Shown piece by piece: positions 1 to 36,717 of a stretch of DNA of 36,717 nucleotides (its first letter is position 1; every line of letters begins with the position of its first letter). Origin of the DNA: a virus; IMG/VR virus record IMGVR_UViG_3300036795_000436, positions 1-36,717 of that record; one strand, 5' to 3'. The notes beneath the pieces were generated by a model that was given only the letters and a program-made list of their open reading frames with translations, was not told where the DNA came from and searched no databases. The position numbers were made by a program, and so were the translations under genes.

Positions 1-240
1 ATGACGGGCCTTAGCGAGTCGAAGATCGCGGCGGACGGAGAGCGCGTGCGACACCGACGCGAAGAACTCTCGATGACGCAGAAGCAACTCGCCGACATGG
101 CCGGCACGACTCAACAGCACCTGAGTTTTCTCGAGCGGGGTGCAGTCGAGCCGCGCACTGATCTGAAGGTTCGGCTGGCACAAGCGCTCTCGGTGCCGGT
201 AGCAGAGCTCTTCCCTTACCCGGAGCCGGTGAAGTCGTGA
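1..240 (+). CDS. XRE-family helix-turn-helix regulator
   Basis: Protein of 79 residues that is essentially one Cro/C1-type helix-turn-helix domain: residues about 15-70 contain the pattern R-x-R-R-E-E-L-S-M-T-Q-K-Q-L-A with a recognition helix around TTQQHLSFLERG. This is the family of phage repressors and Cro proteins, which bind operator DNA as dimers. It overlaps the next gene (excisionase-like) by 4 bases, so it belongs to the left regulatory operon. A role in the lysogeny decision is inferred from context. There is no C-terminal LexA-like self-cleavage domain, so it is either Cro-like or a short repressor. It starts at the first base of the window, so an upstream start cannot be excluded. 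Confidence 0.8.
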   Translation: MTGLSESKIAADGERVRHRREELSMTQKQLADMAGTTQQHLSFLERGAVEPRTDLKVRLAQALSVPVAELFPYPEPVKS

Positions 241-518
241 GCGAGTTCATGACGGTGGAGCAGGTCGCGACGCAGCTGGGAATGTCGCAGCGGTTCGTGC
301 AGAAGCGGACAGCAGCGGGGGAGTGGCCGCATCACCGGTTCGGGCGGGTGCTCCGGTTCAGCGCCGAGGACTTCGAGGAGATCGTCGAGATCACCTCACG
401 CCCGGCGGGTGTCGTCGACCTGACGTCCGTGCGGCCGGGTGTCGTGTCGAAAGCGGAGCGGGCAGCGCGGATCCGCGCGATCAAGGACATGCGCGCTTCA
501 GCACGGCAGACCGGTTAG
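237..518 (+). CDS. Excisionase-like / HTH_17 DNA-binding protein
   Basis: 93 residues. Residues 4-52 (MTVEQVATQLGMSQRFVQKR, then a wing around HHRFGRVLRFSAEDFEEI) match the MerR-like winged helix-turn-helix of phage and ICE excisionases. The GTG start overlaps the stop of the preceding regulator by 4 bases, indicating translational coupling. An internal ATG 9 bases downstream is an alternative start. Excisionases bend attachment-site DNA and direct the tyrosine integrase towards excision, and an integrase is present at the right end of the window. A more general regulatory role is possible because the same fold is used by transcription factors. The basic C-terminal tail (residues 70-93) is not informative. 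Confidence 0.7.
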   Translation: MSEFMTVEQVATQLGMSQRFVQKRTAAGEWPHHRFGRVLRFSAEDFEEIVEITSRPAGVVDLTSVRPGVVSKAERAARIRAIKDMRASARQTG

Positions 519-528
519 GAGCAAGTCG

Positions 529-741
529 GTGGCAGACAACAGCCTGGTCGATGAACTCGACGGCGCGGTGGACGCTCTCGTTGAGGCACGCCATCAGCAG
601 ACGCTCGCCAGTTTCGGGTCGGAGGCCGAGTACGACGCTGCGTGTTCACACGCTCATGCGGCACGGACCCGCTACTGCGACGTCCTCACCCGGCTTCGCG
701 CGACGTTCGATCGTCCGCTCGCGATGTCGCGGGCTGGCTGA
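529..741 (+). CDS. Small early protein, unknown function
   Basis: 70 residues from a GTG start preceded by an AGGAG ribosome-binding site (517-521). A longer in-frame reading from 439 would overlap the excisionase gene, so the GTG at 529 is preferred. The protein (VADNSLVDELDGAVDALVEA...) is acidic at the N-terminus, predicted helical throughout and has two cysteines. No family is recognised. It is the last gene of the left regulatory cluster and is followed by two strong hairpins. Confidence 0.6.
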   Translation: MADNSLVDELDGAVDALVEARHQQTLASFGSEAEYDAACSHAHAARTRYCDVLTRLRATFDRPLAMSRAG

Positions 742-749
742 AAGAGCTC

Positions 750-802
750 GGGTCCCCGACCGCCGGATGGCCGGGGACCCGCCGGCCGCGACGGGCGGCC
801 GG
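750..802 (+). terminator. Tandem intergenic hairpins
   Basis: Two perfect inverted repeats lie back to back. The first has 9-bp arms GGGTCCCCG (750-758) and CGGGGACCC (772-780) with a 13-base loop. The second has 8-bp arms CCGGCCGC (782-789) and GCGGCCGG (795-802) with a 5-base loop. No T-tract follows, so these may be attenuators, RNA-processing structures or a Rho-assisted terminator between the regulatory genes and the next operon. Confidence 0.5.
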
Positions 803-831
803 TGTGAAAACCCTACGACGGAAGGGCTGTT

Positions 832-1107
832 ATGGCCGAGAAGGACACATCCGCGGGCGCTGGCCCGGCGGTCCCACACGTGACGGTGCACCTGCACACG
901 GGCGCGGCCGAGCATGTGAGCTCGCGGCTGAACGAGACCTCGGCGCGTGCCGGGAAGGTCCTGGGCTGTCTCGACCTGGGTGTCGTGCATGTGACGACGT
1001 CGAGTGCGGAGGAGATGCGCACGCTGGCGCATGAGGCGCTGCGCCTGGTCTACGTGCTCGAGCAGGCGCAGGTCGTGCACGACAGCATCCCGGCGGCGAC
1101 GTCGTGA
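832..1107 (+). CDS. Small early protein, unknown function
   Basis: 91 residues starting with ATG 30 bases after the tandem hairpins, possibly the first gene of a new transcript. After a low-complexity start (MAEKDTSAGAGPAV) the body has alternating hydrophobic segments (HVTVHLHTGAAEHV, DLGVVHVTTSSAEEM) and a C-terminal helix (residues 60-85), suggesting a small alpha/beta domain. One cysteine. The stop overlaps the GTG of the next gene by 4 bases, so the two are probably translated together. No family is recognised. Confidence 0.65.
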   Translation: MAEKDTSAGAGPAVPHVTVHLHTGAAEHVSSRLNETSARAGKVLGCLDLGVVHVTTSSAEEMRTLAHEALRLVYVLEQAQVVHDSIPAATS

Positions 1108-1703
1108 CCGCGGGCCTGTCGACCGGCATCGACGTCGACCAGGTGGAGTCCGACCTGATTGCGAACATGTCACCGAAGGAGGTCGCCGACCGCTACAAGG
1201 TGCCGATCGCCGACGTCGCCGCGATCTTCCACCGGCTGCGCGAGGACGGCCACATCAACGCCAACGCCGGCGGCCGCGCTGCATCAACGCCGTCGCGGCC
1301 GGTGAGCATCCCGGACCGCCCGCGTCACACCCCGGCCGAGGACGTGAAGGCCCGGATCGCCTCAGCGACGGAGCTGCTGGTCCGCGCCGACGGCATCACC
1401 GACAAGCGGATCCAGGGCGCGCTCGCCCGGGCCCGCAAGGCGATGACGGACCTCGCCGGGCTGGTCACGATGCACGAGCAGCAGTCCGAGGCCCGCACGA
1501 AGATCGCCGCGCTCGAAGCTGAGCTCGCGTCCGCCAAGGCAGCACTGCGCAATCGGCAGACCCCCCCCCGGTCGGCGTCGACGTCACCGGCGGTGGACTG
1601 GAAGGCGGTCCGCGCCTGGGCGAAAGCCAACGGCGTCGAGTGCAGCGCCACCGGCAAGGTCTCCGACACCGTCGTGCAGGCCTACACCGCGGCGCAGCAG
1701 TGA
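1104..1703 (+). CDS. HTH + coiled coil + Lsr2-like DNA-binding protein
   Basis: 199 residues in three parts. Residues 15-50 (SPKEVADRYKVPIADVAAIFHRLREDG) look like a helix-turn-helix. Residues 75-150 form a charged coiled coil with Ala/Glu heptads. The C-terminal 35 residues (VRAWAKANGVECSATGKVSD and following) match the AT-hook-like domain of Lsr2, the actinobacterial xenogeneic silencer, including the W-A-x-x-N-G and G-x-V-x-x-x-V-x-x-A-Y spacing. The usual Lsr2 N-terminal dimerisation domain is absent, and here the coiled coil could supply oligomerisation. A nucleoid-binding or anti-silencing role is inference. A C9 homopolymer lies in the segment joining the coiled coil to the Lsr2-like domain. 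Confidence 0.7.
   Translation: MTAGLSTGIDVDQVESDLIANMSPKEVADRYKVPIADVAAIFHRLREDGHINANAGGRAASTPSRPVSIPDRPRHTPAEDVKARIASATELLVRADGITDKRIQGALARARKAMTDLAGLVTMHEQQSEARTKIAALEAELASAKAALRNRQTPPRSASTSPAVDWKAVRAWAKANGVECSATGKVSDTVVQAYTAAQQ
1561..1569 (+). repeat. C9 homopolymer inside the Lsr2-like gene
   Basis: Nine consecutive C bases encode part of T-P-P-R just before the Lsr2-like domain. Slippage by one base would remove that domain from the protein while leaving the HTH and coiled coil intact. It is either a phase-variable tract or a place where a sequencing error would matter. Confidence 0.6.
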
Positions 1704-1954
1704 ACGCCATGCTCCGCCGCCGCGCCCAGACCGCCGACGCCACCGGCCTGTTCGATGACTGCGAGGCGTGCGGCACGGCACGGGGTGTGTCCGTCGTCTA
1801 CTTCGACGGCCACCCGGCCGCGGGCATCACCCCGGCCGCGCTGGTGCTGTGCGTCGTCGACGCGCAGCTGGCGCAGGCAGCAGGCGGCTTCCGGGTCGCG
1901 CGCCACGGCGCGCTGGGCCGCACGCTGCTCAACCTGTACGGGACGGCGAAGTGA
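1700..1954 (+). CDS. Small early protein, unknown function
   Basis: 84 residues from the GTG that overlaps the previous stop by 4 bases; ATG at 1709 is an alternative. It contains two clusters that could form a small metal site or disulfide (DDCEACGTARG near residues 19-29 and a later single Cys) and a hydrophobic alpha/beta body (VSVVYFDG, AALVLCVVDAQLAQAAGGF). No family is recognised. It overlaps the ParB-like gene downstream by 4 bases. Confidence 0.6.
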   Translation: MNAMLRRRAQTADATGLFDDCEACGTARGVSVVYFDGHPAAGITPAALVLCVVDAQLAQAAGGFRVARHGALGRTLLNLYGTAK

Positions 1955-3450
1955 GCGCCGCCGTGCGGGCCGCGACGCCGCGGCCGGTCGATGCCGAGGA
2001 CCTGGCGGGGCTCGCTGAGTCCACCGGAATCATCCACGACGCCCGGCCCACGCCGGCCGCGGTCGAGATCCCGGAGCCCGGCGCCGGCGAGCAGGTCCTC
2101 GAGCTGCCGATCGAGCAGGTGCACCCGAACCCGCACAACGTCCGCGAGGACGTCGGCGACGTCACCGAGATGGCCGAGTCGATCAAGGGCTCCGGCATCG
2201 TCGAGCCGCTGATCGTCGTCACGACCGCGGCGTACTGGGCAGCGACCGCGGACGAGGCCGATGCGGGTGCGACTGACTTCGGCTGGGTGATCATCGCCGG
2301 GCACCGCCGCCGGGCCGCGGCTGAGAAGGCCGGCCGCGCGACGGTGCCGTGCATCGTCCGCGACCGTTACGCCGGACCCGAAGGCCGGCTCGTGATGCTG
2401 ATCGAGAACCTGCACCGCGAGGACCTCAAAGAAATGGAGGAGGCCCGCGGCTTCCTCGAGCTGTCCCGCCCGCCGTTCAACCTCAGCCAGCGCGCCATCG
2501 CGGCCGGCGTCGGCTGCAGCCAGTCCAAGGTCGCGAAACGGATCTCGCTGCTGAGCCTGCCCGAAGACATCCAGGCCGACGTCGCCGCTAAGCGGATGGA
2601 GATCTCCGAGGCGGTCGAGCTCGCCCGCTTCGCCGACGACCCGGAAGTCTTCAACGCGGTGCGCAACCGCGGCGCCTACACCTCGGTCGACGCGGCCGCC
2701 AAGACCGTCGCGCAGGACCGGGCCCGCGAGCAGCTGATCGCCGCGAAACGCGCGGAGCTCGAAGCCGCCGGCGGTGCGCGGTTCGTCGACTGGCCCGCGC
2801 ACGGCTACTGGAAGACGTGGACCTCCATCAGCGACCGCGACAAGGAGATGTCGCTGCAGGCGCTGCGCAACGTCGGGGTCAAGACGACCGGTCACACCGA
2901 GCTGGACTGTCACGCGGTCTCCCTCGGGCTGCGGGCCGGCGACCAGGTCGAGGTCATCGAGGTCTGCACCGACGCGCAGTCCCACCTGCGCAAGATGCGC
3001 GAGAACAAGTCGAAGGCCGAGCAGGCCAAAGAACGCAAGGCGGCCAAGGAGCGAGAGACCGCCGAGGCCGCGGCCGCGGACCGCCGGCGCATCGCCACCG
3101 CCGCCGTCAAGGGCCGCCTCGCGGCCGCCACCGACAACCTCGCCGGCGACCTGGCCCTGACGATCCTGCTCGACCTGCTCGAGGAGGACCTCGCCTTGGC
3201 GTGCGAGCTGCTCGGCAGCCCACTGCCCGAGGACGCGGCGTACGGCGCGGAAGCCAAGCTGCTCGCCGAGCTCGCCGCCAAGCCCGGCGGGACCAAGCGG
3301 GTCGCCGCGGCGGTCGCCTTCGCGTTCGTCGAGGAGCGGATCTCCGGCGGCTGGCGCCAGGTCGGCGCCTCGACCTACCTGCGGTGGCTGCAGTCCCAGG
3401 GCCATGACCTCACCGGCGAAGAGCGCAAGCTCGTCCAGGACCCCTCGTGA
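1951..3450 (+). CDS. ParB/Spo0J-like nuclease-fold and DNA-binding protein
   Basis: 499 residues. The N-terminal ParB/sulfiredoxin-like domain is clear: a box I-like segment (VHPNPHNVRED, residues 57-67), the box II-type arginine patch AGHRRRAAAEKAG (116-128) and the ENLHRED segment (152-158). A KorB/ParB helix-turn-helix follows (LSQRAIAAGVGCSQSKVAKR, 178-197). The remainder, to residue 499, includes a highly charged helical stretch (about 350-385) and a globular C-terminal part with no recognised family. In chromosomal and plasmid systems the box II arginines bind CTP. Phage versions act in partition, nicking or regulation, and which applies here is unknown. No ParA ATPase is encoded in the window, arguing against a classical plasmid-type partition locus. 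Start GTG overlaps the previous stop. Confidence 0.85.
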   Translation: MSAAVRAATPRPVDAEDLAGLAESTGIIHDARPTPAAVEIPEPGAGEQVLELPIEQVHPNPHNVREDVGDVTEMAESIKGSGIVEPLIVVTTAAYWAATADEADAGATDFGWVIIAGHRRRAAAEKAGRATVPCIVRDRYAGPEGRLVMLIENLHREDLKEMEEARGFLELSRPPFNLSQRAIAAGVGCSQSKVAKRISLLSLPEDIQADVAAKRMEISEAVELARFADDPEVFNAVRNRGAYTSVDAAAKTVAQDRAREQLIAAKRAELEAAGGARFVDWPAHGYWKTWTSISDRDKEMSLQALRNVGVKTTGHTELDCHAVSLGLRAGDQVEVIEVCTDAQSHLRKMRENKSKAEQAKERKAAKERETAEAAAADRRRIATAAVKGRLAAATDNLAGDLALTILLDLLEEDLALACELLGSPLPEDAAYGAEAKLLAELAAKPGGTKRVAAAVAFAFVEERISGGWRQVGASTYLRWLQSQGHDLTGEERKLVQDPS

Positions 3451-3608
3451 CCGGCGCTCTTGCGGCGTTCGCCGGCGTCGTCGCCTACCGCGCCGGGCTG
3501 TGGCTGTGGTGCCGCGCCCGGGCGCGCAGCCTCGAGCGCCGCGCGGCGATCGCGCCGCTGTACCTCGTCGTGCCGCGGCCACCAGCGAAGACAGCGGGCC
3601 GGCCGTGA
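3447..3608 (+). CDS. Tiny single-pass membrane protein
   Basis: 53 residues, GTG start overlapping the ParB-like stop by 4 bases and stop overlapping the next GTG by 4 bases. Residues 3-22 (GALAAFAGVVAYRAGLWLWC) form one hydrophobic helix, followed by an Arg-rich segment and a hydrophobic patch near residues 35-42. It is probably a membrane-anchored or amphipathic phage protein. The function is unknown. The perfect overlap at both ends is the main support that it is real. Confidence 0.5.
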   Translation: MTGALAAFAGVVAYRAGLWLWCRARARSLERRAAIAPLYLVVPRPPAKTAGRP

Positions 3609-3853
3609 GCGCCCACAACATCATCCGCGGCATGCACAACGAGTGCCCGACCGGCAAGGTCGCCTACCCGACCCGTCACGACGCGAAGCGGCAGAACAAG
3701 CGCATCGACGGCGGGCACAGCAAGATGCGGCCCTACGAGTGCCCGACCTGCCACCTGTTCCACCTCGGTCACCTGCCGGCCGTCGTGCGCCTCGGCGACA
3801 AGAGCGCCGAGGCGTACTACGGCCGGCGCACCCGGATGCGCGGTCAGCTGTGA
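3605..3853 (+). CDS. Small zinc-ribbon protein
   Basis: 82 residues from a GTG overlapping the previous stop. It has the layout of a family common in actinobacterial phages and hosts: a basic N-terminal part (C-P-T-G-K-V-A-Y-x-T-R-x-x-A-K-R) and then R-P-Y-E-C-P-T-C-H-L-F-H-L-G-H, where the C-x2-C and the histidines are candidate zinc ligands (residues 45-60). A nucleic-acid-binding or scaffold role is likely for the family but not shown. Neighbours on both sides overlap by 4 bases. Confidence 0.65.
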   Translation: MSAHNIIRGMHNECPTGKVAYPTRHDAKRQNKRIDGGHSKMRPYECPTCHLFHLGHLPAVVRLGDKSAEAYYGRRTRMRGQL

Positions 3854-4154
3854 GATCCCCGCGCCAGAGCGCGCGCACCATCCCGAAACACTGCTGCCCC
3901 GGTACCGGCTGCCGGATCTACCTGCCCGTCGAGCGGCTCGCCTGCGGTAGCCACTGGCACGCCCTACCCGTCGAACTGCGTGACGAGCTCGTCCGCACCC
4001 TCCGCCGCGATCGCCGCCGGCACCTGACCGCCTACCTGCAAGCCATCAGCCTGCTCAAGGCGATGCCCGCCGCGGTGACACCGCGGCCACTGACCTCTCG
4101 CGTCGAGCGTCCGCTCGTCGTACAACCCACCCTGTTCGAGGAGACACCACGCCC

Positions 4155-4158
<4 letters not shown>
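3850..4158 (+). CDS. Small zinc-binding protein (CC-C-C-H type)
   Basis: 102 residues, GTG start. Residues 15-43 carry C-C-P-G-T-G-C, then after 14 residues C-G-S-H-W-H-A-L-P, a spacing used by many small actinophage proteins for a zinc knuckle (Cys-x4-Cys ... Cys-x2-His). The following helix is strongly basic (RRDRRRHLTAY), consistent with nucleic-acid contact. The tail after residue 75 is Pro-rich. Function unknown. It is translationally coupled to the neighbours by 4-base overlaps. Confidence 0.6.
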
Positions 4159-4964
<806 letters not shown>

Positions 4965-5001
4965 GCCGGGCGATGGGCCGCGTCGGTCTGGTGGGGCCGA
5001 C

Positions 5002-5367
5002 GTGAGCGCCGTCCTCGCCAAGGTCGGCGTGCTTGTCTACGGCCAGATGGTGACGTGCAAGCCGGGCGACCCTTCCTGCCCGGATCCGACGATGCACGGC
5101 CGGATCAACGGTGAGCCGGTCGGGCCTGAGCTGCCGAACGCGATCTCGTGCACGGACTGCGGCCGGCTGGTCTACCTGGCGGAGGTCACGGTCTTCCCAC
5201 CCGGGTGGCGACCGACGATCGGCGAGCGTCATCCGCGCGACGCGCAGCGGGTGTTCGCGGTCGTAGAGAAGATCGTGCTCAGCCCGCTGGACCGCGCGAT
5301 GCTCGGCATCACCTCCGATGACCGTTGGGCGCTCGAGGACCATTCGTGCGGCGGGTGGCCACGATGA
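5002..5367 (+). CDS. Small protein with possible zinc ribbon
   Basis: 121 residues, GTG start. A candidate zinc site is made of C-K-P-G-D-P-S-C (residues 19-26) and C-T-D-C-G-R-L-V-Y-L-A (50-60), followed by a beta-rich segment with FPPGWRP. No family is recognised beyond that. A very short reading frame (4961-5005, 14 codons) overlaps both the previous stop and this start and might only serve translational coupling. The downstream gene starts inside its stop codon. Confidence 0.6.
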   Translation: MSAVLAKVGVLVYGQMVTCKPGDPSCPDPTMHGRINGEPVGPELPNAISCTDCGRLVYLAEVTVFPPGWRPTIGERHPRDAQRVFAVVEKIVLSPLDRAMLGITSDDRWALEDHSCGGWPR

Positions 5368-5669
5368 CCCACGTCGTGCACGAGGAGCTGCCGGGCTTCA
5401 AGGAGGACCAGGTCCTCGTCGACGGCTGCCCGGAGTGCGAGGCGCGCGGCGCGGATCCGGCGCGAGCAGTCCAGCAGCTTGACCCGGTGCGCTTCCAGGC
5501 GGCGTGGGGCCGCGCCGGCGCATGGGGCAGGGAACGCCTCGACGGGCGCACGAGCGCCGCCGAGCGTCCGCTGCTACAGCTGCTGTTCGCTGTCCAGCTG
5601 CAGTTCGAGCGGCTCGGGATGACTGACACGTTCGGCCTGATTGCGGCATGGTGGGAGATCAAGGCATGA
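5364..5669 (+). CDS. Small early protein with CPEC motif
   Basis: 101 residues from the ATG that overlaps the previous stop (ATGA). Residues 25-30 contain G-C-P-E-C-E, then a helical body rich in Arg and Trp (QAAWGRAGAWGRERL, LIAAWWEI). The pattern resembles small actinophage proteins of unknown function. One C-x2-C is not enough for a full zinc site, so it would need a partner or a dimer. Neighbours overlap by 4 bases. Confidence 0.6.
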   Translation: MTHVVHEELPGFKEDQVLVDGCPECEARGADPARAVQQLDPVRFQAAWGRAGAWGRERLDGRTSAAERPLLQLLFAVQLQFERLGMTDTFGLIAAWWEIKA

Positions 5670-5965
5670 CGGCGCAGATGCAGGCCACCGGGTACACGGT
5701 GACCGCCGAGGGCCCGGGTGGCGAGAGCATCGAGGCGACCGTCACCCGCGAGTCGACGCTCGGCCAAACCGAGTGGCACATCCGGGCTACGGACGGTGCC
5801 GCGCTGGGCCCGTGGGGCGGCACGATCCGCCGGCGGTACGAGACAGAGGAGGAGGCGAAGGAGGGCGCGTCGATCATCGTGACCGCGATCGCCGAGCACC
5901 GCGAGAACGTGATCGCGGCGGATGAGAACTTCGCGGCCGCGATATCAGTGGCGGGCGGCCGCTGA
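5666..5965 (+). CDS. Small early protein, unknown function
   Basis: 99 residues starting at the ATG in ATGA overlap with the previous gene. The sequence alternates beta-strand-like segments (YTVTAEGPG, IEATVTRES, EWHIRATDG) followed by one long amphipathic helix (RRRYETEEEAKEGASIIVTAIAEH), suggesting a small alpha/beta domain. There are no cysteines and no membrane segment. No family is recognised. Confidence 0.6.
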   Translation: MTAQMQATGYTVTAEGPGGESIEATVTRESTLGQTEWHIRATDGAALGPWGGTIRRRYETEEEAKEGASIIVTAIAEHRENVIAADENFAAAISVAGGR

Positions 5966-6063
5966 TGCGATTGCTGCACCGTGCGCTCATCGCCGTCCTG
6001 ATCGGCGCAGTCGACGCGATCGCGATCGCCGCGGCGGTTGAGGTCTGGCGGGCGATCACGTGA
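5965..6063 (+). CDS. Micro-protein, single membrane helix
   Basis: Thirty-two residues starting in a TGATG overlap and ending in another overlap with the next gene. Almost the whole protein is one hydrophobic helix (ALIAVLIGAVDAIAIAAAVE) after a short basic start (MRLLHR). An Asp lies in the middle of the helix. Function unknown. It is supported by its gap-free position between two genes and by its clear membrane character. Confidence 0.45.
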   Translation: MRLLHRALIAVLIGAVDAIAIAAAVEVWRAIT

Positions 6064-6275
6064 TGACCGCGGCCAGCCACCTCGAATGGGCGAAGCAGCG
6101 GGCGCTCGAGTACTTGCCGGCTTCGCCGGGCGACGCGATGGCGTCGTTCGTCTCCGACCTCGGCAAGCACCCTGACACCGCGGGCCACGCCGCGATCACC
6201 TTGTTGGGTATGCACGCGGCATCCGGGCTGCTCGACGCCACGTCGGCCCGGGATCTGATCGAAGGCTCGCGGTGA
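6063..6275 (+). CDS. Small conserved-type actinophage protein
   Basis: Seventy residues from the ATG in a TGATG overlap (a GTG one codon upstream, at 6060, is also possible). The sequence HLEWAKQRALEYLPASPGDA followed by SDLGKHPDTAGHAAITLLGM is of a kind that recurs in many actinobacterial and mycobacterial phages as a small protein of unknown function. It is helical and without cysteines. I recognise the type but know of no assigned function. Confidence 0.65.
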   Translation: MTAASHLEWAKQRALEYLPASPGDAMASFVSDLGKHPDTAGHAAITLLGMHAASGLLDATSARDLIEGSR

Positions 6276-6532
6276 GTCGGCGAAGGTGGCTGCCCGAGCG
6301 ACGGTGGGCCGTGGTGCAGGACCTGCGCCCGTTCTGCATCAACGTGCACATGCGCTGCTTCACGAAGCGCGGCGCGCGACGTATCGCCTGGCTGGTGTCC
6401 CCTCGGTACTTCACCGTCATGACGGTTGTGGAAGCCATGCGCCTGGACACCGAGGCGTGCACGTCGCTGCGTGACGGTGGGCCGATCATCGGTCCCGGGG
6501 GCAGGGTCAGACATCCGGGGTGGCGCGGATGA
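6272..6532 (+). CDS. Small basic early protein
   Basis: 86 residues, GTG start overlapping the previous stop by 4 bases. Strongly basic (Arg-rich) with WLPERRWAVVQDLRPFCINV and a hydrophobic strand YFTVMTVVEAMRL. Three cysteines with no clear metal-binding spacing. No family is recognised. Confidence 0.55.
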   Translation: MSRRRWLPERRWAVVQDLRPFCINVHMRCFTKRGARRIAWLVSPRYFTVMTVVEAMRLDTEACTSLRDGGPIIGPGGRVRHPGWRG

Positions 6533-6828
6533 GCGCACCTAATCACCCTTATGTGCGCGACCGGTGGGCGCGGCGCGGTGACCGCGTCGCGATCTGTCAC
6601 GACCCGGTCAGTACTCCTCGGCGCCGCCGGCGGTGGGCTGCCGCTGCCGCTATCGAGGTCCAGCGCTGTGCGGACGCCGATCGCGACCTTGCCCACGTGT
6701 ACCTCGCGGGATTCGCGAGGTCGGCTAGCGCAGCACGACGAGAAGGATTCCTCAACGCGATGGCTCGAGCACTCGAGGCGGCCGCGCGAGCCGCCCAACT
6801 TCGCATGCTCGCTGCCGGAGAGCTATGA
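6529..6828 (+). CDS. Small helical early protein
   Basis: 99 residues from the ATG overlapping the previous stop (ATGA). After an Arg-rich N-terminal part (RRRRRW near residues 32-37) the rest is Ala-rich helix with two cysteines. The next gene overlaps by 4 bases. No family is recognised. The N-terminal basic patch could contact nucleic acid. Confidence 0.55.
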   Translation: MSAPNHPYVRDRWARRGDRVAICHDPVSTPRRRRRWAAAAAIEVQRCADADRDLAHVYLAGFARSASAARREGFLNAMARALEAAARAAQLRMLAAGEL

Positions 6829-7040
6829 GCATCGAGTATCCCGAGGCGGATTGTGTCGCGGGTGGATTGCTGCGCTCGCGGCCTGATGTGAGCCGCCAGC
6901 GTGGCACGGTCGATCCCACCGCGCACCGCTGTGTTTGCGACTGCCTGTGTTTCTGCGAGGGCGTCAAGCGGTACCCCGACCGAGGCTGCCAGACGCTTTG
7001 TGCTGACGCCGTAGAAGCAGGCTGGGAGCCGTCGTCATGA
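6825..7040 (+). CDS. Cysteine-rich small protein
   Basis: 71 residues with seven cysteines, including C-V-C-D-C-L-C-F-C (residues 36-44) and two more near the C-terminus (C-Q-T-L-C-A reading around residues 55-60). Such density suggests binding of one or two zinc ions or an iron-sulfur centre. There is no signal peptide, so disulfides are less likely. Overlaps neighbours by 4 bases on both sides. No family is recognised. Confidence 0.55.
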   Translation: MSIEYPEADCVAGGLLRSRPDVSRQRGTVDPTAHRCVCDCLCFCEGVKRYPDRGCQTLCADAVEAGWEPSS

Positions 7041-7237
7041 GCACTCAACCAACCGAGGCGCGTCACAAGATCGGGCCAAAGCCCAACTTCATGGGCCGGC
7101 GGGACGCGGCGGCGGTCGTTGACCTGACCCGCTACGACAACTGCGCGGTCTGCGGCAGCCGGATCCGGATCATCTGCTTCCAAGGCACCGGTGTCTGTTC
7201 CGGCAACTGCCGGAAGGTGCGCGATGGCGAAGCCTGA
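7037..7237 (+). CDS. Small zinc-ribbon protein
   Basis: 66 residues. The C-terminal half (C-A-V-C-G-S-R-I-R-I-I-C ... V-C-S-G-N-C-R-K) has the cysteine pairs of a treble-clef or zinc-ribbon fold. The N-terminal half is a short basic and helical segment. The next gene starts inside this one (14-base overlap). Function unknown; typical of the many small zinc proteins in this early region. Confidence 0.6.
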   Translation: MSTQPTEARHKIGPKPNFMGRRDAAAVVDLTRYDNCAVCGSRIRIICFQGTGVCSGNCRKVRDGEA

Positions 7238-7439
7238 GAAGACGCCTTTCGCGCAGCTGCTCGAGGACCTCAACGTTGAGCGGCATCGACGGGTGCCGCC
7301 GAAGCCAGGCGACCTACGACCGCGGCGCACCGGGTCTGGCGCGATCGCGCCCGAGGAGCTCGTCGAGTTCATGGAGGACATGGAGCGCTGGGAGCGCTCG
7401 CCCGAGCGGGGCGGACGGCTACGGGTGGTCAACGAGTGA
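7224..7439 (+). CDS. Small early protein, unknown function
   Basis: 71 residues from ATG 7224, overlapping the previous gene by 14 bases; an upstream start at 7191 would overlap by 47 bases and is less likely. It is charged, with a Pro/Arg-rich middle (PPKPGDLRPRR) and an acidic helix (EELVEFMEDMERWERS). No cysteines, no family recognised. Confidence 0.5.
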   Translation: MAKPEKTPFAQLLEDLNVERHRRVPPKPGDLRPRRTGSGAIAPEELVEFMEDMERWERSPERGGRLRVVNE

Positions 7440-7762
7440 GGCCGGCCTCCGCGCCGCAGGCCTGCAGCGGTTGCGGCGACCAGGTCCGCCACGTCATCGA
7501 CATCAACACACGGGGGGAGATCTTCATCGACGCAGCCCAGGTCGCCGGCGACGTCGGCAACGTCGTCGTCCAGCAGATCGAGCCCGGCCTCGGCTGGTGG
7601 CTCGTCGACGTCTACAACCGGCCCGGGCCACCTGAGCCGATGGAGCGCTGGGACACCTACCCGCCGCCGAGCCTGTGGACGATCCATGTCTGCTCATCTG
7701 TTCCGAGCTCGTGGCCCACCGCGGCCGCCGGCGCCGAACGTCAGGAGGTGGCGACACCGTGA
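7436..7762 (+). CDS. Small protein with CSGCG motif
   Basis: 108 residues, GTG start in a 4-base overlap. It contains C-S-G-C-G (residues 9-13) followed by a beta-rich domain (VRHVIDINTRGEIFIDAAQV and VVVQQIEPGLGWWLVDVY). The tail is Pro- and Ala-rich and may be poorly ordered. The next gene, the replication-initiator-like protein, starts within the last codons. No family is recognised. Confidence 0.55.
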   Translation: MRPASAPQACSGCGDQVRHVIDINTRGEIFIDAAQVAGDVGNVVVQQIEPGLGWWLVDVYNRPGPPEPMERWDTYPPPSLWTIHVCSSVPSSWPTAAAGAERQEVATP

Positions 7763-8781
7763 GCAGCACACCGGTCATGGCATGGGTCGAGGAGTACGGG
7801 CCGCAGACCAACCCCGACTACAGCGTGCTCGACTACATCGCTCGGCACGCGAGCGACCACAAGGGCGTCGACGTCGCCTACTGCTTCCCCGGCATCAACA
7901 CCCTCGCCCAGAAGTCGCGATGGGAACGCAAGACCGTCATGGATGCGATCACCCGGCTCGAGCAACAAGGCTGGCTACTCGTACAGCGCCCGTCCGACCG
8001 TGGCTCCGGGCGCCACAGCGAGTACGTCATTCTCATGGGACGCGAGCCCCAGGTCGTCGCAGACAAGCTCGGCTGGGCCTGCCGTTATCGGTCCGTGCCA
8101 GGTACCTGTCTGAAACAGACGCCACCAGATGGCGCTGGGGCCACCGAGCCCGACACCGTTGAGGTTCACCGCGACCCCGATGGCAACGACGCCCACCGTG
8201 GCGCTCAGGCCGCACCGCCGGCTGACCCGGACCACGAGGCCACCGCGCCTGTGGACAACGATTCGGCACCGTCCGACGATCGGTCCGTCTCAGGTACCGA
8301 TCCACCGCGGACCGGTCCTGGACCGGTCCTGGACCGGTCCGCCCAGGACGGACCTGAAGTAGAGAACTTAAGAACTACACCTACTGGGGTTTGCTCACGA
8401 ACGTCACCAAGTCGCGCGCGAGGCTCGGCGGCTGTGGATATCGAGCTGTTCGAGGAGTTGCAGACCGCGCTCGCTCCGCTCGCACCGACGACCCGGTGGG
8501 ACCTGACCGACCGCGACCTGAGCATGCTCCGGGCTCACATCAGCACGTGGCCCGACGCGAGCTCCGCGATCGCCGATTTCGTCCAGGCCGCCACGTCCGC
8601 CATCGATGAGCTCGGCCCGCCCAACTCGGCCCGCGGCTGGCGCGCGCGCTGGCTCGGCCTCACGCCACCAGGCGCGCTCGACGGCGAGACGCTCTGCACT
8701 GCGCACCAGCTCACCGGCTACCCGGCAGTTCCGACCAGGGCCTGCGCGGAGTGCCGGTCACGCACCGGATCACCGCGCTAG
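7759..8781 (+). CDS. Winged-helix replication-initiator-like protein
   Basis: 340 residues, GTG start overlapping the previous stop. Residues 3-95 form a winged helix-turn-helix of the phage replication-initiator type (VLDYIARHASDHKGVDVAYC, INTLAQKSRWERKTVMDAI, then TRLEQQGWLLVQRPSD). A disordered acidic, Pro-rich linker follows (about 115-215), then a helical C-terminal domain (about 225-310) and a final C-T-A-H ... C-A-E-C zinc-like motif. The linker-coding DNA holds three iterons and an AT-rich island, as lambda gene O holds its origin. No helicase, primase or polymerase is encoded in the window, so it would have to recruit the host replisome. A transcriptional regulator is the alternative. 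Confidence 0.65.
   Translation: MSSTPVMAWVEEYGPQTNPDYSVLDYIARHASDHKGVDVAYCFPGINTLAQKSRWERKTVMDAITRLEQQGWLLVQRPSDRGSGRHSEYVILMGREPQVVADKLGWACRYRSVPGTCLKQTPPDGAGATEPDTVEVHRDPDGNDAHRGAQAAPPADPDHEATAPVDNDSAPSDDRSVSGTDPPRTGPGPVLDRSAQDGPEVENLRTTPTGVCSRTSPSRARGSAAVDIELFEELQTALAPLAPTTRWDLTDRDLSMLRAHISTWPDASSAIADFVQAATSAIDELGPPNSARGWRARWLGLTPPGALDGETLCTAHQLTGYPAVPTRACAECRSRTGSPR
8278..8395 (+). other. Putative replication origin: iterons plus AT-rich island
   Basis: The perfect 10-bp palindrome GGACCGGTCC occurs three times, at 8309-8318, 8320-8329 and 8331-8340, spaced exactly 11 bases apart. Upstream is a 7-bp inverted repeat (GATCGGT 8278-8284 and ACCGATC 8296-8302). Immediately downstream, 8355-8385 is about one-third GC in an otherwise GC-rich genome and carries a tandem AGAACT direct repeat (8363 and 8371). 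Iterons at one helical turn next to an unwinding-type island inside an initiator-like gene is the arrangement of lambdoid origins. Assignment is inference. Confidence 0.5.
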
Positions 8782-8862
8782 TCAGTTCTGGTGATCTTGT
8801 ACCGGATCGATAGGAAACAGCGCCCGGCGTATCGCAGGATGAAGGTCTTCGCTGCTCCAAGG

Positions 8863-8897
8863 GTCGGGGGCTGCCCCTCATGCAAGGGAGCCCCGAC
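8863..8897 (+). promoter_or_regulatory. Hairpin covering a ribosome-binding site
   Basis: Outer arms GTCGGGG (8863-8869) and CCCCGAC (8891-8897), plus inner pairs CT/AG and CCC/GGG, form a bulged stem directly before the ATG at 8900. The only Shine-Dalgarno-like sequence, AAGGGAG (8884-8890), lies in the loop-proximal part and 3' arm, so folding would hide it. Translation control is inferred. Confidence 0.45.
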
Positions 8898-8899
8898 CT

Positions 8900-9793
8900 A
8901 TGTCGCTTCGCCTCGCACCTGAGCCCAGAACCGCCGGCCAGCAGCTCGCCGGTCTCCTCACCGCCAACCACGCCGACGGACCGGGCGCCGCATGCGAACG
9001 CCCGGTCGACCAGGACGCACCAGGCGCCGCCGCGAAGATGACGGCGTACCAGCGGATGTCACTCGTCGCGCAGGCCGACGGCTGGTGGTGCGACTCCTCC
9101 TATGACGGCCACGGCCTCACCTGGTGGTACCCGAAGGTCGTCGACATGGTCGGTGTGCGAAACACCGGCGGCCGGCGCGGATCCGGTGGCGCCGTGGCCG
9201 TGCCGATCGACCTCGGCGCCCTGGACTTCCTTGCCGGCAAGTACTGGGCGCTCGACGAGCCACCGACCGAGCGCACCATCGATGACCCGGACAGCTACCG
9301 CACCGGGTTCACCCCGACCGTCATCGGCCTCGAGCAGTCTGCTCGCACCGCGCTCGGCCTCGAACGCCGGCTGCGACGTCGCCACGAGGGCTACGACGGA
9401 GTATCCGCCGACCCGCGAGTTCTCGAGGCGCTCGCCTGGATCGCCGCGCACGCCGACAACATCGTCGCCGAGGCGCCGCAGCTCGCCGCGACGATCAAGC
9501 ATCACGCGAACCGGCTCCGCGGCCGCGCCATGGTGATGCTGCTCGGCAGCCGGTTCGAGGCCACTGTCAACGAGTGCATGTACTGCGAGCAGCTGACGGT
9601 GATCGCCGACGAGGACCGCGCCGTATGCCGCAACCCGGACTGCCGGCGGCCGGACGGCGCACGCCGCTGCTGGCGGCTGCTCGAGCCGGAGCCCGGCGCC
9701 GAGCTCACCTGGACCGAGGTCGACGAGCCCGACGTCCGCGGCCGCGGCCGGCTCAGCGAAGAGCAGCTCCCGCGATGGACCGAGACAGGCTGA
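8900..9793 (+). CDS. Unknown protein with C-terminal zinc motif
   Basis: 297 residues. It follows the initiator-like gene after a 118-base gap that contains a hairpin. The N-terminal 100 residues include a Trp-rich segment (GWWCDSSYDGHGLTWWYPKV). The middle is helical (ARTALGLERRLRRRHEG and a long Ala-rich helix). Residues about 225-250 contain C-M-Y-C ... C-R-N-P-D-C-R, a likely zinc-binding site. Proteins of this build occur in the replication region of actinophages without an assigned role. A helicase-loader or accessory replication role is a guess from position only. The start is supported by AAGGGAG 10 bases upstream. Confidence 0.6.
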   Translation: MSLRLAPEPRTAGQQLAGLLTANHADGPGAACERPVDQDAPGAAAKMTAYQRMSLVAQADGWWCDSSYDGHGLTWWYPKVVDMVGVRNTGGRRGSGGAVAVPIDLGALDFLAGKYWALDEPPTERTIDDPDSYRTGFTPTVIGLEQSARTALGLERRLRRRHEGYDGVSADPRVLEALAWIAAHADNIVAEAPQLAATIKHHANRLRGRAMVMLLGSRFEATVNECMYCEQLTVIADEDRAVCRNPDCRRPDGARRCWRLLEPEPGAELTWTEVDEPDVRGRGRLSEEQLPRWTETG

Positions 9794-9796
9794 AAG

Positions 9797-10030
9797 TTGG
9801 CAACAAGCACCACCGCGAGCATTCTCGACTTCGACGAGTTCGTACGTCTCGCTGAGGGCCCTTGCCCGCGATGCGGGGCCAGCGCCTCGCATCGCTTCGG
9901 CAGCCCGTCGTATCGGATGTCGTCGGGATCTCCGGTGATCGATGCCGAACTGCCGGAGTGCGGCCGCTGCGGTCACCTCAGCACCTGTCGCGTCACCCGC
10001 GGCCGTCGACGCCGCGTCGCCTTGCCGTAG
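9797..10030 (+). CDS. Small zinc-ribbon protein (TTG start)
   Basis: 77 residues from a TTG at 9797; the only later in-frame ATG would remove half of the zinc site. The paired motifs C-P-R-C-G-A (residues 23-28) and C-G-R-C-G-H (55-60) make a classical four-cysteine zinc ribbon. The tail is strongly basic (RGRRRRV), suggesting nucleic-acid binding. It lies 3 bases after the previous stop. The following 285 bases have no convincing gene. Confidence 0.6.
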   Translation: MATSTTASILDFDEFVRLAEGPCPRCGASASHRFGSPSYRMSSGSPVIDAELPECGRCGHLSTCRVTRGRRRRVALP

Positions 10031-10315
10031 CCGCGTCGCGCACGATAACCGCGTTCCGCTTGACGCGAGCGGTCTTCGTCGCGCATCCTCGTCAACGCCG
10101 GGTACTCGCATGCCCAGGCACAAGGCCAGTCCCTCGGCGGGGCTGGCCTTCGCCATGTTCGGCCTTCGGGCCTCAGCCGGCGCTCCTTCGCTGGCACTCT
10201 GCGCTCGGCTGTGCCAGCGCATGCACATCCACCGCGTGTACGTCCGACCTGCTGATGGCGAACCGGACGCGTCAAGCCCACGAGACGGGCGATCACTTCA
10301 ACGATCGGAGCTGCG
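10031..10315 (+). other. Structured non-coding stretch
   Basis: No reading frame here looks like protein on either strand. It contains a perfect hairpin AAGGCCAG (10122-10129) / CTGGCCTT (10143-10150), a short GGCC-TTCG-GGCC stem (10161-10172) and a perfect 9-bp hairpin CGCTGGCAC (10189-10197) / GTGCCAGCG (10211-10219). No T-tract is visible. It could hold a terminator, a processed leader or a small structured RNA. Confidence 0.4.
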
Positions 10316-10483
10316 TTGCACGCACCGGTCCGCACCCACACGTGCCGCGACGGTCAGCCCGGCGTGCTCAAGCGCGATGAGTCGCACGAGACACCGGTAT
10401 GGCGTTGCACCCGCCCGTGCGGAACGTTCTACGCGATCATCGATGGAGGGTCGGACCCTTCCGGTACAAGGGAGTCACGATGA
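10316..10483 (+). CDS. Tiny zinc-type protein (TTG start)
   Basis: 55 residues from a TTG at 10316 with a GGAG ribosome-binding site (10307-10310) five bases upstream. It has C10 and then C31-x3-C35 within VWRCTRPCGTFYAI. The end of the gene overlaps the ATG of the next one (ATGA), the normal arrangement in this region. It is too short and has too rare a start codon to be found by simple ORF searches. No family is recognised. Confidence 0.5.
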   Translation: MHAPVRTHTCRDGQPGVLKRDESHETPVWRCTRPCGTFYAIIDGGSDPSGTRESR

Positions 10484-10773
10484 CACCGACCGAGGCCGCA
10501 GCCGAGTACTGGGCCACCCTCGACCAGGTCAGCGAGCACAAGCCGATCGCCACCCGCCACGACAAGGCCACGAAGGTCATCAAGGACCACATGGTCGCGA
10601 AGAGCCTGACGACCTACCAGGGCATCCGCCTCAACGAGACCTCGCCGTTCGAGCGGCTCGACCAGGCCGCCGCGATCGCCAAGTTCGGCGACAAGCTCAA
10701 GGACTGCATCATCGAGCAGGTCAGGCGTTCACTGATCCCAGTGAAGCGGCCCTCGCGGCTCGCCAAGTCCTAG
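10480..10773 (+). CDS. Small early protein, unknown function
   Basis: 97 residues from ATG 10480, preceded by AAGGGAG (10468-10474); an upstream extension to 10399 overlaps the TTG-start gene and is unlikely. The protein is helical and charged (EAAAEYWATLDQVSEHKPIA, then KVIKDHMVAKSLTTYQGIRL), ending in a basic tail (PVKRPSRLAKS). No cysteine pair and no known family. It resembles small actinophage proteins that sit near the replication genes. Confidence 0.6.
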   Translation: MTPTEAAAEYWATLDQVSEHKPIATRHDKATKVIKDHMVAKSLTTYQGIRLNETSPFERLDQAAAIAKFGDKLKDCIIEQVRRSLIPVKRPSRLAKS

Positions 10774-10782
10774 CGCCCAGCC

Positions 10783-11004
10783 ATGACCGACGGCCAGCTC
10801 GCGAAAGCAGCCGTCCTGCATTTCGGCGGCCGCCGGCGCGCCGAGCACATCCTGACCTGCGAACGGTGCCACCACGGCGAGGACGGCATCTTCGTCGCCT
10901 GTCCTCGCTGCCCGGGAGCTGACTCGTGGGATCACCGTCCGATGTCCGTGCCAAGTGCGCCCAGTGTGGTCCGGTCGAGCTCTCTGCAGAGCTCGTCAGC
11001 CTGA
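10783..11004 (+). CDS. Small zinc-ribbon-like protein
   Basis: 73 residues. ATG at 10783. Residues 26-43 contain C-E-R-C-H-H ... C-P-R-C-P, a four-cysteine zinc ribbon. The last 25 residues are low complexity and Ser-rich and overlap the next gene by 79 bases, unusually long for this genome, so the true C-terminus may be functional only up to about residue 50. A sequencing frameshift is possible but not required. No family is recognised. Confidence 0.5.
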   Translation: MTDGQLAKAAVLHFGGRRRAEHILTCERCHHGEDGIFVACPRCPGADSWDHRPMSVPSAPSVVRSSSLQSSSA

Positions 11005-11252
11005 TCCGGTTCACCGACCTCGGCACCATCAGCTACGCGTTCAACTGCCCGCACTGCCACGCGCAGCAGATCAAGCCGGCCGACGAGTACATCGCCGGGC
11101 TGTTGCGCACCGCCGGCGTCATCCCGATCCACTGGCGCACACCAGCCGAGCTCGACGAGAAGCACGACGGGCTGCCCGTGTCGTACGACGACCTGCTCGA
11201 CCTCATGCTGCAGCTGTCGCGTGAGTCCACGGGAATCAGCCTCGAGGCGTAG
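10926..11252 (+). CDS. Zinc-ribbon protein of the pre-terminase region
   Basis: 108 residues from a GTG with a GGGAG ribosome-binding site 7 bases upstream (10914-10918). The N-terminal half has C-A-Q-C-G-P (residues 11-16) and C-P-H-C-H (41-45) flanking a beta-hairpin, a complete zinc ribbon. The C-terminal half is helical and acidic (ELDEKHDGLPVSYDDLLDLM). Proteins of this build are common just upstream of the terminase in actinophages. Function unknown. Confidence 0.65.
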   Translation: MGSPSDVRAKCAQCGPVELSAELVSLIRFTDLGTISYAFNCPHCHAQQIKPADEYIAGLLRTAGVIPIHWRTPAELDEKHDGLPVSYDDLLDLMLQLSRESTGISLEA

Positions 11253-11256
11253 CGCG

Positions 11257-11403
11257 ATGGACACGGTCTGCTCACGTTGCGGCGGACCGCTAGCCAAGGG
11301 CGACCAGGTGCAGGCCACCTGGCGTCGCATCGCTGGTTGCAACATCAGAGCGTTGCGACACCGCGACTGCCCACCGCGGCCGCCGTCGACAACCTGCAGT
11401 TGA
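11257..11403 (+). CDS. Tiny zinc-binding protein
   Basis: 48 residues from ATG 11257 (an upstream in-frame start at 11221 would overlap the previous gene). C-S-R-C-G-G-P-L (residues 5-12), and later C29 and H-R-D-C (about 35-38), give a plausible zinc knuckle of the type seen in small phage proteins near HNH nucleases. The stop overlaps the HNH start in TGATG. Confidence 0.5.
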   Translation: MDTVCSRCGGPLAKGDQVQATWRRIAGCNIRALRHRDCPPRPPSTTCS

Positions 11404-11729
11404 TGGCACTGCGCCGCTGCCTCGACTGCGGCGAGCTGTGCAACGGCACGCGCTGCCTCGACTGCGCCCGGACCCGTGACGCCGTCCGGCGACCATCCCG
11501 GCACCTGCGCTACCCACCCGAGTACGAGGCCAACAGGCTGATCGCGCTCGAGCGCGACAACTACGAATGCCAGCTGCGGCTGGCCGGGTGCACCGACGTC
11601 GCGACGACGGCGGACCACATCACGCCGCGCCATCTCGGTGGCGGCCACGACCTCGGCAACCTCCGTGCTGCGTGCAGCCACTGCAACTCCGCCCGGGGCG
11701 CAGGCCGGGGGGGCGGGTCCGACACGTAA
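11403..11729 (+). CDS. HNH endonuclease
   Basis: 108 residues from the ATG in TGATG. The first 25 residues carry two C-x2-C-type pairs (C-L-D-C-G, C-L-D-C-A). The HNH beta-beta-alpha metal fold follows: Y-E-C (first strand), then A-D-H-I-T-P-R-H (about residues 73-80, where D-H supplies the general base), then N-L-R-A-A-C-S-H-C-N-S (about 88-98). HNH proteins encoded immediately upstream of the terminase are required with the terminase for cos cleavage in HK97-type phages, and the position here fits exactly. A G7 run lies near the 3' end. Confidence 0.85.
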   Translation: MALRRCLDCGELCNGTRCLDCARTRDAVRRPSRHLRYPPEYEANRLIALERDNYECQLRLAGCTDVATTADHITPRHLGGGHDLGNLRAACSHCNSARGAGRGGGSDT

Positions 11730-11805
11730 CACCGTCCAGGGCGAGCACCCCGCGCCTAGCCGGTCGCGGTCTGTACGGAATCCAAAAACCTGACGGGCGG
11801 TGCCG
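11730..11805 (+). other. Intergenic gap, candidate cos-proximal region
   Basis: Seventy-six bases between the HNH nuclease and small terminase genes. In cos phages with this gene order the packaging site lies close by. No overhang sequence or symmetric site can be picked out with confidence. Confidence 0.25.
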
Positions 11806-12399
11806 ATGGCGGTCGCCGGCCGCAAGCCCAGCGACACCGGACAGACCCGCGACCGCAACCCGCGGGCGCATGACTGGACCGACGTCGTCGACGTTCCCTA
11901 CGCCGGGCCGTCACCCGAGCTGCCCGCCCACCACTGGATGCCGCAGACCCTCGAGTGGTACGAGACCGTCCGAGCCTTGCCGCACGCGATCTTGTGGAAC
12001 CCCGGCGACTGGCTGTTCATCCACTCGACCGCGCACGTCGTCGACGGCTTCTACCGCGAGCCGGCGTTCGACTCCGAGAGCGGCCGCAAGATCTCCGACG
12101 GCGGCCCGAAGGACTACGCCGTCGAGCTCCGCCAGCGCGAGAAGATCATCGGTCTCACCGTCGACGCCCGCCGCGACCTCCGGATCCGCTACACCGACCC
12201 GCCGAGCAGCTCGGCTGCCGTGGCCGCGGCCTCCTCACCAACCCGCGACCCGCGGCAACGCGTCGCCAAGCCGGCCGGCGAGACACCCGCACCGAAGAAG
12301 CGCACCGCCAGGAAGAAAACACCGCCGAAGAAGCCGGCCGCGAAACGCGCCGTAGCGAAGAAGGCGTCGCCAGCAAGCAGGGTCCGACGTGGCGCCTGA
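11806..12399 (+). CDS. Terminase small subunit
   Basis: 197 residues from ATG 11806 (GTG at 11800 is also possible). The core (residues 40-125) contains YETVRALPHAILWNPGDW and ELRQREKIIGLTVDARRDLR, the pattern of actinobacteriophage small terminases, which recognise the packaging site and load DNA onto the motor. The C-terminal 55 residues are a Lys/Ala/Pro-rich tail (KKRTARKKTPPKKPAAKR), probably disordered and DNA-binding, longer than in many homologues. It overlaps the large subunit by 11 bases. Confidence 0.8.
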   Translation: MAVAGRKPSDTGQTRDRNPRAHDWTDVVDVPYAGPSPELPAHHWMPQTLEWYETVRALPHAILWNPGDWLFIHSTAHVVDGFYREPAFDSESGRKISDGGPKDYAVELRQREKIIGLTVDARRDLRIRYTDPPSSSAAVAAASSPTRDPRQRVAKPAGETPAPKKRTARKKTPPKKPAAKRAVAKKASPASRVRRGA

Positions 12400-14035
12400 C
12401 CCGAGCGCGACCCTCGGCTACGCCGGCGTCGCATGGATCGAGCACTACCTGCCGCACGGCCCGGGCGACGTGCAAGGCGACCCGATCGAGCTCGACGCCG
12501 AGCTCATCGAGTTCATCGCCGAGGCCTACCGCGTCGACGAGCACGGCCGCCGCTGCTACGACGAGGCGTTCTTCTCCCGGTCCAAGGGCCGCGCCAAATC
12601 CGAGCTCGCCGGGATGCTGGTCTGCTTCGAGTTCGTCGGGCCCGCCCGCTTCGACCACTGGGCCGTCGCCGGCGAGACGATGACCTGCGCCAGCTGCGCC
12701 GAGGTCCTTTACGTCTACGACGAGGGCGACCCGGTCGGCGCGCCGATCACCTACCCGTTCATCCGGTGCATGGCCACCGAAGAAGGCCAGTCCGGCAACA
12801 CCTACGACAACGTCAGCTACATGCTCGAGCAGCTGCTCGAGCAGCACCCGGATGACTTCCCCGGCATCGACATCGGGAACAAGGCCGCGACCTCGACCCG
12901 GGTGTTCCTCCAAGGCGGCGGCGAGATCCGGCCGTCCACCGCGTCGAATGCGTCGAAGGACGGCGGCAAGGAAACCTTCACCGTCTACGACGAGACCCAC
13001 CTCTACATCACGCCGGCGCTTCGCGGCATGTACTCCACCGTCCGGCGCAACGCGCTGAAACGCAAGATCGCCCAGCCGTGGCTGCTGCAGACCTCGACGA
13101 TGTACGGCAAGGGCGAGGACTCCGTCGCCGAGCAGACCCACAAGGCGCACACCAAAGGCGCCGCCCGCAAGCTGCTGTTCGACCACGTCGAAGCACCCGA
13201 AGGCCTCGACCCCGAGAACCGCGCCGACCGGGTCAAAGGCCTCGCCCACTGCTACGGCCCGTTCCACGTCGTGATGCCACTCGAGGACATCGCGGACGAG
13301 TACACCGACCCGCGCACCGAAACCTCGGACTGGCTGCGCTACTTCTGGAACCGGGCCTCGGCCGGATCCGCCGACCTCGTCGACGCGCACCGCTGGGCGT
13401 CACTCGCCGTCGACGACGAGGACCAGGCGCTCAAGCCGCGCGACCAGATCGCGCTCGGCTTCGACGGCAGCCGCTCCGATGACTCCACCGCACTGATCGC
13501 CGTACGCCTCACCGACCTGTTCGCGGTCCCGATCAAGATCTGGTCCCGGCCACCTCGAGCAGCCGAAGACTGGCGGGTCGACCGCGGCGACGTCGACGCG
13601 GTGATGACCGACACGTACTCCGCGTACCGGGTCACGATGTGCTTCGCCGACCCCAACAAGTGGGAGCCCTACCTCGACCTGTGGGAAGCCCGCTGGCCCA
13701 AACGGATCGCCGAAGAGTGGCCCGGCGTCCAGCGCACCGACCGCAACGTCCGCCTGCTCCGCGCCCACATCAAAGACGGGTCGCTGAACCACAACGGCGA
13801 TGTCGAGCTCGCGAAGCACATGCACAACGCCGCGATCGTCAAGGGCCGCCTCAAACCCGCCGCAGAGGTCGACGAGGACGACGACCTCGCCAAGTACTAC
13901 CTCGGCATCAAGAAGAAAGGCGCCGGCAAGATCGACGCCGCCTTCGCCCTCATGCTCGCCGTCGCGGCCGCCGGCTGGTCCATCGAACACGGAGCGCGCA
14001 CCACGCGCCGAACCTTCTGGGGAGCAGCCGCATGA
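12389..14035 (+). CDS. Terminase large subunit
   Basis: 548 residues, GTG start. The ATPase motor has a variant Walker A, S-R-S-K-G-R-A-K-S (residues 63-71), and Walker B F-T-V-Y-D-E-T-H (197-204, D201-E202). The nuclease domain begins with the acidic motif L-G-F-D-G-S-R-S-D-D-S-T (356-367) and ends with K-I-D-A-A-F-A-L-M-L-A, where the Asp is the usual third metal ligand. Between the two Walker motifs lies a C-x2-C segment (100-103). The enzyme pumps DNA into proheads and cuts the concatemer. It overlaps small terminase upstream and a membrane protein downstream. Confidence 0.93.
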   Translation: MAPDPSATLGYAGVAWIEHYLPHGPGDVQGDPIELDAELIEFIAEAYRVDEHGRRCYDEAFFSRSKGRAKSELAGMLVCFEFVGPARFDHWAVAGETMTCASCAEVLYVYDEGDPVGAPITYPFIRCMATEEGQSGNTYDNVSYMLEQLLEQHPDDFPGIDIGNKAATSTRVFLQGGGEIRPSTASNASKDGGKETFTVYDETHLYITPALRGMYSTVRRNALKRKIAQPWLLQTSTMYGKGEDSVAEQTHKAHTKGAARKLLFDHVEAPEGLDPENRADRVKGLAHCYGPFHVVMPLEDIADEYTDPRTETSDWLRYFWNRASAGSADLVDAHRWASLAVDDEDQALKPRDQIALGFDGSRSDDSTALIAVRLTDLFAVPIKIWSRPPRAAEDWRVDRGDVDAVMTDTYSAYRVTMCFADPNKWEPYLDLWEARWPKRIAEEWPGVQRTDRNVRLLRAHIKDGSLNHNGDVELAKHMHNAAIVKGRLKPAAEVDEDDDLAKYYLGIKKKGAGKIDAAFALMLAVAAAGWSIEHGARTTRRTFWGAAA

Positions 14036-14199
14036 GGCAGATCTACGCCTGCTACGCCGCCGGCGTCGCCCTCGTCGGGCTCGCCGGCTTCTTCTCACCC
14101 GTGCCCGAGCTCGGCTACCTCGCGCTCGGCGCCGGTGCGATCTACGCCGCCCACGAGCTCGTCGACGACGGAGAGGACGACCGTGGCGACACTGCGTGA
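14032..14199 (+). CDS. Small membrane protein between terminase and portal
   Basis: 55 residues, ATGA overlap with the terminase stop. Two hydrophobic segments (AGVALVGLAGFFSPV and LGYLALGAGAIYAA) with a short turn, followed by an acidic tail (DDGEDDRGD). It overlaps the portal start by 17 bases. Small membrane proteins occupy this position in several actinophages. The role is unknown. Confidence 0.55.
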   Translation: MRQIYACYAAGVALVGLAGFFSPVPELGYLALGAGAIYAAHELVDDGEDDRGDTA

Positions 14200-15505
14200 C
14201 CGCCGCGCCGCCGCACGCCAGTCCGAGACGCGCTACAGCTTCGACGAGTTCGTGAAGTGGAAGACAGTCGGCAACACGACCTTCCCGGCCGGCGTCGGCA
14301 CCGTCACCCTCGGGCCTGGCGGAAAGCGCGCCGAGGGCTCCGATGACCACCTGGTCCACTACCGGACCAACAGCACCGTGTTCTCCTGCATGCTGCTGCG
14401 CCAGTCGGTCTTCGCCGAGATCACCTTCCGCTACGCCAACGTCAACAACGGCCGGATCGGCAAGCTGTTCGGAACACCCTCGCTGGACCTGCTCGCCAAG
14501 CCGTGGCCCAACGGCACCACCGGTGAGCTCGCGACCCGGATGATCCAGGACGTCGACCTCGCCGGCAACTTCTTCGCCGTACGCCACAACAACCGGCTCT
14601 ACCGCCGCGACCCGCGCCGGATGGCGATCGTGCTCACCGGCGATCCGCTCACCGACGAGTTCGTCGACGTCGCCGGCTACGTCTACCAACCGGTCTCCGG
14701 CGGCATGTTCACCTACCTGCCCTCCGAGGTCTGCCACTGGTCGCCGATCCCGGACCCTGAGGCGACCTACCGCGGCATGTCGTGGCTGACCCCGGTGCTG
14801 CGCGAGATCAACGCCGACAACGCCGCCCAGGACCACAAGGCCAACTTCTTCGCCAACGGCGCCACCCCGAACATCGTCGTGAAGTTCCCCGAAGATGTCA
14901 TGGACGAAGACGAGTTCGAGCGCTTCAAGGCCAAGATGCACCAGGACTACGGCGGCGTCACCAACGCCTACAAGACGCTGTACCTCGCGCCCGGCGCGGA
15001 CCTCGAGGTCGTCGGCACGAACCTGGTCCAGCTCGCCTTCGACGAGACCCAGGGCCGCGACGAGACCCGCATCGCCGCCGCCGGCGGTGTCCCCGCCGCG
15101 CTCGTCGGGCTCAAGGAGTCCCTGAAGGGCTCGAGCCTGAACACCGGCAACTACTCCGCCGCCCGCCGACGCTTCGCCGACGCCACCATGCGCCCGCTCT
15201 ACCGCTCCGCCGCCGCGGCGCTCGAGACGCTGGTGCCAGCACCGGACGCCTCGAAGCTCTGGTACGACGACGGCCAGGTCGCGTTCTTCCGCGAGGACCG
15301 CGGCGACGCGGCCACCATCGAGAACACCAAGGCGATCTCTATCCGCCAGCTCGTCGACGCCGGCTACACGCCGGAGACGGTCGTTGAGGCCGTCGAGGCC
15401 GAGGACATGACGCTCCTCGAGCACTCCGGCCTGTTCTCCGTCCAGCTCCAACCTCCCGGCCCCGGCCAGGACGCCAACGACCCTGCCGCTGGAGGCAACA
15501 AGTGA
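14183..15505 (+). CDS. Portal protein, HK97 family
   Basis: 440 residues from GTG 14183 (the reading frame upstream of it overlaps a separate gene and is low quality). The family pattern is present: an early V-F-S-C-M-x-L-R-x-S-V-F-A-E (about residues 63-76), D-L-A-G-N-F-F-A-V-R, P-S-E-V-C-H-W-S and the G-M-S-W-L-T-P-V block, then N-F-F-A-N-G-A-T-P. The protein forms the dodecameric ring at the capsid vertex through which DNA enters. It is followed, with 4-base overlap, by the maturation protease. Confidence 0.92.
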   Translation: MATLRDRRAAARQSETRYSFDEFVKWKTVGNTTFPAGVGTVTLGPGGKRAEGSDDHLVHYRTNSTVFSCMLLRQSVFAEITFRYANVNNGRIGKLFGTPSLDLLAKPWPNGTTGELATRMIQDVDLAGNFFAVRHNNRLYRRDPRRMAIVLTGDPLTDEFVDVAGYVYQPVSGGMFTYLPSEVCHWSPIPDPEATYRGMSWLTPVLREINADNAAQDHKANFFANGATPNIVVKFPEDVMDEDEFERFKAKMHQDYGGVTNAYKTLYLAPGADLEVVGTNLVQLAFDETQGRDETRIAAAGGVPAALVGLKESLKGSSLNTGNYSAARRRFADATMRPLYRSAAAALETLVPAPDASKLWYDDGQVAFFREDRGDAATIENTKAISIRQLVDAGYTPETVVEAVEAEDMTLLEHSGLFSVQLQPPGPGQDANDPAAGGNK

Positions 15506-16293
15506 CCACCCAGGCGCTGATCCGCAGCGTGCCGTTCTCCCTCGTCCGTTCCACCGATGACGCCGGCGACGGCCTGACCCTCGAGGGCTACGCCGCCGTC
15601 TTTGACTCGCCGACCCGCATCGACTCGTGGGAAGGCACCTTCGACGAGATCATCGCCCGCGGCGCGTTCAAGAAGACGATCAAGGAGCGCACCCCGGTCC
15701 TGCAGTTCGACCACGGCCGCCACGCCTCGATCGGCTCGATCCCGATCGGCGCGTTCGAGGAGCTCGGCGAGGACAAGAAGGGCCTGCACATCAAGGCGCG
15801 GATGCACGACAACGCGCTGATCCAGCCGGTCCGCGACGCGATCGCCTCCGGCGCCATCAACGGCATGTCGTTCCGCTTCACCCCGGTCAAGGAAGAGTGG
15901 CGCGATGCCAAGGGCAACCTGCTCACCGACCCCGGCGAGATCTCCCGGCTGCTGTGGACCCCGGACCCCAAGGGCGTGCTGCAACGCACCCTGAAGGAGC
16001 TCAAGTGCCCCGAGCTCGGCCCGGTCGTGTTCCCCGCCTACACCGACACCTCGGTCGACGTGCGCAGCATCGCGCAGACGCTCACCGACCCCAACGCCCG
16101 CGCCGAGCTGGCGCGCCTCCTTGGCACTCCCAACCCCGCGGCCAGCGAAGGGCTGCGCGCGGACGAGGAAGCCGCCGACCACACCACTGAGCCGGATGAC
16201 CACTCAGAGGAAACCAGCGACGCAGACCGCGCCGCTGCCTCCGCCGCACGACACCGTGCGCTGCAACTCTCAGGAGTCATCCCATGCACCTGA
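15502..16293 (+). CDS. Prohead maturation protease, S78 family
   Basis: 263 residues, GTG start in a 4-base overlap. Catalytic residues of the HK97 S78 serine protease family are visible: H71 in Q-F-D-H-G-R, S123 in N-G-M-S-F-R-F, and an acidic residue near E171 in E-L-G-P-V-V-F-P-A-Y. The N-terminal block L-E-G-Y-A-A-V-F is also typical. It removes the scaffold domain of the capsid protein during head maturation. The C-terminal 50 residues are acidic and Ala-rich. The 3' end overlaps the capsid gene by 10 bases. Confidence 0.93.
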   Translation: MTTQALIRSVPFSLVRSTDDAGDGLTLEGYAAVFDSPTRIDSWEGTFDEIIARGAFKKTIKERTPVLQFDHGRHASIGSIPIGAFEELGEDKKGLHIKARMHDNALIQPVRDAIASGAINGMSFRFTPVKEEWRDAKGNLLTDPGEISRLLWTPDPKGVLQRTLKELKCPELGPVVFPAYTDTSVDVRSIAQTLTDPNARAELARLLGTPNPAASEGLRADEEAADHTTEPDDHSEETSDADRAAASAARHRALQLSGVIPCT

Positions 16294-17852
16294 CGCTTCT
16301 CGCGTTGATGCTGCTGCCCCTGGTCGCCTTCGGCGCCCAGCTGCACGGCACCCGGGCACTTCGCCCGACCCTCACCCTGCGCGGCTTCGCCCGCGCGATC
16401 GCCACCTTCGACCACGGCGACATCACCAACGTCCCGGAAGAGCTCAAGGGCAAGTCCGCCGATGACCTGCGCAGCATCGTGGACTACCTCGGTGAGTGCC
16501 TGCGTGGTCTGCACGAGGGCCCCGACGGCGAGCTCCGCTCGCTGGACGAGACCGAGCAGACCAGCTTCGACGCCGGCCTCGCGCTTCGCGCCGCGGCCGT
16601 CCAGCTCCTCGAGCGCCACGACCAGATCGCGAAGCTCGCCGACGCCCCGGCCAAGGTCGAGCGCAGCGCACCCAGCATCATCCGCAGCGAGGACCCGATG
16701 GAGGTCTTCGCCGACCGCTCGGCCACCCCGTCGCAGCTCGCCGACGCGCTGACCCGCTCGCTCGAGGGCAACGTCGAGGACGCCGAGAACATGGCACACG
16801 TCCGCAAGGTCGTGAAGCGCATGCTGCCGCGCAACTCCCGCAACGAGGACCGCGAGTGGGCCCGTGGCCTGATCGCCCGCGCCAGCGATGAGTACACCGA
16901 CGCCTGGTGGAAGATCATCAACGGCCGGGAGTACTCGCTCACCGCCGAGGAGCGCACCGCGCTCGGTGTGGTCACCAACGCCAACGGCGCGTTCCTGCTC
17001 CCGACGCACCTCGACCCGACGATCATCCTGACGAACTCCGGTTCGTCGAACATCATCCGGTCGGTCGCCCGCGTCGTGGAGCTCAAGGAGGGCTACACCT
17101 CGTGGAACGGCATCACCAGTGCCGGCGTCACGGCCTCCTGGGACGGCGAGGTCGTCGAGGTCTCTGACGACAGCCCGACCGTCGGCAAGCCGAACATCGG
17201 CGTGATCCGCGCCCAGGCGTTCGTCGAGGCATCGATCTCGGCGACGGAGGACATCTCCGGCCTGGCCGAGGACGTCATGATGATGTTCGCCGACGCCCGT
17301 GACCGCCTCGAGGGTGCTGCCCACGCGGTCGGCAACGGCACCACAGCGCCCAAGGGCATCTTCACCGCGCTGAACGCCGACACCAACGTGCAGATCACCT
17401 CGACCACCGCCGCCACCATCGGCCTGGTCGACGTGCACGCCCTGTACAAGGCGGTGCCGGTGCGCTGGCGCAAGAAGTCGACCTGGTGCCTCAACCCGAC
17501 GTACAACCTCGCCATCAAGGCGCTCGGGACGGCTCTGTCGGCCAGCTACTCCACCGACCTGACTCAGGAGCCGTCCGACCGGATCCTGAACCGTCCGGTG
17601 CTGGAGAGCGACGACGCACCTTCGACGCAGACCACGACCGCGCTGGACAACGAGGTCATCCTCGGCGACTTCAGCAACTTCGTGATCGTCGACAAGCCCG
17701 GCTCGATGTCCGTCGAGTACATCCCGCACCTGTTCAACACGGCGAACAACCTGCCGGACGGACGGCGCGGCTGGTTCGCGACCTGGCGCAACGGCTCCGA
17801 CGTCGTCACGACGTCGCCGTTCCGGATGCTCGTCGACAAGACGAGCGCCTGA
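16284..17852 (+). CDS. Major capsid protein, HK97 fold
   Basis: 522 residues with a strong AGGAG site (16272-16276) before the ATG. Residues about 40-200 form the charged helical delta/scaffold domain removed on maturation. The mature shell protein begins near 200-230 (GVVTNANGAFLLPTHLDPTI) and has the E-loop, P-domain and A-domain layout (ISATEDISGLAEDVMMMFAD, AVGNGTTAPKGIF, ATWRNGSDVV). Unusually, the first 22 residues are hydrophobic (MHLTLLALMLLPLVAFG), like a signal peptide or membrane helix, just where the scaffold starts. The gene is followed by a strong hairpin that could protect its message. Confidence 0.9.
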   Translation: MHLTLLALMLLPLVAFGAQLHGTRALRPTLTLRGFARAIATFDHGDITNVPEELKGKSADDLRSIVDYLGECLRGLHEGPDGELRSLDETEQTSFDAGLALRAAAVQLLERHDQIAKLADAPAKVERSAPSIIRSEDPMEVFADRSATPSQLADALTRSLEGNVEDAENMAHVRKVVKRMLPRNSRNEDREWARGLIARASDEYTDAWWKIINGREYSLTAEERTALGVVTNANGAFLLPTHLDPTIILTNSGSSNIIRSVARVVELKEGYTSWNGITSAGVTASWDGEVVEVSDDSPTVGKPNIGVIRAQAFVEASISATEDISGLAEDVMMMFADARDRLEGAAHAVGNGTTAPKGIFTALNADTNVQITSTTAATIGLVDVHALYKAVPVRWRKKSTWCLNPTYNLAIKALGTALSASYSTDLTQEPSDRILNRPVLESDDAPSTQTTTALDNEVILGDFSNFVIVDKPGSMSVEYIPHLFNTANNLPDGRRGWFATWRNGSDVVTTSPFRMLVDKTSA

Positions 17853-17868
17853 CGCCTCTCGCGTGACC

Positions 17869-17908
17869 CGCGGCCCGCGGCGAGCTCACAACGCTCGCCC
17901 GGGCCGCG
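17869..17908 (+). terminator. Strong hairpin after the capsid gene
   Basis: Arms CGCGGCCCG (17869-17877) with CGGGCCGCG (17900-17908), and GGCGAGC with GCTCGCC nearer the loop, enclose a 7-base loop TCACAAC: about 16 pairs with one bulge. No U-tract follows, so it may attenuate, or stabilise the capsid message, rather than fully terminate. Confidence 0.6.
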
Positions 17909-17956
17909 GCCCCGACTTCTGCACGCCCACCTTTCCCAACACCCAGGGAGATCCGC

Positions 17957-18235
17957 ATGCACTACCGCGCCAACGACAGCGTTGCCGTGCGACACCCGCT
18001 CACCGGCCACATGCTCGTCCCGCCGGCCGCGACCGAGTACGACGGCGACGACCCGCTCGTGCAGGCCTACCCGTGGCTCTTCAACCGGGTCCACACCTTC
18101 GAGGACGCGTCGGCCGAGCCGGGCACCCGCCGCGCGCCGCGCGCCCCCAAGCCGGCCGCGGAGCCAAAGCCACCTGCAGCGAAGAAGACGGCGGCCAAGA
18201 AGGCCGCCGCAGCCAAGGCACCCACCAAGAAGTGA
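17957..18235 (+). CDS. Small head-region protein with Lys/Ala-rich tail
   Basis: 92 residues, GGGAG site 9 bases before the ATG. The first 55 residues are globular (YRANDSVAVRHPLTGHMLVP, DPLVQAYPWLFNRV). The rest is a histone-like Lys/Ala/Pro tail (AAKKTAAKKAAAAKAPTKK). Proteins of this kind directly after the capsid gene are common in actinophages and often carry basic tails. A head decoration or DNA-contact role is inferred from position. Confidence 0.6.
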   Translation: MHYRANDSVAVRHPLTGHMLVPPAATEYDGDDPLVQAYPWLFNRVHTFEDASAEPGTRRAPRAPKPAAEPKPPAAKKTAAKKAAAAKAPTKK

Positions 18236-18960
18236 ATCCAGGGACGGTCTCCGTCGGCTTCCTCGACCCGGGGCAGTGGTCGGCGAGCTTCGGGCTGAGC
18301 CTCGTCGAGCTCTACCTTGCCGACGCGCACTCCAGCCGGCGGATCGTCCCCGACGGCAAGCAGCTGCGCAACTACTGCGGCACCGGCGGCCTGGTCGCCG
18401 GCCGCAACGAGATCGCCGCGCAGTTCCTCGACGCGACCGACTCCGAGTGGCTGTTCATGGTCGATTCGGACATGGGCTTCGCGCCCGACACCGTCGAGCG
18501 CCTCCTCGCAGCTGCCGACCCGGTCACCCGACCCGTCATGGGTGGGCTGTGCTTCGCGCTGCGCCGCTCCGAGGCAGCCCCGCTGCACGCCACCCGCTAC
18601 GTCAGCGTCCCGACCGTGTACGACTTCGTGGAGACCGACACCGAGGTCGGCTTCCTCACCCTCCTCGACTACCCGCGTGACGAGGTCATCACCGTCGCCG
18701 CCACCGGCGCCGCCTGCCTGCTGGTCCACCGCAGCGCCCTGACCGCGGTCCGCGATCGCGCCGGCGACCACTGGTTCGACCCGGTCACCCACCCCCGCGA
18801 CACCACGTTCAGCGAAGACCTGTCCTTCTGCGTGCGCCTCGCGGCCGCCGGCATCGCCCTGCACGTGGACACCGGCGTGAAGACCTCGCACCACAAGGGC
18901 GGCGTCTACCTCGACGAAGCCCACTTCGACGCGCAACGGATCCCGGAGGCAGTCAGCTGA
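18232..18960 (+). CDS. GT-A glycosyltransferase in the head cassette
   Basis: 242 residues, GTG start in a 4-base overlap. The fold markers of a family-2-like glycosyltransferase are present: W-L-F-M-V-D-S-D-M-G-F, with the metal-binding DSD at residues 78-80, an E-D pair in S-E-D-L-S-F-C-V-R-L (195-196) that is a candidate catalytic base, and H-H-K-G-G near 220. The conserved block N-E-I-A-A-Q-F-L lies upstream. It transfers a sugar from an activated donor. Its place between capsid and connector genes suggests that it decorates a virion protein. The acceptor and sugar are unknown. Confidence 0.75.
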   Translation: MNPGTVSVGFLDPGQWSASFGLSLVELYLADAHSSRRIVPDGKQLRNYCGTGGLVAGRNEIAAQFLDATDSEWLFMVDSDMGFAPDTVERLLAAADPVTRPVMGGLCFALRRSEAAPLHATRYVSVPTVYDFVETDTEVGFLTLLDYPRDEVITVAATGAACLLVHRSALTAVRDRAGDHWFDPVTHPRDTTFSEDLSFCVRLAAAGIALHVDTGVKTSHHKGGVYLDEAHFDAQRIPEAVS

Positions 18961-19550
18961 TGGCCTCCACCCTCAACCTGCTGACCTTGCCCGAGGCGAA
19001 GGCAGCCGTCACCAACAACGCCGGCGACACCAACGACGACCTGCTCGCCGCTTACATCACCGGTGTTTCAAAGTTTCTCGACCGGATCTGCGGCCCGGTC
19101 GTGCAGCGCGACATCACCGGCGAGCTGAAGGACGGCGGGCACAACCTCGTCTTCCTCAACTACCGCCCGGTTGTCTCCGTCGCCGCGGTCACCGAGTACT
19201 GCGGCGCGTCACCGACCGAGCTCACCGAACGGGTCCTCGGCGAGGCGCTCCCGGCGCAGGGCTTCATCCTGCGCAAGGCCGGCGGCTGGCTGTCGCGGAC
19301 CAGCGCCGGTAGCCCGGCCGCGTTCGCCTTCGGCACCCAGAACGTCACCGTCGACTACACCGCCGGGCGCTTCACCGACACCGCCGACGTCGACGAGCTG
19401 TTCAAGCGCGCCGCCGGCCTGGTGCTGTCCAACATCTACCGCCGCGAGCACGGCCGCGGCACCAACCCCGACGGCCTGCTCGGCGCCACCTACATGCTCC
19501 CCAACGCCGCGAAGGCGCTGCTGGCCGACGACCTGCAGATCCGCCAGTGA
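18960..19550 (+). CDS. Head-tail connector (gp6-like)
   Basis: 196 residues from the ATG in TGATG. The N-terminal pattern L-T-L-P-E-A-K-A-A-V-x-N-x-x-x-x-x-N-D-D-L-L-A-A-Y-I matches head-tail adaptor proteins of the HK97 gp6 family, which form a ring under the portal. A beta-rich middle (YRPVVSVAAVTEYCG, VTVDYTAGRF) and helical C-terminus complete the family layout. Overlaps the following neck gene by 4 bases. Confidence 0.8.
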   Translation: MASTLNLLTLPEAKAAVTNNAGDTNDDLLAAYITGVSKFLDRICGPVVQRDITGELKDGGHNLVFLNYRPVVSVAAVTEYCGASPTELTERVLGEALPAQGFILRKAGGWLSRTSAGSPAAFAFGTQNVTVDYTAGRFTDTADVDELFKRAAGLVLSNIYRREHGRGTNPDGLLGATYMLPNAAKALLADDLQIRQ

Positions 19551-20059
19551 GCACCAACGCCCTGTCGAAGCTCGCCGCGCAGACCGAACGTCTCGCCGAC
19601 GGCATGAAGGCGCTGCCGTACCGGGTCGTGAAAGCCACCGCCGACGTCGTCGAGGCATCGATCGAGCGGGCCATCGGCCACGACGCACCGCACCGCCGCG
19701 TCGCCGGCGGCGGGGTCGGTGTCACCCAGCGCACCCTGTCCCGCGGCGAGGACGCCCGGATCATGGTCAAGGCACAGGGCGCGCTGAACCTGCTCGCCAA
19801 CCCGACCGGCCCGCACCTGATCCTGCCGAAGACGTCGAGGTCAGGGAAGACCCGGCGCTCACGGCTCGCGAACTACACCGGCAGCGTCGGCGCCGGCGTC
19901 CACGCGATGCGCACGCCGTACGGGCCGCGCTACGCCGTGCACCACCCCGGCACCCCCGGCAAGGACACCTGGCGCCGCGGCGTCGACGACGCACGGCCGC
20001 TCGTCGCCAAGACGATGGCCACCTCGGTGGAGACCGCCGTCCGTGAGGCGTTCCGGTGA
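19547..20059 (+). CDS. Neck protein (head-closure or tail-completion type)
   Basis: 170 residues, GTG start in a 4-base overlap. The long N-terminal helix followed by GVHAMRTPYGPRYAVHHPGT resembles the HK97 gp10-like minor capsid or tail-completion family. The motif H-H-P-G-T-x-G-K-D-T-W near residues 132-142 is typical. It most likely joins the head to the tail tube. Assignment rests on order and motif, not on a unique signature. Confidence 0.65.
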   Translation: MSTNALSKLAAQTERLADGMKALPYRVVKATADVVEASIERAIGHDAPHRRVAGGGVGVTQRTLSRGEDARIMVKAQGALNLLANPTGPHLILPKTSRSGKTRRSRLANYTGSVGAGVHAMRTPYGPRYAVHHPGTPGKDTWRRGVDDARPLVAKTMATSVETAVREAFR

Positions 20060-20427
20060 TCGTCGAGGAGGCGATCGCCGACGTCGTCGAGGCCATTGAG
20101 TCCGCGGGAATCACCCGCCCCGATGGCGGGGCGATGACTGTCGTCGACTACGACGCCACCCCCGACACCCTCGACCGGCCCGTCGCCTGCACCGTGTCCT
20201 TCGGCGCGCTCACCGACACCGACATCGGCGTCGACGTCCGGCTGTTCTTCGACACCAGCTCCGACGTCAAAAGCGCCGAGCAGCTCGCCCGCACCATCAC
20301 CCCCGCCGTCGACACCGCCCTCGACGACGTGCCCGCGCCGCGATCGACCTGGAACAAGAGCTGGTCGAACGAGCTCTCCTGCTTCGTCGTCACCACCACC
20401 TTGGCGATGCCACGCGAGGACTTCTGA
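20056..20427 (+). CDS. Tail terminator-like protein
   Basis: 123 residues, GTG start in a 4-base overlap. Size, acidic character and position between the neck and the major tail protein fit a tail terminator, the ring that ends tail-tube growth. The sequence has a long N-terminal helix and beta strands (VACTVSFGALTDTDIGVDVR, WSNELSCFVVTTTLAM) consistent with that fold. No unique motif is visible, so the name is positional. Confidence 0.6.
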   Translation: MIVEEAIADVVEAIESAGITRPDGGAMTVVDYDATPDTLDRPVACTVSFGALTDTDIGVDVRLFFDTSSDVKSAEQLARTITPAVDTALDDVPAPRSTWNKSWSNELSCFVVTTTLAMPREDF

Positions 20428-20567
20428 TGCGCCCGTTCCTGCGCGGCCTATGCCTGGTCGAGACCACGCCCGTGCTGCGGCCCCACAAGGGCGGCTGGCG
20501 GATGTTCAAGCGATACCGTCACCGCCGGCCACGCCGGCTTTTCTGCTGGCTGTACGGGCTGATCTGA
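20427..20567 (+). CDS. Tiny basic protein
   Basis: 46 residues in perfect TGATG overlaps on both sides. Strongly basic (RYRHRRPRR) with aromatic hydrophobic ends (FCWLYGLI). Possibly a small virion or regulatory peptide, or only a coupling frame between the tail terminator and the glycosyltransferase. No family is recognised. Confidence 0.4.
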   Translation: MRPFLRGLCLVETTPVLRPHKGGWRMFKRYRHRRPRRLFCWLYGLI

Positions 20568-21574
20568 TGCGGGTGCTCGCGGTCGCGCCCGGGCCCGGGT
20601 TCTCCGTCCAAGACGTCCACGTCGGCTGGGTCGAGGCGCTGCGCGGGCTCGGCGTACACGTCGCGGAGTTCAGCCTCGACGAGCGGATCGCGTTCTACTC
20701 CAACGCACAGATGCCAGACGGCACCCGGGCACTGTCCAACGACCAGGCGCTGCAGCTGGCCATCAACGGGCTGTACTCCGCCTGCTACCAGCTGGTGCCC
20801 GACGTGCTGCTCGTCACCTCCGGCTTCTTCGTCCCCACCGACATGCTCGACCTGATCCGCGGCCGCGGCACGAAGGTCGTGCTGATCCACACCGAAGAGC
20901 CCTACGAGCACGACCGCGACATCGCCCGCGCACCGCACGCCGACATCAACATCGTCAACGACCCGCGCCACCTCGAGGCGTTCACGGCCGCCGGCCCAGC
21001 CTGGTACCAGCCGCACTGCTACCGCCCGGCGATCCACCATCCCGGCGACGTCACTGAGAACTACCGCTCCGAGCTCTGCTTCGTCGGCACCGGCTACCCC
21101 TCGCGCATCGACTTCCTCGAAAGGGCCGCGCTCGCCGGCATCGACGTCGCCCTCGCCGGCAACTGGATCGGCCTCGCCGAGGACTCGGCGCTGCGCAGCT
21201 ACGTCGCGCACGACATCGACGACTGCATCGACAACGACGAGGCGGTGCGCCTCTACCAGGGCGCCAAAGCCTCGGTGAACCTCTACCGCCGCGAAGCCAA
21301 CGCCGCCGACCTCGTCGAGGGCTGGGCGATGGGACCCAGGGAGGTCGAGCTTGCAGCGACCGGATGCTTCTTCCTCCGAGACCCACGGCCAGAGTCCGAC
21401 GAGCTCCTCCCCATGCTCCCCGCCTTCGACTCACCAGAGGCCTTCGGCGAGCTCCTGCGCTGGCACCTCGCCCACCCCCACGTCACGGCCGAGCTTGCCG
21501 GCCGCGCGCGATCGGCGATCGCCGACCGCACCTTCACCAACGCCGCGACGCGACTACTCGCGCACCTCGCCTGA
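20567..21574 (+). CDS. CgeB-like GT-B glycosyltransferase in the tail cassette
   Basis: 335 residues from the ATG in TGATG. The N-terminal half matches CgeB/DUF3880-like proteins (MRVLAVAPGPGF, LIHTEEPYEHD, then D-I-N-I-V-N-D). The C-terminal half has the family glycosyltransferase motifs (E-L-C-F-V-G-T-G-Y-P-S-R-I-D-F-L; A-K-A-S-V-N-L-Y-R-R-E; G-P-R-E-V-E-L-A-A-T-G-C-F-F-L, a nucleotide-sugar site). CgeB proteins modify spore or surface proteins, and here the gene sits next to the tail genes. With the GT-A enzyme upstream it makes a second, unrelated sugar transferase within the structural genes. Confidence 0.75.
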   Translation: MRVLAVAPGPGFSVQDVHVGWVEALRGLGVHVAEFSLDERIAFYSNAQMPDGTRALSNDQALQLAINGLYSACYQLVPDVLLVTSGFFVPTDMLDLIRGRGTKVVLIHTEEPYEHDRDIARAPHADINIVNDPRHLEAFTAAGPAWYQPHCYRPAIHHPGDVTENYRSELCFVGTGYPSRIDFLERAALAGIDVALAGNWIGLAEDSALRSYVAHDIDDCIDNDEAVRLYQGAKASVNLYRREANAADLVEGWAMGPREVELAATGCFFLRDPRPESDELLPMLPAFDSPEAFGELLRWHLAHPHVTAELAGRARSAIADRTFTNAATRLLAHLA

Positions 21575-21583
21575 GCCTCAGGC
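21569..21583 (+). repeat. Short palindrome before the major tail gene
   Basis: GCCTGAGCCTCAGGC, a perfect inverted repeat with 7-bp arms, covers the stop codon of the glycosyltransferase gene and lies 23 bases before the major tail gene. It may be an RNA hairpin or operator. The role is unknown. Confidence 0.35.
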
Positions 21584-21605
21584 ACCGACCGGAAGGAAGT
21601 AACAC

Positions 21606-22007
21606 ATGGCCAGGACCACGGGCAGGAAGGGTCGCGTCTACATCGCGATCGTCGCCGGCGCCCAGGCATCCATGCTGCCGTTCACCGCGAAGTGGTCGCT
21701 TTCAGCGTCCACCGACCAGCTCGACGTCACCGCGATGGACGACGACAACAAGGTCTACGTCTCCGACGTCCCGGACGCCTCCGGTGACTTCTCCGGCTTC
21801 TACGACGACGCCACCGACCAGACCTACACCGCCGCCACCGACGGCATCGCGCGCAAGTTCTACCTCTACCCCAGCAAGGACAGCGCCGGCACCTACTGGT
21901 TCGGCACCGTCAACGTCGACTTCAACATCGACGGCGGCGTCGGGCAGGGCGTGAACATGCGCGGCAAGTGGAACGCCGCGACCACGATCCAGAAGGTCAG
22001 TGCCTGA
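21606..22007 (+). CDS. Major tail protein
   Basis: 133 residues with a strong GGAAGG site before the ATG. The protein has the beta-rich pattern and size of short siphophage tail-tube proteins (GRKGRVYIAIVAGAQASMLP, KWSLSASTDQLDVTAMDD, DFSGFYDD, ARKFYLYPS, VNVDFNIDGGVGQGVNMRGK). The T-x-x-x-D-x-x-V-x-S-x-x-D-x-S-G-D pattern is common in actinophage tube proteins. Its position before the tail chaperones and the tape measure confirms the role. It polymerises into the tail tube. Confidence 0.85.
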   Translation: MARTTGRKGRVYIAIVAGAQASMLPFTAKWSLSASTDQLDVTAMDDDNKVYVSDVPDASGDFSGFYDDATDQTYTAATDGIARKFYLYPSKDSAGTYWFGTVNVDFNIDGGVGQGVNMRGKWNAATTIQKVSA

Positions 22008-22008
22008 C

Positions 22009-22341
22009 ATGACCTGGCACGTCAAGGTTGATGACGACTGGCGCAACACCGACGACCTGACCCTCGACGAGATCACCGCGATCGAGCAGGTTGTCGGTGA
22101 GCCGTGGTCGCTGCTCAACCCGTTCCGGTCGGCACCTACCGCGAAGGCGATGTACGCCGCGTTCCTCATCCGCGACGGCGTCACCGACGAGGCCGCCGCG
22201 GCGCAGGTCGGCGCGTTCTCGATGCGCTGGATCAAAGACCGGTTCCGGTTCCGCAAGGACGACGACCTCCCCGACACGTGGGAGGACGGCCTGCCGGTGG
22301 TCGACCCAAAACCGGATCCGGTCGCTCCTTCGACCGGCTGA
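22009..22341 (+). CDS. Tail assembly chaperone, short form
   Basis: 110 residues from ATG 22009 (GTG at 22000 possible). Acidic, helical small protein in the classical gpG position between major tail protein and tape measure. Chaperones of this type coat the tape measure during tail assembly. Near its 3' end a canonical slippery heptamer allows a minority of ribosomes to continue in the -1 frame to make the longer form. The short form ends at the TGA at 22339. Confidence 0.8.
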   Translation: MTWHVKVDDDWRNTDDLTLDEITAIEQVVGEPWSLLNPFRSAPTAKAMYAAFLIRDGVTDEAAAAQVGAFSMRWIKDRFRFRKDDDLPDTWEDGLPVVDPKPDPVAPSTG

Positions 22342-22460
22342 TCGCGATCTTCTCCGGCAAGCCGTACTACTGGCCGCCGCACGTTGTCCGCCGTCAGTCC
22401 TGGCGCGACCTGTCCCTCCTGTTGGCCATGCACGAGAGCACCGATGAGGAGGACGACTAG
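22009..22460 (+). CDS. Tail assembly chaperone, -1 frameshift fusion
   Basis: About 150 residues: the first 101 codons of the short form up to the Lys codon at 22309-22311, then 49 codons in the -1 frame (beginning TGSGRSFDRLIAIFSGKPYY, ending in an acidic tail). This is the gpGT-type long chaperone. The downstream frame alone has no credible start and reads as protein only after the slip point. The tape measure gene follows after 2 bases. Confidence 0.8.
22305..22311 (+). promoter_or_regulatory. -1 programmed frameshift site CCCAAAA
   Basis: Heptamer of the form X-XXY-YYZ, read in the zero frame as C-CCA-AAA (Pro, Lys). After a one-base slip the tRNAs re-pair as CCC and AAA. It lies 30 bases before the zero-frame stop. 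Use of this site is known for tail chaperones in many siphophages; that it operates here is inferred. Confidence 0.85.
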
Positions 22461-22462
22461 CC

Positions 22463-24616
22463 GTGGCCCTCAACGAGCTCGGCGAGCGTCTCGCCCTGAT
22501 CATCGACGCGAAGACCGACGGCGCTGTCAGCAGCATCCGCCGGCTCTCCGCCGAGGAGAAGGCCGCGGGCGAGCAGGCCGACGTCCTGCGGGCGAAGATC
22601 GCCGACCTCGAGGGCCGCGCCGCCAAGGCCCCGCTGTCGAAGACCGCGGGTCTGCAGCTCACCCGCGCCCGTAGCGAACTGTCCGGCATCGAGTCGACGC
22701 TGGCCACCGGTGTCACGCCCGGCGCGACCAAAGCCGAGCAGGCGCTGTCCAAGCTCGGCCTCGCCGGCACCGTCTCCGGCGAGGCGATCGTCGGCGGGCT
22801 CACGACCGCCGGTGCGGCCGCTGTCGCATTCGGCGGCTTCGAGTTCCTGAAGACCGGCGTCGAGGACTACATCGACCTCGCCTCCGCCGTCCGCCAGTTC
22901 CAGCAGGCCTCGGGAGCCTCCGCCGAGGACGCGTCGAAGCTCGTCGGGATCTCCCAGGCGCTCGGCGTCTCGAGCTCGGCCGCCGCGCTCGGGGTCTTCC
23001 GGCTCGGCAAGCAGGTCGCGCTCGCACCCCAGAACTTCACCGACCTCGGCATCGCGATCGCCAAGAACAACGACGGGTCCACCGACCTGGTCGGCACCCT
23101 GGAGAACGTCGCCACGGCCTACCAGCACAACGGCGACGCCGCGCAGCGCAACGCCATCGTCTACCAGGCGTTCGGCCGCGCCGGCACCACGCTGCTGCCG
23201 ATCCTCAACGCGAGCAAGAGCTCGATCGAGGAGCTCGTCGCCGCAGAGGCCAAGCGCGGCCACATCTTCGACCAGAGCGAGATCGACCAGGCATACAAGT
23301 ACCAGATCGCGACCCGCGAGCTGCAGGACTCCTTCCACGCCCTCGCGATCGAGGCAGCCAAGACCCTCGTGCCGGCGATCACCAACGTCGAGACCGGCCT
23401 GACCAAGATCAGCGACTTCTCACACAACAGCACGATCAGCAAGGGCCTCGGCTTCATCTTCGACGAGACGCCGTTCGGCATCGGCAAGAACCTGCTCACC
23501 GGCAACTTCAAGGGCGCGATCCCGGTCGTCGGGCCGTTCCTCGACCTGTTCGGCCACCACTCATCCTCCGGCGACACCGCCCAGCAGAAGGCCGCCGCCG
23601 AGCAGGCCCAGGCGCAGGTCCAGCAGATCGAACAGCAGGTCCTCGCCACCCTCGCCGGGCCGTTCGACAAGCTCGCCGGCAAGACCGCCATCCACAACGC
23701 GAAGCAGACGCTGGACGGCGCGCTGCAAAGCGTCTCCGACGCGAAGCGAGAACAAGCCGCCGCGCTGCGCGCGCTCGAGAAGGCGCGCCAAGGCTCACCG
23801 GTCGCCACCGAGTCCTCGCTGTCCGCGGCCGAAGCCCGCGTCCAGGCGGCCGAGGCCGGCTATCGCAAGGCGCAGTATGTCGGCGGTGACGCCGGGCTCA
23901 CCTCCGCGCACGCGAGTGTCCTGTCCGCGCAGGCATCGCTGAACCGCCTCCGTCAGCAGGGCGGCACCGACACCAACACTCTCGCGAACGCCGAAGACCG
24001 GCTCAAGCGCGCGAACGAAGCAGTCGCGACCGCGCAGAAGAAGGCTTCGGCCGCGCAGCGCGCAGAGAACCAGTCCCACGGGCTGAGCACCGCCGACGTC
24101 CTCAAGCGCATCACCGCCCAGGCCAACAACCAGGGGATCCTGGCGAAGGCCAACGCGAAGCTCGCGCGCGAAGGCCTCACCAGCCCGGTCATCGAGCAGA
24201 TCGACGCGCTCGAGCAGCAGATGCCCGGGACGCTCAAGCGGGTCGCCGACACGATGACGCTCGGCCTGGCGCGCCAGCTCGACCACCAGGAAGACAAGCT
24301 CAACCTCGCCCACATCGTGTTCCAGGACGCCGCCGGGCACGCCAGTGACTACTACAAGGCCGGCCGCGCTGCGCGCGAGTCCTTCAACGCCGGCTTCCTG
24401 CACGACGGCGTCAAGGGGCTGCTGACACAGAGCATCCCCGGCACCGGCGCGCAGTCCCGGGTCCGCGCACCGCACCTCGGACCTGGCGGTATCACCGGTC
24501 TCATCGTCAACGGCGGCCTGCACGTCAAGGCCGACACCGGCAGCGAGCTGCAACGCAAGGCCAACCGCGCCGCCCGCCGCAAGGCGCTGTCCGGCGGTCT
24601 TCGAGGGCCGCGGTGA
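22463..24616 (+). CDS. Tape measure protein
   Basis: 717 residues, GTG start 2 bases after the chaperone fusion. Long Ala/Gln-rich coiled-coil stretches (about 20-75 and 370-560) flank a hydrophobic segment (about 105-135, SGEAIVGGLTTAGAAAVAFG). The length is short for a siphophage, and tape length sets tail length: at about 0.15 nm per residue this predicts a tail near 105-110 nm. It fits the tail order chaperone, tape measure, distal tail. No lytic transglycosylase or peptidase motif is seen in it. Confidence 0.9.
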   Translation: MALNELGERLALIIDAKTDGAVSSIRRLSAEEKAAGEQADVLRAKIADLEGRAAKAPLSKTAGLQLTRARSELSGIESTLATGVTPGATKAEQALSKLGLAGTVSGEAIVGGLTTAGAAAVAFGGFEFLKTGVEDYIDLASAVRQFQQASGASAEDASKLVGISQALGVSSSAAALGVFRLGKQVALAPQNFTDLGIAIAKNNDGSTDLVGTLENVATAYQHNGDAAQRNAIVYQAFGRAGTTLLPILNASKSSIEELVAAEAKRGHIFDQSEIDQAYKYQIATRELQDSFHALAIEAAKTLVPAITNVETGLTKISDFSHNSTISKGLGFIFDETPFGIGKNLLTGNFKGAIPVVGPFLDLFGHHSSSGDTAQQKAAAEQAQAQVQQIEQQVLATLAGPFDKLAGKTAIHNAKQTLDGALQSVSDAKREQAAALRALEKARQGSPVATESSLSAAEARVQAAEAGYRKAQYVGGDAGLTSAHASVLSAQASLNRLRQQGGTDTNTLANAEDRLKRANEAVATAQKKASAAQRAENQSHGLSTADVLKRITAQANNQGILAKANAKLAREGLTSPVIEQIDALEQQMPGTLKRVADTMTLGLARQLDHQEDKLNLAHIVFQDAAGHASDYYKAGRAARESFNAGFLHDGVKGLLTQSIPGTGAQSRVRAPHLGPGGITGLIVNGGLHVKADTGSELQRKANRAARRKALSGGLRGPR

Positions 24617-25056
24617 GCAAGGTCACCGGCAGCATCGACCGCACCGCCCTCGACCTGGACCCGCTGCTGTTCGGCGACGGCTCCGGACTGTCGCTGTTCG
24701 TCGGCGGCCTGACACCCGGGCGCCGCAAGTGGCGCCGTACGACGGTCAAGTCGCCGTGGGTCAAAGGCGAGTACGAGACCGGCGCGGTGCTGGACCAGAC
24801 CGACGACCCCGAGTTCCGCTTCCGGATCCGCCAAGGCAACGAGGACGACGTCCTGGCGTTCGCCGAAGTACTGATCGCCGCGGTCGAGCAGCGCACCTGG
24901 GACCTGTCGATCACGGTCGGCACGACCGACTGGCCGACGTTGACCTGCACCCGCGCCGACAGCGAGATCGCGTTCGACACCGCGCACACCCGCGGCCGCG
25001 TCGCCACCGTGACCGTCTTCACCACACACAAGCCGACCTCCGACGGCCCTCTGTAA
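24613..25056 (+). CDS. Minor tail protein, distal-tail type
   Basis: 147 residues, GTG start in 4-base overlap with the tape measure. Beta-rich (SLFVGGLTPGRRKWRRTTVK, DLSITVGTTDWPTLTCTRAD, RVATVTVFTTHKPT), a size and fold suggestion compatible with an N-terminal distal-tail (Dit) ring that joins tube and tip. The name comes mainly from position between tape measure and tip proteins. Confidence 0.6.
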   Translation: MSKVTGSIDRTALDLDPLLFGDGSGLSLFVGGLTPGRRKWRRTTVKSPWVKGEYETGAVLDQTDDPEFRFRIRQGNEDDVLAFAEVLIAAVEQRTWDLSITVGTTDWPTLTCTRADSEIAFDTAHTRGRVATVTVFTTHKPTSDGPL

Positions 25057-25065
25057 GGGACTGAC

Positions 25066-25458
25066 ATGCCATCAGGTGTAAGCGACGACGACGCGAACGC
25101 GGCCGTCGACTGGATGCTCGGCACGCACTTCCCGTCGACCCTCTACATGGACCTGCTGACGACCGCACCGTCGGACGACAACGGCACCGACGCCGTCTCC
25201 TGGGACCAGGGCCGCGTCTCCGTGGACATGACGAGCGTCTGGTCTACGGCCGCCGACCGCCAGGCCGAGTCCGACGCGATCACGTCGGCCGCGAACTCCT
25301 CCGGGGACACGATCACGGTTGTGGCGGTCGGCTTCTATGACGACCCGACCGCCGGGAGCTACCGCGGCGGGTTCCCGGTCGACGGTGGCTCTGAGGACAT
25401 CGACGACGGCGAGACGAAGAACGTCGTCACGACGTTCGCCTCACCGTCGCCGAGCTGA
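25066..25458 (+). CDS. Minor tail protein, tip region
   Basis: 130 residues; no ribosome-binding site is obvious and the gap to the previous gene is 9 bases. Acidic, with T-L-Y-M-D-L-L-T-T-A-P, V-A-V-G-F-Y-D-D-P-T and V-V-T-T-F-A-S-P segments that look like a small beta-sandwich or tail-tip domain. The type recurs among actinophage tip genes. No enzymatic motif. The role is inferred from order. Confidence 0.55.
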   Translation: MPSGVSDDDANAAVDWMLGTHFPSTLYMDLLTTAPSDDNGTDAVSWDQGRVSVDMTSVWSTAADRQAESDAITSAANSSGDTITVVAVGFYDDPTAGSYRGGFPVDGGSEDIDDGETKNVVTTFASPSPS

Positions 25459-25461
25459 GCG

Positions 25462-27831
25462 ATGACCGACGCCACCGGGACGCTTGACCTTCCGTTCGTC
25501 TGGGCCGGCTACGTCCAGAGTGAGACCAGCTCGCAGCCCGACAGCGCCACGTCCTTCGCCGGGTCGAACGTCGACGGGCACCGGCTGCACTTCGTGTGGT
25601 CCGGTGTGCTCGAGGACAACGTCGACGTCGTCGACCCGCTCGACGAGACCCACGTCCCGATCGAGCGGGTGTCGTTCGTCATGCCGGCCCCGACGATCGA
25701 CCCGGACACCGGATACCCCGACGTGGACTGGGATCCGACCGAGGTCGACCGCAGCCTGTGGGGCAAGCTGCACCTGTCGATCAACGGACGCAGCCGCACC
25801 GTCAACCGCGGCTTCCCGTTCGTGCCGCTGCAGGACGCCGACACCGAGCCGTTCGGCGACGCCGACGCGTCGTTCCGGCTGCCCGGCATCACCGAGTTCG
25901 ACGATCCCGAAGCCGACTTCGGGATCACCGCGCTGTCCAAGGTCCGGTTCTTCCGCCGCGATATGGATGGCGTCGACCACACGCTGTACGAGGGTGTCGT
26001 CGCCTCGGTCGAACAAGACGACGCGCAGACAGGCGAGGACCCTGAGGACGCCGGCGTCGTCGTCGAGTGCATGGGCGTGCTCTACCGCCTCGACCTGCTC
26101 AAGGCCACCCCGCGGCTCTACCTCGGCGAACGTGACTACGGCGCGCTGATCGCGGACCTGATCAACAACAAGCGCGACGCGCACGCTCTCGGGATCGGCG
26201 CGATGCACCAGCCGACCACCGGTATCAAGGGTGTGCGGACCGCCGAGTTCGCCAACCTGCTCACCGGCGCCGTCCAGGACTACCTGGCCGACATGGTCGA
26301 CGACGACGGCGCCCAGTGGACGCTGAAGGTCCAGCGGCCACGCACCCCGAAGCTGGTCCGCAAGGACATCACCACTGTCGACGCGACCGTCACCTACGGC
26401 ACGCCCGGCGTCGTGGTGAACCTGTCCAAGGACTACACCGCCGCGACGACCGCGGCGTACGGCTCCGGCACCAACGGCCACTCGCAGTGGATGGGCGCCC
26501 GGTTCCCCAACCTCACCCAGGGCGACGCCCCGGAGTTCCCGCTCGGTATCGGGGGCAGCTTCAGCCCCGGCGACGACCAGGCCGGCTTCGCGGAGTTCGC
26601 CGCGTTCCTGCGCCGCGGCGACTACGGCGACATCGCCTCGGACGACACCTACCTCGCGGTCGACGAGGACAACGTCAAAGACTTCCAGGACGACGCCGGG
26701 CTCACCGAAGCAGGCACCGTCTCCGCCCAGACCTGGGAAGCGGCCTTCGCACCAGGCGCCAACCAGGGCACGATCCGCGGCGCCTACATCGGGGCGCTGA
26801 AGTCCAAGAGCGCCACCCGCAAGCACGTCCACAACGCCCAGGGCGCGATCACCGGCCGCAACCCTAACTTCGACCCTGCCGTGCCGCGCATCGAGGACTA
26901 CATTCCGTTCGGCGACCACGTCCCGAAAAGCCTCGCCCGGCGCTCCGTCAAGCAGCTCATCGACCGCGCCTACCCCGCCGGCGTGTCCGGCGAGATCATC
27001 CTCACCGCCGACCCCGAAGAGATGTCGCGGTTCGACCTGCGCTCGGGGATGAACATCAAGGTCAAGCACTTCCGCGGCGACCACGTCCTCGTCCACATCA
27101 CCCGCCGCGAGACCGACTGGACCGCCAGCGGCGGCACCGTCACCCTCACCGTCGACGAGAAAGCCAACGACGAGCTCACCGCCGCCGCCATCCACCAGCG
27201 CGACCGCGACACCTCCGACCTGGTCAAGCGCCACACCCACGGCAAGCGACGCTCCCGCGTCCAGAACGACTACGGCCCGTGGCTGTCCGAGGACGGCGCC
27301 GGGGAGATCCCGCTGATGTACCAGCAGGCCGGCCTGTGGAACACCCAGCGCATCCCCGCCGCGCCCAGCGGCACGCTCGAGCGGATCGTCCTCGCCGCCG
27401 GCACCGACCTGACCGAGCACCTACTCAACCAGGCGCTAAGCGCCAACAAGCCCGACGACATCCCCGGCGCGACCCGCGCGTGCATCCTCATCACCGGCCA
27501 GCCGATCCACCCGCGCGCCATCACCAGGCTGCCCGGCATGGGCACCCCGCTGACCAACCTGGCCGACGGCACCAGCCCGTGGGACAAGAACCACTCAGTA
27601 CTGCGCCGCAAGTTCCAGATGATCTACGCCGCCGGCGGCCCCGGCAACGCGCTCGGCTTCTTCCCGCACGACGACCCCGGCGACGGCTCCGACACCAACC
27701 TATCCGGGCTGTTCGAAGACGGCGGTGCGATCGAGTACGGGCCAACAGAGCACTTCTGGCTGTGGGTGTCGATCTGGACCCCTGACTCGTGCAAGATCGG
27801 CGGCCGGATCTACCCGGGCCCGCCGAGCTGA
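25462..27831 (+). CDS. Large tail tip / hub protein with PG-binding-like domain
   Basis: 789 residues. The N-terminal 300 residues are beta-rich and resemble baseplate-hub modules of siphophage tip proteins. At residues about 372-430 is a segment typical of a peptidoglycan-binding type 1 domain: E-F-A-A-F-L-R-R-G-D-Y, then V-K-D-F-Q-D-D-A-G-L-T, then T-V-S-A-Q-T-W-E-A. Such a domain on the tail hub would help the phage hold or cross the cell wall at infection. The C-terminal part (about 450-789) contains further beta domains and a Trp/Pro-rich end. No active-site pattern for an amidase or transglycosylase is visible. Confidence 0.65.
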   Translation: MTDATGTLDLPFVWAGYVQSETSSQPDSATSFAGSNVDGHRLHFVWSGVLEDNVDVVDPLDETHVPIERVSFVMPAPTIDPDTGYPDVDWDPTEVDRSLWGKLHLSINGRSRTVNRGFPFVPLQDADTEPFGDADASFRLPGITEFDDPEADFGITALSKVRFFRRDMDGVDHTLYEGVVASVEQDDAQTGEDPEDAGVVVECMGVLYRLDLLKATPRLYLGERDYGALIADLINNKRDAHALGIGAMHQPTTGIKGVRTAEFANLLTGAVQDYLADMVDDDGAQWTLKVQRPRTPKLVRKDITTVDATVTYGTPGVVVNLSKDYTAATTAAYGSGTNGHSQWMGARFPNLTQGDAPEFPLGIGGSFSPGDDQAGFAEFAAFLRRGDYGDIASDDTYLAVDEDNVKDFQDDAGLTEAGTVSAQTWEAAFAPGANQGTIRGAYIGALKSKSATRKHVHNAQGAITGRNPNFDPAVPRIEDYIPFGDHVPKSLARRSVKQLIDRAYPAGVSGEIILTADPEEMSRFDLRSGMNIKVKHFRGDHVLVHITRRETDWTASGGTVTLTVDEKANDELTAAAIHQRDRDTSDLVKRHTHGKRRSRVQNDYGPWLSEDGAGEIPLMYQQAGLWNTQRIPAAPSGTLERIVLAAGTDLTEHLLNQALSANKPDDIPGATRACILITGQPIHPRAITRLPGMGTPLTNLADGTSPWDKNHSVLRRKFQMIYAAGGPGNALGFFPHDDPGDGSDTNLSGLFEDGGAIEYGPTEHFWLWVSIWTPDSCKIGGRIYPGPPS

Positions 27832-29561
27832 TGACCTTCGGATGGCTCGTCGGCGGCGAGGTGCTGCACGCCGGCGTCGACGGCAAAGCGATCGGCTGGA
27901 AGATCGTCGCCGAACCGGACCCGCCGCTGTCGTTCTACCTTCTCGCCTACAACGGCAAGACCTACCTCGGCGCGGGCTGGGACGACAGCGAGCTTTACAC
28001 CTCCACCGATGGCAAGAAATGGCGCAAGCAGTCCGAGGACCTGCAGGTCAACCTCGTCGGCGGTGGGACTGCCGAGATCGGCCCCGAAGGGCTGATCGCC
28101 CACAACGGCACGTTCTGGCTCACCGGCCGGTTCACCGCCGACGATGCCACCACGGTCGTGATGTCCAGCAAGGACGGACACACCTGGAGCTCCTACCCGC
28201 TTCCCGATGGCGACCCGGACAGCGGCGAGCGAGGCTTCGACATCGCCGCCCACGGGCGCACCATCATCGTCCCGTTGCGAAGCGGCGCGATTCTGCGCTC
28301 CCACAACCTTGGCGCCACCTGGTCGCTGACCAGCGTCGACCCGATCCTCGTCGACTACGCAGCTGGCGACCACTACGACGAGTGGGTCGGCGTCGACACG
28401 GGTGAAACAAGCCCCATCTTCCCGATCGTCCCAACGCTCGACCCGGCCGACGGCAGCATCACGATCACGACCGTCGAAGACCCGGACCCTGCCTTCCCGG
28501 CCACACCGCGCCGTGCCTGGAGTGCCGTCTGGCGCACCAACTGGGGTCTCGGCGACCCTGACCCGTTCATCAGCCCCACCGGCGAGTTCGAGATCGCGTT
28601 CACCGTCGAGACCAGCATCGACATGTGGCTGTGGCTCGGCGACCTCAGCACCAGCGGAGGCGGGATCTTCACCGGCGTGCCTGACGGATGGGACGGCACC
28701 AACCCCTGGCTGTGCACTGCCGGCGAGCCGCTCGACATCAGCTACTCGTTCCTGCGCGAGAGCGGAGAGGGCAAGCTGCCGGGTGCGTTCACCGTCAACC
28801 GCAGCACCGACAACAGCACCGAAGACGGCACCGAAGAGACGATGCCTGGCGGTGAGACCATCACGATCAGCGGGTACACGGTCAAGCAGTACGCCGGCGT
28901 CGAGGCCTACAACGGCGGCGGCGACCTGCTCGACGGGCACGCCGGCTTCGTTCGCAACAACAAATGGGTCGTCGTACGGTCCTTCGGCTCACAGAACATC
29001 CCCGCAGTCGCACGATCGGTCGACGACGGCGCCACCTGGCAGCTCGAGCTCTCACCATTCGACTTCCAGCTGCAGGTCTCACAAGACGACGACGGCTGGC
29101 ACTCCGACCCGAGCACCACCGAGCGCGGCTTCCTCAAACAGCTCGTGTACGCCGACCATCGCCTTTTCTCCTTCGGCGGCCGGTACGACGACAGCACCCA
29201 CAGCTGCTACTGGACCCAGAACGGCGTCGACTGGACTGCCGTCGCTTCCCCGTTCGACGGCTACTCCGAAGGGATTCACATAGCGGCGATCGCGGCCGAC
29301 GGGTCTCTGCTGGCCCTGGGCTACCTGTCCGAGGAGATCCCGGACGCCTCGGCCCGGTCCCACGACGGCGGCATGACCTGGCAGCTTTCCGGGCGCGTCG
29401 GCGACACCCGGCTACTCGCCGCGGTCTGGGGTCCGATCTCCGATGTGCCGCTTCGCCAGCATCCACGCGACGACCCGCTCGGCGGCTCACCGCGCCAGAA
29501 CAAGTCGACGACCTCACGCCAGTCCTCACCCCGCCAGGGCTGGACCAACACCTACCGGTAA
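27831..29561 (+). CDS. Asp-box beta-propeller tail protein
   Basis: 576 residues from the ATG in TGATG (an upstream in-frame start at 27789 would overlap the hub gene). Six repeats of the Asp-box (S/T-x-D/N-x-G-x-x-W) are visible: residues 58-64 STDGKKW, 113-119 SKDGHTW, 157-164 SHNLGATW, 396-403 SVDDGATW, 462-468 TQNGVDW and 510-517 SHDGGMTW. That is a sialidase/BNR-type beta-propeller, interrupted by a beta-rich insertion (about 190-360). The Arg triad and Tyr of sialidases are not recognisable, so carbohydrate binding is more likely than hydrolysis. It is the likely receptor-binding or host-range determinant. Confidence 0.7.
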   Translation: MTFGWLVGGEVLHAGVDGKAIGWKIVAEPDPPLSFYLLAYNGKTYLGAGWDDSELYTSTDGKKWRKQSEDLQVNLVGGGTAEIGPEGLIAHNGTFWLTGRFTADDATTVVMSSKDGHTWSSYPLPDGDPDSGERGFDIAAHGRTIIVPLRSGAILRSHNLGATWSLTSVDPILVDYAAGDHYDEWVGVDTGETSPIFPIVPTLDPADGSITITTVEDPDPAFPATPRRAWSAVWRTNWGLGDPDPFISPTGEFEIAFTVETSIDMWLWLGDLSTSGGGIFTGVPDGWDGTNPWLCTAGEPLDISYSFLRESGEGKLPGAFTVNRSTDNSTEDGTEETMPGGETITISGYTVKQYAGVEAYNGGGDLLDGHAGFVRNNKWVVVRSFGSQNIPAVARSVDDGATWQLELSPFDFQLQVSQDDDGWHSDPSTTERGFLKQLVYADHRLFSFGGRYDDSTHSCYWTQNGVDWTAVASPFDGYSEGIHIAAIAADGSLLALGYLSEEIPDASARSHDGGMTWQLSGRVGDTRLLAAVWGPISDVPLRQHPRDDPLGGSPRQNKSTTSRQSSPRQGWTNTYR

Positions 29562-29574
29562 AAGGAGCGCCGCG

Positions 29575-30006
29575 ATGACACCAGTCGTGATCGCGGCATG
29601 CACCGTCATCGGTCTGCTGCTCACCATCGCCCTCAGCTGGTGCTCGCCCCCGGCGAAACGCTGGCGCGCCGAACGAGTCCTGATGCGCCGCGCGATCGTC
29701 GGCTGCGAAGAGGTCCGCGACCGCAGCGGCGCGATCATCCAGCCCGCCCAGCCCAGCATCATCGCCAAGCTCGACGGACTGCAGCCGCTCACCGAGCTCG
29801 GCGACGTGATGCCGGCCTTGCGCCACATCGTCGCGGAGTTCCCCAAGAACGGCGTGCCCGCCCGGGCGGTGATCGACGCGCTCCGCCTCGAGGTAGCCGG
29901 CGCCCGCAGCGACATCAACGCGATCGCCGCAGACCGCGAGCTCTGGAAGTCCCACCTCGTCAACGACCTCGGCTTCACCCCGCCGGCCCACCACGACAGG
30001 AGCTAA
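29575..30006 (+). CDS. Tail-region membrane protein
   Basis: 143 residues with a strong AAGGAG site (29562-29567) before the ATG. An N-terminal membrane helix (residues 3-23, PVVIAACTVIGLLLTIALSW) is followed by a charged helical domain ending in HHDRS. Small membrane proteins near the tail tip of actinophages of this kind have been found in virions or as lysis helpers. Here the function is open. It precedes the fibre-like gene by 5 bases. Confidence 0.6.
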   Translation: MTPVVIAACTVIGLLLTIALSWCSPPAKRWRAERVLMRRAIVGCEEVRDRSGAIIQPAQPSIIAKLDGLQPLTELGDVMPALRHIVAEFPKNGVPARAVIDALRLEVAGARSDINAIAADRELWKSHLVNDLGFTPPAHHDRS

Positions 30007-30011
30007 CAGAC

Positions 30012-30770
30012 ATGGCGCAGACGCACGGCTACATCGCCGTCGACGACCTGAAAGGCGCGACCGTCACCGTCACCGTCACCGACGAGTTTGGCGACACCCC
30101 CACCGTCTTCACCAGCCGAAGCGGCTCGACCGCGCAGGACAACCCCGCCACCCTGACCGACCCCGCCGAGTTCCACGTCGGCCGCCCCGGTGACTACACC
30201 GTGGCGATGACGATCAACGACGTCGCCGCCGGCGGCGGATCCGTGCACCTGTCCGACGGGTGCCGGGCGGCGTTCTCCCCGGGCGTCTCGGGCACCGCCG
30301 CCGCCGGATCCGGCGGCGGAGGTGGCGCTTCTGAGCACTTGGGTGACTACGCCACTTGGTCACATTCCGGTGCGGCAGACGGTACGAGCGGATCGTTCGA
30401 CTACGACGTCGATCTGGCCGATTCCAGCGGTTCGACGGTCGGCGTCGATGACAGCCCCGAGTGGGCCGACCCCGACACCGGAAATTGGGGCTACCCGACG
30501 CCGCAGGTCACCGAGGCAGGCACCTACAGCGTGCTCGTCAACGTGACCTCAGGCGGCACGGGGACGCAGTTGACGCTCGAAGTGATGCAGGGCGACGGCA
30601 GCGGTGATCAGACCCCGTTCGGACAACAGTTTACCGTCGCTGTCCCCGACGGACTGACGACCACAGGCACCGTCACCGGGTACTTCCCGGCCGCCACCCA
30701 CTTCGACATCACGAACGCGGCTGGCGACTTCCCCGACGCTCTGAACCTGACGATCCAGCGGGTCGCCTAG
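30012..30770 (+). CDS. Fibre-like tail protein with jelly-roll C-terminus
   Basis: 252 residues. The first 90 residues are a beta domain (YIAVDDLKGATVTVTVTDEF, then PGDYTVAMTINDV). A Gly-rich hinge follows (AAAGSGGGGGASE, about 98-110), and a C-terminal beta domain (about 115-252) with T-W-S-H-S-G-A-A-D-G-T-S-G-S-F-D-Y-D and F-T-V-A-V-P-D-G that looks like a trimeric or jelly-roll head. Last forward gene of the tail cassette; probably a short tail fibre or receptor-contact protein. The stop lies in a small hairpin and the next genes run the other way. Confidence 0.6.
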   Translation: MAQTHGYIAVDDLKGATVTVTVTDEFGDTPTVFTSRSGSTAQDNPATLTDPAEFHVGRPGDYTVAMTINDVAAGGGSVHLSDGCRAAFSPGVSGTAAAGSGGGGGASEHLGDYATWSHSGAADGTSGSFDYDVDLADSSGSTVGVDDSPEWADPDTGNWGYPTPQVTEAGTYSVLVNVTSGGTGTQLTLEVMQGDGSGDQTPFGQQFTVAVPDGLTTTGTVTGYFPAATHFDITNAAGDFPDALNLTIQRVA

Positions 30771-30783
30771 CCCTATCGGGCTA
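30768..30783 (+). terminator. Hairpin between convergent gene blocks
   Basis: TAGCCC (30768-30773) and GGGCTA (30778-30783) with a 4-base loop. The stem starts at the stop codon of the fibre-like gene, 27 bases before the stop of the reverse-strand operon. No T-run, so it is a weak candidate for termination of either block. Confidence 0.4.
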
Positions 30784-30809
30784 CGTCCTCCGACTGCTCA
30801 TAGTGCGGC

Positions 30810-31223
30810 CTAGCAGGCTGACTTGGCCGAGTTGGTGTACGAGGCCGTCGCGCTCGCCGGCCCAATCCAGTTGTTCCCCGCCGTGGCGACGACGGTGTAC
30901 GTAAACGTCGAGTTCGCAGCGATCTGGTTAGCGCTTGAGTCGCTGTAGGTTGTCGTGGACGCGGTTCCGCTCGTAGCCGCGCCCGTCCCGGTGATGTTGT
31001 AGGACGTCGCGCCGGCGACCGCAGCCCAATGCAGAGTCACCACGATCCGCTGCCCGTTCCCGGGCCCGCACGTCAACGGGGTGGTGATCGATGTTCCGCC
31101 GAGCGCACCACCCTTCGCCACCGCGGTGCCTTTTCCGTTCGCCGACCACGCCGCGAACGCAGGGCTCGCCGACAGCAGCACCACGGAGGATGCTGCTGCG
31201 GCGAGCACAAACTGGCGGCGCAT
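30810..31223 (-). CDS. Exported protein with FN3-like domain (operon gene 4)
   Basis: 137 residues, ATG at 31223 on the reverse strand. A clear Sec signal peptide (MRRQFVLAAAASSVVLLSAS, cleavage after A24) is followed by the motif A-W-S-A-N-G-K-G-T-A-V-A-K-G-G shared with the two other signal-peptide proteins of the operon. The mature part (about 50-137) resembles a fibronectin type III domain (VTLHWAAVAGATSYNITG ... TFTYTVVATAGNN). Exactly two cysteines, at the start and end of the mature domain. Last gene of the operon, 11 bases after its neighbour. Function unknown; a secreted adhesive or fibre-associated role is inference. Confidence 0.7.
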   Translation of the reverse strand: MRRQFVLAAAASSVVLLSASPAFAAWSANGKGTAVAKGGALGGTSITTPLTCGPGNGQRIVVTLHWAAVAGATSYNITGTGAATSGTASTTTYSDSSANQIAANSTFTYTVVATAGNNWIGPASATASYTNSAKSAC

Positions 31224-31234
31224 GACGGTCAGAT

Positions 31235-31256
31235 TCAGCTTCCTGCGGTGACCGCG
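31235..31256 (-). repeat. 22-base near-repeat, copy in operon gene 3
   Basis: The last 22 bases of gene 3 (reverse strand, encoding A-V-T-A-G-S and the stop) match the last 22 bases of gene 1 (32373-32394) at 21 of 22 positions. Conservation at DNA level beyond what the protein needs suggests recent duplication or gene conversion. Confidence 0.7.
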
Positions 31257-31816
31257 ACAGTGGTGCCGGTGGTCAGGTTGAACACGAACGTCGCTTGTTG
31301 GCAGCCGTTGTTTGACCCAGCGCCCATCGAGATGACGCTGGCGCCGGTAGCGAGGACGGGTGTGCCGGTCGAGTTCGCGGGAATCACGACGCCAGTCGCG
31401 AGAACGCCTGTGGTGCCGGTCGACATACTGACGGCTGAGTTCCCCGGGTTGCAGGTCCCGCCGATCCCGCCGATCACTGAGTCCGGCTGCGCCTGAGCGG
31501 TGAAGTCGATCTTCGTGACGGTCACCGGGAACGGGTTCGTGTTGGCCACCGTGACCACCGGCACCACGCTCAACGTCGGATAGAGGCTCGCGCCACCGGC
31601 CGTCGAGGCGTTCGCCGCCGTGACAGTCCCGACCGGCACCGCGGCGCCGGCCTTCGCCGCGCCCGTGCCGAAACCGTTCGTCGACCACGACGCGAACGCG
31701 ACGCCGCCGCTGATCACGGCGATGTTCGCGACCCCGATAACGATCGCGCGACGCGACCACTTGATCTTCGACGTGGGGCTGCGATCCACGTCGATCTTCA
31801 ATCCGAGAATGTTCAT
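31235..31816 (-). CDS. Exported TasA/camelysin-like protein (operon gene 3)
   Basis: 193 residues, ATG at 31816. It has a long basic n-region (first 24 residues), a hydrophobic core (AIVIGVANIAVISGGVAFA) and predicted cleavage after A42. It is followed by S-W-S-T-N-G-F-G-T-G-A-A-K-A-G, which parallels the sequence after the cleavage site of other SipW-type substrates. The mature part is beta-rich, with N-T-N-P-F-P-V-T-V-T-K, two cysteines (GTC and NNGC) and a final A-V-T-A-G-S shared with operon gene 1. Probably secreted, beta-sandwich. No catalytic motif. Confidence 0.7.
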   Translation of the reverse strand: MNILGLKIDVDRSPTSKIKWSRRAIVIGVANIAVISGGVAFASWSTNGFGTGAAKAGAAVPVGTVTAANASTAGGASLYPTLSVVPVVTVANTNPFPVTVTKIDFTAQAQPDSVIGGIGGTCNPGNSAVSMSTGTTGVLATGVVIPANSTGTPVLATGASVISMGAGSNNGCQQATFVFNLTTGTTVAVTAGS

Positions 31817-31818
31817 TG

Positions 31819-32340
31819 CTAGCTCAGCCCTTCCTGGCCGGTCGCGGTGTAGCTCAATGGGAAACGCGCGCCCTTGCAGGCGTCTTGGTTCGTGGGCAGG
31901 TTCAGCATCGTCAGCGTCAGCGGGATGCGGACCTTGTGGTGCAGGTACGCCACGTAGCGCTTCGCGCCGGGCGCTGCGGAGTCGTAGCGGGTCGTGCTGA
32001 TGTTCTTCCTCGCGGTGCATTTCTCCGAGGCGTCGCCGACCTTGACGGCCGCTGTGTTGATGACCATCAGCGTGTGATGCGGATTGTGGATCCGGATCGT
32101 GACCTTCCTCGTCACGCCGGGCGCGAGGAACGCTGGCGACGAGCCGTGCACGATCAGCTGCGTCTTGACCACCTTGGCGACCCCGCCGTCTCCTGCGCCT
32201 GAGACCAAGGTTCGGTGCGAGGGACTCGCGAAGCTGCTGATGGTGGTCAGGGTGAGCCCGCCGACGAGAACGACGATGACCGCGCTCAGCAACCACGTCG
32301 ACCGCCGCAAATGGCGGAGCGTGGAGAGCATCTCGGTCAT
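31819..32340 (-). CDS. Membrane-anchored member of the exported family (operon gene 2)
   Basis: 173 residues, ATG at 32340. An N-terminal hydrophobic segment (residues 15-38, STWLLSAVIVVLVGGLTLTT) is preceded by basic residues and has no clear cleavage site, so it may remain as a membrane anchor. It lacks the W-x-x-x-G-x-G-T motif but shares the C-terminal signature N-x-P-T-N-Q-D-A-C-K with gene 1 (A-A-N-Q-D-A-C-R) and has exactly two cysteines. The core has an N-P-H-H-T-L-M-V-I-N turn like the N-T-N turn of the paralogues. It overlaps nothing and is 2 bases from gene 3. Possibly the anchor or accessory subunit. Confidence 0.65.
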   Translation of the reverse strand: MTEMLSTLRHLRRSTWLLSAVIVVLVGGLTLTTISSFASPSHRTLVSGAGDGGVAKVVKTQLIVHGSSPAFLAPGVTRKVTIRIHNPHHTLMVINTAAVKVGDASEKCTARKNISTTRYDSAAPGAKRYVAYLHHKVRIPLTLTMLNLPTNQDACKGARFPLSYTATGQEGLS

Positions 32341-32372
32341 CGTCGTCCTTCGTCAGTCGGGATAGGGCTAGA

Positions 32373-32394
32373 TCAGCTGCCTGCGGTGACCGCG
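32373..32394 (-). repeat. 22-base near-repeat, copy in operon gene 1
   Basis: Partner of 31235-31256; one mismatch at the seventh base (G here, T there, plus-strand sense). It covers the C-terminal end of the gene and its stop codon. Confidence 0.7.
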
Positions 32395-32843
32395 TAGTCG
32401 ACGGTCACGGTCTTGTTCCTGCAGGCGTCCTGGTTGGCCGCCGTGTTGTTCATCTGGATCGTGACGCCAGACCATGCGCCGACGCCGCTACCCGACGCGA
32501 TCTCCGCGTTGACCGGCGCGCTGCCAGTCACCGTGAAGTCAGCCGCAACGCAGCCGCTCGGCAGGGTGGAGTCGAGAACGCCGGTAACGGTGCCGACGGT
32601 GACCGGGCCAGAGTTCGTGTTGTTGAAGTTGCCGCTGAGGACGACCGGGGGGCCGCCTGGGTAAAGCCCGCTGATCGTGCTGGTCTGATGGACCGTGACG
32701 GCGACTGTGTCGCCGGTCGAAGCGGAGCCGGTGCCAATGCCGCTCTGAGTCCAGTAGGCCAGGGCGACGCCGCCGCCAGCGATGGCGATAGCGCCGGCGC
32801 CGAGGGCGACGGCTACCTTCTGCTTCTTCGTGTACTTGCTCAT
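32373..32843 (-). CDS. Exported TasA/camelysin-like protein (operon gene 1)
   Basis: 156 residues, ATG at 32843 with an AGGGGAG site upstream on the reverse strand; longer in-frame starts (to 32990) would read through non-coding-looking sequence. Signal peptide KYTKKQKVAVALGAGAIAIA and cleavage after A29. The motif Y-W-T-Q-S-G-I-G-T-G-S-A-S-T-G directly after the cleavage site is the clearest of the family. The mature domain has N-F-N-N-T-N-S-G-P-V-T-V and two cysteines (SGC; N-Q-D-A-C). First gene of the operon. The pattern resembles actinobacterial small secreted proteins and Bacillus SipW substrates such as TasA, which form surface fibres. No signal peptidase is encoded in the window, so a host SipW-type enzyme would be needed. 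Confidence 0.7.
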   Translation of the reverse strand: MSKYTKKQKVAVALGAGAIAIAGGGVALAYWTQSGIGTGSASTGDTVAVTVHQTSTISGLYPGGPPVVLSGNFNNTNSGPVTVGTVTGVLDSTLPSGCVAADFTVTGSAPVNAEIASGSGVGAWSGVTIQMNNTAANQDACRNKTVTVDYAVTAGS

Positions 32844-33084
32844 CTGTGCTCCCCTTCCGAGGGATCGTTGAGACGTCGGTTTCGCCCTGCACTCCCCGCG
32901 ACCGGCTCCCGATAGTTGGAGAAGCACAGGCGACCAACTCGGCCACGGATCGACGTTCGTCTCGAGCCCCCATGTGGGGCACTGGCGCACAGACTTGCGG
33001 CGGTGGCTAAATCGCGGCGCGACCTCAGCACAACTTCAGAACAACGTCACTTCGGTGACTTATGGCCCGATTCGGATAGGGCGG
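32844..33084 (-). promoter_or_regulatory. Upstream region of the exported-protein operon
   Basis: 241 bases with no convincing gene on either strand, and less GC-rich than its surroundings. Two inverted repeats are visible: GCCCC (32966-32970) with GGGGC (32976-32980), and GTCAC (33046-33050) with GTGAC (33055-33059) around a TTCG loop. The latter lies just downstream of the neighbouring regulator's stop, so it could be that gene's terminator or an operator for the operon. A -10/-35 pair cannot be assigned with confidence. Confidence 0.4.
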
Positions 33085-33507
33085 CTAGTCCGATTCGCTC
33101 AACCGTGTGACGAGCTGGTCGACGAGGCGCCGGTCCTCCGGTGACAGCACGCGCAGCGCCTCGGCGATCCGCTGCACCTCCGGGTGCATCTGCTCGAGCA
33201 CCGGCAGCAGCGACGCCGCGTCGATGTCGGATTCCTCGCGGACCCACTGCACGAAAGCGGCCTGGTCGACCTCGAGCGCCTCAGCGACACGGAACAACGT
33301 CTGGGTCCGGTACTCCTTGTCAACCTCGTCGAGCATGTTCCGCAGCGTCGCGTCGCTCATCCCCGCGCGGGTGAGCATCGTGTGCCGCGCCAAGTTCAGC
33401 GCCCGCATCCGCTCCGCGACGAACATCGCGAGCTCGTGACGGCGTCTCGGGCTCACGTGGTTGCGGTCGATCGCACTCTTCGGCACCCCCAGATCATGCA
33501 CCCCCAC
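33085..33507 (-). CDS. XRE-type regulator beside the lysis genes
   Basis: 140 residues on the reverse strand. Residues about 24-80 form a helix-turn-helix of Cro/C1 type (ELAMFVAERMRALNLARHTM, then SDATLRNMLDEV, then FRVAEALEVD). The tail from 90 to 140 is helical and acidic. The start is uncertain: GTG at 33507 gives this protein, and a later GTG at 33456 would shorten it by 17 residues. Neither has a good ribosome-binding site. It is divergent from the endolysin, only 20 bases away, and upstream in the same direction as the exported-protein operon. It might control the operon, the lysis genes or lysogeny. Confidence 0.65.
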   Translation of the reverse strand: MGVHDLGVPKSAIDRNHVSPRRRHELAMFVAERMRALNLARHTMLTRAGMSDATLRNMLDEVDKEYRTQTLFRVAEALEVDQAAFVQWVREESDIDAASLLPVLEQMHPEVQRIAEALRVLSPEDRRLVDQLVTRLSESD

Positions 33508-33527
33508 CTGCCCAGCGAAGGAGCACT

Positions 33528-34220
33528 ATGACCAAGCCTGCCTGGATCGTCGAGGCCGAGAGCCATCTCGGGTTCCGCGAGGGCGCGAACAACGCCAACC
33601 CGTTCGGCAAGCACTACAACATCGACCACGAGCCGTGGTGTGCGCTGTTCGTGAGCTTCTGCTGCGAAGCCTCCGGCCATCCCCTTCCCGAGATGCAAGC
33701 AGGGATGAGCGACGGTTACGCCGGCGTCGCGATCGGCATGGACTGGGCGAAGGCCAACGGCTTCTGGCGGCCCAGCTGGGAAGCGGTCTGCGGTGACGCG
33801 ATCGTCTACGGCTGGAACGGTCCGAGCTCGAGCCCGGATGAGATGCACACCGGCTTCGTCGTCTCGAGCGGGCCGAAGGGCTCGACCGGCCACACCATCG
33901 AAGGCAACCGCGCCGACCAGGTGGAACGCCAGACATTCACCGTCGGATCCGACGTCGTGCTCGGCACTATCGCGATCACCAAGATCCTCGCGTCGAAGAG
34001 CAAGCGGCCCCACAAGCCGGCGCCGCAGCCACGCCACCCGCATCACCCCGCCAACACCGGGCCCGGGCCGAAGCCTCGCGGTAAGCCGGTGCACTTCGGT
34101 CCGATCCGCACCCGCGTCGTCGACCACATCACCAAGGACCTCGCCGGCGGTCGCAAGCCCGACGCGGACGCCCAGGTCGAGCTCGTCGCGCTGAAGAAGG
34201 CGTGGCACAACGGTGCCTGA
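33528..34220 (+). CDS. Endolysin with CHAP domain
   Basis: 230 residues with an AAGGAG site before the ATG. The N-terminal CHAP (cysteine, histidine-dependent amidohydrolase/peptidase) domain has the catalytic Cys in P-W-C-A-L-F-V-S (C38), the G-D-A-I-V-Y-G segment (89-95) and the His in M-H-T-G-F-V-V-S (H107). A Pro/His-rich linker (about 160-190) precedes a C-terminal helical domain that may bind the cell wall. No signal peptide, so release depends on the holin. It overlaps the holin start by 8 bases. Confidence 0.88.
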   Translation: MTKPAWIVEAESHLGFREGANNANPFGKHYNIDHEPWCALFVSFCCEASGHPLPEMQAGMSDGYAGVAIGMDWAKANGFWRPSWEAVCGDAIVYGWNGPSSSPDEMHTGFVVSSGPKGSTGHTIEGNRADQVERQTFTVGSDVVLGTIAITKILASKSKRPHKPAPQPRHPHHPANTGPGPKPRGKPVHFGPIRTRVVDHITKDLAGGRKPDADAQVELVALKKAWHNGA

Positions 34221-34446
34221 CCTCACCCGGCTCAAGCAGCTGCTCGAGCAGAAGACGAAGGCCATCGCGGCCGCGGCCGCCGGCGCCGCCGGCATCTACA
34301 CCGTCGAGGCGGTCCAGCACCACACGCCGTTGACGTTGGCGGGACTGATCGCCGCGGTGGTCGCGTCGCCCGCGATCGGCGCGATCGTGCACCGCGCGCC
34401 GGCGAACAAGCCAGCCCGTGCGAAGCGCTCGTCGACGAAGCGCTGA
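34213..34446 (+). CDS. Holin-like membrane protein
   Basis: 77 residues, GTG start overlapping the endolysin stop. Two hydrophobic segments, AIAAAAAGAAGIYTVEA (17-33) and LTLAGLIAAVVASPAIGAIV (40-59), and a basic C-terminus (RAKRSSTKR) are the layout of a class II-type holin. It makes the membrane lesion that lets the CHAP enzyme reach the wall. Assignment rests on size, topology and position. Confidence 0.7.
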   Translation: MPDLTRLKQLLEQKTKAIAAAAAGAAGIYTVEAVQHHTPLTLAGLIAAVVASPAIGAIVHRAPANKPARAKRSSTKR

Positions 34447-34567
34447 GGCGCTGCGCGACCTCGGGCTGATGCTGCCGAGCCTGTTCCTCTACGGCGCCGC
34501 GGCGTGGGCGTACGCACTCGGCCTCGAGGCGCCGATGCGTTGGGCCAAGGACCGCGCTACCGCGTAG
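34418..34567 (+). CDS. Small membrane protein after the holin
   Basis: 49 residues if the GTG at 34418 is used; a later ATG at 34469 would give 32. Either way the core is one hydrophobic helix (LGLMLPSLFLYGAAAWAYAL) followed by a short basic tail. The stop codon (TAG 34565-34567) lies in the left arm of a perfect palindrome. A second lysis protein or antiholin is possible. No ribosome-binding site is convincing. Confidence 0.4.
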   Translation: MRSARRRSAEALRDLGLMLPSLFLYGAAAWAYALGLEAPMRWAKDRATA

Positions 34568-34582
34568 CGGCTACGCGGTAGC
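34556..34582. terminator. Perfect bidirectional palindrome between convergent genes
   Basis: GCTACCGCGTAG (34556-34567), three bases CGG, then CTACGCGGTAGC (34571-34582): a 12-bp perfect stem with a 3-base loop. Each arm encodes the last residues A-T-A and the TAG stop of one of the two facing genes. Probably a bidirectional terminator, although T-runs are missing on both sides. Confidence 0.7.
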
Positions 34583-34912
34583 GGCGTCGGCTGCCTCGGC
34601 CGCGGCGAGGTCGATCGACGTCATCGCCATCCGGAAGCCCCAGCCCTCGCCTAGTACCAACTCGTCGCCGGGCGCGGCCATCAGCTGCCACCACGACAAC
34701 AGGGCGCCGTCCTCGGCGAACAGCCCGAAGCCGTCCGCCGGGATCCACGCCTCGGTCCACGGCAGCCGGGCGCTGTCGATCACCCGGATGATCGGGTCGC
34801 CGGGCTCCTCGGTGTAGCGGACGGTTGCCTCGACGTCGCCGAGCGGCTCGACGTTGTCGGCCTTGCCGCCGAGATGCCTGACCGGGCGCAGCGTTCCGAA
34901 AGATTCATCCAT
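34571..34912 (-). CDS. Unknown protein, convergent with the lysis genes
   Basis: 113 residues, ATG at 34912; an upstream in-frame start at 34960 overlaps the integrase start region. Compact alpha/beta protein (DPIIRVIDSARLPWTEAWIP ... LLSWWQLMAAPGDELVLGEG) with no signal peptide or membrane helix. No family is recognised. The reverse orientation, the position between lysis and integrase genes, and the location in the prophage part that often carries lysogen-expressed genes suggest expression in the lysogen. No function is proposed. Confidence 0.6.
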   Translation of the reverse strand: MDESFGTLRPVRHLGGKADNVEPLGDVEATVRYTEEPGDPIIRVIDSARLPWTEAWIPADGFGLFAEDGALLSWWQLMAAPGDELVLGEGWGFRMAMTSIDLAAAEAADAATA

Positions 34913-34941
34913 ACGACGAAGCGTAGGCGCAGGGAGCCCAG

Positions 34942-35889
34942 TTGTCCGACCTCGTGCCACGACCCGCGGCGTCGGTCGCGATCGCGAAGCCGGTGATGAA
35001 CCGCGCCGAGCTGATCGCGGCGGCGTTCCTCGCGGCGTACGGCGGGCGCACCGCCGAGGCCTACAGCTGCGACCTGCGGCAGTACTTCACCTGGTGCGCC
35101 GGCGTCGACGTCGACCCGGTCGAAGCCTCGCGCGCCCACGTGCAGGTCTACGCCCGCGAGCTCGAGCAGGCCGGCCGCTCCCGGAGCACCGTCGCCCGCA
35201 AGCTGTCCACGCTGGCCGGGTTCTACGGCTACGCGGTCGTCGAGGACGTCATCGCCCGATCGCCGCTCGCACACGTACGCCGGCCGCGCGTCCCCGACGA
35301 GTCACCCAGGTTCGGTCTCGACCGCTTCGAGCTCGGCCGGCTGCTGGCCACCGGCGAGGAGCACAGCGCGATCGCGCTGGCCCTGGTGTGCCTGCTCGCC
35401 CTGAACGGCCTGCGGATCTCCGAGGCGTGCAACGCCGACATCGACGACCTCGACGAGGACCGCGGCCACCGGCTGCTCACCGTCACCCGCAAAGGCGGGA
35501 AACGCCAACGGATCCCGCTCGCACCTCGCACCGCTGCCGCTGTCACAGCGTTACCGTCAGTAGTAGCGCGCGCGCCTCGACCCGCCGGCCTCGCGGCGCC
35601 GACCCTATCGGCCGCGGGGCCGGCGGCTTCCCTTCTCGGTCTCGATCGCTTCGCCGCCTGGCGGCTGACCCGACGCCTCGCTGAGTCCGCCGGAATCACC
35701 AAAACCATTTCCCCGCATTCGCTGCGTCACACCTTCGTCACCCTCGCCCTCGACGCCGGCGTCGAGCTCCGCGACGTCCAGGACGCCGCCGGCCACGCCG
35801 ACCCGCGCACCACCCGGCGCTACGACCGCGGCCGCGACTCCCTCGACCGCGCCGCCACCTACCGCCTCGCCGCCTTCATCGACACCTAA
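34942..35889 (+). CDS. int: Tyrosine recombinase integrase
   Basis: 315 residues from a TTG with GGGAG (34932-34936) five bases upstream; ATG at 34999 is a weaker alternative. N-terminal SAM-like core-binding domain (residues about 20-110), then the catalytic domain with R158 (N-G-L-R-I-S), K184 (R-K-G-G-K-R), H259 and R262 (H-S-L-R-H-T), H285 (A-G-H-A-D) and nucleophile Y294 (R-R-Y-D-R). XerC/D-like size. It inserts the phage at attB and, with the excisionase-like protein at the left end, would excise it. Attachment-type repeats and a strong terminator follow. Confidence 0.92.
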   Translation: MSDLVPRPAASVAIAKPVMNRAELIAAAFLAAYGGRTAEAYSCDLRQYFTWCAGVDVDPVEASRAHVQVYARELEQAGRSRSTVARKLSTLAGFYGYAVVEDVIARSPLAHVRRPRVPDESPRFGLDRFELGRLLATGEEHSAIALALVCLLALNGLRISEACNADIDDLDEDRGHRLLTVTRKGGKRQRIPLAPRTAAAVTALPSVVARAPRPAGLAAPTLSAAGPAASLLGLDRFAAWRLTRRLAESAGITKTISPHSLRHTFVTLALDAGVELRDVQDAAGHADPRTTRRYDRGRDSLDRAATYRLAAFIDT

Positions 35890-35894
35890 CCCAT

Positions 35895-35922
35895 AAGCAA
35901 CCCGGTTGCTTCTACAAGCAAC
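35895..35922. repeat. AAGCAAC repeat array, candidate att core or arm sites
   Basis: AAGCAACC (35895-35902), one base C, GGTTGCTT (35904-35911), four bases CTAC, then AAGCAAC (35916-35922). The first two elements form a perfect 17-base inverted repeat, and the second and third form another with a 4-base spacer. Located 6 bases after the integrase stop, where attP or attR of such phages usually lies. Alternating pairings would also allow an RNA switch. Confidence 0.5.
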
Positions 35923-35926
35923 TCCC

Positions 35927-35974
35927 GCGCCCCGCGCCGTATCGGTCACAACCGATATGGCGCGGGGCGCTTTT
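35927..35974 (+). terminator. Intrinsic terminator after the integrase
   Basis: Stem arms GCGCCCCGCGCC (35927-35938) with GGCGCGGGGCGC (35959-35970), a G/T step, then TATCGGT (35940-35946) with ACCGATA (35951-35957) around a CACA loop: about 20 pairs, directly followed by TTTT. The strongest rho-independent terminator in the window. Confidence 0.88.
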
Positions 35975-36010
35975 CGGCGTTGTAGACCTAGGAATGTATT
36001 ACCGGCCGGG

Positions 36011-36024
36011 CGTATCTAGATACG
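36011..36024. promoter_or_regulatory. 14-base perfect palindrome, possible operator
   Basis: CGTATCTAGATACG, perfectly self-complementary, about 68 bases before the ribbon-helix-helix-like gene and in a locally AT-richer stretch (35980-36040). Ribbon-helix-helix and XRE proteins bind such dyads. Assignment as operator is inference. Confidence 0.45.
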
Positions 36025-36091
36025 GAAATGAGCCGGGGAATGTCAGCGCCGCTTCGTACCCTTGAGCTCACGAGCGAAGGAGCGCCCCGCC

Positions 36092-36328
36092 ATGCCTTCC
36101 CCGGTACGACGGCTCCCGATCCGGCTCACCGCCGACGACTACGAGCGGCTCCGCTACATCGCCGACCGCCGAGACGTCCACGCCGATGACCTCGCCGGCG
36201 ACATCATCGCCACCTGGCTAGCCGGGCCCGGCCGCCAAGAGCTCGTCACCGCGCTGCTCCATCCCCACGCGCCAACCCGCCGGCGACGAAGCGAGCTGAC
36301 CGGTCAGCTGCAGCTGGTGGAGAACTAG
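36092..36328 (+). CDS. Ribbon-helix-helix-like DNA-binding protein
   Basis: 78 residues from ATG 36092, preceded by AAGGAG (36075-36080). A TTG 30 bases upstream is less likely. Residues 6-45 (RLPIRLTADDYERLRYIADR then RDVHADDLAGDIIATWL) have the beta-strand then helix-helix pattern of Arc/CopG-type proteins (strand P-I-R-L-T). These dimers bind palindromic operators, and one lies upstream. The C-terminus is basic (RRRRSEL). A regulator near attachment sequences; it could be host- or phage-derived. It overlaps the next gene's end by 4 bases. Confidence 0.6.
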   Translation: MPSPVRRLPIRLTADDYERLRYIADRRDVHADDLAGDIIATWLAGPGRQELVTALLHPHAPTRRRRSELTGQLQLVEN

Positions 36329-36717
36329 GAGGCAGCGATAGCGAGCGACTGCGCGTAGTTCACCCGTCTCATGACGTCCAGCACCTGGATCTCGCCGCCC
36401 GGCACGACACAGACGTGGATGAACCCGTGCCCCACAACGGTCACCTCCACGCCCCGTGGCACCGTCTTCTCTTCTTTCACCAAGAGGAAGAGGAGCCCTA
36501 CCAAGAAGAAGACGGCGCCGATGATGGCCAGCACGGTCGCCCAGGTCGGCGTTCGGCGACTAGTCCAGTACAGCGTCGACGTAGCCCACGTCACGTCGGT
36601 GAGCCGCTGCGTTCCGGTCGGCGTCACGACCCACGACTTGCTAACGACGATGTCGCCGATCGTGACCAGCGCCGGCTCATGCGCCGGCTCCAATGACAGC
36701 TCCGCGGACTCTGACAT
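36325..36717 (-). CDS. Single-pass membrane protein
   Basis: 130 residues with ATG at the last bases of the window (36717), so the start is seen but upstream sequence is not. One transmembrane segment (about residues 61-82, LAIIGAVFFLVGLLFLLV) divides a small N-terminal domain from a C-terminal beta-rich part (VEVTVVGHGFIHVCVVPGG). No family is recognised. Convergent with the ribbon-helix-helix gene, sharing stop bases. It may lie outside the phage, in the host chromosome. Confidence 0.6.
   Translation of the reverse strand: MSESAELSLEPAHEPALVTIGDIVVSKSWVVTPTGTQRLTDVTWATSTLYWTSRRTPTWATVLAIIGAVFFLVGLLFLLVKEEKTVPRGVEVTVVGHGFIHVCVVPGGEIQVLDVMRRVNYAQSLAIAAS

Follow-up and report, generated by a model that had tools for sequence, protein, structure and literature searches.

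Four adjacent genes on the reverse strand of a temperate-type actinophage, referred to here as A to D, encode a block of exported surface proteins. Rather than being an invention of the phage, the block is a reduced, virus-borne form of an operon that soil actinobacteria have in their chromosomes for the export of surface proteins, which are probably adhesive or fibre-like; it is probably a moron cassette and is somewhat reminiscent of TasA systems. The explanation that we consider probable is that the cassette is host-derived and represents a minimal form of a chromosomal surface-protein operon, from which a TasA/camelysin-like surface assembly would be exported. The window analysed is the whole of a single IMG/VR virus record (IMGVR_UViG_3300036795_000436; 36,717 bases), which carries genes for terminase, portal, capsid, tail, a CHAP endolysin and a tyrosine integrase.

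Gene organization of the block

Genes A (32373-32843, 156 amino acids), B (31819-32340, 173 amino acids), C (31235-31816, 193 amino acids) and D (30810-31223, 137 amino acids) are intact open reading frames on the minus strand, separated by gaps of 32 (A/B), 2 (B/C) and 11 (C/D) bases. They are flanked by plus-strand genes, with the last tail gene ending at 30770 on one side and the CHAP endolysin (33528-34220) on the other, and the coordinates and gaps are exactly those originally predicted, as are the neighbours. The tyrosine integrase is also on the plus strand (34942-35889; PF00589, 1.9e-22) and marks the phage as temperate-type. The same phage encodes a ParB-like protein (1768-3450), and its tail region includes a protein with BNR/Asp-box repeats, a sialidase-like propeller (27789-29561).

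Five minus-strand genes lie between the tail gene and the endolysin, namely A to D and a small HTH-type regulator (33085-33507) directly upstream of A, which was absent from the original prediction. The regulator has weak matches to PHROG repressors (best 5.9e-4) and is a possible controller of the block. The region between the regulator and A, a putative leader or promoter (32844-33084, minus strand), contains no sigma-70 consensus promoter; a palindrome within it, GTCACCGAAGTGAC (33046-33059), is of a frequency expected by chance. No terminator was recognized for the block, and terminator-like sites occur at chance level. The whole minus-strand unit of regulator and block is flanked by an imperfect inverted repeat (74%, core TCATAGTGC; 30795-30817 and 33512-33534), which could mark the route of acquisition or may equally have arisen by chance.

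Purine-rich Shine-Dalgarno sequences are found just 5' of A (AGGGGAG), B (GAAGGACG) and C (AGGAAGG), while for D the sequence AGGAAG occurs approximately 17 nt upstream, within the 3' end of C. The GC3 of the block genes (0.83-0.90) is like that of the phage genes. Each of the four proteins has a hydrophobic segment in its first 40 residues (score 2.0-2.7); among the other 44 or so putative coding sequences, only the capsid ORF, the start of which is probably wrong, scores above 2.0 in this region, and a holin-like ORF lies just below that value (1.99). That A to D are real genes for exported proteins is argued by their ribosome-binding sites, by their high GC3 and by the occurrence of four N-terminal hydrophobic segments in one cluster. 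The 3' ends of A (32373-32394) and C (31235-31256) are near-identical over 22 nt (GCGGTCACCGCAGG[C/A]AGCTGA) and the sequences that precede them differ, which suggests gene conversion or a shared signal.

Export signals and domain structure

The products of A, C and D share an N-terminal layout in which basic residues are followed by a hydrophobic stretch and an AxA-like site, after which come an aromatic residue and a G-rich segment; the mature proteins start with x-[W/F]-[S/T]..G.G.G. The signal peptides are of the SipW type, with ALA followed by YWTQSGIGTGSASTG in A, AFA followed by SWSTNGFGTGAAKAG in C and AFA followed by AWSANGKGTAVAKGG in D; C and D also resemble each other in the DNA of their signal regions (77% over 56 nt). 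The aromatic residue is W or F across A, C, D and their homologues, as in the SipW-cognate class. Gene B encodes an N-terminal hydrophobic anchor or signal peptide. Export segments had been predicted for all four genes and are present on each, but the description of B as anchored calls for a caveat, since chromosomal homologues of B show AxA ends that resemble cleavage sites; B may therefore also be cleaved.

A, C and D fall below the cut-offs of the curated families TIGR04088, TIGR04089 and PF12389 (for A, TIGR04089 gives 6.6 bits against a cut-off of 60, and TIGR04088 gives no match). A profile of the A family matches a true TIGR04088 protein (65%, E 6e-5), with the match confined to the signal-motif segment. 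BP_149, an unclassified actinobacterial MAG with a chromosomal version of the block, encodes a further AYWT-motif protein that scores above the cut-offs of both TIGR04089 and TIGR04088; its gene adjoins that of a SipW-like peptidase, which ties the signal motif of A, C and D to the SipW class. Hosts of the chromosomal block encode a SipW-like peptidase elsewhere in the genome, outside the block; a match to TIGR02228, a common peptidase family, was found in 9 of 9 genomes with the block or its A gene, and in seven it exceeds the cut-off. A SipW gene of the phage itself was considered and rejected, as there is none in the contig, and we infer that a host enzyme processes the phage proteins. A, C and D would leave the cell via Sec and would depend on a SipW-like peptidase of the host for cleavage before the conserved x-W-[S/T]..G.G segment.

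Following its signal peptide, A has a beta-sandwich domain with C98 and C141 and a C-terminal end of NQDACRNKTVTVDYAVTAGS. The AlphaFold model of A places the beta-sandwich at residues 51-156 (pLDDT about 70-87) and predicts that the segment following the cleavage site is disordered. The C-terminal domain of B is like that of A (C108/C155, NQDACKGARFPLSYTATG), and the C-terminal motif NQDAC[RK] is common to the two proteins; the AlphaFold model of B was too poor for a fold search. C is a paralogue of A, and D comprises about one Fn3-like domain in addition to the signal peptide. None of the four proteins was assigned to a family in curated libraries. HHalign profile comparison gave values of 98.7% for A-C, 97.4% for A-B and 72.7% for B-C, which shows that a single beta-sandwich domain is common to A, B and C. 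The cysteine pairs are invariant in the A and B families when aligned over their full length. In the C family there is one invariant cysteine near the end, and most members have a second at the equivalent position, for which the alignment is not clear in the phage protein.

Chromosomal homologues and distribution among phages

A relative of the block was found by tblastn against plasmids, on an Arthrobacter replicon in which homologues of A, B and C occur in the same order and are followed by a large Fn3-like gene. When 84,980 genomes were scanned with a profile built from two sequences, 22 loci emerged, nearly all of which have A-B-C-D on one strand with genes that overlap or almost do so. 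The holders of the block are about 20 Micrococcaceae genomes, BP_149 and, in part, Nocardioides and other lineages; the complete order on one strand is seen in Arthrobacter, Paenarthrobacter, Sinomonas and BP_149, and in Nocardioides gansuensis A is followed by an Ig adhesin gene. The chromosomal block is patchy in its distribution, the A gene being present in 13 of 396 sampled genomes of the phylum. A published account of the actinobacterial A-B-C-D block, or a name for it, was not found in a literature search that covered papers outside subscription. BP_149 also carries a second copy of B-family genes (contig C69, approximately 4255-5122, minus strand).

Sequence homology to the chromosomal block was found for phage A, B and C. 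Phage A is homologous over its full length to the chromosomal A proteins, with about 40-47% identity, and phage B matches Arthrobacter B in BLASTP with a value of 3e-11. In a phylogenetic tree phage A lies within the Nocardioides/BP_149 clade (100/99), where it has no near relative and the tree gives it no firm position. The chromosomal D proteins carry Fn3 and Ig adhesin repeats and have matches among biofilm adhesins of solved structure (Lap 2.7e-8, Bap-type 5e-5), and the Nocardioides D has Ca_tandemer adhesin and Big_13 repeats above curated cut-offs. The Ig repeats are absent from phage D, the profile homology of which to chromosomal D has a probability of only 8%; one locus (L076) matches it at 41% over 41 amino acids (E 0.005). 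Position and signal motif do agree, and on these grounds phage D appears to be the equivalent of the chromosomal Fn3/Ig adhesin, with a weak sequence relation between the Fn3 domains. Overall, the phage block is like its chromosomal counterparts (for example in Arthrobacter sp. NtRootA1 and BP_149) in gene order, strand and overlapping or nearly overlapping genes, in the SipW-type signal motif that A, C and D carry, and in the domain common to A, B and C. It is unlike them in being virus-borne, in the divergence of its A protein and in its short D.

These size differences bear on an alternative reading, namely that the phage proteins form a truncated mimic, one that would join, cap or replace a surface assembly of the host to which the same or competing phages attach, so that the lysogen resists further infection. 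The lack of the Ig adhesin tail in phage D would fit such a role, as would the absence from phage B of the N-terminal Ig-like domain found in Micrococcaceae B, and Ltp (PMC3952083) is a precedent for phage lipoproteins that are exposed at the surface and act in superinfection exclusion. However, the chromosomal B of BP_149 also lacks the Ig-like domain and is just as short as phage B, so size alone is no mark of a decoy, and we regard superinfection exclusion by such a mimic as an unlikely explanation of the block.

No match to A to D was found in 50,697 phage records, and tblastn against INPHARED and scans of IMG/VR with A and B family queries gave no phage relative by methods that very distant ones would escape. 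This contig is the sole phage example of the block in the IMG/VR and INPHARED collections searched, and the original prediction is borne out in that the block does not belong to a common set of virion proteins. Assignment as a virion or tail set was likewise rejected, the homologues being bacterial chromosomal genes. Ten related viral loci, all of them partial or distant relatives, share parts of the head module with the phage, and the block is present in none. Two of the longer of these loci also share two tail-region genes, and in the two longest the tail-lysis region could be read and contains no block-like genes. The lack of the block in these kin, the lack of viral relatives and the existence of chromosomal homologues indicate that it is an accessory of this phage with bacterial ancestry, and the level of identity argues against a very recent capture from any of the genomes searched. 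A search with the portal protein against 149 genomes in the order of BP_149 gave no match and is uninformative on the host. A gene with a PHROG glycosyltransferase match (17863-18960; 8.4e-22) is oddly located between the capsid and head-tail genes, and is kept with the head module in related phages.

The location of the block between the tail genes and the endolysin raises the possibility of late expression, in which the proteins would help lysis, release or progeny spread, through envelope disruption or aggregation of debris, and would not serve the lysogen. We consider this improbable, as the block is on the strand opposite to the tail and lysis genes and has a regulator of its own upstream, the tail-lysis genes of related phages occur without it, and its homologues are bacterial chromosomal genes and not lysis genes. 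Recent passenger DNA or an assembly chimera, functionless in the phage, is an equally doubtful account: the GC content of the block is slightly lower (66.1% versus 69.3% for the remainder of the contig) and there is a single contig, but all four ORFs are intact, have ribosome sites and are high in GC3, the identity to any known bacterial copy is only about 40-47%, and phage genes adjoin the block closely on either side, all of which argues that it has long resided in the phage and been retained.

A candidate surface assembly of the lysogen

In the TasA and CalY systems, subunits cleaved by SipW polymerise, each subunit being complemented by the N-terminal strand of its neighbour, and TapA initiates the process (PMC9674648, PMC10151520, PMC13082335). 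The phage block resembles the TasA/camelysin-SipW-TapA operons of Bacillus described in these studies in that its exported proteins include small, beta-rich paralogues whose signal peptides are of the SipW type, that these have a second, non-identical partner, and that an aromatic residue is conserved right after the cleavage site. In contrast to these operons, it is without a peptidase gene, has a cysteine pair and lies below the PF12389 cut-off, with no hit for the phage proteins and 15.4 bits against a cut-off of 22.5 for the best chromosomal A homologue; moreover, there is no outstanding fold match for the phage proteins, and filament formation by them is hypothetical. Foldseek with the model of A returned nothing significant. 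In a VIA-align fold search with the same model, TasA (PDB code: 5of2) was ranked 16, with a Z-score of 4.2 and an rmsd of 5.3 over 106 residues; unrelated beta-sandwiches scored equally. Comparison of the predicted fold thus appears neither to support nor to exclude a likeness to TasA.

Under the moron-cassette reading that we favour, B would be tethered to the membrane or released from it, and A and C would be the paralogous small beta-sandwich subunits of a fibre. The N-terminal segment freed by cleavage could conceivably act as a donor strand to give a thin filament, on the analogy of TasA and CalY, with B as a TapA-like membrane-side starter or chaperone and D as an accessory or tip. We offer the assembly of A to D into a fibre as a hypothesis. 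If made in the lysogen, the proteins would change the cell surface and so may affect attachment, aggregation or the masking of a phage receptor. Known surface morons or lysogenic conversion genes, such as Ltp (PMC3952083), are likewise accessory genes for exported proteins in temperate phages with kin that are without them; the present block differs from the Ltp type in being a four-gene export set with the synteny of a host operon and not a single lipoprotein.

The original prediction had described a moron cassette that alters the surface of the lysogen. This part fits the export signals of the proteins, the lack of a match to a virion set, the kin without the block, the integrase and the homology to an adhesin operon. 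The further proposal of a candidate undescribed system, in so far as it would be specific to the phage, is not supported: a bacterial operon is the source of which the block is a reduced copy, and the signal peptides are similar to the recognized SipW type.

A more ambitious version of the model, which we put forward tentatively and with considerable doubt, is that a miniaturised bacterial surface-fibre operon provides an exported filament or cap that is complete in itself and matures through the SipW-like peptidase of the host, and that this structure remodels the surface of the lysogen and keeps out competing phages. To our knowledge no phage-encoded TasA-like matrix system has been known before, and this would be the first, if true. 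The block links phage biology to an actinobacterial surface operon family with SipW-type export that is undescribed in the literature searched. With the prophage, a lysogen would have such surface proteins in a second set, which would allow a direct test of phage manipulation of Gram-positive fibre or matrix surfaces, and structural studies of the chromosomal family could conveniently use the small phage copies.
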